From the NCBI RefSeq assembly GCF_018390635.1, contig NZ_JAHBGE010000065.1, positions 1 through 64,000 on the forward strand: 64,000 bases of DNA. Direction: 5' to 3'. Numbering within the stretch: the stretch's first letter is position 1; each line of letters begins with the position of its first letter. The DNA is from Ancylobacter lacus (GTDB lineage Bacteria > Pseudomonadota > Alphaproteobacteria > Rhizobiales > Xanthobacteraceae). Under the pieces are notes generated by a model that saw only the letters and a list, made by a program, of their open reading frames with translations, searched no databases and was not told where the DNA came from. This document shows, piece after piece, positions 1-64,000 of this stretch. Position numbers and translations under genes: made by a program.

Positions 1-337
1 CCGCAGGCGCGGGCGCCGCCGCAGCAGGGGACGGCGCGGAGGCCTGGGCCGGCGCCGCCGGAGCGGAGGCGGCAGGTGCCGCGGGAGCGGACGCGGCGGG
101 GGCCGGCGCGGCCTGTGCCGCGGCCGGCGGGGCGGACGCCTCGGGCTTGCCCTCGCCCGGACCGATGACCCGGCGCTTCACCTTCTCGACCACGACGGCC
201 TTCGACCGGCCATGGCTGAAGCTCTGGCGGACGACGCCCTGCTCGACAGGCCTCTTGAGCGTCAGGGTCTTGCCACCCTGGCCAATCCCCTGGCCCACGC
301 CCATCGTCTTCTCGCCGGGATTCTTCGTATCGGTCAT
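1..337 (-). CDS. infB: Translation initiation factor IF-2, N-terminal fragment
   Basis: The first 112 codons of infB are visible; the gene runs off the left edge of the window. IF-2 is the GTPase that places initiator fMet-tRNA on the 30S subunit. The start at 337 gives [13 protein letters not shown], then a basic stretch ([29 protein letters not shown]) typical of alphaproteobacterial IF-2. After that comes a low-complexity Ala/Pro-rich linker that fills the window edge. The G domain is outside the window, so identification rests on this N-terminal signature and on gene order (last gene of rimP-nusA-ylxR-infB). It begins 68 nt after the ylxR stop and is probably co-transcribed. Confidence 0.88.
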
Positions 338-405
338 TCGGTATCCGTTCCTCGGCATCCCTGCCTCATGCCGGGATGCGTCATTCCTGCGCGCCAGAAG
401 CCTGT

Positions 406-1140
406 TCAGGCGCGCCAGCGCTCGAGCCGTCTTGTCCGCGCGAGAAAACCCACGCTCGTCGAATGCGCGAGCAGCGCAGCATGTACCACATTTGCCCGCC
501 CTAGCGCCAAGTCCAATTGCGTTCCGGCAAGGCAGGTAATCCGGTCGATCCCGCGCCCCGTGTCCTCCCCGACACGGCGCGCCAGCGCGTCCAGCTTGCC
601 CACCCCGTCCGGGGCAGCGTCGGCGGCGTGGACCAGCACCGCGACCGAGCCGCCGCGCAGGGCTTCCGCCACCTTGGTCGCCCCCGTCACCACCTGCCCC
701 GCCTTGTTGGCGAGGGCGAGCGCGGCGAGCGCGTCCCGTTCCATCAGCGCCTCCACCAGGGTGGCGAGCGCCGGGCCCTGCGGCCCCGTCTCGATCCGGC
801 CGCGACCCTTGAAGGCCCGGCCGAACGCCTTCCGGCGAATCGCCTCGGCCAGCGCCGGCCGGGTGGCGGTGAGCCAGGCCCCCCGCCCGGGCAGCCGGGC
901 CGCGAGGTCCGGCACCACGCTGCCGTCCGGCGCGACCACGAAGCGCAGCAGCTCGTCGAGCGGCTTCACCTCGCGGGTGGCGATGCAGAACCGGGCCGGG
1001 GTGCGGCGGGCGGCGGCGGGACCGGCGTCGGTCTCGTCGGCGATGGCGCCATCGGCCCCATCGTCCACCTCACCGGCCTGATCCTCCACCCGATCGGCCT
1101 GCCGGCCAACCTCCTCCGCCGCGCGGCCCGGGTGTGTCAT
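406..1140 (-). CDS. YlxR/DUF448 family RNA-binding protein
   Basis: This 244-residue protein lies between nusA and infB, the classic place of the YlxR family. An acidic, Ala-rich N-terminus (about 1-45) is followed by the YlxR core ([23 protein letters not shown] style, then [14 protein letters not shown], about 46-115). A second half resembles an L7Ae-type RNA-binding domain ([21 protein letters not shown]). Alphaproteobacterial members commonly have this two-domain build. The exact role is not firmly known; RNA binding linked to transcription or translation is inferred from family and operon. The start at 1140 is 14 nt after the nusA stop. An internal start closer to the YlxR core is possible. 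Confidence 0.85.
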
Positions 1141-1154
1141 TCCCCCGCTCCGCC

Positions 1155-2762
1155 TCAGCCCTGCGCCTCGTCGAGGCCGGCCTCCTCGCCCTCCCCGGCG
1201 GCGGCAAGGTCGCCTTCCTCGATCCAGCCCGCCTTGACGCGGGCCTGCATGATAAGCCCTTCCGCCGCCTCGCGGGACAGCTCGAAACCGTCCAGCGCGC
1301 CGGCGATGCGGACGGTCTCGCCGTCCTTGCGCTCGGTCCAGCCGATCAGGTCGTCGGTGGCGCAGCCGGCGAGATCCTCGACCGTCTTGATGTCGTGCTC
1401 GCCGAGCGCGACCAGCATCGCCGAGGTGATGCCGGGAACCTCGCGCATCGCGTCCTCGACCCCGAGTTCGCGGCGGCGGGCGTCCAGCTCCTCCTCGATC
1501 TGGGCGAGATGGCCCAGCGCCCGGCTCTGCAGCTCCTGGGCGGTGTCCTCGTCGAAGCCCTCGATGCTCGTCAGCTCCGACAGCGGGACGTAAGCGAGCT
1601 CCTCGACCGAGGCGAAGCCCTCGGAGGCGAGGAGCTGGCCCATCATCTCGTCGAGATCGAGCGCCTCGGCGAACATCTTGGTGCGCTGGGCGAATTCCTT
1701 CTGCCGGCGCTCGCTCTCCTCCGCCTCGGTCATGATGTCGATGTCCCAGCCGGTGAGCTGGGACGCCAGGCGCACATTCTGACCGCGACGGCCGATCGCG
1801 AGGGACAATTGGGCATCGGGGACCACAACTTCAATACGCTCGCGGTCCTCGTCGAGCACGACCTTCACCACCTCGGCCGGGGCGAGGGCGTTGACGATGA
1901 AGGTCGCCACGTCCGTCGACCACGGGATGATGTCGATCTTCTCGCCCTGCAGCTCGTTCACCACCGCCTGCACGCGCGAGCCGCGCATGCCGACGCAGGC
2001 GCCGACCGGGTCCACCGAGGAATCCCGCGACGTCACCGCGATCTTGGCGCGCGAGCCGGGGTCGCGGGCGACCGCCTTGATCTCGACGATGCCGTCATAG
2101 ATCTCCGGCACCTCCTGGGCGAACAGCTTCGCCATGAACTGGGGATGGGTGCGGGAGAGGAAGATCTGCGGGCCGCGCGGCTCGCGGCGCACGTCGTAGA
2201 CATAGGCGCGGATGCGGTCGCCGGTCTTGAACACCTCGCGCGGCAGCAGCTCGTCACGGCGCAGCGAGCCTTCGCCGCGGCCGAGATCGACGACGACATT
2301 GCCGTATTCGACGCGCTTCACGGCGCCGTTCACGATCTCGCCGATGCGGTCCTTGTATTCCTCGTACTGGCGGTCGCGCTCGGCCTCGCGGACCTTCTGC
2401 ACGATGACCTGCTTGGCGGACTGGGCGGCGATGCGGCCGAAATCGAAGGGCGGCAGGGTGTCGGCGATGGAATCGCCGATCTGCGCCGCCGGATTCAGCC
2501 GGCGTGCCTGATCCAGACCGATCTCGATCGCGTTGTTCTCCACCTGCTCCACCACGTGGAGATGCCGCGCGAGGCGCAGCTCGCCGGTGCGGGGGCTGAT
2601 CTCGGCATGGATGTCGGTCTCCGCGCCATAGCGGGAGCGCGCCGCCTTGGCGATGGCGTCCTCCATGGCGGCGATGACGATGCCCCGGTCGATCGACTTC
2701 TCGCGGGCGACCGCGTCAGCGATCTGCAGAAGCTCGAGCCGGTTTGCGCTGACGACAGCCAT
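1155..2762 (-). CDS. nusA: Transcription termination/antitermination protein NusA
   Basis: NusA (535 aa) binds RNA polymerase and controls pausing, termination and antitermination. Visible parts are the N-terminal polymerase-binding domain ([22 protein letters not shown]), an S1 domain (about 130-200), two KH domains (about 205-345, including VGACVGMRGSRVQAV and LAIGRRGQNVRLASQLTGW), and C-terminal acidic helix-hairpin-helix-like repeats ending in an acidic tail. The start at 2762 was chosen over an upstream in-frame codon at 2840 because [12 protein letters not shown] is the family N-terminus. Its ATG overlaps the rimP stop (TGATG), indicating translational coupling. Confidence 0.96.
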   Translation of the reverse strand: MAVVSANRLELLQIADAVAREKSIDRGIVIAAMEDAIAKAARSRYGAETDIHAEISPRTGELRLARHLHVVEQVENNAIEIGLDQARRLNPAAQIGDSIADTLPPFDFGRIAAQSAKQVIVQKVREAERDRQYEEYKDRIGEIVNGAVKRVEYGNVVVDLGRGEGSLRRDELLPREVFKTGDRIRAYVYDVRREPRGPQIFLSRTHPQFMAKLFAQEVPEIYDGIVEIKAVARDPGSRAKIAVTSRDSSVDPVGACVGMRGSRVQAVVNELQGEKIDIIPWSTDVATFIVNALAPAEVVKVVLDEDRERIEVVVPDAQLSLAIGRRGQNVRLASQLTGWDIDIMTEAEESERRQKEFAQRTKMFAEALDLDEMMGQLLASEGFASVEELAYVPLSELTSIEGFDEDTAQELQSRALGHLAQIEEELDARRRELGVEDAMREVPGITSAMLVALGEHDIKTVEDLAGCATDDLIGWTERKDGETVRIAGALDGFELSREAAEGLIMQARVKAGWIEEGDLAAAGEGEEAGLDEAQG

Positions 2763-3574
2763 CAATGCGTCTCCTTCGCGGTGGATCTGGCTTTGGCATT
2801 GGACTTCTTGCCGGGCTTCGCACCCGGCGGCTTGGGCCACGGCTTGGCCTTGGCCTTCAGCTTGCCGCGGACCGGCATCTTCTTGGCAGGCAGCACCCGC
2901 TGGGGCGCGTCTGCGTCCTCTTCGGCCTCCTCGGCGGCGTCGGCGATCTCCTCGTCGGTGATCTCGTCGCCGTCGACCTCGGTACCCTCACGCAGCGCCT
3001 TGTCGCGGCGCAGCGCCTCGCGGATCAGCGCCTCGGTGAGCACCAGGCGGGCTTCGCCGATGTCGGCGATCGGCAGGCGGATCGTGTCCGGCGCGCCCTC
3101 GCGCACATCCGGCAGCCGCAGCGTCGCCTCGCCCTGCTCGGCGCCGAGCAGGATACCGCGGAAACGCTTGCGGCCATCGAGCGGCACCGCCATCTCGACC
3201 TTCACGTCATGGCCGGCCCAGCGCACGAAATCGCCGAACCGCACCAGCGGACGGTCGATGCCCGGCGAGGACATCTCGAGATTGTAGGCGCCGGAGATCG
3301 GGTCCTCGACGTCGAGCACCGGCGAGATCGCCCGGCTGGAGGCCTCGCACTCGTCGATGCCGAAGGTTCCGTCCGGCCTCTCGGCCATGACCTGCACGGT
3401 GACGCCGTTGGTGCCGGAAATCTTCACCCGCACCAGCCGGAAGCCGAGACCCTCCAGAACCGGGCCAACGATGGCGGCGACCCGCGCGGCGGCGCCGGTT
3501 TCGATGATGAGGCGCGGCTCGTCGGCCGGAAAATCCGGGGCGCCGTTCGGGGTGTCGGTATCGGCTTCGCTCAT
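2762..3574 (-). CDS. rimP: Ribosome maturation factor RimP
   Basis: RimP (270 aa) assists 30S subunit maturation. The core (about 25-185) carries the RimP signatures [31 protein letters not shown] and [21 protein letters not shown] long C-terminal extension, first acidic ([19 protein letters not shown]) then Lys/Pro/Ala-rich, follows, as in many rhizobial RimP proteins. The start at 3574 ([12 protein letters not shown]) has a GGGAAC element just upstream. It is the first gene of the operon. A hairpin with a T-run lies between its promoter and the start codon, so the operon may be attenuated. Confidence 0.94.
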
Positions 3575-3604
3575 GTTCCCTGCCCGGTGGTCCGGGCCCG
3601 CAAT

Positions 3605-3635
3605 GCAAAAAGAGCGGGTTCCGCCGGAGGAACCC
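3605..3635 (-). terminator. Intrinsic terminator-like hairpin in the rimP leader (putative attenuator)
   Basis: Read on the minus strand, a 7-bp perfect stem (GGGTTCC/GGAACCC at 3635-3629 and 3622-3616) with a 6-nt loop is followed after two bases by TCTTTTTGC. It lies downstream of the candidate promoter and 31 nt before the rimP start, so it cannot end another gene's message. I infer that it conditions read-through into rimP-nusA-infB. Competing antiterminator structure was not worked out. Confidence 0.65.
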
Positions 3636-3685
3636 ACCCTCAATCGACCGTATCCGATCGCTATGAGATGTGAAGGATGACGGCC

Positions 3686-3714
3686 CTTATACAGTCAATC
3701 CCGATACTTGCCAA
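3686..3714 (-). promoter_or_regulatory. Candidate housekeeping promoter of the rimP-nusA-infB operon
   Basis: On the minus strand TTGGCA (3714-3709), a 17-nt spacer and TATAAG (3691-3686) match the vegetative sigma consensus at five of six positions in each hexamer. The predicted transcript would start near 3679 and carry a leader of about 105 nt containing the attenuator-like hairpin. Confidence 0.6.
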
Positions 3715-3849
3715 CCGCCGTCTTCAGCGCGGGCGACCCTCTTGCGCGGCCACGACGACACGGCCCGGGACGGGATACGCGCCGACGTCCTGAGCGTGAA
3801 ACCGGCGGGAACCCTTGCCCCGCCCGGCGCCCGCGCGCATAAGCCGGCC

Positions 3850-4749
3850 ATGAGCCCTTCCCACGCGATCCTCGATCCGTCCGTGCTGCGCGAGCGCGCG
3901 CCGGCCAAGGTGAACCTCACCCTCCGGGTGCTGGGGCGGCGGGTGGACGGCTATCACGAACTTGTCAGCGTGGTCGGCTTCGCCGGGACCGGCGACCGGC
4001 TGGCGTTGCGGCCCGGCCCGGCCCTGGCGCTGGAGGCAAGCGGGCCGGGTGCGGAGGCCACAGGGCCGGAGGGTGACAATCTCGTGGTACGGGCCGCGCA
4101 GGCCCTGGCGGCACGGGTGCCCGGCCTGCGGCTCGGCCGCTTCTTCCTCGACAAGCGGCTGCCGGTGGCCGCCGGGCTCGGCGGCGGCTCGGCGGATGCG
4201 GCGGCGGCGCTGCGGCTGCTCGCCCGCGCCAATGGCCTCGACCCCGCCGATCCACGCCTGTCCGCCGCGGCGGAGGCCACCGGCTCGGACGTTCCGGTGT
4301 GCCTGCCCGGGCAGGCGAGCTTGATGCGCGGGCGGGGCGAGCGGCTGGAGCGGCTGGCGCTGCCGCGCTTCGGGCTGCTGCTGGTGAACCCGCGCCTGCC
4401 GGTGCCGACCGGGCGGGTCTTCGCCGCGCTGGGCCTTGCCGCCGGCCAGACGCTCGCCGGGCCGCAGCACCCCGCCGCCTCCGCGCTGGAGCCGGAGCGG
4501 GAAAGGCTGGCCCGCCGGCTGGCCACCGTGCCGAACGATCTCGAGCCGGCCGCCCGGCGCCTCGTGCCCGGGCTGGACGCGGTGGCGGCGGCGCTGGCGG
4601 AGACGCCGGGCGTGCTGCTGGTGCGCATGTCCGGTTCGGGCGGGACGTTCTTCGGGCTCTATCCAGACTGCCGGGCGGCGGCGGCGGCCGGCAAGATCGT
4701 GGCCGCGCGCCGGCCGGACTGGTGGGTGAAGCCCACCGTGATCGGCTGA
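3850..4749 (+). CDS. ispE: 4-diphosphocytidyl-2-C-methyl-D-erythritol kinase
   Basis: IspE (299 aa) is the GHMP kinase that phosphorylates CDP-methylerythritol in the MEP isoprenoid pathway in the cytosol. Motif 1 is [15 protein letters not shown] with GYHEL. The ATP-binding glycine loop is [20 protein letters not shown] (about residue 110), with GSDVPVCL and the C-terminal [12 protein letters not shown] after it. The start at 3850 was taken because the family begins shortly before APAKVNL; the frame is open further upstream to 3670, which looks non-coding. It is divergent from rimP and is followed 17 nt later by a YnfA-like gene. Confidence 0.93.
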
Positions 4750-4766
4750 AGGGAGATGCCGCCGCG

Positions 4767-5105
4767 ATGAGCCTGCCGCAGATGCCGACCCTGCTCGCCT
4801 TCGCGCTCGCCGCCCTCGCGGAAATCGCGGGCTGCTTCGCCTTCTGGGCGGTGGTGCGCTCGGGCGCGCCGGCGCTGTGGCTGCTGCCGGGCGCTGCGAG
4901 CCTGCTGGCCTTCGCCGCGCTGCTCACCCAGGTGGAGGCCAGCGCCGCGGGGCGCGCCTTCGCCACCTATGGCGGCGTCTACATCGCCGCCTCGCTGCTC
5001 TGGCTGTGGCTGGCCGAAGGGGTGCGCCCCGACCGCTGGGACCTGCTCGGCGGCGGCATCTGCCTCGCGGGCGCCGCCGTCATCCTGCTTGGCCCGCGCG
5101 GCTAG
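4767..5105 (+). CDS. YnfA/UPF0060 family small membrane protein
   Basis: This 112-residue, very hydrophobic protein has four predicted membrane segments (about 7-27, 33-52, 62-80, 90-108). It carries YnfA-family signatures: [40 protein letters not shown] and [11 protein letters not shown]. The family is distantly related to small multidrug resistance and EamA-type transporters, but its substrate is not firmly known. It starts 17 nt after ispE, so it is probably co-transcribed. The pairing with ispE gives no clear functional clue. Confidence 0.88.
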
Positions 5106-5135
5106 GCCGCCTGCCGCCATGGCTGGTGATCCCGC

Positions 5136-6146
5136 TCAGCGGGCGCGGGCGACGCAGAAATCGACGACCTCCAGCAGCGCCCGCTTGGCGGCGCCGTCGG
5201 CGAACAGGCCCAGCGCGTCCTTGGCGATGGCGCCATAGTGCCGGGCGCGGTCCACCGTGTCGGCAAGGGCGCGGTGGCGGCTGAGAAGCTCCATGGCGTG
5301 CTCGAGGTCGCCGTCGCGGATCTCGCCCTCCTCAAGGCAGCGCCGCCAGAAGCTGCGCTCCTCATCATTGCCACGGCGAAAGGCGAGGACGATCGGCAGG
5401 GTGATCTTTCCCTCGCGGAAATCGTCGCCGACATTCTTGCCGAGCTTGGCGCGGGAGCCGCCATAGTCCAGCGCGTCGTCGACGAGCTGGAAGGCGATGC
5501 CGAGATTCATGCCATAGCTGCGGCAGGCGGACTGTTCGGCCTTGGTGCGCTGGCCGATCACCGGGCCGACCTCGCAGGCGGCGGCGAACAGCTCGGCGGT
5601 CTTGCCGCGAATCACCGCGAGATACTCGTCCTCGGTGGTCGCGGTGTTCTTTGCGGCGGCGAGCTGGGCAACCTCGCCCTCCGCGATCACCACCGCCGCG
5701 GTGGAGAGAATGTCGAGGGCGCGCATGTTGCCGACCTCAACCATCATGCGGAAGGCCTGCCCGAGCAGGAAATCGCCCACCAGCACGCTGGCCTCGTTGC
5801 CCCAGAGCATCCGGGCGGCGAGCTTGCCGCGGCGCATCTCGCTGTCGTCAACCACGTCGTCGTGCAGCAGCGTCGCGGTGTGCATGAATTCGACGGAGGC
5901 GGCGAGCTTGACGTCGCCTTCGCCCTCATAGCCGGCGAGGCGCGCCGTGGCGAGGGTCAGCATCGGCCGGAGCCGCTTGCCGCCGGAGGAGATGAGGTGC
6001 GTTGCCACCTCGGGTATCATCGCCACGTCCGATCCCGTGCGCGACAGGATAAGCGCGTTCACATCCTCCATGCCGGAGCGGACGAGCTCGATGATACCCT
6101 CGATCGAGGGTTCGGCGACGGGGTCGAAGGGCACTACGACGGCCAA
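5136..6146 (-). CDS. Polyprenyl (octa/decaprenyl) diphosphate synthase
   Basis: This trans-prenyltransferase (336 aa) makes the long side chain of ubiquinone from farnesyl diphosphate and IPP. It shows SSGGKRLRPML, the first Asp-rich motif LLHDDVVDDSEMRRG, GDFLLGQAF and the second Asp-rich motif FQLVDDALDYGG. I chose a TTG start at 6146 (giving MAVVVPFDP) because many rhizobial homologues begin with a similar hydrophobic VPF segment and GGGATAAAG lies just upstream. The longest frame would begin at 6239 and add an unusual N-terminus. Chain length cannot be read from the sequence. It is divergent from the DUF2007 gene. Confidence 0.9.
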   Translation of the reverse strand: MAVVVPFDPVAEPSIEGIIELVRSGMEDVNALILSRTGSDVAMIPEVATHLISSGGKRLRPMLTLATARLAGYEGEGDVKLAASVEFMHTATLLHDDVVDDSEMRRGKLAARMLWGNEASVLVGDFLLGQAFRMMVEVGNMRALDILSTAAVVIAEGEVAQLAAAKNTATTEDEYLAVIRGKTAELFAAACEVGPVIGQRTKAEQSACRSYGMNLGIAFQLVDDALDYGGSRAKLGKNVGDDFREGKITLPIVLAFRRGNDEERSFWRRCLEEGEIRDGDLEHAMELLSRHRALADTVDRARHYGAIAKDALGLFADGAAKRALLEVVDFCVARAR

Positions 6147-6289
6147 AGGCTTTATCCCAACTGTTGTGGCTGCACTAAAATGCGGGACGACGACAACTTC
6201 AAGTGCCCTACTTACGTTGGCGGTCGCCCAGGGAATCACCGGCAGGCGCGCCCCTCGCGCCGGACGGGACGGCGTGCCATGATCGCCTC

Positions 6290-6511
6290 ATGCAGGAACT
6301 GTTACGCACCAACGACATCGTGTTGATCTCGGCGGTCGGATCGCTGCTCGCCGCGGCGGATATCCCCCACCATGTCGCCGATGGACACATGAGCGTGCTC
6401 GAGGGCTCGCTCGGGCTTCTGCCCCGCCGTCTCGTGGTGGCGGACGAGGACGCGATCCGCGCCCGGCGGCTGCTGAACGAGGCCGGCTTCGGCGATGACC
6501 TGGTCGGCTGA
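6290..6511 (+). CDS. DUF2007 domain protein (putative signal-transducing protein)
   Basis: This is a 73-residue protein matching the DUF2007 pattern: MQELLRTNDIVLISAVGSLLAAADI, a central SVLEGSLGLLPRRLVV and a C-terminal ARRLLNEAG. The fold resembles PII-type alpha/beta domains. Alphaproteobacterial members commonly lie between polyprenyl synthase and a small-domain methyltransferase, exactly as here. Its function is unknown. The next gene starts inside its last codons (17-nt overlap), implying coupled expression. Confidence 0.85.
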   Translation: MQELLRTNDIVLISAVGSLLAAADIPHHVADGHMSVLEGSLGLLPRRLVVADEDAIRARRLLNEAGFGDDLVG

Positions 6512-7274
6512 CACACCGGAGGCCGGCGGCGACGTGACCGACGACGCCGTGCTGGGTGGCCGGCTGCGGCTGTTCCAGCCCGCGCGCGGGCACCGCGTCG
6601 GACATGACGCGATCCTTCTGGCGGCCTGCGTCGGGTCGAGCGCCCGTGAGGTGGTGGATCTCGGCGCCGGGGTCGGCTCGGCCGGCCTTGCCGTCGCCGT
6701 CCGGCTGCCGCTGGCGCGGGTGACGCTGGTCGAGATCCATCCGGCGAGTGCCGCGCTGGCGGCCCGCAATGCCGGCCGGCCGGAAAACCGGCTCGGCGGG
6801 CGGGTGGCCGTGGTCGAAGCCGACATTGCCCGGCTCGGCCTCGTCTCGGGTCCGCCGCTGCCGGCCGCGAGGGGTGCCGATACCGTCATTCTCAACCCGC
6901 CCTTCAACGATCCAACCCGCCATCGCGTCTCGCCGCGCGAGGCCCGCGCCCGCGCCCACAGCGCCGGCGACGAGGCGCTGGAGACGTGGCTGCGCGCGGC
7001 GGAGCGGCTGCTGGCCCCCGCCGGAGAGGTTCATCTCATTCACCGCCCGGAGGCGCTGGCGGCCGTGCTGGCGGCGCTGGAGGGCCGGTTCGGCGCGGTG
7101 CGGCTGCGGACGGTGCATCCCCGGCCGGACGCGCCCGCGGTACGGCTGCTGGCGAGCGCGGTGAAGGGCCGCCGGACGCCCCTCGCGCTCCTGCCGCCGC
7201 TGGTGCTCACCGGGGCGGACGGGCAGGCCCGGCCGGAGGCCGAGCGCCTGCTGCGCGAGGGCGAGGGCTTCTGA
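6495..7274 (+). CDS. TrmN6-type (methyltransferase small domain) SAM-dependent methyltransferase
   Basis: This 259-residue protein belongs to the class-I methyltransferases of the tRNA1(Val) m6A37 type. It shows GHRVGHDAILLAA, the SAM-binding motif VVDLGAGVGSAGLAVA, the acidic loop VTLVEIHP and the catalytic NPPFND motif that marks N6-adenine or N5-glutamine methyltransferases. The target (tRNA, rRNA or protein) cannot be decided from the sequence alone; TrmN6 is the best guess from the overall pattern. It overlaps the DUF2007 gene. Confidence 0.85.
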   Translation: MTWSADTPEAGGDVTDDAVLGGRLRLFQPARGHRVGHDAILLAACVGSSAREVVDLGAGVGSAGLAVAVRLPLARVTLVEIHPASAALAARNAGRPENRLGGRVAVVEADIARLGLVSGPPLPAARGADTVILNPPFNDPTRHRVSPREARARAHSAGDEALETWLRAAERLLAPAGEVHLIHRPEALAAVLAALEGRFGAVRLRTVHPRPDAPAVRLLASAVKGRRTPLALLPPLVLTGADGQARPEAERLLREGEGF

Positions 7275-7374
7275 GCGGGCGAACCGTGGCCGGGCCAGCC
7301 CGCCATGGCCCCCCTGAGCGGCGGACGGCCGAGGGCCGCTTGAGACGGCGGGGCACAGGTCCTATTTCTGCACC

Positions 7375-8283
7375 ATGTCCGATCTGTCCCTCTTCGCCCG
7401 ACTGCGCCGCGGCCTCGAACCGCTCCTTCCCGCCCGCATGCGTTCCGGCGCGGTGGTCCCGGTGGTCCGCCTCAACGGCGCCATCGGCATGGCCGCGCCG
7501 CTGCGCCCCGGCCTCAACTTCGCCGGCGTGGCGAAGACGCTGGATCGCGCCTTCGCCGTCAAGGGCGCCAAGGCCGTCGCCCTCCTCATCAATTCGCCCG
7601 GCGGCTCGCCGGTGCAGTCGCATCTCATCTACCGGCGCATCCGCGCGCTGGCGGAGGAGAAGAACATCCCGGTCTTCGCCTTCGTCGAGGATGTCGCCGC
7701 CTCGGGCGGCTACATGCTCGCCTGCGCGGCCGACGAGATCATCGCCGACCGCTTCTCCATCGTCGGTTCGATCGGCGTCGTGAGCGCCGGCTTCGGCTTC
7801 GATCGGGCGATCGAGAAGCTCGGCATCGACCGCCGCGTCTACACCGCCGGCGAGCGCAAGGTGATCCTCGACCCGTTCCAGCCGGAAAAGCCGGAGGACA
7901 TCCGCAAGCTGAAGACCCTGCAGCGCGAGATCCACGAGCATTTCGTCGGGCTGGTGCAGGAGCGGCGCGGCAATGTGCTGGTCGGGCCGGAAAAGACCGT
8001 TTTCTCCGGCGAGTTCTGGGCGGCGGGCCAGGCGCTGGAATATGGCCTTATCGACGCCCTCGGCGACCTCCGGTCGCATCTGCGCGCCCGTTACGGCGAC
8101 AAGGTTTCAACCCCGCTCATCGAGGCGGGCGGCGGGCTGCTGTCGCGGCGGCGGCCCGGCGTGGGGTCCGCCTTCGGCGCCCCCCTCACCGAAGGGGGAC
8201 TCGAGGCGATCGGGGGCGGCATCGCCGAGCGCCTGCTGACCGCCGCCGAGGAACGCGCGCTCTGGGGCCGGTTCGGCCTCTGA
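7375..8283 (+). CDS. S49 family peptidase (SppA/SohB-like)
   Basis: This is a 302-residue serine peptidase of the signal-peptide-peptidase A family. The fold markers INSPGGSPVQSHLIYRRI, DVAASGGYMLACAADEI (Ser of SGGYM is the expected nucleophile) and SIGVV are present, and the Lys in GERKVILDPF is the likely general base. Unlike the second S49 gene in this window (sppA, minus strand near 34 kb) it has no obvious N-terminal membrane helix, so it may be cytoplasmic or peripherally bound. The substrate is unknown. A small hydrophobic-headed gene follows. Confidence 0.88.
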   Translation: MSDLSLFARLRRGLEPLLPARMRSGAVVPVVRLNGAIGMAAPLRPGLNFAGVAKTLDRAFAVKGAKAVALLINSPGGSPVQSHLIYRRIRALAEEKNIPVFAFVEDVAASGGYMLACAADEIIADRFSIVGSIGVVSAGFGFDRAIEKLGIDRRVYTAGERKVILDPFQPEKPEDIRKLKTLQREIHEHFVGLVQERRGNVLVGPEKTVFSGEFWAAGQALEYGLIDALGDLRSHLRARYGDKVSTPLIEAGGGLLSRRRPGVGSAFGAPLTEGGLEAIGGGIAERLLTAAEERALWGRFGL

Positions 8284-8319
8284 CGCGCCGGCCATCCACG
8301 CACAGGAGATCGACCCGAC

Positions 8320-8508
8320 ATGCCGCCCTTCATCGTCCTCGCGCTCGGCGCCCTCGGCGCGGCCGCCCTGGCGAAACTGCTCGCGCATGAATCCCGCAGG
8401 GTGAACGCCGAGCTGGACGCCGGCCGCGCGGCAGAAGCCGACTCGGCACCGCGCGAAACCCTGCGGCGGGACGCCGATACCGGCGAGTATCGGCCGCACC
8501 GATCCTGA
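8320..8508 (+). CDS. Small protein with N-terminal membrane segment, unknown function
   Basis: This is a 62-residue frame. Residues 1-21 (PPFIVLALGALGAAALAKLL) form a likely membrane anchor. A charged soluble tail of about 40 residues follows, ending TLRRDADTGEYRPH. It begins 36 nt after the S49 peptidase stop with AGGAGA upstream of its ATG, which favours real translation. The tail pattern recurs in small hypothetical proteins of Rhizobiales next to S49 peptidases, as I recall. I do not know its function. Confidence 0.65.
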   Translation: MPPFIVLALGALGAAALAKLLAHESRRVNAELDAGRAAEADSAPRETLRRDADTGEYRPHRS

Positions 8509-8522
8509 AGCGGGCGCCGATT

Positions 8523-8574
8523 AGACTTTCTCTAGTCTGGAAAGCCTTTGAATATCGCGGCTTTCATTACCGCG
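8523..8574. repeat. Two inverted repeats upstream of macA
   Basis: AGACT-TTCTCT-AGTCT (8523-8538) and CGCGG-N9-CCGCG (8556-8574) lie in a relatively AT-rich stretch between the small gene and macA. Such paired dyads are typical operator candidates for a regulator of an efflux operon, but no regulator gene is adjacent and no clear promoter could be fixed. Confidence 0.4.
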
Positions 8575-8647
8575 AATTCATTTTATCGGGGAATGGAAGG
8601 CGTTTATTGCTGGAAACGAGGCGCGGGCGGTGCGCCAAGGGGCCAGC

Positions 8648-9853
8648 ATGCTGCAACGAACCGAAGCCGGACGGGACACGATGATCGCAACGCGGCGCCG
8701 CCGCCGGCGCTGGCCCTGGGTGGCCGCCCTGCTGGTGGCGGCCACGGCCGGCGCGGGCTGGTATGGCTGGCGGGCCGAAACCGGCGCCACCGCCACCCCG
8801 GCGCGGGAAACCGCGACGATCCAGCTCGGCGACATCGAGACCTCCGTCACCGCCATCGCCAACATACAGCCCAAGACCTATGTCGATGTCGGCACCCAGG
8901 TGTCGGGGCAGCTCCGCTCGGTGCTGCCCGATATCGGCGACATCGTGAAGAAGGGCGACCTGCTCGCCGAGATCGACCCGACGGTCTATCAGACCCGCGT
9001 CACCGGCGACCGCGCCAGCCTCGACAACCTCAAGGCCCAGCTGGCCCAGGCCGAGGCCCAGCTCGAACTCGACACGTTGCGCAGCCAGCGCGCGCAGGAG
9101 CTGCTCGCCCGCAGTTCCGGCAGCAAGGACGCCGCCGACGCCGCCACGGCCACGATGCGCATCAGCGCGGCCAAGATCGACGCGCTCAAGGCCCAGATCC
9201 AGCAGACCAAGGCGACCCTCGACGGCGATCTCGCCAATCTCGGCTACACCAAGATCTACGCGCCCATGGACGGCACGGTGGTGAGCCTCTCGGCCAAGCC
9301 CGGCCAGACCCTCAACGCCAACCAGAGCGCGCCCATTGTGTTGCGCATCGCCGACCTCCAGACCATGACGGTGACCGCGCAGGTGACCGAAGGCGATATA
9401 CCGCGGGTGAAGGTCGGCATGCCGGCCTATTTCTCGACCCTCGGCCTGCCCGACCGGCGCTGGGAAGGCACTGTGCGGCAGGTCGAGCCGACCCCGACCA
9501 TCGTCAACGACGTGGTGCTCTACAACGTGCTGATCGACGTGCCGAACAGCGACCTCACCCTGATGACCAACATGACCGCGCAGGTGTTCTTCCGGCTGGG
9601 CGAGGCCAGGCGCGTGCCGCTGGTGCCGGTGCAGGCGGTGCGGACGGGGCCGGACGGGCGCAGCTTCGTGCAGGTGGTCACGGGCTCGGGCGTCGAGCGG
9701 CGCGCGGTGAAGATCGGCCTGTCCAACCGGTCCATGGCGCAGGTGCTGGAAGGGCTGCAGCCGGGCGACACGGTGGTGGTGGGCGAGGGCGGCGGCCCGC
9801 GCGCGCCGGGCGGCGGCCAGCCACGCCCGCCCATGATGCCGCGGCTCGGGTGA
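8648..9853 (+). CDS. macA: MacA-type periplasmic adaptor (membrane fusion protein)
   Basis: This 401-residue adaptor links an inner-membrane ABC exporter to an outer-membrane channel. It has a basic N-terminus, a membrane anchor (WPWVAALLVAATAGAGWYGW), a lipoyl half-motif (VGTQVSGQLRSVLPDIGDIVKKGDLLAEIDP), a coiled-coil hairpin (about 115-190), a second lipoyl half (IYAPMDGTVVSLSAKPGQTLNANQ) and beta-barrel parts. It ends in a short Gly/Pro-rich tail. The start at 8648 is preceded by AAGGGG; 8681 (MIATRRRRRRW) is a plausible alternative. macB follows after 7 nt. No outer-membrane partner is nearby. Confidence 0.88.
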   Translation: MLQRTEAGRDTMIATRRRRRRWPWVAALLVAATAGAGWYGWRAETGATATPARETATIQLGDIETSVTAIANIQPKTYVDVGTQVSGQLRSVLPDIGDIVKKGDLLAEIDPTVYQTRVTGDRASLDNLKAQLAQAEAQLELDTLRSQRAQELLARSSGSKDAADAATATMRISAAKIDALKAQIQQTKATLDGDLANLGYTKIYAPMDGTVVSLSAKPGQTLNANQSAPIVLRIADLQTMTVTAQVTEGDIPRVKVGMPAYFSTLGLPDRRWEGTVRQVEPTPTIVNDVVLYNVLIDVPNSDLTLMTNMTAQVFFRLGEARRVPLVPVQAVRTGPDGRSFVQVVTGSGVERRAVKIGLSNRSMAQVLEGLQPGDTVVVGEGGGPRAPGGGQPRPPMMPRLG

Positions 9854-9860
9854 GGCGGGC

Positions 9861-11876
9861 ATGAGCGCGATTCTCGGGGCGACACATCCCGCCGGCCCGG
9901 CCGGCCCGGCCGGCGCCGCCTCCGGCATGGATGGCGCTCTGGTGCCGATCGTCGCGCTCGACGACGTCAGCCGGATCTATCCCAATGGCGAGACGGTGGT
10001 GCGGGCGCTCGACCGGGTGTCGCTCGCCATCCTGCCGGGCGAGTTCGTGGCCATCATGGGCCAGTCCGGCTCCGGCAAGTCGACGCTGATGAACATCGTC
10101 GGCTGCCTCGACCGGGCGTCCTCCGGCACCTACCGGGTGGCGGGCGTCGACGTGGCGGAACTGGATGCGGATGCGCTCGCGGCGCTGCGCTGCTCGACCT
10201 TCGGCTTCGTGTTCCAGCGCTACAACCTGCTGCCGGCACTGACCGCGGCGGAGAATGTCGAGATTCCCGCGGTCTATGCCGGCACGCCCAAGGCCGAGCG
10301 GGCGGAGCGCGCGCGCATGCTGCTCGCCCGGCTGGGGCTGCAAGCGCGGGTCGACCACACGCCCGGCCAGCTCTCCGGCGGCCAGCAGCAGCGCGTCTCC
10401 ATCGCCCGCGCGCTGATGAACGCCGCGCCGGTCATCCTGGCCGACGAGCCCACCGGCGCGCTGGACAGCCGCAGCGGCGAGGACGTGCTCGCCCTGCTCG
10501 GCGAGCTGAACGCCGAAGGGCACACCGTCATCCTCATCACCCACGATCCCGACGTCGCCGCCCACGCCCACCGGATCGTGCGCTTCCAGGACGGCCGGAT
10601 CGTCGAGGACGAGCGCCGCCGACCCGAGGCCGGGCGCCCGGCCCTGCCGGCCCACCGGCCGGCCGGCCCGGCGGGGATGATGCGCTTCCTGCCCGACCTC
10701 GCCGAGGCGGTGCGGATGGCCTTCGCCTCCATGCACGCCAATATCTTCCGCACCGCGCTGACGCTGCTGGGCATCGTCATCGGGGTGGCCTCGGTCATCA
10801 CCATGCTGGCGGTCGGCGACGGGGGAAAGCGCAGCGTGCTGGAGCGCATCTCGCAGATCGGCACCAACCTGCTGGTGGTCCGCCCCGGCGCGCCCGGCAT
10901 CCGCTCCAGCGGCGACAACGCCACCCTTCTGCCGGAGGATGCGGAGGCGCTGCGCAGCCTTCCCGGCATCGCCGCGGTGGCGCCGGAGCGCTCCGGCCGT
11001 TACACCCTGCGTTACGGCTCGAAAGACTATTTCACCCAGGTTACCGGCGCCTCCGCCGACTATCTGGAGGCGCGCGACTGGCCGCTGGCGAGCGGGGTGA
11101 TGTTCAGCGCCGCCGACGTGCGCAGCTACGCCCCCGTCATCGTGCTGGGCCAGACCGTGGCGCACAACCTGTTCGGCGCGGAGGACCCCGTGGGGCGCTA
11201 CGTGCTCGTCAAGAACGTGCCCTACGAGGTGCTTGGCGTGCTCGCTTCCAAGGGGGCGAACGCGTTCGGGCAGGACCAGGACGACGTGGCGCTGGTGCCG
11301 CTCTCCACCGGCTTCATGCGGCTCTATGGCCGGCGTTTCCTCAATTCGGTGACGGTGAAGGTGGCCGACAGCGGCGACATCCCCGCGGTGGAGGCCGCCA
11401 TGCGCCGCCTCATCGCCGATCGGCACCAGGCCGAGGACTTCCAGATCCGCAACACCGCCCAGTTCCTCGAAACCGCGATCGAGACGCAGAACACGCTCAC
11501 CCTCGTGCTCGGCTGCGTGGCGGCGATCTCGCTGCTCGTCGCCGGCATCGGGGTGATGAACATCATGCTGGTCGGCGTCACCGAGCGCACCCGCGAGATC
11601 GGCATCCGCATGGCCACGGGCGCGCGCATGAGCAACATCATGCTGCAGTTCAACACCGAGGCGCTGGTGGTGTGCGGCGTCGGCGGCGCGGTGGGGGTGG
11701 TGCTGGGCATCGGCGCGGCGCTGGGGCTGGAAGCGCTGGGGGTGAACATCGCGCTCTCGCTGGCGCCGGCCCTGCTCGCCTTCGCCTGCGCCTTCCTCAC
11801 CGGCCTCGTCTTCGGCTACCTGCCGGCCCGCAAGGCGGCGCGGCTGGACCCCGTCGTGGCGCTCTCCTACGAGTAG
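9861..11876 (+). CDS. macB: MacB-type ABC exporter, fused ATPase and permease
   Basis: This is a 671-residue inner-membrane tripartite exporter subunit. The N-terminal ATPase has Walker A GQSGSGKST, Q-loop VFQRYNLL, signature LSGGQQQR, Walker B VILADEPTGAL and the switch His in ITHD. The C-terminal MacB permease (from about residue 275) has one membrane helix, a large periplasmic domain with VRPGAPGIRSSGDN, then three helices with VGVTERTREIGIRMATGAR. A short repetitive AGPAGPAG stretch precedes the ATPase. It is cotranscribed with macA. The substrate (macrolide, lipopeptide, siderophore or other) cannot be told. Confidence 0.93.
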   Translation: MSAILGATHPAGPAGPAGAASGMDGALVPIVALDDVSRIYPNGETVVRALDRVSLAILPGEFVAIMGQSGSGKSTLMNIVGCLDRASSGTYRVAGVDVAELDADALAALRCSTFGFVFQRYNLLPALTAAENVEIPAVYAGTPKAERAERARMLLARLGLQARVDHTPGQLSGGQQQRVSIARALMNAAPVILADEPTGALDSRSGEDVLALLGELNAEGHTVILITHDPDVAAHAHRIVRFQDGRIVEDERRRPEAGRPALPAHRPAGPAGMMRFLPDLAEAVRMAFASMHANIFRTALTLLGIVIGVASVITMLAVGDGGKRSVLERISQIGTNLLVVRPGAPGIRSSGDNATLLPEDAEALRSLPGIAAVAPERSGRYTLRYGSKDYFTQVTGASADYLEARDWPLASGVMFSAADVRSYAPVIVLGQTVAHNLFGAEDPVGRYVLVKNVPYEVLGVLASKGANAFGQDQDDVALVPLSTGFMRLYGRRFLNSVTVKVADSGDIPAVEAAMRRLIADRHQAEDFQIRNTAQFLETAIETQNTLTLVLGCVAAISLLVAGIGVMNIMLVGVTERTREIGIRMATGARMSNIMLQFNTEALVVCGVGGAVGVVLGIGAALGLEALGVNIALSLAPALLAFACAFLTGLVFGYLPARKAARLDPVVALSYE

Positions 11877-11948
11877 CCCACGCGCTTTGCCCTTGCGGCG
11901 GGCGGTGCGAGCAAGTAGCCAAGCGCCAATCGGGAGAGAGAGCCGCGC

Positions 11949-13214
11949 ATGAATGTGCTGTTGCTGGGTTCGGGTGGCCGCGAGCACGCCCTCGCGTGGA
12001 AACTGGCTTCGAGCGAGAAGCTCGGCAGGCTGATCGCCATTCCCGGCAATCCGGGCATCGCCCAATACGCCCAGTGCATGGAGACCATCCCCCTCACCGA
12101 CCATGACGCCATCGTCACGGTGTGCGGCGCCGAGAAGATCGACCTCGTGGTGGTCGGCCCGGAAGCGCCGCTGGTCGAGGGCATCGCCGACCGGCTGGCG
12201 GCGGAGGGCATCGCCGTGTTCGGGCCCGGGCGCGCCGCCGCCCAGCTCGAAGGCTCCAAGCTCTTCACCAAGGAGCTGTGCAAGGCCCACGGCATTCCCA
12301 CCGCCGCCTTCGGCCGCTTCTCCGATCCCGAGGCCGCCCGCGCCTTCATCGAGGCGCAGGGCGCCCCGATCGTGCTGAAGGCCGACGGCCTCATGGCCGG
12401 CAAGGGCGTGGTGGTGGCGATGACGCAGGCCGAGGCGCTGGCGGCGGTGGACGAGGTGTTCGCCATGGGTGGCAGCGGCCCCGAAATCCTCATCGAGGAA
12501 TTCCTCGAAGGCGAGGAGGTGAGCTTCTTCTGCCTGGTGGACGGCGACACCGTGCTGCCGCTCGGCTCGGCGCAGGACCACAAGCGCGCCTTCGACGGCG
12601 ACACCGGGCCGAACACCGGCGGCATGGGGGCCTATTCACCCGCCCCGGTCTTCACCGCCGACATCGAGCGGCGTACCCTCTCCGAGATCGTCAAACCCAC
12701 CGCCCGGGCGCTGGCGGATGCCGGGGTCCCGTTCCGCGGCGTGCTGTTCGCGGGGCTGATGATCACCTCCGAAGGCCCGAAGCTGATCGAATACAATGTC
12801 CGCTTCGGCGATCCCGAATGCCAGGTGCTGATGAGCCGACTGGAGGGCGACCTGCTGGCGCTGCTCGCCTCCGTCGCCCGCGGCGAGCTGGCGGGGCAGA
12901 AGGTGGCGCTGCGCCCGGATGCGGCGATCTGCGTGGTGATGGCCGCGCGCGGCTATCCCGGCGACTATGCCCGGGGAACCCCGATCGGCAGCCTCATCGC
13001 GGCCGAGCGGGTGGAGGGGGTGCGCGTCTTCCATGCCGGCACCCGCAGCGAGGGCACCCGGCTGCTGGCCAATGGCGGGCGCGTGCTCGGCATCACCGCG
13101 ACCGGTGCCAATGTCGCGGAAGCCCGCGAGCGGGCCTATGACGCCGTCGCCCGGATCGACTGGCCGGACGGATTTTGCCGCAGCGACATCGCCTGGCGGG
13201 CGCTGGGGGCCTGA
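11949..13214 (+). CDS. purD: Phosphoribosylamine-glycine ligase
   Basis: GAR synthetase (421 aa) joins phosphoribosylamine and glycine in purine synthesis. It has the N-terminal [19 protein letters not shown], then [14 protein letters not shown]. The ATP-grasp region contains [35 protein letters not shown] and the PurD signature [29 protein letters not shown] (metal and ATP ligands). Length is normal. GGGAGAGAG precedes the start. It is probably transcribed apart from macAB (72 nt gap). Confidence 0.96.
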
Positions 13215-13390
13215 TTCCACGCCTCATCGCGGCGACAGCTTCAAACTATCGCCGTGTTGGAGGGTTAAGGGCATAACCGCTCCGTTCGACGGCCCGGCCT
13301 GCCGGACCGCGCGTTCTGCCTTTAACCCGATCGGGGGACGTCGGCCGCACCGGCCGGCATCACCGTCGGCCTCGCCTCGAATGGCCCGCC

Positions 13391-14290
13391 ATGGACACGC
13401 TGCACCACACCTTTCAGAGCCCGCCCGGCGGGACCGCCGGGGGCGAGCCCCCGGCCGAACACCGGCCGGCCGGGCCGCGCATCGCGGTGGCGCTCGGCTC
13501 GGGCGGCGCCCGCGGTCTCGCCCACATCCTGGTGCTGGAGGCGCTGGACGAGATGGGCCTGCGCCCCGTCGCCATCGCCGGCACCTCGATCGGTGCGCTG
13601 GTCGGCGCGGTCTATGCCTCAGGCGTCCCCGCGCGGGAGGTGCGCCACCTCGCGACCAGCTACCTGCGCAACCGCGGCGAGGTCATGGGGCAGCTGCTGG
13701 CGGCCCGCGTCGGGCGCATCGCCGACCTGTTCAGCGGGCGCGGCAATCCCGTGCTGATCGACGGCGAGACCTTCGTGGAGGCGATGCTGCCGCAGGTGGT
13801 GCCGGACACGTTCGAGCAGCTGCAGATTCCGCTGAAGGTGGTGGCCACCAACTACTGGGCGCGCGGCGAGGCGGTGTTCGAGCACGGCGCCGTCCGCCCC
13901 GCGGTGGCGGCCTCCATCGCCATTCCCGGCCTCATCCGCCCGGTCGCCCATGCCGGCAGGGTGCTGGTCGACGGTGGTGCGGTGAACCCGCTGCCGTTCG
14001 ACCTGCTGCGGAACGCGGCCGATCTGGTGCTCGCGGTGGACATCACCGGCGGCCCGAGCGGGGAAGCCCGCGGCGTGCCCGGCGCCTTCGAGGCGATGTT
14101 CGCGACCCTGCAGATCATGGCCAGCACCATTGTGGGCGAGAAGCTGAAATCGGGCGCCCCGGACATCCTCATCCGCCCCAATGTCGATGCCTTCCGGGTG
14201 CTGGACTTCTTCCGCGCCACCGCCATCCTGAAGGCGGCCGAGCCGGTGAAGGACGAGGTGAAGCGCCGGCTGGAAGCCGCGCTCACCTGA
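13391..14290 (+). CDS. Patatin-like phospholipase family protein
   Basis: This 299-residue protein of the bacterial patatin/RssA-YchK type is expected to hydrolyse acyl esters. The oxyanion loop is ALGSGGARGLAH, the nucleophile elbow is GTSIGAL (Ser of GxSxG), and the catalytic Asp lies in LVDGGAVNPLP. So the Ser-Asp dyad is intact. There is no signal peptide; the first about 30 residues are Pro/Gly/Ala-rich. Substrate and physiological role are unknown. It is followed by xoxF after 168 nt. Confidence 0.88.
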   Translation: MDTLHHTFQSPPGGTAGGEPPAEHRPAGPRIAVALGSGGARGLAHILVLEALDEMGLRPVAIAGTSIGALVGAVYASGVPAREVRHLATSYLRNRGEVMGQLLAARVGRIADLFSGRGNPVLIDGETFVEAMLPQVVPDTFEQLQIPLKVVATNYWARGEAVFEHGAVRPAVAASIAIPGLIRPVAHAGRVLVDGGAVNPLPFDLLRNAADLVLAVDITGGPSGEARGVPGAFEAMFATLQIMASTIVGEKLKSGAPDILIRPNVDAFRVLDFFRATAILKAAEPVKDEVKRRLEAALT

Positions 14291-14458
14291 GCGCGCCCGG
14301 ACGCCCTGCATTGCCGCCGCGCGAGGAACACGGGAAATTCATCGCCGTCGCGCCCGGCTGACGCTCCGGCAGCGTCATTTCGCAGCCTTTTACGCCGTTG
14401 ACGCGGGGCCGGCCGCTCGGCGAGCGTGTCGGCCCCGCCGCCAAGCCGGAGACGCCCG

Positions 14459-16276
14459 GTGCACCCCAGACTGCTCGCGACCGCGCTCGCCGCCGCCTTC
14501 GTCCTCGCCTCGGCCCTGCCGACGCGGGCCAATGACGACGTCCTGCGCCGCACCGCCGATCCCGCCCAGCAGGTGCTGCAGACGGTGGACTACGCCAACA
14601 CCCGCTATTCCCGGCTCGACCAGATCGACACCGGCAATGTCGGCCGGCTGAAGGTGGCGTGGACCTTCTCCACCGGCGTGCTGCGCGGCCATGAAGGGGC
14701 GCCGCTGGTGGTGGACGGGGTGATGTATGTGCACACCCCGTTCCCCAATGTCGTCTACGCCCTCGACCTCGACGCGGACGGGCGCATCCTGTGGAAATAC
14801 GAGCCGAAGCAGACGTCGGACGTCGCCGCCATCATGTGCTGCGACCTGGTCTATCGCGGCCTCGCCTATGCCGACGGCATGGTCTTCCTGCACCAGAACG
14901 ACACCACCCTCGTCGCGCTCGATGCCAGGACCGGCGCGGTGCGCTGGAGCGTCGCCAATGGCGATCCCAGGCTCGGGGAATCCAACACCGCCACGGTGAT
15001 GCCGGTAAAGGACAAAGTGATCGTCGGTATCGCGGGAGCGGAATTCGGCGCCCGCGGGCATATCAGCGCCTACAACATCAAGGACGGCTCGCTCGCCTGG
15101 CGGGCCTGGAGCACGGGGCCGGATTCCGACCTGCTGGTCGACCCGGAGAAGACCACCGAGCTAGGCCGGCCGATCGGCAAGGATTCCTCGCTCAAGAGCT
15201 GGGAAGGCGACCAGTGGAAGATCGGCGGCGGGGCCACCTGGGGCTGGTTCGCCTACGATCCGACGCTCAACCTCGTCTATTACGGCACCGCCAACCCCGC
15301 GACCTGGAATCCCTCGCAGCGGCCGGGCGACAACAAATGGTCCATGACCATCTTCGCCCGCGACGCCGACACCGGCATGGCGCGCTGGGTCTACCAGATG
15401 ACGCCCCACGACCAGTGGGATTATGACGGCGTCAACGAGATGATCCTGACCGATCAGGAGATCGACGGGCATCCCACCCCGCTGCTTACCCATTTCGACC
15501 GCAACGGCTTCGCCTACACCCTCAACCGCGCCACCGGCGAGCTGCTGCGGGCGGCCCCCTTCGAGCCGACCGTGAACTGGGCCCGCGGCGTCGACCTCGA
15601 CCGGGCAAGCCCCAGCTATGGCCGGCCGCTGGTCGACCCCGCCCACTCCACCGAGACCGAGGGCGAGGACGTGACCTATTCCGGCATCTGCCCCGCCGCG
15701 CTCGGCGCCAAGAACCAGCAGCCCGCGGCCTATTCGCCGCAGACACGGCTGTTCTACGTGCCGACCACCCGCATGTGCATGGATTACGAGCCGTTCCACG
15801 TCGATTACGTCGCCGGCCAGCCTTATGTCGGGGCCACGCTGACCATGTATCCCGCGCCCGGCAGCGATGGCCGCACCGGCGCGCTCACCGCGTGGGACGC
15901 GGTGGCGGGGCGGGCGGCCTGGACCGCGCCGGAACGCTTCTCGGTCTGGTCCGGGGCGCTGGCCACCGCCGGCGGCGTGGTGTTCTACGGCACGCTGGAA
16001 GGCTATCTGAAGGCCGTCGACGCCCGCACCGGACGCGAGCTGTTCCGCTTCAGGACGCCCTCGGGCATCGTCGGCAATGTGATGACCTATGCGCATCGCG
16101 GCCGGCAATATGTCGCCGTGCTTTCCGGTATCGGCGGCTGGGCCGGCATCGGGCTGGCCGCCGGCCTCACCGACCCCAATGCCGGCTCCGGCGCCGGGCA
16201 GGCCTATGGCGCGCTGACCAGCTACACCAATCTCGGCGGCCAGCTCACCGTCTTCGCCCTGCCGGATGCGCCGTGA
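14459..16276 (+). CDS. xoxF: PQQ-dependent, XoxF-type (lanthanide) methanol dehydrogenase
   Basis: This is a 605-residue periplasmic quinoprotein. A signal peptide (about 1-24, ending LPTRA) precedes an eight-bladed propeller. PQQ-site features are the adjacent Cys pair in MCCD (127-128), Glu195 in AEFG, Asn279 in YYGTANP and catalytic Asp321 in [11 protein letters not shown]. Asp323, two residues later, is the extra lanthanide ligand that separates XoxF from calcium MxaF, which has Ala there. I chose the GTG at 14459 because GGAGA lies 6 nt upstream and a signal peptide follows at once; the frame extends to 14426. No xoxG cytochrome or xoxJ is beside it. Alcohol range is not determinable. 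Confidence 0.9.
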
Positions 16277-16280
16277 ACCC

Positions 16281-16709
16281 TCAGCGCCGTTCGCGGAAGA
16301 AGCCGCGCAGCAGCGCCGCCGCCTCGCTTTCGCCGAGGCCGCCATAGATTTCCGGCCGGTGGTGGCAGGTCGGCTGCGAGAAGAACCGCACGCCGCTCTC
16401 CACCGCCCCGCCCTTGGGGTCGGCGGCGGCGTAGTAGAGCCGGCGCAGCCGCGCCCAGGCGATGGCGCCCGCGCACATGGTGCAGGGCTCGAGCGTCACA
16501 TAGAGATCGCAGGACGCGAGCCGGTCGGTGCCGAGCCGCGCCGCGCCCGCGCGCAGCACCAGCATTTCGGCATGGGCGGTGGGGTCGGCCAGCTCGCGTG
16601 TGCGGTTGCCATCGGCCGCCAGCACCACCCCCTCGCACACCAGCACCGCCCCGATCGGCACCTCGCCGCGTGCCGCCGCGTCGCGGGCCTGTTCCAGCGC
16701 CCGCTGCAT
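16281..16709 (-). CDS. tadA: tRNA adenosine(34) deaminase
   Basis: TadA (142 aa) converts the wobble adenosine of tRNA-Arg(ACG) to inosine. It has the cytidine-deaminase zinc signature: HAEM (His ligand and catalytic Glu in PTAHAEMLVLR) and PCTMCAGA with both Cys ligands. N-terminal MQRALEQARDAAARGEVPIGAV and C-terminal GLGESEAAALLRGFFRERR also fit. The start at 16709 is the first ATG; a TTG about 45 nt upstream would add some residues. It converges with xoxF (4-nt gap) and is divergent from the pseudouridine synthase. Confidence 0.94.
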   Translation of the reverse strand: MQRALEQARDAAARGEVPIGAVLVCEGVVLAADGNRTRELADPTAHAEMLVLRAGAARLGTDRLASCDLYVTLEPCTMCAGAIAWARLRRLYYAAADPKGGAVESGVRFFSQPTCHHRPEIYGGLGESEAAALLRGFFRERR

Positions 16710-16814
16710 GAAACCGGGCCCCGCCGGGCCGGGCCGCGTACCCGCTTGCGTCAAAGGCTCGCCTCGCTTCGCCGAACGTGATAGCACCGCCGACCCGATA
16801 CCGGATCGCACCCC

Positions 16815-18896
16815 ATGCCCAAAAAGCCGTCGCCCCGCAAGGACCAGAACCGCGTGCCCCGCGCCGCCCGCGCCCTCACGCCGGTCGAACCCCGCGAGGC
16901 GGAGCGGATCGCGAAGGTCATCGCCCGCGCCGGCCTCGGCTCGCGGCGCGAGATCGAGGAATGGATCACCGCCGGACGGGTGGCCGTGAACGGCGAGGTG
17001 CTGGCGAGCCCGGCCCGCACCGTGACCGCCGCGGATATCATCGAGGTGGACGGCAAGCCGCTGCCGGCCCGGGAGCGCACACGGCTGTTCATCTACCACA
17101 AGCCGCGCGGCGTGGTGACGACCAACTATGACCCCGAAGGGCGCCCCACCCTGTTCGAGATCCTGCCGGCCGGGCTGCCGCGGCTGGTCTCGGTCGGCCG
17201 GCTCGACCTCAACACCGAAGGGCTGATCCTGCTCACCAACGATGGCGGCCTCGCCCGGGTGCTGGAGCTGCCGGAAACCGGCTGGCTGCGGCGCTACCGC
17301 GTGCGCGCCAAGGGCTCGGTCACCCAGGACAAGCTCGACGCGCTGATCCAGGGCATCACGGTGGACGGCGTCCATTACGGCCCGATCGAGGCGACGATCG
17401 ACCGGGTGCAGGGCGCCAATTCCTGGCTCACCCTGGCGCTGCGCGAGGGCAAGAACCGCGAGGTGCGCAACGTGCTCGGCGCGCTGGGGCTGGAGGTCAA
17501 CCGGCTGATCCGGCTGTCCTACGGCCCGTTCCAGCTGGCCGAACTGCCGCAGGGCGAGGCGGAGGAGGTCCGCACCCGCGTGCTGGCCGACCAGCTCGGC
17601 CCCGAGCTGACTGCCGCCGCGGGCGCCGACTTCACCGGCCCGATCTTCGATCACGCCGCCGCCGAGGAGGCCGAGGAGGACGCCCTCGACCGGCCGGAGA
17701 AGACTGCCCCGCGCGGCAGGCCGGCCCGTGCCGCGAAGGGCGAGCCGAAACCGGCGGGCGAAGCGCCGCGCCGCAAGCCGATCTCGACGGAGCCTTCCGC
17801 CGAGAAGACCGTCAGCGCCGGCATCCTCGCCGACCGCCGGGGCCGCAAGGTGCTGGTGCAGCGCGTGCGCTCCAACGAGCCCGCGCCCGTGCCGGAGGAG
17901 CCCCGCCGGGCGCCGCGCCGCGAGGCCGATGACGGCCGTTCCGCCCGCCCCCGCGCCGCGCGCGCCGACCGCAGCGAAGGCGGCGAGCGCACCTTCCGCC
18001 CGCGTCCGGCCCGGCCCGAGGGCGAGGCGAGCGACCGGCCGTTCCGCGAGCGTACTCCGCGCCCGGAGCAGGGCGAGCGCCCCTTCCGCCCCCGCACCCC
18101 GCGTCCTGAGGGCGCAGAGGGAGAACGGCCGTTCCGTGCCCGTGGCCCGCGCCGCGAGGGCGAGGCGGCCGACCGCCCGTTCCGCGAGCGCGCCCCGCGC
18201 CCGGAGCAGGGCGAACGCCCCTTCCGCCCCCGCACCCCGCGTCCTGAAGGCACTGAGGGTGAACGGCCGTTCCGTGCCCGTGGCCCCCGCCGCGAGGGCG
18301 AGGCGGCCGACCGCCCGTTCCGCGAACGCGCCCCGCGCCCGGAGCAGGGCGAGCGTAATTTCCGCCCCCGCACCCAGCGTCCCGAGGGCACTGAGGGCGA
18401 GCGGCCGTTCCGCGAGCGCGCCCCGCGCCCGGAGCAGGGCGAACGCCCCTTCCGCCCCCGCACCCCGCGTCCTGAAGGCACTGAGGGCGAGCGCCCCTTC
18501 CGCGCCCGTGGCCCGCGCCGCGAGGGCGAGGCGGCCGACCGCCCGTTCCGCGAGCGCGCCCCGCGCCCGGAGCAGGGCGAACGCCCCTTCCGCCCCCGCA
18601 CCCCGCGTCCCGAGGGCGCCGAGGGTGAACGGCCGTCGCGGCCGCGCCCGCAGGGAGCCGGCAGCGGCCGGCCCTATAGCGGCCGTGTGAAATCCGAACA
18701 GTCGCGGTTCGGCGGGAAAAACGCCGGTGGCAAGGGCTCCGACGGCAAGGGTTTCGCCGGCAAGGGCGCCGGTGGCAAGCCTTCCGGCGGGCGCCCGGCC
18801 GGCAAGGGGCCGGGGCCGCGCCCCGGTGGTTCCGGCAAGGGGCCCGGCCGTCCCGGCGGGTCGGGGCCGCGCGGCCCACGCCCGCCGCGCGGCTGA
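16815..18896 (+). CDS. RluB-type pseudouridine synthase with long repetitive Arg/Pro-rich tail
   Basis: This is a 693-residue protein. Residues about 30-85 form an S4 RNA-binding domain (KVIARAGLGSRREIEEWI), and about 90-265 form the RsuA/RluB catalytic domain with the active Asp in GRLDLNTEGLILLTNDG plus LREGKNREVRNVL. This predicts modification of 23S or 16S rRNA. The C-terminal half is a basic, disordered tail: a linker, then repeats (residues about 408-605) built from units such as RPFRERAPRPEQGE and RPFRPRTPRPEG, and a Gly/Lys/Pro-rich end. Such tails occur in alphaproteobacteria and probably bind RNA. rsmD follows after 15 nt. Confidence 0.9.
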   Translation: MPKKPSPRKDQNRVPRAARALTPVEPREAERIAKVIARAGLGSRREIEEWITAGRVAVNGEVLASPARTVTAADIIEVDGKPLPARERTRLFIYHKPRGVVTTNYDPEGRPTLFEILPAGLPRLVSVGRLDLNTEGLILLTNDGGLARVLELPETGWLRRYRVRAKGSVTQDKLDALIQGITVDGVHYGPIEATIDRVQGANSWLTLALREGKNREVRNVLGALGLEVNRLIRLSYGPFQLAELPQGEAEEVRTRVLADQLGPELTAAAGADFTGPIFDHAAAEEAEEDALDRPEKTAPRGRPARAAKGEPKPAGEAPRRKPISTEPSAEKTVSAGILADRRGRKVLVQRVRSNEPAPVPEEPRRAPRREADDGRSARPRAARADRSEGGERTFRPRPARPEGEASDRPFRERTPRPEQGERPFRPRTPRPEGAEGERPFRARGPRREGEAADRPFRERAPRPEQGERPFRPRTPRPEGTEGERPFRARGPRREGEAADRPFRERAPRPEQGERNFRPRTQRPEGTEGERPFRERAPRPEQGERPFRPRTPRPEGTEGERPFRARGPRREGEAADRPFRERAPRPEQGERPFRPRTPRPEGAEGERPSRPRPQGAGSGRPYSGRVKSEQSRFGGKNAGGKGSDGKGFAGKGAGGKPSGGRPAGKGPGPRPGGSGKGPGRPGGSGPRGPRPPRG
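18036..18629 (+). repeat. In-frame 138-bp tandem repeats in the pseudouridine synthase tail
   Basis: Units of 46 codons start at 18036, 18174, 18312, 18402 and 18540. The unit at 18312 is a 90-bp version lacking the third 16-codon block, and the last unit is also 30 codons. Each full unit is made of three related sub-blocks (14, 16 and 16 codons) starting RPFRER, RPFRPR and RPFRAR. The repeats keep frame, so copy number can change without breaking the gene. Confidence 0.9.
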
Positions 18897-18911
18897 TCGG
18901 GACGTCGCGCC

Positions 18912-19469
18912 ATGCGCATCGTCGGCGGCCGCTTCCGGGGCCGCACCCTCAGGACGCCGTCCTCCCAGGCCACCCGCCCCACCACGGACCGGCTGCGGGA
19001 GGCGATCTTCAACGTGCTGGCGCACGCCTATGGCGACGCCGCCACCGACGCCAAGGTGCTGGACCTGTTCGCCGGCACCGGCGCCCTGGGGCTGGAGGCG
19101 ATCTCGCGCGGGGCGGCCTTCGCCATCTTCGTCGAGGAGGCGGCCGAGCCGCGCGGGCTGATCCGCGCCAATGTCGAGGCGCTGGGGCTGGGCGGCATCA
19201 CCCGCATCTTCCGGCGCGACGCCACGCGGCTGGGCGAGGCCATGGCGGGGGATGCCTTCGACCTCGTGTTCTGCGACCCACCCTATGGCAAGGGCCTCGC
19301 CGAGGCCGCGCTGGCGGGGGCGCTGGCCGGGCGCTGGCTCGCCCCGGCGGCGCTGGTGGTGGTGGAAGAGGCGGCCGAGCCCGGCTTCGTCACCCCGGAC
19401 GGCTTCGAGGAGCTGGAACGCCGCCGCTACGACGCCACCGAGGTGACCTTCCTGCGGGCGCCCGGCTGA
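18912..19469 (+). CDS. rsmD: 16S rRNA (guanine(966)-N2)-methyltransferase
   Basis: RsmD (185 aa) methylates G966 of 16S rRNA. It starts with MRIVGGRFRGRTLRTP and contains TRPTTDRLREAIFN, the SAM-binding VLDLFAGTGALGLEAISRGA and the catalytic DPPYGKGL motif. Length is normal. It lies 15 nt downstream of the pseudouridine synthase, a common alphaproteobacterial pairing of two rRNA modification genes. Confidence 0.95.
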   Translation: MRIVGGRFRGRTLRTPSSQATRPTTDRLREAIFNVLAHAYGDAATDAKVLDLFAGTGALGLEAISRGAAFAIFVEEAAEPRGLIRANVEALGLGGITRIFRRDATRLGEAMAGDAFDLVFCDPPYGKGLAEAALAGALAGRWLAPAALVVVEEAAEPGFVTPDGFEELERRRYDATEVTFLRAPG

Positions 19470-19484
19470 GGCGCCCGATCCGCC

Positions 19485-20261
19485 TCAGGCCACCTCCTCG
19501 ACGGCGGCGAGGATGCGCTCGATGTCTTCCGGCCGCGACAGCCGGTGGTCGCCGTCCTTCACCAGCGTCAGCACCACATCGTCTTCGGCGAGGCAGCTCA
19601 CCAGCCGCAGCGCGTGCTGCCACGGCACGTCCGGGTCCGCCACGCCCTGGAGGATCCGCACCGGGCAGCCCACCGCGAAAGGGGCGCCGAGCACGAGGTT
19701 GCGGCGGCCGTCCTCGATCAGCCCGCGGGTGATGACCATGCCCGGCCCATATTCTGAGGGCCGCACCCAGCGGCCCTCCTGCATCAGCGTGGCGCGCACC
19801 TCCTCCGGCATCGCCTTCCACATCAGCTCCTCGGTGAAGTCCGGCGCCGGGGCGATCAGCACCAGCGCGCCCAGCTTCGCCTGTGCCTGCGGTCCCCGCG
19901 CGGCGAGCGCCCGCGCCAGCAGCAGCGCGATCCAGCCGCCCATCGAGGAACCCACCACCACCTGCGGCCGGGTGCAGACGGTGTCGAACACCGCCAGCGC
20001 CTCCTCCGCCCAGCGCGAAAGGGTGCCCTGCTCGAAATCGCCGCCGGATTCGCCGTGGCCGGAATAGTCGAAGCGCACGACGCGCCGGCCCTGCGCGGCG
20101 CCCCAGGCGTCGAGCGCCACCGCCTTGGTGCCGCGCATGTCGGAGAGGAAGCCGCCGCACCACAGCAGCCCCGGCCGGTCGGCACTACCGTCTCGAACCC
20201 GCACGGCGATGGCGCGGGCGTCGTCGCCGACGGAGAGAAACTGGGGAAGATCGGCATCCAT
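19485..20261 (-). CDS. Alpha/beta hydrolase
   Basis: This is a 258-residue serine hydrolase. It shows the oxyanion region LLWCGGFLSDMRGTKA, the RFDYSGHGESGG segment, the nucleophile elbow VVGSSMGGWIALLLA, an Asp in GVADPDVPW and the catalytic His in DGDHRLSRPEDI, so the triad is complete. The pattern resembles ABHD10-type esterases, but the substrate is unknown. It converges on rsmD with a 15-nt gap. Confidence 0.85.
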   Translation of the reverse strand: MDADLPQFLSVGDDARAIAVRVRDGSADRPGLLWCGGFLSDMRGTKAVALDAWGAAQGRRVVRFDYSGHGESGGDFEQGTLSRWAEEALAVFDTVCTRPQVVVGSSMGGWIALLLARALAARGPQAQAKLGALVLIAPAPDFTEELMWKAMPEEVRATLMQEGRWVRPSEYGPGMVITRGLIEDGRRNLVLGAPFAVGCPVRILQGVADPDVPWQHALRLVSCLAEDDVVLTLVKDGDHRLSRPEDIERILAAVEEVA

Positions 20262-20682
20262 GGCGGCTGTCCAGGCTGGCGGGGACGGGAGGGTGGAAGG
20301 GAGAACCGGCGATTCGACCGCTTCCTGCGTTCGACCTCTCCTTGCTAGAGCACCGGCGGGGCGGACGGCAACGCGGGCGGGGTCCTGCCACGGCTTTCAC
20401 CGCAACGGCGAAGGTCCCGCGCCGCGATGATCCGGCAGCGGCCCCCGCCGGGGGACCGAGGGAGGCCGTTTGCGGGACCGATGCCCTTGAACAAGGCAGC
20501 CCGCATGCCCAGTTGCTGCGACGCAGCGCATGCGTTCGGCTTAGCAGCACGTCATCCCGTTGACTTCTGCGAGGTTTGTCACGATGTTCTGCAACCGTTT
20601 CACGGTCCGGAATGTCGGCCTGCCCGCCGGGCGCCGCCCGGGCGTGGAGCGGATCGTCGAAACATCAGAGGAGTTGACCACC
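20262..20682 (+). promoter_or_regulatory. Leader region of infC
   Basis: These 421 bases hold no convincing gene. A candidate promoter is TTGACT at 20560-20565, a 17-nt spacer and GATGTT at 20583-20588; the -35 is good and the -10 is poor. From there about 85 nt lead to the ATT start of infC, with AGAGGAG as ribosome-binding site at 20667-20673. The infC frame stays open upstream through this region, but without protein-like sequence. Confidence 0.5.
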
Positions 20683-21219
20683 ATTCGTCGCCCCATGAGA
20701 CCCGTTGCGCCGGAAAAGGATGGCCCGCGCGTCAACGAAGACATCCGCATTCGTGAAGTCCAGCTCATTGACCAGGATGGGCAGAACCGCGGCGTCGTGC
20801 TGACCCGCGATGCCATCGCCATGGCCCAGGACGCTGGCCTCGACCTCGTCGAGATCGCCCCCAATTCGACGCCGCCTGTCTGCAAGATCCTCGACTATGG
20901 CCGGTTCAAGTACCAGAACCAGAAGAAGGCCAACGAGGCGCGCAAGAAGCAGCACATCGTCGAGATCAAGGAAATCAAGCTGCGCCCCGGCATCGACACG
21001 CACGACTACGACGTGAAGATGAAGGCGATCCACCGCTTCTTCGAGGACGGCGACAAGGTGAAGGTCACGCTTCGCTTCCGCGGTCGCGAAATGGCGCATC
21101 AGGAACTCGGCTACAAGCTCCTGAACAAGGTGCGCGACGAGCTGACGACCATCGCCAAGGTGGAATCCGAGCCGCAGCTCGAAGGCCGCCAGATGATCAT
21201 GGTTCTCGCCCCGCGCTGA
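20683..21219 (+). CDS. infC: Translation initiation factor IF-3 (ATT start codon)
   Basis: IF-3 (178 aa) keeps ribosomal subunits apart and checks start-codon choice. The N-domain has [17 protein letters not shown] and [31 protein letters not shown]; the C-domain has [42 protein letters not shown]. The start is inferred to be ATT at 20683 (RRPMRPVAP follows), because homologues begin at this point and AGAGGAG is 9 nt upstream; the next ATG is 20695. A non-canonical start lets IF-3 repress its own translation. rpmI and rplT do not follow. Confidence 0.93.
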
Positions 21220-21397
21220 GCCGGGCGGGGCCTGCCCTCACCACCGCGATGCCTCGCCGTGCGGCCACCCGGCCGCGCGGGCGAAGCCGTTTGCGCCGTG
21301 CGTTGGCTGGCATTGGCAACCGCCGGCCCCCGGCGAGGCCGGTCCCGCGCCGCAAGAGCTGCAGCCTCGCGGCTCCTGCAGCCCCATCGTGCCGGGA

Positions 21398-22771
21398 TCA
21401 GTCGGGGTAGTTGCCGTTCTCGCCGAGCACGGCTCCCGCGAGATAGAGCGAGCCGCAGATCAGCACCCGGGGCACCGGCGGCGCGGGAAAGCTGGCGAGG
21501 CCCTCCAGCGCGGCGGCGACGCTGGGGGCGACCGAGGCGGTGATACCCTGCGCCCGCGCGGCGGCGGCCACCATCTCCGGCGGCTGGCCCTTGTGCTCGC
21601 CGGGTACCGGCACCGCCACCAGCTCGCGCGTCAGCCCGGCGAACGGGGCGAGAAAGCCCCCCGCGTCCTTGGTGCCGAGCATGCCCACCACCATCACCAG
21701 CGGGCGCGGCGCGCGGTCCTCGATATCGGCGAGGGCGGCGGCGAGCGCCTGGCCGCCCGCCGCGTTGTGGCCGCCGTCCAGCCAGACGTCGACCCCCTCC
21801 GGCGCCCGCGCCACCAGCGGGCCGGGGCCGAGCCGCTGCAGCCGCGCCGGCCATTCCGCCGCGCGCATGCCCGCCTCATAGGCCGCGGCCGGCAGCTTGA
21901 GCCCCGCCGCGCGCAGGGCGGCGACCGCCAGCCCGGCATTCTCGATCTGGTGTCCGCCGACGAGGCGCGGCAGCGGCAGGTCGACCAGCCCCATCTCGTC
22001 GGCGACCACCAGCCGGCCGCCTTCCTCGAAGGCCTGGAACTGCTCGCCGGCGATGTGGAGCGGCACCCCGAGCCGGGCCGCCCGGCGCTCGATCGCGCGC
22101 AGCGCCTCGCGCGGCTGACGGGCGATCACGGCGGGCGCGCCGGCCTTGAGGATGCCGGCTTTCTCGCCCGCGATCGCCTCCACCGTCTCGCCGAGGAATT
22201 CGACGTGGTCGATCGACACCGGGGTGATGACGGTGGCCAGCGGCCGCTCCACCACATTGGTGGCGTCGAGCCGGCCGCCAAGGCCGACCTCCAGCAGCAG
22301 GATGTCGGCCGGCTCCTCGGCGAAGAGCTGGAAGGCGGCGGCGGTGGTGATCTCGAAGAAGGTGATGGGCGCGCCGTCATTGGCCTGCTCGGCCTGCGCC
22401 AGCGCCCCGGCGAGGCGCGCTTCCTCCACCAGCCTGCCGGCGAGGCGGATGCGCTCGTTGAAGCGCACCAGATGGGGCGAGGTGTAGACATGCACCTTCA
22501 GCCCCGCCGCTTCCAGCACGGCGCGCATGAAGGCGACGGTCGAGCCCTTGCCGTTGGTGCCGGCGACATGGATCACCGGCGGCAACCGCCGCTCGGGATG
22601 GCCGAGCCGCTCCAGCACCCGCCACATCCGCTCCAGCGAGAGATCGATCAGCTTGGGGTGCAGGGCGAGCAGGCGCTCGAGGATGAGATCGGAGGTGATG
22701 CCTCCCGGGGTGAGGGCGGCCGGCCCGGCACCGCGACCCGAGGGGCCGTGTTCGGCGGCGTGCGCGCCCAT
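21398..22771 (-). CDS. folC: Bifunctional folylpolyglutamate synthase/dihydrofolate synthase
   Basis: FolC (457 aa) adds L-glutamate to dihydropteroate and to folates. A short Gly/Ala-rich N-terminus precedes HPKLIDLSLERMWRVLERLGHPE. The ATP loop is VIHVAGTNGKGST, followed by VYTSPHLVRFNERI, FFEITTAAAFQLF, LLEVGLGGRLDATNVV and the C-terminal Mur-ligase domain with WLDGGHNAAGG. Length is slightly above average. It begins 16 nt after accD, so it is the last gene of the trpA?-accD-folC string. Confidence 0.95.
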   Translation of the reverse strand: MGAHAAEHGPSGRGAGPAALTPGGITSDLILERLLALHPKLIDLSLERMWRVLERLGHPERRLPPVIHVAGTNGKGSTVAFMRAVLEAAGLKVHVYTSPHLVRFNERIRLAGRLVEEARLAGALAQAEQANDGAPITFFEITTAAAFQLFAEEPADILLLEVGLGGRLDATNVVERPLATVITPVSIDHVEFLGETVEAIAGEKAGILKAGAPAVIARQPREALRAIERRAARLGVPLHIAGEQFQAFEEGGRLVVADEMGLVDLPLPRLVGGHQIENAGLAVAALRAAGLKLPAAAYEAGMRAAEWPARLQRLGPGPLVARAPEGVDVWLDGGHNAAGGQALAAALADIEDRAPRPLVMVVGMLGTKDAGGFLAPFAGLTRELVAVPVPGEHKGQPPEMVAAAARAQGITASVAPSVAAALEGLASFPAPPVPRVLICGSLYLAGAVLGENGNYPD

Positions 22772-22787
22772 CGCTGGCTCCCGAGGC

Positions 22788-23714
22788 TCAGGCCGTGGCG
22801 GGCGCGGCCGGGGCCGGCTCGGCAGGGACGGCAGCCACGGCCGGCGCGGCCACGGTCTCGCGCCGCGGCGCCCGCATCATCAGCCGGCACAGCCGGGCGA
22901 GGGTGTCGCGCATGTCGTGACGGTGCACCACCAGGTCCACCATGCCGTGGTCCCGCAGATATTCGGCGCGCTGGAAACCTTCCGGCAGCTTCTCGCGGAT
23001 GGTCTGCTCGATCACGCGGGGGCCGGCGAAGCCGATCAGCGCGCCCGGCTCGGCGATCTGCACGTCGCCCAGCATGGCGTAGGAGGCGGTGACGCCGCCG
23101 GTGGTGGGGTTGGTCAGCACCACGATATAGGGCAGGCGCGCCTCGCGCAGCTCCTGGATGGCGCAGGTGGTGCGCGGCATCTGCATCAGCGAGAGGATGC
23201 CTTCCTGCATCCGGGCGCCGCCCGAGGAGCAGAACATGATGAAGGGCGTGCCACGTGAGGCGGCCGTCTCCAGCCCGGTCACGATGGCCTCGCCGGCCGC
23301 CATGCCGAGCGAGCCGCCCATGAAGCCGAAATCCTGCACGCCGATGGTGACGGCGAGGCCGTCGAGCTTGCCGAAGCCGACCTTCACCGCATCCTGCGCC
23401 CCGGTCTTGGCGCGGGCGTCCTTCAGCCGGTCGACATAGCGCTTCTCGTCACGGAACTTCAGCGGGTCGGCGGCCACGGCGGGCAGCGCGACGTCGATCC
23501 ACTTGCCGCCGTCGAACACCGAGCGCAGCCGCGACATCGGGTCCATCCGCATGTGGACGCCGGAACCCGGCACCACGAAGAGATTGGCCTCGAGGTCCTT
23601 GTGGAACACCATCTGCCCGGTCTCCGGGCATTTCACCCAGAGATTCTCCGGCACTTCGCGCCGGCTCAGGAAGCTGTTGATCTTCGGGCGGACGACGTTC
23701 GAGATCCAGTTCAA
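22788..23714 (-). CDS. accD: Acetyl-CoA carboxylase carboxyltransferase subunit beta (TTG start)
   Basis: AccD (308 aa) is half of the carboxyltransferase that makes malonyl-CoA. It begins [32 protein letters not shown] and has the crotonase-type core with [33 protein letters not shown] and [17 protein letters not shown] chose TTG at 23714 because homologues start with MNWI and GGAG lies 8 nt upstream; the frame extends to 23783. Only one Cys remains where E. coli has a four-Cys zinc ribbon, a variation I recall from related alphaproteobacteria. A Pro/Ala-rich tail closes the protein. Confidence 0.94.
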
Positions 23715-23873
23715 CGGGGCGGCTCCAGGCTGATCCGGCTTCCATGTAATGCCGTTGTGCGGCGAACGAAAGGCCGAAGGCACGCCACCGCCGAGGCGGG
23801 CGCGGGCCGGCGTCCGGCATCACCCCGCGGGGCGGCGAGAGGTTCTGTCCACAACGCGGCTTGCCGTCGCGAG

Positions 23874-23896
23874 GCCCCGCGCAGGCGGCGCGGGGC
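23874..23896 (-). terminator. GC hairpin after trpA
   Basis: A perfect 9-bp stem (GCCCCGCGC/GCGCGGGGC) with a 5-nt loop sits 6 nt beyond the trpA stop in the 188-nt gap before accD. There is no T-run, so it may stabilise the trp mRNA end or pause polymerase rather than terminate. Confidence 0.35.
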
Positions 23897-23902
23897 AGGC
23901 GG

Positions 23903-24762
23903 CTATTCCGCCGCCTGCCGGGCGACGCCGCGCACCGCCGCGGCCAGCGAGGCGACGAGGCCGGTGACGGCGCCCACCGTCTCCGCCGTGGCATGGCCCT
24001 CGGCGTCGAGGCTGCGGCGCACCGCATCGACCAGCGCCGAGCCGACGACCACGCCGTCGGCGCCGGCGGCGATGGCGGCCGCCTGTTCGGGCGTGCGCAC
24101 GCCGAAGCCGACCGCGACCGGCAGGCCGGTGTGGGACTTGATGCGCGCCACCGCGCCCGCCACCGCGTCCGGGTCCGGCGCGGCCGAGCCGGTGATGCCG
24201 TTGATCGAGACGTAGTAGACGAAGCCCGCGGTGTTGGTGAGCACCGCCGGCAGGCGCCTGTCGTCGGTGGTGGGGGTGGCGAGGCGGATGAAGTCGAGCC
24301 CGGCGGCGAGCGCGGGCAGGCACAGCTCGCCATCCTCCTCCGGCGGCAGGTCGACGACGATCAGCCCGTCCACCCCGGCGGCCTTGGCGTCCTCGAGGAA
24401 GCGCGGCACGCCGTAGATGTAGATCGGGTTGTAGTAGCCCATCAGCACGACCGGCGTCGCCGCGTCGCTCTCGCGGAAGGCGCGGACCATGGCGATGGTC
24501 TTGGCCAGGGTCTGGCCGCCCTTCAGCGCGCGCAGCCCGCCGGCCTGGATCGCCGGGCCGTCGGCCATCGGGTCGGTAAAGGGCACGCCCAGCTCGATGA
24601 TGTCCGCCCCCGCCCCCGGCAGGGCGGCGAGGATGGCCTGCGAGGTGGCGAGGTCGGGATCGCCGGCGGTGACGAAGGTGACGAGGGCGGCGCGGCCCTC
24701 CTGCGCGCAGGCGCGGAAGCGGGCGTCGAGGCGGGTCGGGAGACGGGATGTCATGGTCGGGC

Positions 24763-24766
<4 letters not shown>
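23903..24766 (-). CDS. trpA: Tryptophan synthase alpha subunit
   Basis: TrpA (287 aa) cleaves indole-3-glycerol phosphate and channels indole to TrpB. Present are [16 protein letters not shown], the catalytic Glu in [17 protein letters not shown], the catalytic Asp in [11 protein letters not shown] and phosphate-binding [12 protein letters not shown]. The GTG at 24766 overlaps the trpB stop (GTGA); a start at the ATG at 24754 ([13 protein letters not shown]) is also possible. It is the last trp gene of a trpF-trpB-trpA operon. Confidence 0.96.
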
Positions 24767-25970
<1,204 letters not shown>

Positions 25971-25974
<4 letters not shown>

Positions 25975-26738
25975 GGCGCTTCACTCGTCTCGTTGGCGGC
26001 GACGCCGGCGGCGACGCGCTCTCGGAAATCTGGCGGCGGGCGCGTGGCCGTCGCCGGGGCGGCAGACTGCCGGGCCTCGGCCCGCGCGGCTTGCACGAAA
26101 GCGACGATCCGGGCCGGGTCCTTCACGCCGGGCGCGCTTTCCACGCCGGAAGACACGTCGACGCCCGGGGCGCGGGTGAGGCGCAGCGCCTCGCCCACAT
26201 TCTCCGGCGTCAGCCCCCCTGACAACATGAAGGACTCGGCCCCGTCAAGCGAGGCAAGGCCGGCGGGGGCGAAATCGGCGATCAGGTTCCAGTCGAAGGC
26301 CAGCCCGTTGCCGCCGGGCAGCACGGCGCCCTTCGGCGGCTTGGCATCGAGCAGCAGGCGATCCGCCACCCCGGCGAAGGCGCGGGCGGCGGCGACGTCC
26401 TCGGGACCGGCGATGCCGACCGCCTTCATCACCGGCCGGCCGAAGCGGGCGCGGATCTGCGCCACCCGCGCGGGCGTCTCGCGGCCGTGAAGCTGGAGCA
26501 GGTCGGGGCGCACCGCCTCCACGATGGCGGCGAGGGTGTCGTCGTCGGCATCGACCGTCAGCGCGGTGACGAGGGCCTTGCCGCGGGCATGGCCGGCGAG
26601 CGGAGCGGCCTCGGCGAGGGAGAGGTGGCGCGGGCTGCGCGGGAAGAACACGAGGCCGACCAGATCCGCCCCGGCGCCGAGCGCGGCGTCGAGCGTATCG
26701 AGGGTCTTCAACCCGCAGATCTTGATGTCGAGCGGCAC
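25971..26738 (-). CDS. trpF: Phosphoribosylanthranilate isomerase
   Basis: TrpF (255 aa) isomerises phosphoribosylanthranilate in tryptophan synthesis. KICGLKT near the N-terminus carries the catalytic Cys, followed by [39 protein letters not shown] (catalytic Asp), and [16 protein letters not shown] with [17 protein letters not shown] selected GTG at 26738 because the family begins a few residues before KICG. The C-terminus is about 30 residues longer than usual (Ala/Arg-rich). It is the first gene of trpFBA; the upstream neighbour is a LysR gene reading the opposite way relative to EamA, not lapA. Confidence 0.94.
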
Positions 26739-26858
26739 GGCGCGTCCCCATCTCCCGGCCGGCAAACCGGAACGGGAGGACCTAGCATGAATCCGGATAC
26801 GTCGCGAGGCGGCCACCGGATGTGCCCGGCCGCACCTTGCATCTGCCGTCCGCCCGCC

Positions 26859-27734
26859 TCAACCTACGCGGGGCGGGCTCTCCCGCGGCGCCGTCAGCGC
26901 CCGGCGCAGGAACTCTTCCAGCCGCAGCGTCGCCGGCTGTTCGGAAGCCGGGTTGCGCAGCAGGCACATCTCCAGCGGCCGCAGCGGCGGCAGCCCTTCC
27001 GCCTCGCCGATCACCACCAGCCCCGGCGGCACGCTGCAGGCGGCGAGCGCCACCACCGCGAGGCCGGCCTCCACCACCGCGGTGACGCCGATCAGCGAGC
27101 CGCTGGAACAGACGCAGCGATAGGCCCGGCCCGCCTCGCCCAGCGCGTCCACCACATGGATGCGGGCGCCGCAGCCCGGCTCGAACAGCGCCACCGGCAG
27201 CGGGTCCTGCGCCCAGGCGACATGGTGCGGCGAGGCCGCCCAGACCAGGGGCTCCAGCCGCAGCACCTCGAATTCCTGCCGGGGCACCCGGGTCACGATG
27301 GCGAGATCGAGCCGGCCCTCCGCCATGGCCGGGTTGAGGTGGCCCGAGGGCTCGCACATCACCTCCAGCGTCACCCGCGGATGCTCGGCGGCGAAGCGCG
27401 CCAGCGCCGGCGGCAGCAGCGAGGCGGCATAGTCGTCCGGCACGCCGAGCCGGACGCAGCCGGTCTCTTCCGGCCGGGAGACAGCGGCGAGGGCTTCCTC
27501 CGAGAGTTTCAGCAGCCGGCGGGCATAGACGAGGAAATCGGCCCCGGCCGGGGTCGGCACCACGCTGCGCGGCAGCCGCACCAGAAGCGGCCGGCCGACG
27601 CTCTGCTCCAGCCGCTGCATCTGCATGCTGACGGCCGACTGGCTGCGGCCGACCCGCGGCGCGGCATTGGAGAGGGTGCCGCTGTCGACGACGGCGACGA
27701 AGGTGCGCAGAAGATCGAGATCGAGCGGCGGCAT
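26859..27734 (-). CDS. LysR family transcriptional regulator
   Basis: This is a 291-residue regulator. A winged helix-turn-helix at the N-terminus (LDLLRTFVAVVDSGTLSNAAPRVGRSQSAVSMQMQRLEQSVG) is joined to a type-2 periplasmic-binding-like effector domain. It is divergent from an EamA transporter gene, with 98 nt between starts, so it probably controls that gene and itself. The ligand is unknown. It is similar in layout to the LysR at 51831-52736. Confidence 0.9.
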   Translation of the reverse strand: MPPLDLDLLRTFVAVVDSGTLSNAAPRVGRSQSAVSMQMQRLEQSVGRPLLVRLPRSVVPTPAGADFLVYARRLLKLSEEALAAVSRPEETGCVRLGVPDDYAASLLPPALARFAAEHPRVTLEVMCEPSGHLNPAMAEGRLDLAIVTRVPRQEFEVLRLEPLVWAASPHHVAWAQDPLPVALFEPGCGARIHVVDALGEAGRAYRCVCSSGSLIGVTAVVEAGLAVVALAACSVPPGLVVIGEAEGLPPLRPLEMCLLRNPASEQPATLRLEEFLRRALTAPRESPPRVG

Positions 27735-27832
27735 GATGCCATCAGCTTAGCAGGACGATCCTCTGAAATATATTCGTTTGTCTGAAAGCCGGACCGACCC
27801 GAGGATCGCGCCTCCTCCGCTGGAATCCTGCC

Positions 27833-28807
27833 ATGCGCGCCTCCTCCTCCGGCCTGCCCGCCGCCGCCTCGCGTTCCGGCCCGACGACCGCCGCCCGGCC
27901 GGGCCGGGGCGCGCCCGGGCTCCAGCTCGCCCTCGCCATGGCCATCGCCGGCACCGTCGGGGCGTTCGTCACCGAAGCCGGGCTCGACCCGGTGCGCACG
28001 GTGTTCTGGCGCTGCGTCTTCGGCAGCCTCTTCCTGGGGGCGTGGAGCCTCTGGCGCGGGCATCTGCGCCCGGAGCGGCTGCAGCGGCGTGATCTGGCGC
28101 GGGCGGTGGCCGCGGGCGTCTGCACGGTGCTGACCTGGACCGCGTTCTTCGCCGCCATCCGGCTCACCAGCATCGCCACCGCGACCATCGTCTATCACAT
28201 CCAGCCCTTCTTCGTGGTCCTGCTCGGCTGGGCGCTGCTGCGCGAGCGCATCACCGCGGCGCAGCTCGGCTGGATGGCGGTCGCCTTTCTCGGCGTCGCG
28301 CTGGCGAGCGGCCTTGCCGGAAGCTGGGGCAGGCCCTCCGCCGCCATCGGCGCGGAGACGTCGTCGCGCTGGACGCTGGGCATCGGCGTCGCGCTGGCCG
28401 GGGCGGCGCTCTATGCCGCCGGCACGCTGCTCGCCAAGGGGCTGGGCCGGCAGCCGGCGGAGGTGACGGCGCTGTGCCAGACCCTGACCGGCATCGTGAT
28501 GCTGGCCCCCTTCGCGGACTGGTCGCTGCCCATCGCCCCGGCGGCGTGGCCCTGGCTGGTCGGCATCGGCGTGCTGCACAGCGGGGTCGCCTATGTGCTG
28601 ATGTACGGCGCCTATCCCCGGCTCACGACCCCGGCCATCGCCCTGCTCACCTTCGTCTACCCGCTGGTGGCCATCGCGGTGGACTGGCTGGTCTACGCTC
28701 ACCCGCTCGGGCCGGCACAGGGCGCCGGCCTCGCGCTGATCGCGGCCGGCACGCTGGGCGGACGGCTCGGCTGGCGGTTGCCGCTGCGCAGGCGCCCGGC
28801 GGCGTGA
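27833..28807 (+). CDS. EamA/DMT family transporter
   Basis: This 324-residue inner-membrane protein has about ten hydrophobic segments arranged as two EamA repeats. The first covers about 28-160, with VRTVFWRCVFGSLFLG and LTSIATATIVYHIQPFFVVLLGWALLRERIT. The second covers about 185-318, with HSGVAYVLMYGAYPRLTTPAIALLTFVYPLVAI. Such drug/metabolite transporters export amino acids or other small metabolites; the substrate is not determinable. An Ala/Pro-rich N-terminus of about 30 residues precedes the first helix. The divergent LysR is the likely regulator. Confidence 0.9.
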   Translation: MRASSSGLPAAASRSGPTTAARPGRGAPGLQLALAMAIAGTVGAFVTEAGLDPVRTVFWRCVFGSLFLGAWSLWRGHLRPERLQRRDLARAVAAGVCTVLTWTAFFAAIRLTSIATATIVYHIQPFFVVLLGWALLRERITAAQLGWMAVAFLGVALASGLAGSWGRPSAAIGAETSSRWTLGIGVALAGAALYAAGTLLAKGLGRQPAEVTALCQTLTGIVMLAPFADWSLPIAPAAWPWLVGIGVLHSGVAYVLMYGAYPRLTTPAIALLTFVYPLVAIAVDWLVYAHPLGPAQGAGLALIAAGTLGGRLGWRLPLRRRPAA

Positions 28808-28880
28808 ACCGGCGGCGCAGGGGAGCGTTGCCGAATACGCGCTTCCTCAACGACAATCGGCGTGTTAGACACCGGTAACT

Positions 28881-28899
28881 GTGAAATTCAATATTTCAC
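28881..28899. promoter_or_regulatory. Perfect dyad upstream of the sulfate transport genes
   Basis: GTGAAAT-TCAAT-ATTTCAC is a perfect 7+7 inverted repeat with a 5-nt spacer, 54 nt before the binding-protein start and followed by a short T-run (GCCTTTTTGC). It may be an operator in the promoter region or a weak hairpin. The factor is unknown. Confidence 0.5.
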
Positions 28900-28952
28900 G
28901 CCTTTTTGCTGATGTTTGCCGCCCTGTCGTTGCGGCCCACCGGAGACCGTCC

Positions 28953-29975
28953 ATGCGCCTGTCGCGCCGCCTCGTCCTCGCCGCCGCCCTCGCCCCGCTG
29001 CTGGCGGGCGCCCTTCCCGGCGCCCCGGCCCGCGCCGAGGAGCCGAATTCCATCCTCAACGCCTCCTATGACGTGGCACGCGAGGTGTTCGAGGCGATCA
29101 ACAAGCAGTTCGTGCCGGCCTACAAGGCGAAGACCGGCAAGGAGATCACCGTCAACCAGAGCCATGCCGGCACCTCCAAGCAGGCCCGCTCCATCGTCGA
29201 GGGCCTGGAGGCCGACGTGGTGACCTTCAACCAGGTCACCGACATCACCTTCCTCGTCGACAAGGGCTTCGTCGCCAAGGACTGGCAGGGCCGGCTGCCC
29301 AATGCCTCCTCGCCCTGGTATTCCTTCCCCGCCTTCCTCGTCCGCAAGGGCAACCCGAAGGGCGTGAAGAACTGGGACGATCTCGTCCGCGACGACGTCA
29401 AGCTGGTGTTCCCCAACCCCAAGACCTCCGGCAACGCCCGCTACACCTATCTCGCCGCCTATGCCTTCGCGCTCGAGAAGTTCAACGGCGACAAGGCCCA
29501 GGCCGACGCCTTCGCCAAGAAGCTGCTGGCCAATGTCGTGGTGTTCGACACCGGCGGGCGCGCCGCCACCACCACCTTCGTCGAGCGCGAGCAGGGCGAT
29601 GTGCTCATCACCTTCGAGGCCGAGGTGCTCGGCGTGCGCGACGCCTACAAGGACCGTGGCTTCGAGGTGGTGGTGCCGCCGGTGAGCCTGCTGGCCGAAT
29701 TCCCCGCCACGGTGGTCGACAAGGTGGCGGACAAGCGCGGCTCGCGGCAGATCGCCACCGACTACCTCACCTATCTCTATTCGCCGGAGGGCCAGACGAT
29801 CGCCGCCACCTTCAACAACCGCGTCGTCGACCCCAAGGTGGCCGAGGCGTTCAAGGGCAAGTTCGCCCCGGTCCGCCTGCTGAAGGTGGAAGACGTGTTC
29901 GGCGGCTGGGCCAACGTCCAGAAGGAGCACTTCGCCTCCGGCGGCAAGCTCGACACCCTGTTCGTCGCCCCGTGA
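28953..29975 (+). CDS. sbp: Sulfate/thiosulfate ABC transporter periplasmic binding protein
   Basis: This 340-residue Sbp/CysP-type protein has a basic start, a hydrophobic signal (RRLVLAAALAPLLAGALPGAPARA) and the mature family segments ILNASYDVAREVFEAINKQF, QSHAGTSKQARSIVEGLEADVVTF, FLVRKGNPK, VFPNPKTSGNARYTYLAAY and TTTFVEREQGDVLITFEAEV. It delivers sulfate or thiosulfate to CysTW. The start at 28953 has GGAG upstream; the frame is open to 28881, inside the dyad. It is the first gene of sbp-cysT-cysW. Confidence 0.93.
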   Translation: MRLSRRLVLAAALAPLLAGALPGAPARAEEPNSILNASYDVAREVFEAINKQFVPAYKAKTGKEITVNQSHAGTSKQARSIVEGLEADVVTFNQVTDITFLVDKGFVAKDWQGRLPNASSPWYSFPAFLVRKGNPKGVKNWDDLVRDDVKLVFPNPKTSGNARYTYLAAYAFALEKFNGDKAQADAFAKKLLANVVVFDTGGRAATTTFVEREQGDVLITFEAEVLGVRDAYKDRGFEVVVPPVSLLAEFPATVVDKVADKRGSRQIATDYLTYLYSPEGQTIAATFNNRVVDPKVAEAFKGKFAPVRLLKVEDVFGGWANVQKEHFASGGKLDTLFVAP

Positions 29976-29980
29976 GGCCG

Positions 29981-30000
29981 GGGGCGGGGCACCCCGCCCC
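29981..30000 (+). terminator. GC hairpin between sbp and cysT
   Basis: A 9-bp self-complementary stem (GGGGCGGGG/CCCCGCCCC) begins 6 nt after the sbp stop and is followed by GGGTTTGCG. With only a weak T-run it is a candidate partial terminator or mRNA-stabilising element, giving more binding protein than permease. Confidence 0.4.
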
Positions 30001-30102
30001 GGGTTTGCGCCGTCTCCGGCCCGCGCGGCTGGACATTCGCGCCGGAGTGCGGCGATGGCCGGGGGCGTGTCCCGGCCATCGCCGGCAAGCTAAGGAGGCT
30101 CC

Positions 30103-30924
30103 GTGAGCCGCGTCATACCGGGCTTTCCGCTCTCCCTCGGCCTCACGGTGCTGTATCTCAGCCTGATCGTGCTGCTGCCGCTCGGCGCGCTGGTCTGGCA
30201 GGCGCTCGGCATCGGGCTGGAGCGCTATCTCGCCATCATGAGCGGCGCCCGCACGCTTGCCGCCTTCCAGGTCACGCTGTCCACCGCCGCCGCCGCGACC
30301 GCGTTCAACGCGGTGTACGGCCTCGCGCTGGCCTGGGTGCTGGTGCGCTACGAGTTTCCCGGCAAGCGCCTGCTGGACGCGCTGGTCGACGTGCCCTTCG
30401 CGCTCCCCACCGCGGTGGCCGGCCTCGCCCTTTCCGCCCTGTTCGCCAAGAACGGCTGGTTCGGCGCGCCGCTGGCGCAGATCGGGGTGCAGGTCGCCTA
30501 CACCCCCCTCGGCATCGCCTGCGCCATGGCCTTCACCAGCCTGCCCTTCGTGGTCCGCACGGTGCAGCCGGTGCTGGAGGACCTTGCCGCCGATGTCGAG
30601 GAAGCCGCCGCCACCCTCGGCGCCTCGGACGGCCGCATCTTTCGGAAAGTGATCTTCCCCGCCCTACTGCCGGCTTTCGTCACCGGCTCGGCGCTCGGCT
30701 TCGCCCGCTCGCTCGGCGAGTTCGGCGCCATCATCTTCATCGCCGGCAACCTGCCGCTGAAGACCGAGGTGGTGTCGCTGCTCACCTTCATCCGCATCGA
30801 GGAATATGATTACCCCGCCGCCGCCGCCATCGCCGCGACGCTGCTCGGCCTCGCTTTCCTGCTGCTGATGCTGGTCAATCTGGTCCAGCTCTGGCAGCAG
30901 CGCCGGATGGGGACCGCGTCATGA
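30103..30924 (+). CDS. cysT: Sulfate ABC transporter permease CysT
   Basis: This 273-residue inner-membrane permease has six predicted helices. It carries the binding-protein-dependent transport signature near EEAAATLGASDGRIFRKVIFPALLPAFVTG, which contacts the ATPase, plus RSLGEFGAIIFIAGNLPLKTEVVSLL, typical of CysT/CysU. GTG start with a strong AAGGAGG. Its last bases overlap the cysW start (ATGA), indicating translational coupling. Confidence 0.94.
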   Translation: MSRVIPGFPLSLGLTVLYLSLIVLLPLGALVWQALGIGLERYLAIMSGARTLAAFQVTLSTAAAATAFNAVYGLALAWVLVRYEFPGKRLLDALVDVPFALPTAVAGLALSALFAKNGWFGAPLAQIGVQVAYTPLGIACAMAFTSLPFVVRTVQPVLEDLAADVEEAAATLGASDGRIFRKVIFPALLPAFVTGSALGFARSLGEFGAIIFIAGNLPLKTEVVSLLTFIRIEEYDYPAAAAIAATLLGLAFLLLMLVNLVQLWQQRRMGTAS

Positions 30925-31802
30925 GCGCCAACGGGGTGAAGCCGGCCGGCCCCTCGGGGGCCCGCCGGGTCGGCGACGGCCCGCTCGCCCGCGCCCTGCT
31001 GCTCGGCCTGGTGCTGGCCGGCACGCTGCTGGTGCTGGTGGCTCCGCTCGCCGCCATCTTCCACGAGGCGTTCCGCCATGGCTGGGCGGCCTATGCCGCC
31101 TCCTTCGCCGCGCCCGACACGCGCTACGCCATCGGGCTGACGCTTCTCACCGCGCTGGTGGTGGTGCCGGTGAATGTCGGCTTCGGCATCGCCGCCGCCT
31201 GGGCCATCGCCAAGTTCCGCTTTCCCGGCCGCGCCCTGCTGCTGGCGCTGGTGGAGCTGCCGTTCTCGATCTCGCCGATCATCGCCGGCGTCGCCTATCT
31301 CTTCGTCTATGGCGGCCAGGGCCTGCTCGGCCCGTTCCTCGAGGCCCACGACATCAGGATCATGTTCGCCGTGCCCGCCATCATCCTGGCGAGCCTGTTC
31401 GTCACCGCGCCCTTCGTGGCGCGCGAGCTGGTGCCGCTGATGCTGGCCCAGGGCTCGGAGGAGGAGGAGGCGGCGGTCACGCTGGGCGCGGGCGGCTGGC
31501 GCATCCTGCGGCTCGTCACCCTGCCCAATGTCCGCTTCGCCCTGCTCTACGGCGCCGCCTTGTGCAATGCGCGGGTGATGGGCGAGTTCGGCGCGGTCTC
31601 GGTGGTGTCGGGCAACATACGCGGCCAGACCAACACCCTGCCGCTGCAGATCGAGCTGCTCTACCAGGACAACAACGCGGTCGCGGCCTTCGCGGTCGCG
31701 ACCCTGCTGACGCTGGTCGCGCTGGTGACGCTGGTGGCCAAGGCGGTCATCGAGCGTCTCGACGCCCGCGCGGTAAGGCGCGCCGGCCGGGCCGGGCACT
31801 GA
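30921..31802 (+). CDS. cysW: Sulfate ABC transporter permease CysW
   Basis: This is a 293-residue partner permease of CysT. Helices include LLLGLVLAGTLLVLVAPLAAIFHEAF and LVELPFSISPIIAGVAYLFVYG. The ATPase-contact motif is EEEEAAVTLGAGGWRILRLVTLPN, and MGEFGAVSVVSGNIRGQTNTLPLQIELLY is typical of CysW. An ATGA overlap couples it to cysT. The operon then stops: no cysA ATPase follows, because the next gene lies on the other strand 27 nt away. Confidence 0.94.
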   Translation: MSANGVKPAGPSGARRVGDGPLARALLLGLVLAGTLLVLVAPLAAIFHEAFRHGWAAYAASFAAPDTRYAIGLTLLTALVVVPVNVGFGIAAAWAIAKFRFPGRALLLALVELPFSISPIIAGVAYLFVYGGQGLLGPFLEAHDIRIMFAVPAIILASLFVTAPFVARELVPLMLAQGSEEEEAAVTLGAGGWRILRLVTLPNVRFALLYGAALCNARVMGEFGAVSVVSGNIRGQTNTLPLQIELLYQDNNAVAAFAVATLLTLVALVTLVAKAVIERLDARAVRRAGRAGH

Positions 31803-31829
31803 ACGGGCGCAAGGGGAGCCGACGCCGCC

Positions 31830-32792
31830 TCAGCCTTCCTTGAGCCCCCGCCACACCAGCTCGGCGGCGGCGAGGTCCTCGATCGCGGACCCCACCGACT
31901 TGAACAGGGTGATCTCGTCCGGCGTGCCGCGCCCCCGGGCCCGGCCGCCGGCCAGCTCGAACAGGTCGCCCTGCACCGCCTCCGGCGTCAGAACCCCGGT
32001 CGCGAGCGGCACCACGATGTCGCCGGCTTCCTTGAAGGCGCCGCCGCGGGTGTCGACATAGACCCGGGCGCGGCGGATCGCCTCATCGTCGGCCTCCCGC
32101 ATGGTCGGGGTAAAGCCGCCGACGAGGTCGACATGCTGCCCCGGCGCCAGCCAGCGGCCCTCCACCAGCGGCTCCGCCGACAGCGTGCAGCAGGACACGA
32201 TGTCCGCCCCGGCGACCGCCTCGGCGCGGGAGGCGGCGACGGCGGCGTCGAACCCCTCGCCGCGCAGCAGCGTCGCCACCGCCTCGGCGCGGGCCGGGGT
32301 GCGATTCCAGATGCGGACCTGCGTGATGGGGCGGACGCTGGCATGGGCGCGGGCGAGATAGGGCGCCAGCGCCCCGGCGCCGAGGATGGCGAGCCGGGTG
32401 GCGTCCGGCCGCGCCAGCCAGCGGGCGGCGAGGGCGGAGGCCGCGGCGGTGCGCCACAGCGTCAGCGCGCGGCCGTCGAGCACGGCCAGCGGTTGCCCGG
32501 TCGCGGCGGAGTTCAGCACATAGAGCCCGTTGACGCTGTCGAGCCCGCGGGCGCCGTTGCCGGGGAAGACGGTGACGAGCTTGGTGCCGAGCACGTCGTC
32601 CTCGCCGCCGCCGGCGGTCCAGGCCGGCATCAGCAGCAGCGCCGCCTCGCCCTCGGGCCGCTCGATACCGTGGTGGTGGCGCACCGGCACCACGATGGGA
32701 CGGCGGAACGCCGCCTCCAGAGCCTCGACCAGGGCGGGAAAGGTCAGGCGCGCGGCGATCTCCGCCGCGCCGACGAAACGAAGCTCGCCCAT
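31830..32792 (-). CDS. Ornithine cyclodeaminase / mu-crystallin family protein
   Basis: This 320-residue NAD(P)-dependent protein has the family segments LTFPALVEALEAAFRRP, GTKLVTVFPGN, LAVLDGRALTLWRTAAASALAARWLARPD, the Rossmann motif LAILGAGALAPYLARAH and DLVGGFTPTMREAD. Members include ornithine cyclodeaminase, alanine dehydrogenase and ketimine reductase; the activity cannot be assigned. The start at 32792 is MGELRFVGAAEI. It ends 27 nt from the cysW stop and starts 5 nt after the lapA-like stop, so it may be read through from the ihfB side. Confidence 0.88.
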   Translation of the reverse strand: MGELRFVGAAEIAARLTFPALVEALEAAFRRPIVVPVRHHHGIERPEGEAALLLMPAWTAGGGEDDVLGTKLVTVFPGNGARGLDSVNGLYVLNSAATGQPLAVLDGRALTLWRTAAASALAARWLARPDATRLAILGAGALAPYLARAHASVRPITQVRIWNRTPARAEAVATLLRGEGFDAAVAASRAEAVAGADIVSCCTLSAEPLVEGRWLAPGQHVDLVGGFTPTMREADDEAIRRARVYVDTRGGAFKEAGDIVVPLATGVLTPEAVQGDLFELAGGRARGRGTPDEITLFKSVGSAIEDLAAAELVWRGLKEG

Positions 32793-32797
32793 GACGC

Positions 32798-33184
32798 TCA
32801 GGCCGCGCTGCGGCGGTCGGTCAGCGCGACGCGGGAGGCGCCGGGGGCGGGCAGGCCGCGCGCCGCCGCCGGGGCGGGGGCGCTGGCGGCCATCATCTCG
32901 CGCAGCTCGGCGGCCTGGGCTGCCGCCTGCCGGGCTTCGCGGCGGGCCTGCCGCGCCGCCTTGCGGAAGCGCGCCTGGCGCAGCCACACCGCGACACCGC
33001 CCAGCACCACGCCGAGGATGACGCTGGCGAACACCAGCAGGAACAGCGGCACCGCCACCGCGATGGTCTCGCCGCCGAAGGGGTCGAGATTGAGGGTCAC
33101 CGGCTGCCGGTTCGCGACCGACAGCAGAACCGCGATCAGCGACAGCGGGAGGACGATGAGGACGAGTCCGATCCGACGCAGCAC
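32798..33184 (-). CDS. LapA/DUF1049 domain membrane protein
   Basis: This is a 128-residue protein with two N-terminal membrane helices (RIGLVLIVLPLSLIAVLLSVAN and VAVPLFLLVFASVILGVVLGGVAVWL). Between them is the DUF1049 pattern ANRQPVTLNLDPFGG; a basic, Ala/Arg-rich coiled-coil-like tail follows. GTG start at 33184 with AAGGAG 6 nt upstream. LapA-type proteins link to lipopolysaccharide or envelope assembly in E. coli; here the role is inferred. It follows ihfB by 64 nt, a gene order I recall from many Rhizobiales. Confidence 0.88.
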   Translation of the reverse strand: MLRRIGLVLIVLPLSLIAVLLSVANRQPVTLNLDPFGGETIAVAVPLFLLVFASVILGVVLGGVAVWLRQARFRKAARQARREARQAAAQAAELREMMAASAPAPAAARGLPAPGASRVALTDRRSAA

Positions 33185-33248
33185 GCCGCACTCCTTGGAT
33201 ACTGGCCCGGATACCCGCCCGGGCGGGGTTGGTGGCCCGGGCGCCGGG

Positions 33249-33542
33249 CTATTCGAGATCGAGGCCGTCGTTGAGGCGCTCGCGCATTTCCTTGCCCGTC
33301 TTGAAATAGGGCACGGCCTTGCCGTCAACCGCGACATGTTCGCCCGTGCGCGGATTGCGCCCGGTGCGCGCGGGCCGGCTCTTCACCGAAAACGCCCCGA
33401 AGCCCCGCAGTTCCACCCGGTCGCCGCGCGCCAGCGCCGCAACGATCTCGTCGAGAATCGCGTTCACGATGTTCTCGACGTCGCGCTGGTAGAGATGCGG
33501 ATTGGCCTCGGCGATCCGCTGGACCAGTTCAGACTTGATCAT
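33249..33542 (-). CDS. ihfB: Integration host factor subunit beta
   Basis: IHF-beta (97 aa) forms, with IHF-alpha, the DNA-bending nucleoid protein. It starts [30 protein letters not shown]. The DNA-binding arm region is [27 protein letters not shown] with the intercalating Pro in GRNPRTG, and it ends [15 protein letters not shown]. Length is normal. It lies between sppA and the lapA-like gene on the same strand. Confidence 0.96.
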
Positions 33543-33604
33543 CGATGCCCCGTCCCCTCCTCGCAACGAAAAGTGCTATGTATTTCAAATACTTACGCTG
33601 GGGT

Positions 33605-34588
33605 TTAGTCACCCGAGCGAGGGTGCCAGAGGGCCAGCAGACCGTCAAGGCGCGACGTTGCCGCGACGTCGCCGGCGGCATTCACGAAACGGGCCAGCCC
33701 GCCGAGGCCCAGCGCGTCGAGCCACGCCCCGGCGCCGACATGAAGCCAGCCGAACTCGTCGCCGGGACGGCCGGTGTGCCAGTCACGCACCCGCAGCTTG
33801 TCCGAAACCCCCTTGGTCTTGGCAAGCCAGGCCCGCGCCGTGCGCTCGTCGCCGAGTTCGTCGACGAGATGCATCGGCAGGGCCTGATGCGCGGTGAAGA
33901 CCCGCCCGTCCGCCGCGGCGTCGAGCTCGGCGCCCTGGAGGCCGCGGCGCTCGGCGACCAGACCCTTGAACCAGGCGTAGCTGTCGGCCACCAGTGATTC
34001 CACCGCCCGCCGCGCCTCCGGGCTGGTGGGGGTGAAGCCGTTCGGCGCCGCCTTGAGCGGGCTCGACTTGATCTCCTCCAGCTCGACGCCGACGGTCTTC
34101 ATCAGCCCGGTGATGTTGGGATACTGGAACAGCACGCCGATGGAGCCGACCAGCGCGTTGCGCGGGGCGACGATGTGCTCGGTGCCGAGCGCGGCGATAT
34201 AGGCGCCGGAGGCCGCCATGCCCTCCACCACCGCGACCACCGGCTTGCGGGCGTTCAGCCGGCGCAGCGCGTCGTAGAGCGCCTGCGAGCCCACAACCGT
34301 GCCGCCGGGGCTGTCGATCGAGATGATCACCGCCTCGGCGCCGGATTTGCCGATGTCCTCCAGCATCTCCACCCGCTCGCGTTCGCTGCGGATGGTGCCG
34401 CCGATGGTGACGCGGGCGACATGGGGAGCCGATTTCGGGTCGAACCCGCCGCTCCACCAGTTCGCCACGGCGGCCAGAACGCCGACCAGCAGGACGACGC
34501 CCAGCGTGCGCCAGAACACGAGCTTGCGCCGCAGGCGCCGCCTGTCGATGAGCTGGTCGACCTCCAGCGCGGGGTTGCCGAGCGCCAT
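33605..34588 (-). CDS. sppA: Signal peptide peptidase SppA (S49)
   Basis: This 327-residue membrane-bound serine peptidase degrades cleaved signal peptides. There is one N-terminal helix (about 22-45, KLVFWRTLGVVLLVGVLAAVANWW). The S49 core has SIDSPGGTVVGSQALYDALRRL, VEGMAASGAYIAALGTEHIVA (Ser nucleophile in ASGAY) and GSIGVLFQYPNITGLMKTVGVELEEIKSSPLKAAPNGF (catalytic Lys in IKSSPLK). The start at 34588 is preceded by AAGGAGG. It is upstream of ihfB on the same strand, 62 nt apart. Confidence 0.94.
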   Translation of the reverse strand: MALGNPALEVDQLIDRRRLRRKLVFWRTLGVVLLVGVLAAVANWWSGGFDPKSAPHVARVTIGGTIRSERERVEMLEDIGKSGAEAVIISIDSPGGTVVGSQALYDALRRLNARKPVVAVVEGMAASGAYIAALGTEHIVAPRNALVGSIGVLFQYPNITGLMKTVGVELEEIKSSPLKAAPNGFTPTSPEARRAVESLVADSYAWFKGLVAERRGLQGAELDAAADGRVFTAHQALPMHLVDELGDERTARAWLAKTKGVSDKLRVRDWHTGRPGDEFGWLHVGAGAWLDALGLGGLARFVNAAGDVAATSRLDGLLALWHPRSGD

Positions 34589-34690
34589 GCGCGCCCTCCT
34601 TCTCAAAACCGGAGGCGGACTTAATAGGCTCCCGCGTTCCGGCGCAACCTTCTCGGCAGGAAAAGCCCGCGGCCTCGACCGTGGCGGGGG

Positions 34691-35305
34691 CTAGCCGCCG
34701 TGCCGCTCCAGGAAGGCCTCGGGCCCCAGCGTGCGGAAATCCGCCAGCGCCGCCCGCAGCCGGGCGTGGTCCCAGTCCCACCACGCCAGCGCCTGCAGCC
34801 GTTCGGCGATGGCGGGCGGGAAACGGTCGCGCACCGGGCGGGCGGGCACCCCGGCGGCGATGGAGTAGGCGGGCACGTCCTTCGTCACCACCGCGCCGGC
34901 GGCGACCACCGCGCCGATGCCGACGCTGCGCCCCGGCAGCACGATGGCGCCATGGCCGATCCAGGCGTCGTGGCCGATGCTCACCGCATGGGAGCGGCGC
35001 CAGTCGAAGAAGCCCTCCTCGTCCCCGGCATCGTCGAAATAGGCCGAGGCGCGGTAGGTGAAATGGGCCTGGGTGACCCGCTCCATCGGGTGGTTGCCGG
35101 GATTGATGCGGGTCATCGCGGCGATGGAGACGAACTTGCCGACGGTGGCGTAGGCGATGTCGGAATCGTCGACGACATAGGAATAGTCGCCGAGCTCGAC
35201 CTCCAGCAGCTTGGTGCGGGCGCCGACCTCGGTGTAGCGGCCGAGGCGGGAGCGCACCACCTGCGCGGAGGGATCGACGGCGGGCTGCAGCCCGAGCTTG
35301 GCCAT
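34691..35305 (-). CDS. Hexapeptide-repeat acetyltransferase, phosphonate-associated (TIGR03308-like)
   Basis: This is a 204-residue left-handed beta-helix transferase. It resembles the chloramphenicol-acetyltransferase-like proteins found in phosphonate operons: YVVDDSDIAYATVGKFVSIAAMTRINPGNHPMERVTQAHFTYRAS, then IGHDAWIGHGAIVLPGRSVGIGAVVAAGAVVTKDVP. The His in GNHPM would be the catalytic base. It ends a three-gene string phnM-DUF1045-acetyltransferase with 3 to 11 nt between genes. The acceptor substrate is unknown. Confidence 0.82.
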   Translation of the reverse strand: MAKLGLQPAVDPSAQVVRSRLGRYTEVGARTKLLEVELGDYSYVVDDSDIAYATVGKFVSIAAMTRINPGNHPMERVTQAHFTYRASAYFDDAGDEEGFFDWRRSHAVSIGHDAWIGHGAIVLPGRSVGIGAVVAAGAVVTKDVPAYSIAAGVPARPVRDRFPPAIAERLQALAWWDWDHARLRAALADFRTLGPEAFLERHGG

Positions 35306-35308
35306 GGT

Positions 35309-36025
35309 TCAGGTCCCCAGCGCGAAGCGCTCGATCAGGCGGAAGCGGGCGCCCGGCGTGCCCTCCTGCCGGTACAGCGCGATGGCCTCGACGATCAGCG
35401 GGCCGTCGGCATGGGTGGCGGCGAAGAATTCCCGCAGCTCCGCCGCCGCCAGCTCGCGCGGGGCCTCGTCCAGCGGCCCGGTCAGCGTCATGTGGAAGCG
35501 GAAATCGTCGAACACATAGGGATAGCCCCAGCGCTCCAGCGATTCCTGCTGCCGGGCCGTCAGCGGCGAGCGCAGCCGGCGCTCCCGCTCGCCCGGGCTC
35601 ATCGGCGCGCGGAAATCGTCGAAGGCGGAAACCGCCCCGGCCGCCAGCCGGTCGAGCGCGCCGCAGGGCTGCACCGTCTTCAGCGCGAGGAAGCGGCCGA
35701 TCCCCGCCACCGCCACCCCGGCGCAGGCAAAGCGCGCCCGATCCGCCGCGAAGCGCGCGCAGGCCGCCCTGAGCCCCGCCTCGTCGCGGCCCGGCGCCAG
35801 CCGGAACGGCGCCTTCAGCGTGCCGTGGAAGCCGTAGCGGCGGGGATCGGCGGTGATCTCGCGCCAGGTCTCGGCGTCGAAATGGCGGAAGGGCGGCGGC
35901 TCCGGCTCTTCGCCGGTCTCGGCATCGTAGCCGATGACGCGGGAGCCGAAGCGCCACAGCGGGCTCGCCGGCGGCGGGGCGAAATAGATGGCGTAGCGCG
36001 GCTCGGCGCTGCGTGCCTCGGTCAT
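35309..36025 (-). CDS. DUF1045 family 2H phosphoesterase-like protein, phosphonate-associated
   Basis: This is a 238-residue protein of the putative phosphonate-metabolism family (DUF1045, TIGR03223). It has the start RYAIYFAPPPASPLWRFGSRVIGYD and two HxT motifs, FHGTLKAPF (about residue 70) and FHMTLTGPL (about 180), the signature of 2H phosphodiesterases. I infer hydrolysis of a cyclic or ribosyl phosphate intermediate next to PhnM, but no activity is established to my knowledge. It lies between phnM (11 nt) and the acetyltransferase (3 nt). Confidence 0.82.
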   Translation of the reverse strand: MTEARSAEPRYAIYFAPPPASPLWRFGSRVIGYDAETGEEPEPPPFRHFDAETWREITADPRRYGFHGTLKAPFRLAPGRDEAGLRAACARFAADRARFACAGVAVAGIGRFLALKTVQPCGALDRLAAGAVSAFDDFRAPMSPGERERRLRSPLTARQQESLERWGYPYVFDDFRFHMTLTGPLDEAPRELAAAELREFFAATHADGPLIVEAIALYRQEGTPGARFRLIERFALGT

Positions 36026-36036
36026 CAGCCCGCTCC

Positions 36037-37176
36037 TCAGAACACCCGCCGTCCGGCGCTGGTGACATCGCGCACCACCGGCGTGCCCTCGACGAGGTCG
36101 AACCGCACGAAATCCGCCCGCAGGCCGGGCGCGAGCGTGCCCCTGTCGGCAAGGCCGGCCAGCGCCGCGGGGCGGGAGGTGACGAGCGCCAGCGCCGCGT
36201 GCAGCGGCAGGCCGGGGGTGCGGGTCAGCTCCACCGCCGCCTGCAGCAGGCTGGCGGGAACATAGTCGGAGGCCAGCGTGTCCAGCAGCCCCTCTGCGGC
36301 CAGCTCGCGGATCGAGACCCCGCCCGAATGCGAGCCGCCCCGCACCACGTTCGGCGCGCCGCCCACGGTGGCGAGCCCGGCCGCGCGGGCGGCCCGGGCG
36401 GCCTCCAGCGTGGTGGGGAACTCGGAAATGGTGCAGCCGGCGGCGAGCGCCTCCGCGACATGGCCGGGGGTGGTGTCGTCATGGCTCGCCAGCACGATGC
36501 CGGAAGAGGCGAACACCGCGACCATGCGGTCGAAATTGCCCGCCACCGCGCCGCGGGCGCGCTCGATCCGGTCGGCGACCTCGCGGTCAAGGTCGGCACC
36601 ACCCTTGCCGATGCCGGAGAGATAGACCTTGAGATGCTCGACATTGCGCCACTGCCGGGTGCCCGGCGTGTGGTCCATCAGCGAGGCGAGGGTGAGGGTC
36701 GGGCGCCCCAGCGCGGCCTCCACCAGATCCGGCAAGGTGGGGTCGGTCAGCTCGCAGCGCAGGTGGATGCGGTGGTCGGCGCGGAACAGGCCGCGCGCCA
36801 TGCCGGTGTCCACCGCGTCCAGCATCACCTCGTAGAGCGCGCGGCGGTCGGCCTTGGCCTGGTCGAAGCCGCCGGCGCAGATGGCGTCGAACACGGTGGT
36901 GACGCCGAAGGCGACCACCTGGGCGTCATGGGCCAGCGCCGCGGCCCGGGGATCGGGCCAGATCACCTTGGGGCGCGGCACGAAATGGCCTTCCAGCGCG
37001 TCGGTGTGGAGGTCGATCAGCCCCGGCGCGAGATAGGCGCCGGCGCAGTCCACCGCGCCGGGCGCGGCGGAGCGGCCGGCCTCCACCGCCCGGATGACGC
37101 CGTCGGCATGGACCAGCGTGCCCTCGACGACGGCGTCGGGCAGCACGAGGCGGGCATTGGTGAGGATCGTTTCCAT
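36037..37176 (-). CDS. phnM: Alpha-D-ribose 1-methylphosphonate 5-triphosphate diphosphatase
   Basis: PhnM (379 aa) removes pyrophosphate from the ribosyl-phosphonate triphosphate in the C-P lyase route. It is an amidohydrolase-fold protein: APGLIDLHTDALEGHFVPRPKVIWP gives the metal HxD motif, followed by GVTTVFDAICAGGF, LMDHTPGTRQWRN, VLASHDDTTPGHV, the APNVVRGGSHSGGVS loop and LASDYVPASLL. Length is normal. The start at 37176 is METILTNARLVLP. The usual partners phnGHIJKL are absent from the window. A gamma-glutamyltransferase lies 74 nt upstream. Confidence 0.9.
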   Translation of the reverse strand: METILTNARLVLPDAVVEGTLVHADGVIRAVEAGRSAAPGAVDCAGAYLAPGLIDLHTDALEGHFVPRPKVIWPDPRAAALAHDAQVVAFGVTTVFDAICAGGFDQAKADRRALYEVMLDAVDTGMARGLFRADHRIHLRCELTDPTLPDLVEAALGRPTLTLASLMDHTPGTRQWRNVEHLKVYLSGIGKGGADLDREVADRIERARGAVAGNFDRMVAVFASSGIVLASHDDTTPGHVAEALAAGCTISEFPTTLEAARAARAAGLATVGGAPNVVRGGSHSGGVSIRELAAEGLLDTLASDYVPASLLQAAVELTRTPGLPLHAALALVTSRPAALAGLADRGTLAPGLRADFVRFDLVEGTPVVRDVTSAGRRVF

Positions 37177-37250
37177 CGGCGCGCCTCTCGCATGTTCCTG
37201 TGACCGTTCGATGAAGCGCCGGCACCCGGCCCGCCGCCCCTTTGGCGGCC

Positions 37251-38849
37251 TCACACGCCGGCCGCGCCACCGTCGCTGCGCGGGTCGTGCGCCCCTTCGA
37301 GCGCGCCGCGCGGATGGAGAATCACCGCCCCGGCATGACCCATGACGTCGGAATAGGGCTCGTCCATGACGCTGACGGCGTGGCCGGCGCGCTCGAGCTG
37401 CTCCGGCAGGGCGGAATCGAATCGCGGCTCGATCCGCAGGCTCACGGCGCTGCCCGCGCCCCAGGTCGGGCCCAGCACCCAGCGCGGCCGGTCGATCGCC
37501 TCGCCGAGCGGCACGCCGTAGCGCACGTGCCGGCTCAGCACCGCGGCATTGGTCTGCGGCTGGCCCTCCCCGCCCATGGTGCCGAACGCCATCACCCGGC
37601 CGTCGGCGAGCCGGGCGAGGCCCGGGTTGAGCGTGTGGAACGGCCGCCGGCCGGGCTCCAGCGGGTTGACCGCGGCGGGATCGAGCGAAAAGGAGACGCC
37701 GCGATTCTGCATCAGCACCCCGGTCGCCGGCAGCACCAGCCCGGAGCCGAACTCCCAGTAGATCGACTGGATGTAGGACACCACGGTGCCGCCGGCATCG
37801 GCGGCGCCCAGCCACACCGTGTCGCCGCCCGCCGCCGGCCGCGGCCAGGCCAGCGCCCGGCGCGGGTCGATCGCCGCCGCCTCGCGCTCGAAGGCGGCGG
37901 GGGTGAGGAAGGCGGCGGGGTCGTGGCGCAGCCGCTCGCCGTCCGTCACCACCCGGTCGCGCACCAGGAAGGCGCGCTTGGTCGCCTCCACCAGCCCGTG
38001 GACATGGGCGAAGCTCTCCGGCTGCTTCGCCTCCAGCCGGTCGAAGATGCCGAGGATCATGAGGGTGGCGAGCCCCTGGGTGGGCGGGGGCGAGGACCAC
38101 GCCTCGAAGGCGGAGAACCGCGCGTGCAGCGGCTCGCGCGGCACGGCGCGGAAGCGCGCGAGGTCGGCGCGGGTCACCGGGCTGCCGGCCCGCTCGAGGT
38201 CGGCGGCGATCTCCCGGCCGACATCGCCGCGGTAGAAATCGTCCAGCCCGGCGCCGGCGAGATGGGCCAGCGTGTCGGCGAGCCGGGCAAAGCGCTGGGT
38301 GGTGCCGGCGGCGGGGGCCTTGCCCTCGGCGAGGAAGGTCGCGGCGAAGCCCGGCACGTCCTGCAGCTCCGCCAGCTTCTCGGTGGTGAGCCGGCTCTGC
38401 GAGCGCGACACCGGCACGCCGCCCCGGGCCAGCGCGATCGCCGGCTCCAGCAGCCGGGCCAGCGGCAGCCGTCCGCCGAGCGCCTTCGCCGCCTCCAGCG
38501 CGAGCTGCCAGCCGCCGATCTGGCCGGGGACGGTGAGGGCGGCGAGCGGCCCGCGCGCGGGCAGGACGTGGTGGCCCCGCTCCTCGTAGAAGCCGCGCGT
38601 CGCCTTCGCCCCCGCGAAGCCCGCCGCCTCGATGTAGCGCACCCGCCCCGAGGGTTCGCGGATCAGCCAGAAGCCGTCGCCGCCGAAGTGGTTCATGTGG
38701 GGATAGGCCACCGCGATGGCGGCGGCGGCGGCCACCATCGCCTCCACCGCGTTGCCGCCCTCGGCCAGCACGGCGCGGCCGGCCTCGCCGGCGAGATGGT
38801 GAGGGGCGGCAACCATGCCGCGCCCGGCGAAGAGGCTCTCTTGTCCCAT
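37251..38849 (-). CDS. Gamma-glutamyltransferase family protein
   Basis: This is a 532-residue Ntn-hydrolase precursor. Features are the N-terminal ARGMVAAPHHLAGEAGRAVLAEGGNAVEAMVAAAAA, the family segment MNHFGGDGFWLI, SWS-like SSPPPTQGL, and the processing site GGDTVWLGAADAGG (about residue 345), where the Thr would become the N-terminal nucleophile. GTMGGEGQPQ lies near the C-terminus. It resembles YwrD-type enzymes that act on gamma-glutamyl compounds or cephalosporins. No signal peptide is evident, so it may be cytoplasmic. The start at 38849 has GGAG upstream; GTG at 38867 is the alternative. Confidence 0.88.
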   Translation of the reverse strand: MGQESLFAGRGMVAAPHHLAGEAGRAVLAEGGNAVEAMVAAAAAIAVAYPHMNHFGGDGFWLIREPSGRVRYIEAAGFAGAKATRGFYEERGHHVLPARGPLAALTVPGQIGGWQLALEAAKALGGRLPLARLLEPAIALARGGVPVSRSQSRLTTEKLAELQDVPGFAATFLAEGKAPAAGTTQRFARLADTLAHLAGAGLDDFYRGDVGREIAADLERAGSPVTRADLARFRAVPREPLHARFSAFEAWSSPPPTQGLATLMILGIFDRLEAKQPESFAHVHGLVEATKRAFLVRDRVVTDGERLRHDPAAFLTPAAFEREAAAIDPRRALAWPRPAAGGDTVWLGAADAGGTVVSYIQSIYWEFGSGLVLPATGVLMQNRGVSFSLDPAAVNPLEPGRRPFHTLNPGLARLADGRVMAFGTMGGEGQPQTNAAVLSRHVRYGVPLGEAIDRPRWVLGPTWGAGSAVSLRIEPRFDSALPEQLERAGHAVSVMDEPYSDVMGHAGAVILHPRGALEGAHDPRSDGGAAGV

Positions 38850-38972
38850 CCCGACGCTCCGTCCCACCGGCCATGAACCCGCGCGCCGCGGCCGCGAATC
38901 CGCCCGCGACTTGACCCGGGCGGCCGGGCATAGCAGGTTGCGCCCCTCGCATTAAGCCGGAAGACGAAGACC

Positions 38973-39212
38973 ATGAGCGCAGGCCGCCGCATCCGCTGGG
39001 ACCATGTCAGCACCGTCGTCAGCGCCGCCATCCTGCTCGGCGCCGAGCTGATCGGCGCGGGGCTGGCCGCCGGCTGGGCGCTGGCCGCGCTGTTCGAGGC
39101 GAGCTGGCACTGGGAGCGCATCTTCGAGGGCGTCTTCTTCCTGCTCGCGCTCTACGGCATCTGGCGATTCGTGCAGAAGGCCCGCACCGTGGAGCCCTTC
39201 ATCGAGGGCTGA
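38973..39212 (+). CDS. Small two-helix membrane protein, unknown function
   Basis: This is a 79-residue protein with two clear membrane helices (about 11-38, VSTVVSAAILLGAELIGAGLAAGWALAA; about 48-67, RIFEGVFFLLALYGIWRFV) and short charged ends. ATG at 38973 with GAAGACGAAG upstream. I do not recognise a named family with confidence, though similar short proteins are common in Rhizobiales. It is divergent from the gamma-glutamyltransferase and upstream of the ornithine decarboxylase leader. Confidence 0.72.
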   Translation: MSAGRRIRWDHVSTVVSAAILLGAELIGAGLAAGWALAALFEASWHWERIFEGVFFLLALYGIWRFVQKARTVEPFIEG

Positions 39213-39384
39213 CGGCGCGCGCCGGCCCGCCCGCGCCGGCCCCGCCGGCACCCGCCACGGCCCGAGCGATCCGGCCGTTGTCGTCCCTGGCCCGCACCTC
39301 CCGGAAAAAAGCGTGCGCCGCCAGCTGGTTGCGGCGGCATGCGTCCCGCGCAACCGGGCCTTGCGCATTTTTCTCAAAACCGTC
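39213..39384 (+). other. Intergenic stretch before the ornithine decarboxylase promoter
   Basis: No gene or convincing regulatory structure is seen here beyond a GC-rich start and an AT-richer end. It probably contains upstream promoter sequence for the speF-type leader. Confidence 0.5.
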
Positions 39385-39413
39385 TTGCATGTGACGGTCA
39401 TTTTCCCTACATC
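39385..39413 (+). promoter_or_regulatory. Candidate promoter of the ornithine decarboxylase leader
   Basis: TTGCAT at 39385-39390, a 17-nt spacer and TACATC at 39408-39413 (in context CTTGCAT ... CTACATC) match the alphaproteobacterial CTTGNC-N17-CTATAT pattern well. It would give a leader of about 440 nt. Confidence 0.6.
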
Positions 39414-39419
39414 AGCGCC

Positions 39420-39861
39420 TGCCCAACATTCGCACGTGCCTGTGGTCGCGTGCCGATCGGCGGAAGTCCGGACAAGAGGCCGGAAAGTCGCCAGGAAGAT
39501 CGGTAGCCGGAGGCGAAACCGGCGCACCTCGCTCTCAGCGGGGAACGTGACTTGAAGCAACGACGTAGCGGGCTTTTTTGGTCTCTGTCGGCCCTCCAAA
39601 GGTCGGGAAACTAAAGAGGCACTACTTCTTGCCGGGCGTGCGGATCGGGGTCCTCCCAGTCCAAGCGAAGGCATCGACCGAACGGGAGCGCTCTCCACAT
39701 GCGCTCGCGGACGTATCGCTGCCACGGCTCCAGTCCATACGATCGGCGGATCCTCCGTCGATCGCGAGCGGATGCACCGTCTCGCCACGACCGTGCCCTA
39801 CCGGGGCCGCGGGCGGGCTGTTGCATCCATGGTTGCTGCTTCGGGTCCTTGGGAGAGTGCC
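39420..39861 (+). ncRNA. speF-type 5' leader RNA element upstream of ornithine decarboxylase
   Basis: The roughly 440-nt leader is rich in structure and lies where Rfam describes the alphaproteobacterial speF element. Visible pieces include the nested stem GGCG-GAAGT-CCGG-N8-CCGG-AAAGT-CGCC (39459-39492) and a stem GCCGG-N8-CCGGC (39506-39523). There is also a 10-bp hairpin with one G-U pair, GATCGGCGGA/TCCGTCGATC (39741-39763), and a long-range GGATGCA/TGCATCC pairing (39770-39776 with 39822-39828). GCGGGCTTTTTTGG at about 39568-39581 could be a termination point. The exact element limits and ligand are not determined here. Confidence 0.6.
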
Positions 39862-40992
39862 ATGACCGACCGTATCCGCGAATTCCTCCGCAACCGCCGC
39901 GAGGATGGTCCCTGCGTCGTGGTCGACCTCGACGTGGTCCGCGCCAACTATGCCGCCTTCGCCCGCGCCCTGCCGGACACCCGCGTGTTCTACGCGGTGA
40001 AGGCCAACCCGGCGAAGGAGGTGCTGCGCGCCCTCGTGGAGCTCGGTTCCTGCTTCGACACCGCCTCGGTCGCCGAGATCGAGATGGCGCTGGCGGCCGG
40101 CGCCACCGCCGACCGCATCTCCTACGGCAACACCATCAAGAAGGAGCGCGACATCGCCCGCGCCTTCGCGCTCGGCGTGCGCCTCTTCGCGGTCGACGCG
40201 GTCGAGGAAGTCGAGAAGGTCGCCCGCGCCGCCCCCGGCGCCAAGATCTTCTGCCGCATCCTGTGCGACGGCGCCGGCGCGGAATGGCCGCTCTCCCGCA
40301 AGTTCGGCTGCGTGCCGGAGATGGCGGCGGACGTGCTGGAGCACGGCCACCGGCTCGGCCTGTGGGCCTATGGCGTGTCCTTCCACGTCGGCTCGCAGCA
40401 GAAGAACGTCGACGCTTGGGATTCCGCGCTGGCCTCCGCCTCGCAGATCTTCCAGGAGTGCGCGCTGCGCGGCCTGCCGCTGAGCCTCGTCAATCTCGGC
40501 GGCGGCTTCCCGACCAAGTACCTGCAGGACGTGCCGGCCGCCGAGGCCTATGGTCAGGCGATCTTCCGCGCCCTGTCGCGCCACTTCGGCAACCACCTGC
40601 CGGAAACCATCATCGAGCCGGGCCGCGGCATGGTCGGCGCCGCGGGCATGATCGAGGCCGAGGTCGTCCTCATCTCGAAGAAGTCCGAGGACGATCCGGT
40701 GCGCTGGGTCTATCTCGACATCGGCAAGTTCGGCGGTCTCGCCGAGACGATGGACGAGGCCATCCGCTACCCCATCCGCACCCCGCGCGATGGCGACGCG
40801 GTGGAGCCCTGCGTGCTCGCCGGCCCGACCTGCGACTCGGCGGACGTGATGTACGAGAAGGAGCCGGTCCTGCTGCCGGTCTCGCTCGCCATCGGCGACA
40901 AGGTGCTGATCGAGGCGACCGGCGCCTACACCACCACCTACTCGGCCGTGGCCTTCAACGGCTTCGACCCGCTCCGATCCTACGTGATCTGA
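39862..40992 (+). CDS. Ornithine decarboxylase (fold-type III PLP)
   Basis: This 376-residue eukaryotic-like ornithine/lysine decarboxylase forms putrescine from ornithine. PLP Lys47 is in FYAVKANP. Other features are GSCFDTASVAEIEMAL, SYGNTIKKERDI, GVSFHVGSQQ, LVNLGGGFP and IIEPGRGMVG, and the catalytic Cys lies in AGPTCDSADV. The start at 39862 (MTDRIREFLRNR) has GGGAGAG upstream. The frame is open to 39772 with in-frame ATGs at 39772 and 39829, but these lie in the leader. With homospermidine synthase at 44.3 kb it gives a putrescine-to-homospermidine route. Confidence 0.93.
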   Translation: MTDRIREFLRNRREDGPCVVVDLDVVRANYAAFARALPDTRVFYAVKANPAKEVLRALVELGSCFDTASVAEIEMALAAGATADRISYGNTIKKERDIARAFALGVRLFAVDAVEEVEKVARAAPGAKIFCRILCDGAGAEWPLSRKFGCVPEMAADVLEHGHRLGLWAYGVSFHVGSQQKNVDAWDSALASASQIFQECALRGLPLSLVNLGGGFPTKYLQDVPAAEAYGQAIFRALSRHFGNHLPETIIEPGRGMVGAAGMIEAEVVLISKKSEDDPVRWVYLDIGKFGGLAETMDEAIRYPIRTPRDGDAVEPCVLAGPTCDSADVMYEKEPVLLPVSLAIGDKVLIEATGAYTTTYSAVAFNGFDPLRSYVI

Positions 40993-41159
40993 GCCTTACC
41001 GGGCCGGCTCGACCTCTCCCCCCGCCGGGGCCTGCCTCCCGCCGCCAACGCGGCCGGGAGCGGTGCCCGCGCGGTTCGGGATCGAGGCGCCGGCCCGGGC
41101 CCCTCTCGCAACCTTTCCCCCGCATCTCTGTTACCCCTGCCCGGGTTCTGGAGGCTGCC

Positions 41160-41762
41160 ATGGACTTCCCCGCCGCCGCTCCTGCCATTTCCCTCGAGAC
41201 CGCTGGCGACATCGCCCAGCGCGAGGCCCTGCTCGACCTTGCCTTCGGCCGCGCCGCGCGTCTGGCCAAGACCTCCGAGCGCCTGCGCGAGGGCCGCCTC
41301 CCCGCCGAAGGGCTGGCGTTCGCCGCCCATGGCCCGGATGGCCGGCTGGTCGGCACGCTGCGGCTGTGGCACGTCTCGGCCGGCCCGGCCAAGCCGGCCC
41401 TGCTGCTCGGCCCGCTGGCGGTGCACCCCTGGTTCCGCAGCCTCGGCCTCGGCCGGGCGATGATGACCACCGCCATCAACGAGGCCGCCCGGCTCGGCCA
41501 CGGCGCCATCCTGCTGGTGGGCGACGCGCCCTATTACGCCCGGTTCGGCTTCTCCACCGCCCCGACCCGGGAGCTGTGGATGCCCGGCCCGTTCGAGCGC
41601 GACCGCTTCCTCGGGCTGGAGCTGGCGCCCGGCGCGCTGGCCGGCGCTCGCGGACTTGTGAACGCCACCGGGGCGATGGCCGCCACGCCCTCGCTGCGCG
41701 AACTGATCGCGCGGGAGACCGCCGCCGTATCCTTTGACGAGAGCCTCAAGCGCAGCGCGTGA
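41160..41762 (+). CDS. GNAT family N-acetyltransferase (YhbS-like)
   Basis: This is a 200-residue acetyltransferase. The acetyl-CoA site is LLLGPLAVHPWFRSLGLGRAMMTTAINEAARLG, with ILLVGDAPYYARFGF typical of the YhbS group. The start at 41160 (MDFPAAAPAISLET) has GGAGGC upstream. It follows ornithine decarboxylase by 167 nt on the same strand; an action on polyamines is tempting but not supported by the sequence. Confidence 0.87.
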   Translation: MDFPAAAPAISLETAGDIAQREALLDLAFGRAARLAKTSERLREGRLPAEGLAFAAHGPDGRLVGTLRLWHVSAGPAKPALLLGPLAVHPWFRSLGLGRAMMTTAINEAARLGHGAILLVGDAPYYARFGFSTAPTRELWMPGPFERDRFLGLELAPGALAGARGLVNATGAMAATPSLRELIARETAAVSFDESLKRSA

Positions 41763-41909
41763 AGGCGGCGAATCCCGCCCCTCCCCGTTCGTCGTCTCCG
41801 CCCGCGCTCGACGCCGCGCGGCCCCGCCGCCCGAAAGGGAGGGCGCGGGCCGCGCGGCAGTCTCGCGCCGTGCCGGCGCGCCCGGCGGCCCTCGCCGCCC
41901 GCTCCCGCC

Positions 41910-42662
41910 TCAGAACTCGACGTCCAGCTCCTCCATCTCGTCCGGCTCGATCCGGGCGGCGGCGGCCCATTCCTCCATCGCCGGCAGCGCCAGGATGGCG
42001 CGGCAATAGGCGGCGCAGACCGGATCCAGCGCGACGCCATAGGTGGTGAAGCGCCAGCACACCGGCGCGTACATCGCGTCGGCGAGGCAGGGCGCGGCGC
42101 CGAACAGATAGGGCCCGCCATAGGTGGCGAGGCAGTCGCGCCAGATCAGCGTGATGCGCTCGATGTCGGCGAGCGCGCCTGCCCACACCTTGAAGCCCTC
42201 GTGCCGGGCCTTGATGTTCATCGGCAGGGCCGAGCGCAGATTGGCGAAGCCCGAATGCATCTCGCCGCAGATGGAGCGGCAATGCGCCCGCGCTGCCTTA
42301 TCGCTAGGCAGAAGCCCGGCCTGCGGCACGATCTCGTGCAGGTATTCGCCGATGGCGAGGGTGTCCCAGATGCGCCGGCCTTCATGGGTCAGGCACGGCA
42401 CCAGGAAGGAGGAGGACTGCAGCAGCAGTTCCGCGCGGATGCTGGGGTCGTCGGCGGAGAGCCGCACCTCCTCGAACGCCAGCCCGGCCATCCGGCACAT
42501 CAGCCAGCCGCGCAGCGACCACGAGGAATAGTTCTTGCTACTGAGGGTGAGCGTCGTCGTCGGCGCGGAGGAACCGGCCGTGGACGTCGTCGATGCCGTT
42601 GCCCTGGAGGTGGAGGCCGCCTTGCGGGGGGGCCTTGCGGGTGTCTTCGGCGCGGCAGGCAT
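41910..42662 (-). CDS. Glutathione S-transferase family protein with N-terminal extension
   Basis: This is a 250-residue GST. The thioredoxin-like N-domain begins LTLSSKNYSSWSLRGWLMCRMAGLAFEEVRL, with the likely catalytic Ser in SSWSLR. FLVPCLTHEGRRIWDTLAIGEYLHE and a helical C-domain follow. A Ser/Thr/Ala/Pro-rich extension of about 38 residues precedes the domain; most relatives start close to LTLSSKNYSSWS. I used ATG at 42662 because AAGGAAG lies upstream. The true start may be later, or earlier at a GTG at 42743. Substrate unknown. Confidence 0.85.
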   Translation of the reverse strand: MPAAPKTPARPPRKAASTSRATASTTSTAGSSAPTTTLTLSSKNYSSWSLRGWLMCRMAGLAFEEVRLSADDPSIRAELLLQSSSFLVPCLTHEGRRIWDTLAIGEYLHEIVPQAGLLPSDKAARAHCRSICGEMHSGFANLRSALPMNIKARHEGFKVWAGALADIERITLIWRDCLATYGGPYLFGAAPCLADAMYAPVCWRFTTYGVALDPVCAAYCRAILALPAMEEWAAAARIEPDEMEELDVEF

Positions 42663-42922
42663 GGGACGGGCTTCCTTGGCAGGGGTTCCTTGGGGTGGAC
42701 GGCCGGCATGTGTCGCCAGCGCTGCAATCATGGTTCGTGCCACCCGCCGGGACAGGGCGGAACGGTCGCGGCCCCTGCCCGCTGCGGCGCCATGGCGGTA
42801 TCATAGGCACCCACGGCAAAATGCGTTAGCGTCACGCCCATGATCCTCGTCAAGCCCTGCGCCTTCCGCCGTCCCCTCCCCCGCCGTCTCCGTTCCCGCA
42901 CCTCTCCGACAGGCAGACCCGC

Positions 42923-44143
42923 ATGATCTACGCCGCCTATCAGGCCCAGGCCGACCTGATGGACCCGCTGCGCGTGCTGGCGCGGCTGACCCGCCGCAGC
43001 CTCGGCGGCGCGCTGGCCGGCGGCTTCGGCGACAGCCTGCTGATGCGGCAGGTCGCGGCCGGGCTGGAGATGGTGGAGCGCGCCGGCCTCAGCCACGCCC
43101 GCCCGCCCTTCGGCATCACCGAGGTGGAGGTCGGCAACCGCACGGTGGCGGTGCGCGAGGAGATCGCCGCGGCCACCGAGTTCGGCACGCTGCTGCACTT
43201 CGCCAAGGACATCGAGCAGGCCCAGCCGCGCGTGCTGGTGGTGGCGCCGCTCTCCGGCCACTTCGCCACCCTGCTGCACGGCACCATCAAGACCCTGCTG
43301 CCGGAGAACGACGTCTACGTCACCGACTGGCACAATGCCCGCGACGTGCCGCTCTCGGCCGGCGCCTTCGGCTTCGACGACTATGTCGAGCACATCATCG
43401 ACTTCCTCGACGCCATCGGTCCCGGCGCCCATGTGCTCGCGGTGTGCCAGCCCTGCGTGCAGGTGCTGGTGGCCAGCGCGGTGATGGCGCAGGCCGGCCA
43501 CCCCGCCCAGCCGCACAGCATGACGCTGATGGCCGGCCCGGTGGACACCCGCATCAGCCCGACCAAGGTGAACGAGCTCGCCACCTCCAAGCCGATGGAC
43601 TGGTTCGAGCGCAACCTCATCTCCACCGTGCCGCCGGGCTTCGCCGGGGTCGGGCGGCGGGTCTATCCCGGCTTCGTGCAGGTCTCGGCCTTCATGGGCA
43701 TGAACCTGCAGCGCCACGTGCGGGCCCATCTCGACCTCTACGGCCACCTCGCCTTCGGCGAGACCGAGAAGGCGCAGACCACCAAGGCCTTCTACGACGA
43801 GTATTTCGCGGTGCTCGACCTCGCCGCCGAGTTCTACCTCGAAACCATCCGCATCGTGTTCCAGGAGCACGAGCTGCCCCGTGGCGTGCTGACCTATCGC
43901 GGCGAGCCGGTGGACTGCCGCGCCATCCGCCGCACGGCGCTGCTGACGGTGGAGGGGGAGCGCGACGACATCTGCGCGGTCGGCCAGACGGTGGCGGCGC
44001 AGGACCTGTGCAGCGGGCTGCGGCCGCACCGCAAGCGCCACCACATGCAGGCCGGCGTCGGCCATTACGGCGTGTTCAGCGGCCGCCGCTGGCAGGCGCA
44101 GGTCTATCCCATCGTGCGCAACCACATCCTCTCCGCGGACTGA
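42923..44143 (+). CDS. phaZ: Intracellular polyhydroxyalkanoate depolymerase
   Basis: PhaZ (406 aa) mobilises stored PHB granules. It starts MIYAAYQAQADLMDPLRVLAR. The alpha/beta-hydrolase fold has VLVVAPLSGHFATLLHGTIKTLLPENDVYVTDWHNARDVP and the Cys-nucleophile box HVLAVCQPCVQVL, in place of the Ser box of lipases. Further signatures are TLMAGPVDTRISPTKVN, VEGERDDICAVGQT (catalytic Asp region) and the final GVGHYGVFSGRRW (catalytic His). It implies that the organism makes PHB. Confidence 0.94.
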   Translation: MIYAAYQAQADLMDPLRVLARLTRRSLGGALAGGFGDSLLMRQVAAGLEMVERAGLSHARPPFGITEVEVGNRTVAVREEIAAATEFGTLLHFAKDIEQAQPRVLVVAPLSGHFATLLHGTIKTLLPENDVYVTDWHNARDVPLSAGAFGFDDYVEHIIDFLDAIGPGAHVLAVCQPCVQVLVASAVMAQAGHPAQPHSMTLMAGPVDTRISPTKVNELATSKPMDWFERNLISTVPPGFAGVGRRVYPGFVQVSAFMGMNLQRHVRAHLDLYGHLAFGETEKAQTTKAFYDEYFAVLDLAAEFYLETIRIVFQEHELPRGVLTYRGEPVDCRAIRRTALLTVEGERDDICAVGQTVAAQDLCSGLRPHRKRHHMQAGVGHYGVFSGRRWQAQVYPIVRNHILSAD

Positions 44144-44328
44144 GCGCCGCCCCGCCCGCCGGGGCGCCCTGCCGTCGCGGCGGCGTGGGGTCGGGACGGC
44201 GTGGCGTCGCGGCGGCGTCATGGCGTCGTCACGGTTGACGGCGCACCTTCCCGTCCTCATGGTGCCGCGGCCCGGCGCATGTCGCGCGGCGCGTTGTTTC
44301 TGCTGACTTTTGGAGGAGTTCCCCAAGA

Positions 44329-45756
44329 ATGTCCGTTTGGCCGGTCTATGCCCAAATCGACGGTCCCATCGTGATGATCGGCTTCGGCTCGATCGGCCGC
44401 GGGACGCTGCCTCTTCTGGAGCGTCACTTCACCTTCGATAAGGAACGGCTGACGGTCATCGACCCGGTGGACGACAACCGCGCGCTGCTCGACGAGCGCG
44501 GCATCCGCTTCCTCCAGCTCGGCATCACCCGCGAGAACTACCGCGAGGTGCTGACGCCCCTGCTCACCTCGGGCGGGCGCGGCTTCGTCATCAACCTGTC
44601 GGTCGACACCGGCTCGGTCGACCTGATGAACCTCGCCCGCGAACTCGGCGCCCTCTACATCGACACGGTGGTCGAGCCCTGGCTCGGCTTCTACTTCGAC
44701 AAGGACGCGACCCCCGCCAGCCGCTCCAACTACGCGCTGCGCGAATCCATGCTGAAGGCCAAGCGCGCCAATCCGGGCGGTCCGACCGCGGTGTCCTGCT
44801 GCGGCGCCAATCCCGGCATGGTGTCGTGGTTCGTCAAGAAGGCGCTGGTCGACGTCGCCACCGATAGCGGCCTCCCCTTCGAGGAACCCGCCAGCCGCGA
44901 GGGCTGGGCCGAGCTGATGCAGCGCCTCGGCGTGAAGGGCATCCACATCGCCGAGCGCGACACCCAGCGCGCCCGCGATCCCCGCCCCTTCGGCGTGTTC
45001 GTCAACACCTGGTCGGTTGAGGGATTCGTCTCCGAAGGCCTGCAGCCGGCCGAACTCGGCTGGGGCACCCATGAGAAATGGATGCCGGAAAACGGCTACA
45101 CCCACAATTTCGGCTCCGGCGCCGCGATCTACCTGATGCAGCCGGGCGCCGCCACCAAGGTGCGCACCTGGTGCCCGAGCCTCGGCGCGCAGCACGGCTT
45201 CCTCGTCACCCACAACGAGTCGATCTCGATCGCCGACTATTTCACGGTGCGCAACGGCGCCCAGGTCGCCTACCGCCCCACCTGTCACTATGCCTACCAC
45301 CCCTGCAACGACGCGCTGGTGTCGTGGCACGAGATGTTCGGCAATGAGGGCCAGTTCTCCGGCGAGTGGAGCATTCTCGACGAGAACGAGATCGTCGACG
45401 GGCGCGACGAGCTCGGCGTGCTGCTCTACGGCCACGCCAAGAACGCCTACTGGTTCGGCTCGCAGCTCACCATCGAGGAAGCCCGCAACCTCGCACCCTA
45501 CCAGACCGCGACCGGGCTTCAGGTCACCTCCGCCGTGCTGGCCGGCATGGTGTGGGCGCTGGAGAATCCCGAGGCCGGCATCGTCGAGGCCGAGGAAATG
45601 GATTACAGGCGCTGCCTCGAGGTGCAGTTGCCCTATCTCGGCACGGTGAAGGGCTACTACACCGACTGGACCCCGCTGGCGGGCCGTCCCGGCCTGTTCC
45701 CGGAAGACCTCGACACCAGCGACCCCTGGCAGTTCCGCAACGTGCTGGTGCGCTGA
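44329..45756 (+). CDS. hss: Homospermidine synthase
   Basis: Hss (475 aa) makes sym-homospermidine from two putrescine molecules, or from spermidine plus putrescine, using NAD+ as a recycled cofactor. The Rossmann start is IVMIGFGSIGRGTLPLLERHF, followed by VINLSVDTGSVDLMNLARELGALYIDTVVEPW, SCCGANPGMVSWFVKKAL, ENGYTHNFGSGAAIYLMQPGA and TCHYAYHPCNDAL. GGAGGAG lies 10 nt before the ATG, and a weak TTGACG-N17-CATGGT promoter sits at 44235-44263. It depends on putrescine from the nearby ornithine decarboxylase. Confidence 0.96.
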   Translation: MSVWPVYAQIDGPIVMIGFGSIGRGTLPLLERHFTFDKERLTVIDPVDDNRALLDERGIRFLQLGITRENYREVLTPLLTSGGRGFVINLSVDTGSVDLMNLARELGALYIDTVVEPWLGFYFDKDATPASRSNYALRESMLKAKRANPGGPTAVSCCGANPGMVSWFVKKALVDVATDSGLPFEEPASREGWAELMQRLGVKGIHIAERDTQRARDPRPFGVFVNTWSVEGFVSEGLQPAELGWGTHEKWMPENGYTHNFGSGAAIYLMQPGAATKVRTWCPSLGAQHGFLVTHNESISIADYFTVRNGAQVAYRPTCHYAYHPCNDALVSWHEMFGNEGQFSGEWSILDENEIVDGRDELGVLLYGHAKNAYWFGSQLTIEEARNLAPYQTATGLQVTSAVLAGMVWALENPEAGIVEAEEMDYRRCLEVQLPYLGTVKGYYTDWTPLAGRPGLFPEDLDTSDPWQFRNVLVR

Positions 45757-45851
45757 GCTATGGCGGGAGGGCCCTCACCCCTTCCCGCCGCGCCCTGCCG
45801 CCGCGCCCTGCCAAGGGACGCCCTGCGTCCCGGCGAGCCGATGGCAACCTG

Positions 45852-45882
45852 AAAAAAGGCGGCGCCCGACGGGTGCCGCCTT
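45852..45882 (-). terminator. Intrinsic terminator of cbiM
   Basis: An 11-bp stem with one G-U pair (AAGGCGGCGCC/GGTGCCGCCTT, 45856-45866 and 45872-45882) is followed on the minus strand by TTTTTT (45857-45852 overlapping the stem end). It lies 60 nt after the cbiM stop, in the convergent hss/cbiM gap. Confidence 0.78.
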
Positions 45883-45940
45883 CCGCGTTTCAGGGCGGGT
45901 GCCGCGCCGCCGGGTCGGGCGCCTCCCCGGCCGTCCCGCC

Positions 45941-46618
45941 TCACGCCGCGTTGTAGAGCCGGCGCTCCAGCAGCGGGCTGCCGTTCAGCCGGTGCAGCGC
46001 CTTCGCCGCACCGAGCACGGCCAGGTCGACCAGCGGCTCCACCAGGATGACCAGCATGTAGGCCGCGCCGAACGAGCCGATCGCCGCCGCGTTCTCCACC
46101 GTGAAGCCATGGCCGTAGAAGGCCCAGAACGCCACCCACGCCACGATGCCGGCCTGATAGGCGGTGGAGAGCGCCAGCGCCTGCCGGTACTTCAGCTCCA
46201 CATAGGGCGTCGCCGGAGCGATGATCGCCCGCGACAGCGCGGTGAGCGCGAACAGCGGCACCAGCAGCGTGGTGACGTTCATGCCGTATTGCGGCAGGTC
46301 GAAGGGCGCGAAGAACACGCCCTGGATCAGCAGCCCGAGGGCGAGGCCGATCGCCGCCGGCGCCACCCCGAAGACGAGGAACAGCGTCGAGCCGAGGATG
46401 AGATGCACCTCGGACACCCCGACCGGATGGTGGGGCAGCACTTCGAAGAAGCTGAAGACCAGCGCGGTGGTGGCGAGGCTGCGCAGCGCCAGCGAGGCGA
46501 GGCCGCGCGTGTGCACCGTCTCCGCCGCGAGCTTCAGCGTGACCGCGCCGGCCGCGGCGGCGGTGACGTAGCCGAGCCAGATTTTTCCTTCGGCCACGAG
46601 GCCGGGTTCGATATGCAT
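45941..46618 (-). CDS. cbiM: Cobalt ECF transporter substrate-binding membrane protein CbiM
   Basis: CbiM (225 aa) is the metal-binding membrane subunit of the cobalt ECF transporter. The N-terminal MHIEPGLVAEG supplies the metal-binding loop (amino group and His2). Further signatures are SFFEVLPHHPVGVSEVHLILGSTLFLVFG and GVFFAPFDLPQYGMNVTTLLVPLFALT with about six helices. A cobalamin riboswitch precedes it, so B12 represses it. CbiN, CbiQ and CbiO are not next to it: the gene ends in its own terminator. Confidence 0.93.
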   Translation of the reverse strand: MHIEPGLVAEGKIWLGYVTAAAAGAVTLKLAAETVHTRGLASLALRSLATTALVFSFFEVLPHHPVGVSEVHLILGSTLFLVFGVAPAAIGLALGLLIQGVFFAPFDLPQYGMNVTTLLVPLFALTALSRAIIAPATPYVELKYRQALALSTAYQAGIVAWVAFWAFYGHGFTVENAAAIGSFGAAYMLVILVEPLVDLAVLGAAKALHRLNGSPLLERRLYNAA

Positions 46619-46669
46619 GCCGTTCTCCTTCGCCGTCTCACCCGACGGCTCGCGTTGGACCCATGCCCA

Positions 46670-46850
46670 TGGCCGGTCTCCTGACTCGCGGGTCCACGCT
46701 CGCTTCCGCCTTCCCGGCCCACGCCTTTCGGTCGCGGGCCAGTGGCGTGATGGAAGCTCGCTCGCCGCTCACAGTCGCGGGGGCGGTCGGGGCTTCGGGC
46801 TTACGCCCTTCCCCGTTCCCGTTTCATCCGGGCGAGTCGTCGCCCGGACA
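46670..46850 (-). promoter_or_regulatory. Cobalamin (B12) riboswitch
   Basis: Read on the minus strand, the 5' part has ATGAAACGGGAAC. Then come CCGCCCCCGCGACTGTGAGCGG (46787-46766 region), the B12 box GCCACTGG (46747-46740), a GGGAAGGCGG element and the 3' core GCGAGTCAGGAGACCGG (46690-46674). These are the conserved cobalamin riboswitch blocks in order. A perfect 8-bp hairpin, CCGGGCGA/TCGCCCGG, lies at the 5' edge (46829-46848). Between the aptamer and cbiM a GCCGTC/GACGGC hairpin (46633-46650) abuts the AAGGAG ribosome-binding site, suggesting translational control. Confidence 0.93.
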
Positions 46851-46864
46851 CCATGTGACCCTGC

Positions 46865-46893
46865 ATCACGGTCGTGCCGGGAGGTGCTGTCAA
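46865..46893 (-). promoter_or_regulatory. Candidate promoter of the cbiM riboswitch transcript
   Basis: Minus-strand TTGACA (46893-46888), a 17-nt spacer and CGTGAT (46870-46865) place transcription start at the 5' edge of the riboswitch. The -35 is perfect; the -10 matches three of six positions. Confidence 0.5.
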
Positions 46894-47100
46894 GGCGGCG
46901 CGGGCGCGTTCACGGGGGAGGAGGCGTTGGCCGCCACTCCCCCGGCCTGCGGGCAAACCGCCTATCCGGCATCGCCACGGGCCGCCGCGCCATGGCATTC
47001 GGGCCGGGACTGCTTACGTCTGGTGCGCACGGCCGGCGCGCGCCGCCGGCAGCCCTGCGGGCGCGGCCACCCGGCGCGCCCACCCCACCCGGAGAATGAC
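46894..47100 (+). other. Intergenic stretch between the riboswitch promoter and the GST gene
   Basis: GC-rich, with no gene seen. It must hold the promoter of the downstream GST on the plus strand, but no strong match was found. GGAGAATGAC directly precedes its GTG start. Confidence 0.5.
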
Positions 47101-47808
47101 GTGACGGATCTTTCCAGCTTCCCCGTCGCCCGCCGCTGGCCGGCGCAGCACCCCGACCGGCTCCAGCTCTATTCCTTCCCCACCCCCAACGGGGTGAAGG
47201 TCTCGATCCTGCTGGAGGAGACCGGCCTGCCCTACGAGGCCCACACCGTCAACATCGGCAAGGACGAGACCTGGACCCCGGAATTCCTGTCGCTGAACCC
47301 GAACGGCAAGATTCCCGCGATCCTCGACCCCGACGGGCCGGGCGGCCGGCCGCTGGCGCTGTTCGAGAGCGGCGCCATCCTCCTCTATCTCGCCGAGAAG
47401 ACCGGGCGGTTCCTGCCGGCCGATCCGGCGGCGCGCTACGAGACCATCCAGTGGGTGATGTGGCAGATGGGCGGGGTCGGGCCGATGTTCGGCCAGCTCG
47501 GCTTCTTCCACAAATTCGCCGGCGCCGCCTATGAGGACAAGCGCCCGCGCGACCGCTACGCCAAGGAGAGCGCGCGGCTGCTGCGGGTGCTCGAGGCCCG
47601 GCTGGAAGGGCGCGACTGGATCATGGGCGCGGACTACACCATCGCCGACATCGCGCTGCTGGGCTGGGTGCGCGGCTTCGTGGGGTTCTACGGCGCCGGC
47701 GATCTGGTCGCTTATGACGAGCTCACCAACGTGCCGGCCTGGCTGGCGCGTGGCCTCGCCCGGCCGGCGGTGCAGCGCGGGCTGGAGATTCCGGCCCGCC
47801 CGGCCTGA
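47101..47808 (+). CDS. Glutathione S-transferase family protein (YfcG/Nu-class-like)
   Basis: This is a 235-residue GST. The N-terminal domain reads LQLYSFPTPNGVKVSILLEETGLPYEAHTVNIGKDETWTPEFLSLNPNGKIPAI and ALFESGAILLYLAEKTGRFLP. The all-helical C-domain has WVMWQMGGVGPMFGQLGFFHKFA and DYTIADIALLGWVRG. The pattern is that of YfcG/Ure2-like enzymes with disulfide-bond oxidoreductase or peroxide activity. GTG start at 47101 with GGAG upstream. Transcribed toward hemH (164-nt gap). Confidence 0.9.
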   Translation: MTDLSSFPVARRWPAQHPDRLQLYSFPTPNGVKVSILLEETGLPYEAHTVNIGKDETWTPEFLSLNPNGKIPAILDPDGPGGRPLALFESGAILLYLAEKTGRFLPADPAARYETIQWVMWQMGGVGPMFGQLGFFHKFAGAAYEDKRPRDRYAKESARLLRVLEARLEGRDWIMGADYTIADIALLGWVRGFVGFYGAGDLVAYDELTNVPAWLARGLARPAVQRGLEIPARPA

Positions 47809-47972
47809 TCCGGCGGCGGCGGCGCGGCGTAGCGGTCGGGAGCGTGCTCCGGGGACCGGCGCCGCGCCGTCCCCAGCGCCTCGCCCGCCGCCCCGGTCAA
47901 TGTGGCGGCTGGCAGGAGCGCGGATTTCCCCTATAAGCCCCTGCGAGAGGGCGAAACCGAGGTCGAGCCGAG

Positions 47973-49046
47973 ATGAACCAGAACGTGACGCCGCCGCGCG
48001 GGCCCTTCGCCCCCGCCCATCTGCCGGCCGACCATCCCCGGGTCGCCTTCGGCAAGATCGGCGTGCTCATCGTCAATCTCGGCACCCCGGACGCCACCGA
48101 CTACTGGTCGATGCGGCGCTATCTCGGCGAGTTCCTCTCCGACCGCCGCGTCATCGAGGTGAACCGCGCGCTGTGGTGGTTCCTGCTCAACGTCGTCATC
48201 CTCTCCCGCCGGCCGCAGGCCAAGGGCAAGGATTACGACACGATCTGGAACCGCGAGCGCAACGAGAGCCCGCTCAAGACCATCACCCGCGCCCAGTCCG
48301 AGAAGCTCGCCGCCCGGCTGGCGCCGCAGAGCGACCGGCTGGTGGTGGACTGGGCGATGCGCTACGGCAACCCCTCCATCGCCTCGCGCATCGAGGCGCT
48401 GCAGAAGCAGGGCTGCGAGCGCGTGCTGCTGGTGCCACTCTACCCGCAATACGCCGCCGCCACCTCCGCCACCGTCTGCGACAAGGCGTTCGAGGCGCTG
48501 ATGAAGATGCGCTGGCAGCCGGTGCTGCGGGTCGCCGCGCACTGGCCGGACGACCCGGTCTATATCGACGCCATCGCCTCCTCGATCGAGCGGTCGCTGG
48601 CCGGGCTGGACTGGGAGCCGGAGCTGGTGCTGGCCTCCTTCCACGGCATCCCGAAGGAGTATTTCGAGAAGGGCGACCCCTATCACTGCTACTGCTACAA
48701 GACCGCCCGGCTGGTGCGCGAGCGGCTCGGCTGGCCGGAGGGCCGGCTGCGCCTCACCTTCCAGTCCCGCTTCGGCCGGGCCGAATGGCTGCAGCCCTAC
48801 ACCGACAAGACCGTCGAAGCCCTCGCCAGGTCCGGCGTGAAGCGGCTCGCCGTCATCACCCCCGGCTTCGTCTCGGACTGCCTGGAGACGCTGGAGGAGA
48901 TCGCCGGCGAGAACGCCGAGATCTTCCACCACAATGGCGGCGAGCAGTTCCACTTCATCCCGTGCCTCAATGACAGCGAGGGCGGCATTGATGTGTTGCA
49001 CAACGTGATCCGCCGCGAGCTTTCCGGCTGGGTCGAGCTGGGCTAA
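47973..49046 (+). CDS. hemH: Ferrochelatase
   Basis: HemH (357 aa) inserts Fe2+ into protoporphyrin IX, the last step of heme synthesis. Present are GVLIVNLGTPDATDYWSMRRYLGEFLSDRRVIE, MRYGNPSI, LVPLYPQYAAATSATV, the catalytic His in LASFHGIPKEYFEKGDPYHCYCYKT, LTFQSRFGRAEWLQPYTD and VITPGFVSDCLETLEEI. Rhizobial-type length with a slightly extended N-terminus. It is followed after 55 nt by an acetyltransferase. Confidence 0.96.
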   Translation: MNQNVTPPRGPFAPAHLPADHPRVAFGKIGVLIVNLGTPDATDYWSMRRYLGEFLSDRRVIEVNRALWWFLLNVVILSRRPQAKGKDYDTIWNRERNESPLKTITRAQSEKLAARLAPQSDRLVVDWAMRYGNPSIASRIEALQKQGCERVLLVPLYPQYAAATSATVCDKAFEALMKMRWQPVLRVAAHWPDDPVYIDAIASSIERSLAGLDWEPELVLASFHGIPKEYFEKGDPYHCYCYKTARLVRERLGWPEGRLRLTFQSRFGRAEWLQPYTDKTVEALARSGVKRLAVITPGFVSDCLETLEEIAGENAEIFHHNGGEQFHFIPCLNDSEGGIDVLHNVIRRELSGWVELG

Positions 49047-49101
49047 CCCGCTTCCCCACAGGCAGGCGCCCGCGGGAAGGCGCCGGGGATGGGGGAAAGC
49101 G

Positions 49102-49677
49102 ATGAGCCTTGACCGCGACGACGGCGACCGCCGCAGCCACCTCCAGCGCATGCTGGCGGGCGAGCCTTATCTCGCCAGCGACCCGGAGATCGTCGCCGCC
49201 CAGCGCGCGGCGGCCGCCTTCATGGTGCGCTACAACGCCAGCCTCGCCGAGGACGACGCGGCGCGGCTGGCGCTGCTGCGCGCCCGCTTCGCCGCGGTGG
49301 GGGAAGGCTGCGTCATCCGCCCGCCCTTCCACTGCGACTACGGCTTCAACATCACCCTTGGCGCCGGGGTGTTCCTCAATTTCAACTGCGTGGTGCTGGA
49401 TGTGGTCTCCGTCACCATCGGTGCGCGGACCCAGATCGGGCCGGGGGTGCAGATCCTGACCGCCGACCACCCGCGCGACCCCGCCGAGCGCGCCACCGGC
49501 TGGGAATTCGGCCGGCCGGTGACGATCGGCGCCAATGTGTGGATCGGCGCCGGCGCCATCGTCCTGCCGGGGGTGACGGTCGGCGACGACGCCCTGATCG
49601 GCGCCGGGGCGGTGGTCACGCGCGACGTGCCGGCCGGCGCCACCGTCGTCGGCAACCCCGCCCGGCAGCGGGTATAG
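49102..49677 (+). CDS. Sugar O-acetyltransferase (maltose/galactoside type)
   Basis: This is a 191-residue hexapeptide transferase of the NodL/LacA/Maa group. The Mac domain is RSHLQRMLAGEPYLASDPEIVAAQRAAAAFMVRYNAS; the left-handed helix is VIRPPFHCDYGFNITLGAGVFLNFNCVVLD with VQILTADHPRDP (catalytic His) and the C-terminal GANVWIGAGAIVLPGVTVGDDALIGAGAVVTRDVPAGATVVGNPAR. The acceptor sugar is unknown. It converges with a LysR gene, 11 nt away. Confidence 0.9.
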   Translation: MSLDRDDGDRRSHLQRMLAGEPYLASDPEIVAAQRAAAAFMVRYNASLAEDDAARLALLRARFAAVGEGCVIRPPFHCDYGFNITLGAGVFLNFNCVVLDVVSVTIGARTQIGPGVQILTADHPRDPAERATGWEFGRPVTIGANVWIGAGAIVLPGVTVGDDALIGAGAVVTRDVPAGATVVGNPARQRV

Positions 49678-49688
49678 GCGCGGCCGGC

Positions 49689-50573
49689 TCAGGCCGGGCG
49701 ATGGGCCTCGCGCACCAGCGCCAGCCACGCCTTGGCCGCCTCGGAGAAGAAGGCCCCGCGCCGCCATGCCATCGCCATCGCCCAGTCCGTCCCCTCTTCG
49801 TCCAGCGGCACCTGCCGCACCTGGGGGTCGGGCCGCTGCCGGGCGATGAGCTGCGGCAGGAAGGCGGCGCCCAGCCCCGCCGCCACGAGCTGCACCATGA
49901 AGTCGATCTGGCTGGAGCGGGCGACCACGTCGGGCTCGAAGCCGGCGCGCCGCGCCGCTTCCAGCACGATGCGGCTCAGGGTGAAGCCGCTGTCGAACAG
50001 GATCAGCGGCGTCTCGCGCAGGTCCAGCATGGCGAGCCGCTCGCGCGCGGCGAGCGGATGGGCCGCCGGCAGCAGCACCAGCAGCGGCTCGCGCCGCACC
50101 TCCTGCCACTCGAATTCCGCCGAGGTCGGCAGCAGCGCCCCGGCGAAGTCGATCTCGCCCGCGCGCAGCCGTGCCTCCAGCTCGTCGCTGCCATGTTCCG
50201 CCAGCCGCACCTCGATGCCGGGGTAGCGCCGGCGGTAGATGGCGAAGAGCGGCGCGAACAGGGTCGCGCTGCCCACCGGCGGCAGGCCGAGCTTCAGCAC
50301 GCCGCGCCGGAGCCCGCGGATTTCGTCGAGCTCGGCGAGGAGGTCGTCGCGGTCGGCCAGCAGCTTCACGCCGCGGCGGTACACCACCTCGCCCACCGGG
50401 GTGAGCAGGCTGCGATGGCCGATGCGGTCGAGCAGCGGGGCGCCGATCTCCTCCTCGAGCTGCTTCACCGCCTTGGACACAGTGGACTGGGTGGCGAAGA
50501 CGGTGCGCGCGGCCTGGGAGAAGCCGCCCTGGCGCACGACCTCGACAAAGGCGCGGAGGGTGCGGAAATCCAT
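49689..50573 (-). CDS. LysR family transcriptional regulator divergent from lrgAB
   Basis: This is a 294-residue regulator with an N-terminal helix-turn-helix (MDFRTLRAFVEVVRQGGFSQAARTVFATQSTVSKAVKQLEEEIG) and a LysR substrate domain. The start at 50573 has AAGAAGG upstream; the frame opens to 50609. It is divergent from lrgAB with 87 nt between starts and a perfect dyad in the gap, so it is the probable activator of lrgAB, as in other bacteria where LysR genes adjoin cid/lrg genes. Confidence 0.9.
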   Translation of the reverse strand: MDFRTLRAFVEVVRQGGFSQAARTVFATQSTVSKAVKQLEEEIGAPLLDRIGHRSLLTPVGEVVYRRGVKLLADRDDLLAELDEIRGLRRGVLKLGLPPVGSATLFAPLFAIYRRRYPGIEVRLAEHGSDELEARLRAGEIDFAGALLPTSAEFEWQEVRREPLLVLLPAAHPLAARERLAMLDLRETPLILFDSGFTLSRIVLEAARRAGFEPDVVARSSQIDFMVQLVAAGLGAAFLPQLIARQRPDPQVRQVPLDEEGTDWAMAMAWRRGAFFSEAAKAWLALVREAHRPA

Positions 50574-50586
50574 CGCTATGCCTTCT

Positions 50587-50600
50587 TGGAATAATTTCCA
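50587..50600. promoter_or_regulatory. Dyad in the LysR/lrgA intergenic region
   Basis: TGGAA-TAAT-TTCCA is a perfect 5+5 inverted repeat fitting the LysR T-N11-A type of site, 14 nt upstream of the regulator start codon and 61 nt before lrgA. It may be autoregulatory and shared with lrgAB. Confidence 0.5.
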
Positions 50601-50660
50601 GTCTATCAATTCATTTTCATCATAAGGCCGGCGGGTCTACTAGGAAAGCGAGAGGTCGCC

Positions 50661-51125
50661 ATGAAGCCCATCGCCTTCCGTTCCGCCGCTGCCCGTCCCG
50701 CCGCCACCCGCCCGGCCCTGCCGCGCGCCGCCCGCGTGGCGCGGCTCGTGCGCCACAGCCCGCTGCTGCAGGTGGGTCTCGTCGCCGGCTTCTGGTTGGC
50801 GGGGGAGGCCATGGTGCGGCTGCTCGGGCTGCCGCTGCCGGGCGGCCTCGTCGGCCTCGCCCTGGTGCTGGCGCTGCTGGCGAGCGGCCGGCTGAAGCGG
50901 CAGAACCTGCGGCGCGGCGCGCAATGGCTGCTGGCCGACATGCTGCTGTTCTTCGTGCCCGCGGTGCTGGCGGTGCTCGACCATGGCGAGCTGATCGGGC
51001 TCACCGGGCTCAAGATCCTGTTCGTCATTCTGCTCAGCACGGTGATGGTGATGGTGGTCACCGCGCTCACCGTCGAGGCCCTGAGCCGCTGGAGCCGCGC
51101 CGATGATGAGCCTGCTCTCTCCTGA
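50661..51125 (+). CDS. lrgA: LrgA/CidA family holin-like protein
   Basis: This 154-residue membrane protein has a basic Ala/Arg-rich N-terminus of about 35 residues and four helices: LLQVGLVAGFWLAGEAMVRLLGLPLPGGLVGLALVLALL, ADMLLFFVPAVLAVLDHGEL and GLKILFVILLSTVMVMVVTALTVEAL. PLPGGLVG and LFFVPA are the LrgA signatures. Such proteins act with LrgB in control of murein hydrolase activity or in pyruvate or glycolate transport. Its 3' end overlaps lrgB. Confidence 0.9.
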   Translation: MKPIAFRSAAARPAATRPALPRAARVARLVRHSPLLQVGLVAGFWLAGEAMVRLLGLPLPGGLVGLALVLALLASGRLKRQNLRRGAQWLLADMLLFFVPAVLAVLDHGELIGLTGLKILFVILLSTVMVMVVTALTVEALSRWSRADDEPALS

Positions 51126-51810
51126 GGCCGCCGGCCGGGTTCTGCTCTGGTCGCTCGTCACCATCGGCTTCTACGCCGCGGCCAAGCGCATCTACCGGCG
51201 CTGGCCGCGCTGGTGGCTCTCGCCGCTGGCGGTGACGCCGGCGCTGATCGCGCTGGTGGTGGTGGGGCTGCATGCGAGCTACCGCGACTATATCGGCGGC
51301 ACGCGCTGGCTGGTGCTGCTGCTCGGCCCGGCGACGGTGGCCTTCGCCTTTCCCATCTATGAGCAGCGCGCGCTGATCCGCCGGCACTGGCCGGTGCTGC
51401 TGGCCGGCATGGTCGCCGGCAGCGCCACCGCGGTGCTGACGAGCTGGGCGCTGGCCACCGCGGTGGGGCTGGATGGGGTGCTGCGCCTCAGCCTGCTGCC
51501 GCGCTCCATGAGCACGCCCTTCGCCATGGAGGTGTCCGGCGACATCGGCGGCGTTCCCGACCTCACCGCGATCTTCGTGGTCATCACCGGCATTGCCGGC
51601 GGCGCCCTCGGCGACCTCGTGCTGGCCCGGCTGCGCTTCGGCTCGGCGCTGGCGCGCGGGGCGCTGTTCGGCCTCGGCGCCCACGGCGTCGGCACCGCCC
51701 GCGCCCACCAGATCGGCCAGACCGAAGGCGCGGTGGCCGGGCTGGTGATGGTGCTGGTCGGCCTGCTGAACGTGCTGGCCGCCCCGCTGGTGGCGCATCT
51801 GCTGCGGTGA
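51103..51810 (+). CDS. lrgB: LrgB family membrane protein
   Basis: LrgB (235 aa) is the many-helix partner of LrgA. It has VTPALIALVVVGLHASYRDYIGGTRWLVLLLGPATVAFAFPIYEQ, LPRSMSTPFAMEVSGDIGGVPDLTAIFVVITGIAG and LGAHGVGTARAHQIGQTEGAVAGLVMVLVGLLNVL, all family hallmarks. Two adjacent ATGs (51103, 51106) lie within the end of lrgA (23-nt overlap), indicating coupled translation. Exact role (autolysis control or metabolite transport) unknown here. Confidence 0.92.
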   Translation: MMSLLSPEAAGRVLLWSLVTIGFYAAAKRIYRRWPRWWLSPLAVTPALIALVVVGLHASYRDYIGGTRWLVLLLGPATVAFAFPIYEQRALIRRHWPVLLAGMVAGSATAVLTSWALATAVGLDGVLRLSLLPRSMSTPFAMEVSGDIGGVPDLTAIFVVITGIAGGALGDLVLARLRFGSALARGALFGLGAHGVGTARAHQIGQTEGAVAGLVMVLVGLLNVLAAPLVAHLLR

Positions 51811-51830
51811 CAGGGGCCCGGCGGGGGGCC

Positions 51831-52736
51831 TCACGGCACCGCGTCGGCAGGCCGGGCGGGGGCGTGCAGCCCGTCGATGTGCCCGACCAGGAAATCCGCC
51901 AGCGCCCGCACCCGCCGCTCCGGCCGCCGGGCCGCGGCGAACAGCGCGAGTTCGGTCGGGCCCTGCTCGGGCAGGCCGAATCCGCTGAGGACGCGGTGCT
52001 CGGCCAGCACCGCCTCGCGCGGCAGCAGGCTGAGCCCCAGCCCCGCCGCCACCGCCGCCTGCACCCCGGAAAGCCCCTGGCTGGCATAGGCGATGCGCCA
52101 GCCCCGCCCGGCCTCCTCGATGGCGCGGATCGCCCGGTCGCGGTAGATGCAGCCGGCGGAGAACACCGCCAGCGGCACCGGCTCGTCCGGCGCCGGCAGG
52201 CCGGCCTCGATCCCCGAGCCTGCGGCGCCGACCCAGACCAGCGGCTCGGTCCAGCTCGCCAGCGCGGTGCCGTCACCCGGCTCGCGCTTGGCAAGGGCGA
52301 GGTCGAGCTCGCCCTGCTCCAGCAGGCGCCGGAGATCGAGGCTGAGGCCGCTCACTGTGTCGAGCCGCGTGTCCGGCCAGCGCCCGGCGAAGCCGGCCAG
52401 CAGGTCGATCAGCCGGCGGCCGGCGAAATCCTCCGGCACGCCGAGCCGGATGGTGCGGGGCGCGCCGGGCCGCCGCAGCACCTCGGAGGCCTCGGCCGAG
52501 AGCGCCAGCAGCCGGCGGGCATAGCCCAGCAGACGCTCGCCCTCCTCCGTCACCCGCACCGCGCCGGCGCGCTCGCGCAGCAGCAGCACATGGCCGAGGC
52601 CCTGCTCCAGCTTCTTCACCTGCAGGCTGACGGTGGACTGGGTGAGGTGCACCCGCTCCGCCGCGCGGGTGAAGCCGCCGCTGTCCACCACCGCGACGAA
52701 GGTGCGCAGGAGATCGAGGTCGAAGCCGAAGTGCAT
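51831..52736 (-). CDS. LysR family transcriptional regulator
   Basis: This is a 301-residue regulator. DLDLLRTFVAVVDSGGFTRAAERVHLTQSTVSLQVKKLEQGLG is the DNA-binding domain; the effector domain follows (RRPGAPRTIRLGVPEDFAGRRL). The start at 52736 (MHFGFDLDLL) was preferred to an upstream codon at 52748. It is divergent from a haloacid dehalogenase (199 nt between starts) and converges on lrgB (20 nt). Ligand unknown. Confidence 0.9.
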   Translation of the reverse strand: MHFGFDLDLLRTFVAVVDSGGFTRAAERVHLTQSTVSLQVKKLEQGLGHVLLLRERAGAVRVTEEGERLLGYARRLLALSAEASEVLRRPGAPRTIRLGVPEDFAGRRLIDLLAGFAGRWPDTRLDTVSGLSLDLRRLLEQGELDLALAKREPGDGTALASWTEPLVWVGAAGSGIEAGLPAPDEPVPLAVFSAGCIYRDRAIRAIEEAGRGWRIAYASQGLSGVQAAVAAGLGLSLLPREAVLAEHRVLSGFGLPEQGPTELALFAAARRPERRVRALADFLVGHIDGLHAPARPADAVP

Positions 52737-52934
52737 TGAATTTCTCAATCAAGGACATTGCACCATATCATTTCCCGATAAGGCGCCGCCGCGCTAGAGC
52801 CTTTGCTGCGGGCGCCGACCGGCGGCCCGCGACTCCGAAAGGCTCCGGCCGGGCGCGGCGGGGCGCCCCTTCCCTCCGGCGGTCCGCGGGCGGGAAAGGC
52901 CCCGCCCCCGGCCATCACCAGGGAAGGCATGCTC

Positions 52935-53699
52935 ATGTCCGAGGACCCCATCCAGACGCCGCCGGGCGTGGCGGCACCCCCCGCACCTTCGGCGACCGGC
53001 GGCCTGTCGGGGCCCCGCCCGCTGTGGCTGACCTTCGACTGCTACGGCACCCTCATCCAGTGGGACGAGGGTCTGCTCGCCGCGATCCGCCAGGTGCTCG
53101 CCGGCAAGGCCCATCCGGTCGAGCCCGCCCGCTTCATCGCGGTCTATGACCGGCACGAGCACGCGCTGGAAGAGTCCCGGCCGCATCTCGACTTCCGCAC
53201 CGTGGCCGGGCGGGCGATGGCGGCGGCGATGACCGAGCTGGGGCTGGAGCCCGACCCCGCCGACGCCGCCGTGCTGACCGATTCCATCGGCCGGATGCCG
53301 CCCTTCCCCGAGGTGGTGGCCAGCCTCGCCCGGCTGAAGGCGGCCGGCTTCCGCCTCGCGGTGATCTCCAACACCGACGACGCCATCATCGCCGGCAACA
53401 TCGCCCAGCTCGGCGGCCATGTGGACCGGGTGATCACCGCCCAGCAGGCCGGGGCCTACAAGCCCTCGCGCACCATCTTCGAGCATGGCTGGCGGGCGCT
53501 CGGCGTCACGCGCGACGAGATCGTGCATGTCTGCGCCAGCCCGCATCTCGATCTCGCGGCGGCGCGCGACCTCGGCTTCCGCGCGGTGTGGGTGGACCGG
53601 GGCACCGGGCGCCGGCCACTGCCGGACTACCGGCCCGACGCCACCGTGCCGGCGCTGGACGCCGTTCCCGGCGTGCTGGCCGCCGCCGGCTGGATGTGA
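52935..53699 (+). CDS. Haloacid dehalogenase type II
   Basis: This is a 254-residue HAD-superfamily enzyme. Motif 1 is WLTFDCYGTLIQWDEG (nucleophile Asp), motif 2 is AVISNTDDAI, the Lys is in GAYKPSRTIFEHGW and motif 3 is HVCASPHLDLAAARDLGFRAVWVDRG. The layout is that of type-II 2-haloacid dehalogenases, which replace a halogen by hydroxyl; other HAD substrates are possible. The start at 52935 fits the spacing from GGGAAGG; an ATG 6 nt earlier and a longer frame to 52803 exist. Confidence 0.88.
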   Translation: MSEDPIQTPPGVAAPPAPSATGGLSGPRPLWLTFDCYGTLIQWDEGLLAAIRQVLAGKAHPVEPARFIAVYDRHEHALEESRPHLDFRTVAGRAMAAAMTELGLEPDPADAAVLTDSIGRMPPFPEVVASLARLKAAGFRLAVISNTDDAIIAGNIAQLGGHVDRVITAQQAGAYKPSRTIFEHGWRALGVTRDEIVHVCASPHLDLAAARDLGFRAVWVDRGTGRRPLPDYRPDATVPALDAVPGVLAAAGWM

Positions 53700-53757
53700 G
53701 CCGCCGGCCCGGGCGGCCGGCGACATCCCGCCGGCCGCAAGACCCTGCCCGCCCATG

Positions 53758-53787
53758 AAAAACGGCCGGCGCATCGCTGCGCCGGCC
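53758..53787 (-). terminator. Intrinsic terminator of rpsA
   Basis: A perfect 10-bp stem (GGCCGGCGCA/TGCGCCGGCC) with a 4-nt loop is followed on the minus strand by GTTTTTC. It lies 73 nt after the rpsA stop. Confidence 0.85.
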
Positions 53788-53859
53788 GCTTGTGTGTCAC
53801 GCCGTCCGGCGTTCCGCGGAAGGGGCGCGCCCGTGCGGGGCGCCCCGGCCGGGAGACGC

Positions 53860-55569
53860 TCAGTCGGTCTTCTCGGTCGCCTTGCGCAGCGCGGCGCCCA
53901 GGATGTCGCCCAGCGAGGCGCCGGAATCCTGCGAGCCGAACTGGGCCACGGCTTCCTTCTCCTCGGCGATCTCCAGCGCCTTGATCGACACCTGGACCTT
54001 GCGGGCCTTGCGGTCGAACAGGATGATGCGCGCGTCGAACTTCTCGCCGACGGCGAAACGCTCGGGGCGCTGGTCGCCGCGGTCGCGGGCCAGCTCGGAG
54101 CGCTTCACGAAGGTCGTCATGTCGGTGCCGATGATCTTCACCTCGACGCCGCCATCCTTCACGTCGACGACTTCGCAGGTGACGATCGCGCCCTTCTTGA
54201 TCTCGCCGGCATCGGCGAAGGGGTCGCCGGCCAGCTGCTTCACGCCGAGCGAGATGCGCTCCTTCTCGACGTCGACGTCGAGCACGACCGCCTTGATCAC
54301 GTCGCCCTTCTTGAACTCGTCGATGACCTGCTCGCCCGGACGGTTCCAGTCGAGGTCGGACAGGTGCACCATGCCGTCGACGTCGCCGTCGAGGCCGAGG
54401 AAGAGGCCGAACTCGGTCTTGTTCTTGACCTCGCCTTCCACCACGGAGCCGGACGGATACTTGTCCGCGAAGGCATCCCAGGGGTTCTGCAGGGTCTGCT
54501 TGAGGCCGAGCGAGATGCGGCGCTTGACCGAATCCACCTCGAGGATCGCGACTTCCACTTCCTGGGAGGTGGCGACGATCTTGCCGGGGTGGACGTTCTT
54601 CTTGGTCCAGCTCATCTCGGAGACGTGGATCAGGCCTTCGATGCCCGGCTCCAGTTCCACGAACGCGCCGTAGTCGGTGATGTTGGTCACGCGGCCCTTG
54701 AAGCGGGCCTGCACCGGGTACTTGGCCTCGATGCCCTCCCACGGATCGCCGAGGAGCTGCTTCATGCCGAGCGAGATGCGGTGCGTCTCGTGGTTGATCT
54801 TGATGATCTTGACCTTGACGGTCTGGCCGATGTTCAGCACCTCGGTCGGGTGGTTGACCCGGCGCCAGGCGATGTCGGTGACGTGGAGCAGGCCGTCAAT
54901 GCCGCCGAGGTCGACGAACGCGCCGTAGTCGGTGATGTTCTTCACCACGCCGTCGATGACCTGACCCTCTTCGAGGTTCTGGACCAGCTCGTGGCGCTGC
55001 TCGGCGCGGGTCTCTTCCAGCACGGTGCGGCGGGAGACGACGATGTTGCCGCGGCGCCGGTCCATCTTCAGGATCTGGAAGGGCTGCGGGTTGTGCATCA
55101 GCGGGCCGACGTCGCGGATCGGGCGGATGTCGACCTGGGAGCGCGGCAGGAAGGCCACGGCGCCGTCGAGATCGACGGTGAAGCCGCCCTTCACCTGGTT
55201 GAAGATCACGCCGGTGACCTTCTCCTGCGCGTTGAACGCCTTTTCGAGACGGACCCAGCTCTCTTCGCGGCGGGCCTTGTCACGCGAGAGGACGGCCTCG
55301 CCCAGCGCGTTCTCGACGCGCTCGAGATAGACCTCGACCTCGTCGCCGATCTTGATCGCGGAGTCGCGGCCGGGGCCGGAGAATTCCTTCAGCGCCACCC
55401 GACCCTCGGTCTTCAGACCGATGTCGATGATGGCGAGGTCCTTCTCGATGGCGACGACGATACCCTTTACGACCGAGCCTTCGGCGAGTTCGGACTGGCC
55501 GAAGCTCTCCTCCAGCATCGCGGCGAAGTCGTCACGCGAAGGATTAAAGGCGGTGTTGGAAACGGACAT
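53860..55569 (-). CDS. rpsA: 30S ribosomal protein S1
   Basis: S1 (569 aa) holds mRNA on the 30S subunit. Six S1 (OB-fold) domains follow one another from about residue 30: GSVVKGIVVAIEKDLAIIDIGLKTEG, then VTGVIFNQVKGGFTVDLDGAVAFLP, GQVIDGVVKNITDYGAFVDLGGIDGLLHVTDI, FKGRVTNITDYGAFVELEPGIEGLIHVSEMSW, VEGEVKNKTEFGLFLGLDGDVDGMVHLSDLDW and VTCEVVDVKDGGVEVKI. The start at 55569 has AGGAG upstream. A promoter about 450 nt upstream implies a long leader. cmk, its usual upstream neighbour, is 4.2 kb away. Confidence 0.97.
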   Translation of the reverse strand: MSVSNTAFNPSRDDFAAMLEESFGQSELAEGSVVKGIVVAIEKDLAIIDIGLKTEGRVALKEFSGPGRDSAIKIGDEVEVYLERVENALGEAVLSRDKARREESWVRLEKAFNAQEKVTGVIFNQVKGGFTVDLDGAVAFLPRSQVDIRPIRDVGPLMHNPQPFQILKMDRRRGNIVVSRRTVLEETRAEQRHELVQNLEEGQVIDGVVKNITDYGAFVDLGGIDGLLHVTDIAWRRVNHPTEVLNIGQTVKVKIIKINHETHRISLGMKQLLGDPWEGIEAKYPVQARFKGRVTNITDYGAFVELEPGIEGLIHVSEMSWTKKNVHPGKIVATSQEVEVAILEVDSVKRRISLGLKQTLQNPWDAFADKYPSGSVVEGEVKNKTEFGLFLGLDGDVDGMVHLSDLDWNRPGEQVIDEFKKGDVIKAVVLDVDVEKERISLGVKQLAGDPFADAGEIKKGAIVTCEVVDVKDGGVEVKIIGTDMTTFVKRSELARDRGDQRPERFAVGEKFDARIILFDRKARKVQVSIKALEIAEEKEAVAQFGSQDSGASLGDILGAALRKATEKTD

Positions 55570-56019
55570 TGAAGCTCCTGTGCCAGTCGATTGCGCCGGT
55601 GCGGGTTGATGGTCGCCTCCTCCGCTGCGGGCATCGGGCCTGGCGGTCCCGATGCAGCCTCCGGGGGGAGCCCCGAAGGCCCGGCGCTGTGGCCGCGGCG
55701 GATGAGACGTCGGCGATCGGGCCCGTGCTGGCCGTTCCACCCGCCATCCCCCTCGGGATGGACCCCGCCGGCGCAAGGCCGGCGCGGCTGTCGCGGCGGC
55801 GCCCGGCGGAACCGGGAAGGCCGGCGACGGGGAACCCCCGGCGGCCGGCGCGACGCTCACGGCGAAGGATCGGGACGGAGACGGCCGCAACGGGCCGGAA
55901 CTCACATGTCGGGCGGGGCGATCAAGCGCGCGGCGGGCTGGCCTCCCAGCGTCGGGGTGCGTCTACCGCATCCCCGGCCCGCCCCGGCGGCTCGTCTCCA
56001 AAGCGCCCGGACGCGCGAG
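55570..56019 (-). other. Long 5' leader of rpsA, no gene seen
   Basis: About 450 bases of GC-rich sequence between the candidate rpsA promoter and the start codon. Open frames here lack protein character. E. coli rpsA is controlled by S1 binding its own leader; a similar role is inferred for this one. Nothing else was recognised. Confidence 0.5.
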
Positions 56020-56048
56020 GATATAGCGACGGCGCCGCGTCATGGCAA
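56020..56048 (-). promoter_or_regulatory. Candidate promoter of rpsA
   Basis: Minus-strand CTTGCC/TTGCCA (56048-56043), a 17-nt spacer and CTATATC/TATATC (56025-56020) fit the alphaproteobacterial CTTGAC-N17-CTATAT consensus closely. It lies just beyond the stop of the GGDEF-EAL gene, so rpsA is probably transcribed alone. Confidence 0.65.
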
Positions 56049-56075
56049 GGGTTTGGCCGGTTCCGCCGGCCGCCC

Positions 56076-58094
56076 TCACCCCGTTTGCGCCGGCATGGCG
56101 CCGGCCACCGCGGCGCTCAGCCCGGTCGCCACCGGCTGGGGCCGGCCCAGCAGGTAGCCCTGAACCTCGTGGCAGCCTTCGGCCTCCAGCAGCCGGAGCT
56201 GTTCCAGCGTCTCGACGCCCTCCGCCAGCACCTTGATGTCGAGGCTGCGGCCGAGCGCCAGCACCGCCCGCAGGATGGCGCGGGCCTGCGGCGAGCGGGT
56301 GATGTCGGCCATGAAGGAGCGGTCGAGCTTGATGCGGCTGAAGGGGAAGGTGCGCAACGTCTCCAGCGAGGAATAGCCGGTGCCGAAATCGTCGATCGCG
56401 ATCGTCACGCCGAGGTCGCGGATCGCCTGCAGCGCGAGGAAGCAGCGCTCCTTGTCCTGGATGATGGCGGATTCGGTGATCTCCAGCTCCAGCCGCCCCG
56501 GCGCGAGGCCGCTCTCTTCCAGCACGTCGGCCACCAGCGCCGGCAGGTCGCAATGGGCGATCTGCACCGCCGACAGGTTGACCGCGACCTTCTGGGTCGG
56601 CGGCCAGGCCGCGGCCTCGGCGCAGGCGGTGCGCAGCACCCATTCCCCGAGCGGCAGGATCAGCCCGCTCTCTTCCGCCGCCGGAATGAAGTCGGCCGGG
56701 GAGACGAAGCCCCGGCCCGGATGCCGCCAGCGCACCAGCGCCTCGTAGCCCACCACCTGCGAACAGCGGACATCGGCCTGCACCTGGTAGTGCAGGGTGA
56801 ACTGCTCCTGCTCCACCGCGGTGCGCAGCTCCGCCACCAGCTCGCGGCGCCGCCGCGCCGCCTCGTCCATGGAGGCCTCGTAGAAACAGACCGCCCGGGT
56901 CACGTCGGCCTTGGCACGGGCCATGGCGAGGTCGGCGCTGCCGATCAGCCGGGCCGGGGTATCGCCGTCGCTGGGGAAGATCGAGACGCCGAAGCTGGCC
57001 CGGGGCACGAGGTCGGTGCCCTTGATCCGGAGCGGCGCCATCAGCGCCTGCTCCAGCCGGGTGACGAAGGCGTCGGCCTCGGCGACATCGCCGATCGGCT
57101 TGAGCGCGGCGAATTCGTCGCCCGCCATCCGGGCGAGGAACTCGTCCCGCTTCAGCGCCTGGCGCAGCCGCCCGGCCACCGCCGCCAGCATCTGGTCCCC
57201 GGCGTCGTGGCCGTGCCGGTCGTTCACGTCCTTGAGGCGGTCGAGGTCGATCAGCACCACCGCCACGCAGCGCCGGTCCAGCAGGGCGCGGGCGAGCTTG
57301 ACCGGCATGAAGTTCACGAAGCTGTTGCGGTTCGGCAGTCCGGTGAGGGCGTCGCTGAGGGCCATCTGCTTCAGCGTGCCGAGCGTCTGCTGGTTCATGT
57401 CGGAATCGATCATGTGGCTCGCCACGCCGGTGGCGATGACGAGCAGCACGCCGCTGGCGATGGCCACCGCCAGCCCCTCGACCTGCGCGGCGTCGGGCGG
57501 CAGCGCCGGCAGGGGGTACACCGTCAGGGCCGCCATGCCGGTGAAGTGCAGCGCCAGAACGCAGGCGACGAAGGCCGCGAGGCCGAGCCCCCGGCGCCCA
57601 CAGGCGAGCGCCGCGAGGCTCGCCGCGGCGAACACCACCGACAGCAGCACCGAGGCGCCGACAGCGGTGGCGTTCCAGCTCAGCAGGCCGTCGATCCGAT
57701 AGGCCAGCATGCCGACATAGTGCATGGCCGCCACCGAGAGGCCGAGCAGCGCGCCGCCGATGGCCGCGGAGGCGAGGCCGCCCGTCACCGCGATGAGCAG
57801 CGCCAGCGTGGTGCCGCCGACCACCGCGAGCAGCGACAGCAGCGTCAGGACGGGGTCGTACAGCACGGGGATGTCGGCCCGATAGGCCAGCATGGCGACG
57901 AAATGGGTGCACCACACCGAGGAACCCGCCGCCACCGCGGCGAGGAACACCCAGCCGACCTGCTGGCGGCCGGAACGCTGCAAAGCCCGACGATGGAGCT
58001 CGAGCGCAACCCAGCCGCCGCCAATGCACACCAGCACCGCGAGCGCCAGCATCCAGGTGTTATGTTCCTCGGTGATACACGTCAAAATACGCAT
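56076..58094 (-). CDS. MHYT sensor with GGDEF and EAL domains (c-di-GMP enzyme)
   Basis: This is a 672-residue membrane protein. Residues about 1-230 form a seven-helix MHYT sensor with three motifs (CTHFVAML, AMHYVGML, ALHFTGMA) thought to bind metal and sense O2, CO or NO. The GGDEF domain (about 245-405) has SDALTGLPNRNSF and an AGDEF site in place of GGDEF. The EAL domain (about 415-660) has VVGYEALVRWRHP, VNLSAVQI, LEITESAI, IDDFGTGYSSL, KLDRSF and LAEGVET, which looks catalytically complete. It therefore probably degrades c-di-GMP; cyclase activity is uncertain. ATG at 58094 chosen over a TTG at 58100. Confidence 0.94.
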   Translation of the reverse strand: MRILTCITEEHNTWMLALAVLVCIGGGWVALELHRRALQRSGRQQVGWVFLAAVAAGSSVWCTHFVAMLAYRADIPVLYDPVLTLLSLLAVVGGTTLALLIAVTGGLASAAIGGALLGLSVAAMHYVGMLAYRIDGLLSWNATAVGASVLLSVVFAAASLAALACGRRGLGLAAFVACVLALHFTGMAALTVYPLPALPPDAAQVEGLAVAIASGVLLVIATGVASHMIDSDMNQQTLGTLKQMALSDALTGLPNRNSFVNFMPVKLARALLDRRCVAVVLIDLDRLKDVNDRHGHDAGDQMLAAVAGRLRQALKRDEFLARMAGDEFAALKPIGDVAEADAFVTRLEQALMAPLRIKGTDLVPRASFGVSIFPSDGDTPARLIGSADLAMARAKADVTRAVCFYEASMDEAARRRRELVAELRTAVEQEQFTLHYQVQADVRCSQVVGYEALVRWRHPGRGFVSPADFIPAAEESGLILPLGEWVLRTACAEAAAWPPTQKVAVNLSAVQIAHCDLPALVADVLEESGLAPGRLELEITESAIIQDKERCFLALQAIRDLGVTIAIDDFGTGYSSLETLRTFPFSRIKLDRSFMADITRSPQARAILRAVLALGRSLDIKVLAEGVETLEQLRLLEAEGCHEVQGYLLGRPQPVATGLSAAVAGAMPAQTG

Positions 58095-58375
58095 GTTCAA
58101 ATAAAGAAGACATAAGGTTGCGGAGGCAAAACAGGCAATGACATCTTCCCGAGCGTCGCCGAATTGTACGAAGGAAGATTTAGGCTTGGACCAATATTAC
58201 GACTGATTTTTGATCGCGCCGGAGCGGGGGTGCCGGCACGGCACGCCCGGCCATCGGCCGAGGCGCCGGGCGGGAGCCTCATCCGGTCGGGGGCCTCTTC
58301 GTCAGGACCCGCCGGCGCCGCGCCGGGGACCGTCCGCCCGCGCCGGTCTCGCAGGCGCAGCGCAGGGGTCTTCCC
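58095..58375. other. AT-richer intergenic stretch upstream of the MHYT gene
   Basis: The first about 120 bases are unusually AT-rich for this window (e.g. around 58180-58215) and probably hold the promoter of the MHYT-GGDEF-EAL gene on the minus strand. The remainder is GC-rich. No gene is recognised. Confidence 0.4.
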
Positions 58376-59329
58376 TCACGCCGGCCGGGCCAGCCACACA
58401 TCCATCACCCAGCCGAGGCGCGCCCGGATGTCGGCGCGGGCGTCGAGGATCGCGGCGGCGATCTCCTCCAGCGGCCCGGCGAGCAGCGCCTCGTCCGGGG
58501 TGCCGAGGCAGGCGCCCCACCACACCTCGCCCTTCCAGCCGCGGGCCCGCAGCGCCCGCAGCCCGCTGCCATCGTCCAGCAGCACGGCGAAGGCCGGGGC
58601 GGCCGGGGTTTCCTCGGCGACCCGGCGGCCGGTGGTGACGAGAACCGGCTCGCCCACCCCGTTGAGCGGAATGGCGTGGGCGGCGCACAGCATCTGCAGC
58701 GCCGAGATGCCCGGCACCACCTCCACCGCAAAGCCGTCGGCGGCCGCCGGCGGCGGCGCCACGGCGCCCGGCGGGAACGGACCGCCCGTCGCCGGCGGCG
58801 GATGCGTCGCGGTCGTGGGCCCGCCCGGCATGGCGGATGCCGGCCGCCCGGAGCCCTCGGCTTCGCTCCCGCCGGCCGCCGGCCGCGCGAACAGGGCGCG
58901 GGCCGCCTCCAGCACCCGCAGGGTGGAATCGTAGAGCATGGGGTCGCCCCAGACGAGGATGGCGGCGGTGCCGTCTTCCGGCAGTTCGCGGGCGAGCAGC
59001 GCCGCCAGCAGCGCCGCGCGCTCTTCGTGCCAGCCGGCGACGCTGGCGCGGTAGGCCGCGTCCCGCGCCGCGCTTTCGGCGGCAGCGCCACCGGCCTCGC
59101 CCGCGGGCAGCGGCGGGCGCAGGCGGCGGGGGCTCGGTGCCCGCACCACCCGGTGTCCGGGTTTGGCGAACCGGGCGAGCAGCCCCTCGCGCAGAGCCAC
59201 CAGCCCGGCGGCGGCCTCGCCCTTCTCCAGCAGCAGGAAGAGATCGGCCTGCCCCAGCGCCTCGGCGGCGCGGAAGGTGAGCTGGCTCGCCTGCCCCATG
59301 CCGATGCCGATGACGAGGACGCGGCGCAT
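58376..59329 (-). CDS. cobF: Precorrin-6A synthase (deacetylating), with a low-complexity insert
   Basis: CobF (317 aa) methylates precorrin-5 at C-1 with loss of acetate in aerobic B12 synthesis. It starts MRRVLVIGIGMGQASQLTFRAAEALGQADLFLLLEKGE, has ILVWGDPMLYDSTLRVLEAA, the SAM-site VEVVPGISALQMLCAAHAIPLN and EVWWGACLGTPDEALLAGPLEEI. Between the two lobes (about residues 160-210) is an extra segment rich in Pro, Ala, Gly and Thr that makes it longer than usual. No other cob genes are here. It lies 7 nt after the CMD-family gene. Confidence 0.9.
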   Translation of the reverse strand: MRRVLVIGIGMGQASQLTFRAAEALGQADLFLLLEKGEAAAGLVALREGLLARFAKPGHRVVRAPSPRRLRPPLPAGEAGGAAAESAARDAAYRASVAGWHEERAALLAALLARELPEDGTAAILVWGDPMLYDSTLRVLEAARALFARPAAGGSEAEGSGRPASAMPGGPTTATHPPPATGGPFPPGAVAPPPAAADGFAVEVVPGISALQMLCAAHAIPLNGVGEPVLVTTGRRVAEETPAAPAFAVLLDDGSGLRALRARGWKGEVWWGACLGTPDEALLAGPLEEIAAAILDARADIRARLGWVMDVWLARPA

Positions 59330-59336
59330 CGGCCGC

Positions 59337-59785
59337 TCAGGGCGCGGCGGGGGAATCGGTGAGGCCGCGGGCGGCGAAGACCCGGCGGGCGACCAGCAGG
59401 GCGTCGAGCGCGGCGGGGAAGCCGGCATAGAGCGCCATCTGCATGATGACCTCCACCACCTCCTCGCGGCTGGCCCCCACATTCAGCGCCGAGCCGATAT
59501 GCACCTCCAGCTCGCGCTGGGCATGGCCGAGCGCGACCAGCCCGGCGACGGTGGCGAGCATGCGGGTGCGCAGGTCGAGCCCCGGGCGGGAGTAGATGTC
59601 GCCATAGCCGAATTCGAAGATGTAGCGGGCGAAGTCCGGCGCAACCTCCGCGAGCGTCTCCATGAGATGCTCGCCCGAACTGCCGGTGATGCGGGCGAGC
59701 TGCGCCCGGCCACGGGCGAGCCTGTCCTCACCCGCCACGGCGGGGGGATGAATGGCGTCATCGTCCACCCCACCATCCTGACTGG

Positions 59786-59789
<4 letters not shown>
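59337..59789 (-). CDS. Carboxymuconolactone decarboxylase family protein
   Basis: This 150-residue all-helical protein has the CMD pattern FEFGYGDIYSRPGLDLRTRMLATVAGLVALGHAQRELEVHIGSALNVGASREEVVEVIMQMALYAGFPAAL. The Cys pair of AhpD-type redox members is absent, so gamma-carboxymuconolactone decarboxylase or a related function is possible, but not peroxidase. GTG at 59789 overlaps the cmk stop (GTGA). The first about 25 residues look unlike the family, so a later start is possible. Confidence 0.85.
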
Positions 59790-61878
<2,089 letters not shown>

Positions 61879-62005
61879 TCATGCCCGGCCGTGGGATCCT
61901 CGCGCCCGTCACCGCGCTTTCCAGGCCTGCGTCCCATGCCTACGTCGCCACCGTCCGCAAGCCCGCCTCGCGCCACCGCCGGAGAGGACCGCCCGCGATT
62001 GGCGC

Positions 62006-62035
62006 TTGACAGGCCGGAGCCTCGGGTCCTATGGG
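62006..62035 (+). promoter_or_regulatory. Candidate promoter of the FYDLN-acid gene
   Basis: A perfect TTGACA (62006-62011), an 18-nt spacer and TATGGG (62030-62035) lie 36 nt before the GTG start. The -10 is weak but in place. Confidence 0.5.
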
Positions 62036-62070
62036 AGCCCCCTTCATCCACACCATCCGAGGTCAGACCC

Positions 62071-62469
62071 GTGGCGAAGCCAGAACTTGGCACGAAGCGC
62101 ATCTGCCCCGTGACGGGCCGCAAATTCTACGACCTGAACAAGGATCCGGTGATCTCGCCCTATACGGGCCAGATCGTCCCGATCACTGTCGCGGTCTCCC
62201 GCGGTCGCGTCGAAGCCCCGCGTCCCGTCGTTGCCGAGCCGGCCGAAGTGGACGTCGAGGAAACGGGCGATATCGAACTGGTCTCGCTGGAGGACGCCGA
62301 CGAGGAGGCCACCACCTCCACCAAGGCGGCACCGGCGGACGACGACCTCGAGATCGAGGACGAAGTCGAGACCGATGACGACGACACCTTCCTCGAAGAA
62401 GACGAGGATGGCGATGACGACGTGGCCGATCTGATCGGCGACGGCATCGAGGACGACGAGGAGGGCTGA
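62071..62469 (+). CDS. TIGR02300 (FYDLN acid) family protein
   Basis: This is a 132-residue protein. The N-terminal zinc-ribbon-like part reads KPELGTKRICPVTGRKFYDLNKDPVISPYTG, the defining signature; the C-terminal about 90 residues are extremely acidic and low complexity, ending EDDEEG. The family is restricted to alphaproteobacteria as far as I know, and its function is unknown. It is divergent from aroA, as in many relatives. GTG start at 62071. Confidence 0.93.
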   Translation: MAKPELGTKRICPVTGRKFYDLNKDPVISPYTGQIVPITVAVSRGRVEAPRPVVAEPAEVDVEETGDIELVSLEDADEEATTSTKAAPADDDLEIEDEVETDDDDTFLEEDEDGDDDVADLIGDGIEDDEEG

Positions 62470-62525
62470 CGCGCCCGCCGGCCCCGTGCCGGCGGCGGTC
62501 AAAAGGCGCCGGAGGCGCTTCGGCC

Positions 62526-62548
62526 GGGGACAGCTCGAATTTGTCCCC
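62526..62548. repeat. Perfect inverted repeat after the FYDLN gene
   Basis: GGGGACA-N9-TGTCCCC, 56 nt after the stop and 134 nt before the tRNA. Without a T-run it is either a hairpin that protects the mRNA end or a binding site. Confidence 0.45.
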
Positions 62549-62681
62549 AGCCCCCACTTGCAGTCTCCTCGTCCATGTGGTTTACGACGCTCCGCTGACG
62601 GCAACGCCCGAAGCACCCGCCGGGAGACAATCCCAAAGCGAACCTGCCCCTCCGGCCTGTTCGCACCCGGCAACCCCCGGT

Positions 62682-62757
<76 letters not shown>

Positions 62758-63098
62758 ATTCAATCGATCGATTGAGACCACGCCGGTAAGGCCGGTTCGA
62801 TTAACTTCAAAAAATCTTCGCCATCGTATCCGGCAGCCCCGTCACCCGACGAACCGGGCTTCAGACCGAGCCTCACCGAAGCGGCCCCTCAGCTTGCCTC
62901 TTCTTCGGTCGACCGCACTGGGCTCTGCGGCAGCACGGTCGCTTGCCAGCGCTGCCAACCCGCGGCCTTCGCCCATCCGCCCTCCGGCCAATAAGACGCC
63001 TCACGGCCGGCGCCATCGGCCTGCATGAGGATCGCTGCGGCGACCGACGGCAAGGCGGGCACAGCTTGACTCTTCCCGGTCTTTGAGTCGTTTTAATC
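62758..63098. other. Intergenic stretch between tRNA-Ala and imuA
   Basis: No gene seen. It begins with the 16-bp perfect palindrome TCAATCGATCGATTGA (62760-62775), 3 nt past the tRNA. There is no integrase and no repeat of the tRNA 3' end. Towards imuA it holds a TTGACT at 63066-63071 and an AT-rich TTTAAT at 63092-63097. Confidence 0.5.
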
Positions 63099-63113
63099 GA
63101 ACAAAACGGGAAC
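63099..63113 (+). promoter_or_regulatory. LexA (SOS) box of imuA-imuB
   Basis: GAAC-N7-GAAC is an exact match to the alphaproteobacterial LexA operator (GTTC-N7-GTTC on the other strand). It ends 5 nt before the imuA start codon, so LexA would block transcription and/or cover the ribosome-binding region. Confidence 0.88.
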
Positions 63114-63117
63114 AACG

Positions 63118-63930
63118 ATGCGCGCGACACATGACGTTTCCGCGCTGAGGCAAATGCTCGCCGGACTGGAGGCCGTGCGTTTGCCCAGCGCCTCATCGGC
63201 TTTCACTCTGGGTGCCAAAGGCCCGGACGAGGTGCTGGCGGAGACGCTGGCGCGGGGGGCGCTGCACGAGATCTATGCGGCGGAAGGGGGGGATATGCCG
63301 GCCGCTTCCGGCTTCGCCCTCGCCTTGGCGCTGCGGGCCTTGAACGGGCAGGGCGAGGCGCGCCCCCTTGTCTGGGTACGGCAGGATTTCCTCGATTCGG
63401 AAACGGGACGGCCCGATGCCCGCGGGGTGAGCGGCTTCGGCCTCGATCCGGCACGGCTCATCCTGGTGCGGGTGCGCGATCCTGAACAAGCCCTGCGCGC
63501 TGCGGGCGATGCGGTGCGCTGTGCGGCGCTCGGAGCGGTGCTGCTGGAATGGTGGGGCGAGCCGAAGGTACTCGATCTCACGGCCACGAGACGGCTGGCA
63601 CTGCGGGCCAGCGTCTCCGGCGTCAGCTTCTTTCTGCTGCGCCGGGCCGCGCGCGCTTCTCCCAGTGTCGCGGTCACCCGCTGGCTGGTCCGCCCGATGC
63701 TCTCCACCCCGCTGGCCGCGGACGCGCCAGGGGCACCGGCCTTCGTCGTCACGCTGCTGCGCCATCGCGCCGGCGTCCAAAGTCATATCTGGAATCTGGA
63801 GTGGGACCATGAGAGCTGTTCCTTCCGCGACATCCCCCCGCTATCTCGCCCTGTGGTTTCCGTTCCTGCCGGCAAATCGGCTGGCCCGACAGCGGAGCCG
63901 TCGACGGCCGCCCTCCGCCGCGCCGGATGA
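63118..63930 (+). CDS. imuA: ImuA, SOS mutagenesis accessory protein
   Basis: ImuA (270 aa) is a RecA/SulA-related accessory of the ImuB-DnaE2 translesion system. It begins MRATHDVSALRQMLAGLEAVRL, then has LARGALHEIYAAEGGDMPAASGFALALALRAL, PLVWVRQDFLDSETGRPDARGVSGFGLDPARLILVRVRDPEQALRAAGDAVRCAALGAVLLEW and ASVSGVSFFLLRRAARASPSVAVTRW, all conserved blocks. A LexA box stands directly upstream. The last about 40 codons overlap imuB in another frame. Confidence 0.92.
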   Translation: MRATHDVSALRQMLAGLEAVRLPSASSAFTLGAKGPDEVLAETLARGALHEIYAAEGGDMPAASGFALALALRALNGQGEARPLVWVRQDFLDSETGRPDARGVSGFGLDPARLILVRVRDPEQALRAAGDAVRCAALGAVLLEWWGEPKVLDLTATRRLALRASVSGVSFFLLRRAARASPSVAVTRWLVRPMLSTPLAADAPGAPAFVVTLLRHRAGVQSHIWNLEWDHESCSFRDIPPLSRPVVSVPAGKSAGPTAEPSTAALRRAG

Positions 63931-64000
63931 AGCCCTGCCGCTGGTGTTCGTCGAACGGGTAAAGGGCGCGCTGCGGCTGTCCGCGGTCTCATCCCAGGCC
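63809..64000 (+). CDS. imuB: ImuB, Y-family polymerase-like protein, N-terminal fragment
   Basis: The first 64 codons are visible; the gene runs off the right edge. ImuB is a catalytically inactive Y-family polymerase relative that links ImuA and DnaE2 to the beta clamp. RYLALWFPFLPANRLAR near the N-terminus is the family start, followed by PLVFVERVKGALRLSAVS. ATG at 63809 with GGAGTGGGACC upstream lies 122 nt inside imuA, so the two are translationally coupled. dnaE2 is expected downstream of the window. Confidence 0.88.
   Translation, partial: MRAVPSATSPRYLALWFPFLPANRLARQRSRRRPPSAAPDEALPLVFVERVKGALRLSAVSSQA

Follow-up and report, generated by a model that had tools for sequence, protein, structure and literature searches.

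What does a lone cbiM-like gene do behind a cobalamin riboswitch when its usual partner genes are missing? The question is raised by a locus of Ancylobacter lacus that lies within a stretch of 64,000 nucleotides (contig NZ_JAHBGE010000065.1, positions 1 to 64,000; hereafter the window). The first-pass annotation had described the gene as a solitary cbiM and had left two readings side by side, namely the use of a shared energy-coupling factor (ECF) module, or cobalt uptake by CbiM alone. The second of these readings is favoured by our analysis: the gene probably encodes a stand-alone cobalt(II) importer, i.e. an S-component of the CbiM/NikM fold that is independent of an ECF module. A shared module fails as a general explanation, for a CbiQ/EcfT-family match is lacking in 32 of the 52 genomes in which close homologues occur.

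The features of the locus are collected in Table 1. The annotated riboswitch and the cbiM assignment both hold: the covariance-model search of the window returned a full-length aptamer well above the gathering score of 31.5, which was recovered again by a search of the whole genome, and the protein exceeds the PF01891 cut-off of 23.1 bits. The gene lies between a saccharopine-dehydrogenase-family gene and a GST gene, and neither cbiN, cbiQ nor cbiO adjoins it. The saccharopine-dehydrogenase-family gene (44329-45756) may be a homospermidine synthase, and elsewhere in the window the Rfam families ar45 sRNA and speF leader (39421-39725, plus strand) are followed immediately by a 406-aa frame (39772-40992) resembling ornithine decarboxylase. 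The promoter that had been proposed was not recovered, as no sigma-70-type site was found between 45700 and 47150 in a scan that alphaproteobacterial promoters may escape. The case of the gene's own terminator is divided: the fold is stable and is followed by UUUUUU after the stem, but it was not flagged by the consensus scan, which probably missed it because a mismatch interrupts the stem. As to a hairpin over the ribosome-binding site, the hairpin is present, yet with the end of its 3' arm 13 nt upstream of the ATG it lies beside the AGGAG and does not cover it.

Table 1. Features of the cbiM-like locus and cobalamin riboswitches of the genome.
Feature	Position	Strand	Details
Cobalamin riboswitch aptamer (RF00174)	46654-46870	minus	108.6 bits, E 2.9e-26, model 1-189/189
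Leader hairpin GCCGTC-GGGTGA-GACGGC	46632-46649	minus	between aptamer and ribosome-binding site; counted on the sequence; probable expression platform
Ribosome-binding site AGGAG	46625-46629	minus	6 nt before ATG; read from the sequence
cbiM-like gene, solitary CbiM clade	45941-46618	minus	225 aa; PF01891 52.1 bits; starts MHIEPG
Terminator-like GC-rich hairpin, then U6	45850-45895	minus	-23.0 kcal/mol, z -2.65
Cobalamin riboswitches of the own genome			precede the cbiM-like gene; CobW-CobN; CbtA-CobU-CobO; cobalamin-independent methionine synthase; ribonucleotide reductase large subunit

Of 66 riboswitch-bearing leaders, 49 have a hairpin whose end lies 10-18 nt upstream of the start codon; in 60 mononucleotide shuffles, the number of such leaders averaged 12.0 and never exceeded 18. 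In 42 of the 49, the loop region contains GGTG, and the stem varies on both sides (GCCGTC/GACGGC, TTCCGTC/GACGGAA, CCGCAC/GTGCGG, CCGCGC/GCGCGG). The conserved position together with the double-sided stem changes suggests that the hairpin serves as a translational expression platform. The loop of such a hairpin may pair with the aptamer. When the isolated window leader was folded, the hairpin was not favoured (z 0.06). Two nitrile hydratase-associated copies at which no riboswitch was found (L081, L088) also have a hairpin, placed 13-15 nt upstream of the ATG and with a different loop.

The protein is no typical CbiM. It scores only 22.7 bits against the NCBIfam cbiM equivalog model NF004905, whose cut-off is 173, and the PF01891 matches in 61 genomes (the own genome and 60 relatives) fall into two groups, one of 172-191 bits in 16 genomes and one of 47-70 bits in 25 genomes, which includes the window. 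Of 398 genomes sampled across the phylum, 45 are matched by a profile made from the low-scoring group (A1); 30 matches are strong, a partial gene among them, 11 with scores of 81-115 bits constitute a sister clade, and four genomes near the threshold were left out of the counts. At least 583 relatives were confirmed in a contig scan. The 80 named loci among the matches listed, which were found through two peptide patterns, belong by their titles mostly to Alphaproteobacteria, with some Gammaproteobacteria, Betaproteobacteria and Actinomycetota. In a tree of 83 rows, the ECF-type, sister and window-type sequences are separate with supports of 100/100, 96/92 and 89/86, the window-type clade thus reaching only 89/86; the identity of compared members of this clade to the window protein is 62-87%. 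Among the named loci, those nearest to the window belong to Ancylobacter. In the open-access literature that we searched, no paper was found that describes a solitary riboswitch-linked CbiM clade. Outside the counted carriers, several genomes (G113, G117, G121, G324, G345 and others) have weak PF01891 matches of about 26-71 bits, many of which start at profile position 2-15, and these possibly represent another solitary S-like family.

The lack of CbiN and CbiQ that had been noticed at the locus extends to the entire genome (4.63 Mb in 90 contigs, 99.64% complete). Its only PF01891 gene is the cbiM-like gene, a member of the low-scoring group, and CbiN (PF02553) was found neither here nor in any other of the 61 genomes searched. 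There is one CbiQ-family (EcfT) protein, and as its gene has an ABC ATPase gene directly upstream and a BioY-like frame, recognised by eye, downstream, it is the BioN of BioMNY. A dedicated CbiQ and CbiN as in group-I CbiMNQO systems were therefore not found, nor was a complete cbiMNQO elsewhere in the genome in a search via CbiM, CbiN and CbiQ, ABC ATPases being too common to single out CbiO. Beyond this genome, a search for the EcfT family (PF02361) found nothing in 8 of the 25 carriers among the own genome and its relatives, nor in 24 of 27 strong phylum-sample carriers, so that a shared EcfAA'T module in the same genome, as in group-II systems, is not what most carriers have; in the sister clade, PF02361 is absent from 6 of 11 genomes and a CbiQ-family protein is present in the other 5 of 11. 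With a CbiQ profile built on four proteins of the genus, no CbiQ was detected in the 1.5-kb flanks of any of 29 loci of the window's clade, versus 42 of 45 loci of the high-scoring ECF type (16/16 in the genus, 26/29 in the phylum); at the remaining three phylum loci, one of them short, no CbiQ neighbour was seen in the DNA examined.

What alternatives exist to a stand-alone importer? The one that survives best, though we regard it as improbable, is that an unrecognised small N-like partner or another ABC ATPase encoded elsewhere is required. According to the accessible part of PMC7689651, the smallest set of CbiMNQO components that transports cobalt consists of CbiM and CbiN, and as a CbiN match is absent in a search that covered PF02553 and left NikN-like proteins aside, a replacement is conceivable. 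However, the widest cluster of neighbours, with the gene itself and overlapping frames excluded, comprises 17 of the 80 named loci among the matches listed. Moreover, PsCbiM, a cobalt transporter gene cloned with the nitrile hydratase of Pseudomonas stutzeri, is reported as the single added transporter gene, and its co-expression raised nitrile hydratase activity 2-4 fold in Escherichia coli (review PMC13243292, accessible part). Against this argument stands that E. coli itself, included in our control set, gave a CbiQ-family match.

Less likely still, and indeed quite unlikely, is that the protein works as an ordinary S-component with a borrowed ECF module, shared or dispersed, which in this case would be BioMN. 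The cbiM-like protein has an S-component fold, all 17 carriers of the genus, the own genome included, have at least one CbiQ-family protein, and the BioN-type EcfT would make borrowing possible for this one genome. This EcfT, however, is the only one of the genome and is encoded beside an ATPase gene and the BioY-like frame, and the carriers that have no EcfT-family match argue against borrowing. As a general explanation, a shared BioMN is ruled out by these 32 of 52 genomes without any CbiQ-family match.

The predicted structure and the conserved residues agree with a stand-alone importer that retains the metal site of the family. The AlphaFold2 model (66 sequences, pLDDT 90.3) has the S-component fold with the extra N-terminal helix, and Foldseek with VIA-align placed NikM2 at the top (4m5b and 4m58; Z 19.4 and 18.2, the former over model residues 1-210), then CbiM (5x3x_M; 16.9), followed by the vitamin S-components with Z values of about 10-11.5. 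Neither the window protein nor profile A3 retrieved a relative when searched against PDB sequences, and the link is made via the predicted structure and via an alignment with the NikM-like proteins of the genus, in which VGVSEVH72 of the window protein falls on VGPSSVH. With the CbiM of the group-I CbiMNQO system (PDB 5X3X), the protein shares PF01891, the fold (over 194 residues), the N-terminal histidine and the loop histidine, but it has neither CbiN nor CbiQ, and the identity in the structural alignment is 15%. With NikM2 (4M58/4M5B), which we take to be the nickel S-component of an ECF system, it shares the best fold match and, through the alignment with the NikM-like profile, the same histidine positions, but its context is a cobalt context and it has no ECF partner.

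His2, His72 and Asn114 are present in all of 116 compared sequences, 23 ECF-type rows of which had been chosen with a motif that includes His2, and Glu194 is present in all but one. The solitary forms are set apart by Glu4, Glu70 and Asp107, which are invariant in the 66 window-type and 11 sister sequences (77/77) and occur in none of 39 ECF-type rows. All of these 39 have Ser/Cys/Thr and Gly at positions 70 and 107, a count that leaves out six of 29 phylum loci in which, by eye, Ser and Gly are found as well; furthermore, the acid of the window protein is at position 4, not 5 as in ECF-type CbiM. His63 is found in 76 of 77 solitary-type versus 8 of 39 ECF-type sequences. The invariance of Glu70 and His72 in the named loci is partly due to selection, as one of the two search patterns covers positions 67-75, and in the profile-based phylum set, window included, both residues are found in 30 of 30 sequences, the frames there having been located with a His2 and Glu4 motif that all 29 loci passed. 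His2 comes immediately after the start methionine in all 77 solitary-type rows and in most ECF-type genes of the phylum, and 15 of 16 ECF-type genes of the genus read Met-Ala-His or Val-Ala-His, with an alanine between the start and the histidine. In the genus NikM-like proteins of L001-L010 and L012-L016, the mature N-terminus would be Ala-His if the methionine is removed. The loop histidine at position 72 is presumably a metal ligand throughout the CbiM/NikM family. Strands 63-66 and 69-72 are neighbours in the model, and pairing of the two as a hairpin would place His63 opposite His72. According to the accessible part of PMC6828968, the metal is bound by the first two residues in CbiM/NikM.

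Cobalt as the substrate is indicated twice, by the B12 riboswitch and by the association with cobalt-type nitrile hydratases (NHases). A riboswitch lies directly upstream of the gene in all 13 genus carriers tested, in 7 of 8 other relatives, at 26 of 29 full-length phylum loci and at 7 of 11 sister-clade loci. Among the matches listed it precedes the gene at 65 of the 80 named loci, 45 of them recognised by the leader motif and 20 by model R1 after the regular expression for the motif had missed them, with L122 being weak at 20.9 bits. CbiC is found in 28 of 30 carriers versus 122 of 368 other genomes (Fisher 5e-11, without correction for shared ancestry), and it lies within 10 kb of the clade gene in 13 of the 28. 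Of the two carriers that have no CbiC, G435 has a CobN-like frame, recognised by eye, beside the clade gene, and G354 has the gene beside TonB-receptor-like and BtuF-like genes. At this latter locus (L195, 5521-6758, minus strand), the clade gene and the TonB-receptor-like frame each have their own riboswitch; G354 is likely a B12 salvager, in which the gene is not explained by a pure role in B12 synthesis. The own genome contains the corrin genes CbiC, CobN, CobW, CobU and CobO as well as five cobalamin riboswitches, as detected by the whole-genome search (Table 1). At L067 (G000, C2), two divergent riboswitches (96344-96554, minus strand, and 96864-97078, plus strand) head CobW-CobN and CbtA-CobU-CobO, and similar back-to-back pairs occur in several members of the genus.

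NHase genes are located upstream of the clade gene at 8 of the 80 named loci among the matches listed and at 2 of 29 phylum loci. They all carry the motif CTLCSC, which denotes the cobalt form of the enzyme (PMC2667541, accessible part), and a riboswitch was found at none of them; conversely, CTLCSC occurs at none of the 65 riboswitch-bearing named loci among the matches listed, in the DNA examined. The scanned NHase loci comprise an amidase or CobW-like gene, the alpha and beta subunits and an accessory protein, as confirmed by Pfam on selected proteins of L081, L115, L124 and L135, and at L115 an aquaporin-family gene lies between the NHase genes and the clade gene. The eight NHase loci account for more than half of the 15 named loci, among the matches listed, that have no directly upstream riboswitch. 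As to the others, L127 is a cut locus, L139 and L141 have riboswitch-model matches 2.2 and 5.5 kb upstream, L130 lies amid corrin methyltransferase genes recognised by eye, and at L094, L118 and L138 the DNA examined contains no riboswitch and no NHase genes. Three phylum loci are riboswitch-free, two of which are the NHase loci, while the third, L173, again has neither in the DNA examined; together with L094, L118 and L138 it counts against the proposed reading. On the tree, the NHase association requires at least four changes, two of which are forced by well-supported branches. The same NHase operon with the clade gene, likewise of the cobalt type and with no riboswitch found, is present on annotated plasmids of Klebsiella pneumoniae and Rhizobium, and on pSymB of Sinorhizobium meliloti a clade copy lies behind a riboswitch. 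Enterobacterial plasmids with a clade member include L179 (K. pneumoniae; amidase and NHase genes) and H3 (Citrobacter freundii).

These contexts bear on two further alternatives. Import of a corrinoid or B12 precursor instead of cobalt ions would agree with the upstream cobalamin riboswitch and with the surroundings of the gene in G354, but NHases use non-corrin cobalt and their operons have the gene without a riboswitch, the histidines of the NikM/CbiM site are retained, and most carriers have CbiC, which makes such an import very unlikely. A nickel transporter, as the nearest solved folds might imply, is just as hard to believe in view of the B12 riboswitch and cobalt NHase contexts and of the separate high-scoring NikM-like gene that 16 of 60 relatives have beside CbiQ, which is the better nickel candidate.

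The distribution of another candidate is a further argument for cobalt import. CbtAB is a predicted cobalt transporter of an unrelated Pfam family (PF09490), and in the own genome CbtA likewise lies behind a B12 riboswitch; its presence there, beside that of two NicO-family frames (putative transporters), is in turn a point against. Across the genus, CbtA complements the cbiM-like gene, being present in 13 of 13 non-carriers versus 8 of 17 carriers (Fisher p 0.003), and over the 61 genomes in 26 of 36 non-carriers versus 9 of 25 carriers (p 0.008), both values being uncorrected for shared ancestry. In G047 (C74:8085-9681), a CbiM-like gene is directly followed by CbtA, with a riboswitch 2.2 kb upstream, and the two are candidate cobalt importers side by side.

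How, then, could a stand-alone importer work? From fold, residues and contexts we infer Co2+ as the substrate, transport without an ATP module, and repression by adenosylcobalamin. On the periplasmic side, Met1-His2 at the N-terminus and His72 would capture Co2+ in the manner of NikM/CbiM. Glu4, His63, Glu70 and Asp107 probably reshape this site such that the ion can be released inwards without CbiN, CbiQ and CbiO. Adenosylcobalamin that fills the riboswitch would switch off synthesis, probably at the level of translation via the hairpin that abuts the ribosome-binding site, and this control would match cobalt uptake to the demand for B12. Proteins of this kind in relatives appear to supply another cobalt enzyme, the cobalt-type NHase. 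Whether this can be extended to the whole group seems to us evenly balanced: the clade would then be an ancient and widespread family of self-sufficient Co2+ importers, in which Glu70, Asp107, Glu4 and His63 replace ATP, EcfT and CbiN, and which feeds B12 synthesis as well as NHase, with control swapped between riboswitch and operon.

Two reported systems come close. The solitary S-component BioY, which Finkenwirth in 2013 reportedly found to transport biotin without an ECF module, resembles the protein predicted here in lacking such a module, but it transports biotin and not a metal and belongs to a different S family. PsCbiM of P. stutzeri CGMCC 22915 is, like the NHase-associated clade members, a single CbiM together with a cobalt NHase, and by its description it is a candidate clade member; the reversed beta-alpha-accessory order of this strain is also found at L100, L124 and L135, and a riboswitch is not mentioned for PsCbiM in the accessible part of PMC13243292.

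A clade with many EcfT-free genomes bears directly on the question of whether S-components can transport their substrates in the absence of an ATP-driven ECF module. The Glu70/Asp107 signature separates this clade from the ECF-dependent forms and is open to mutation. If the reading as a stand-alone importer is true, the label “energy-coupling factor ABC transporter permease”, under which databases list these proteins, needs correcting, and a one-gene cobalt importer would be available for the engineering of B12 and nitrile hydratase production.
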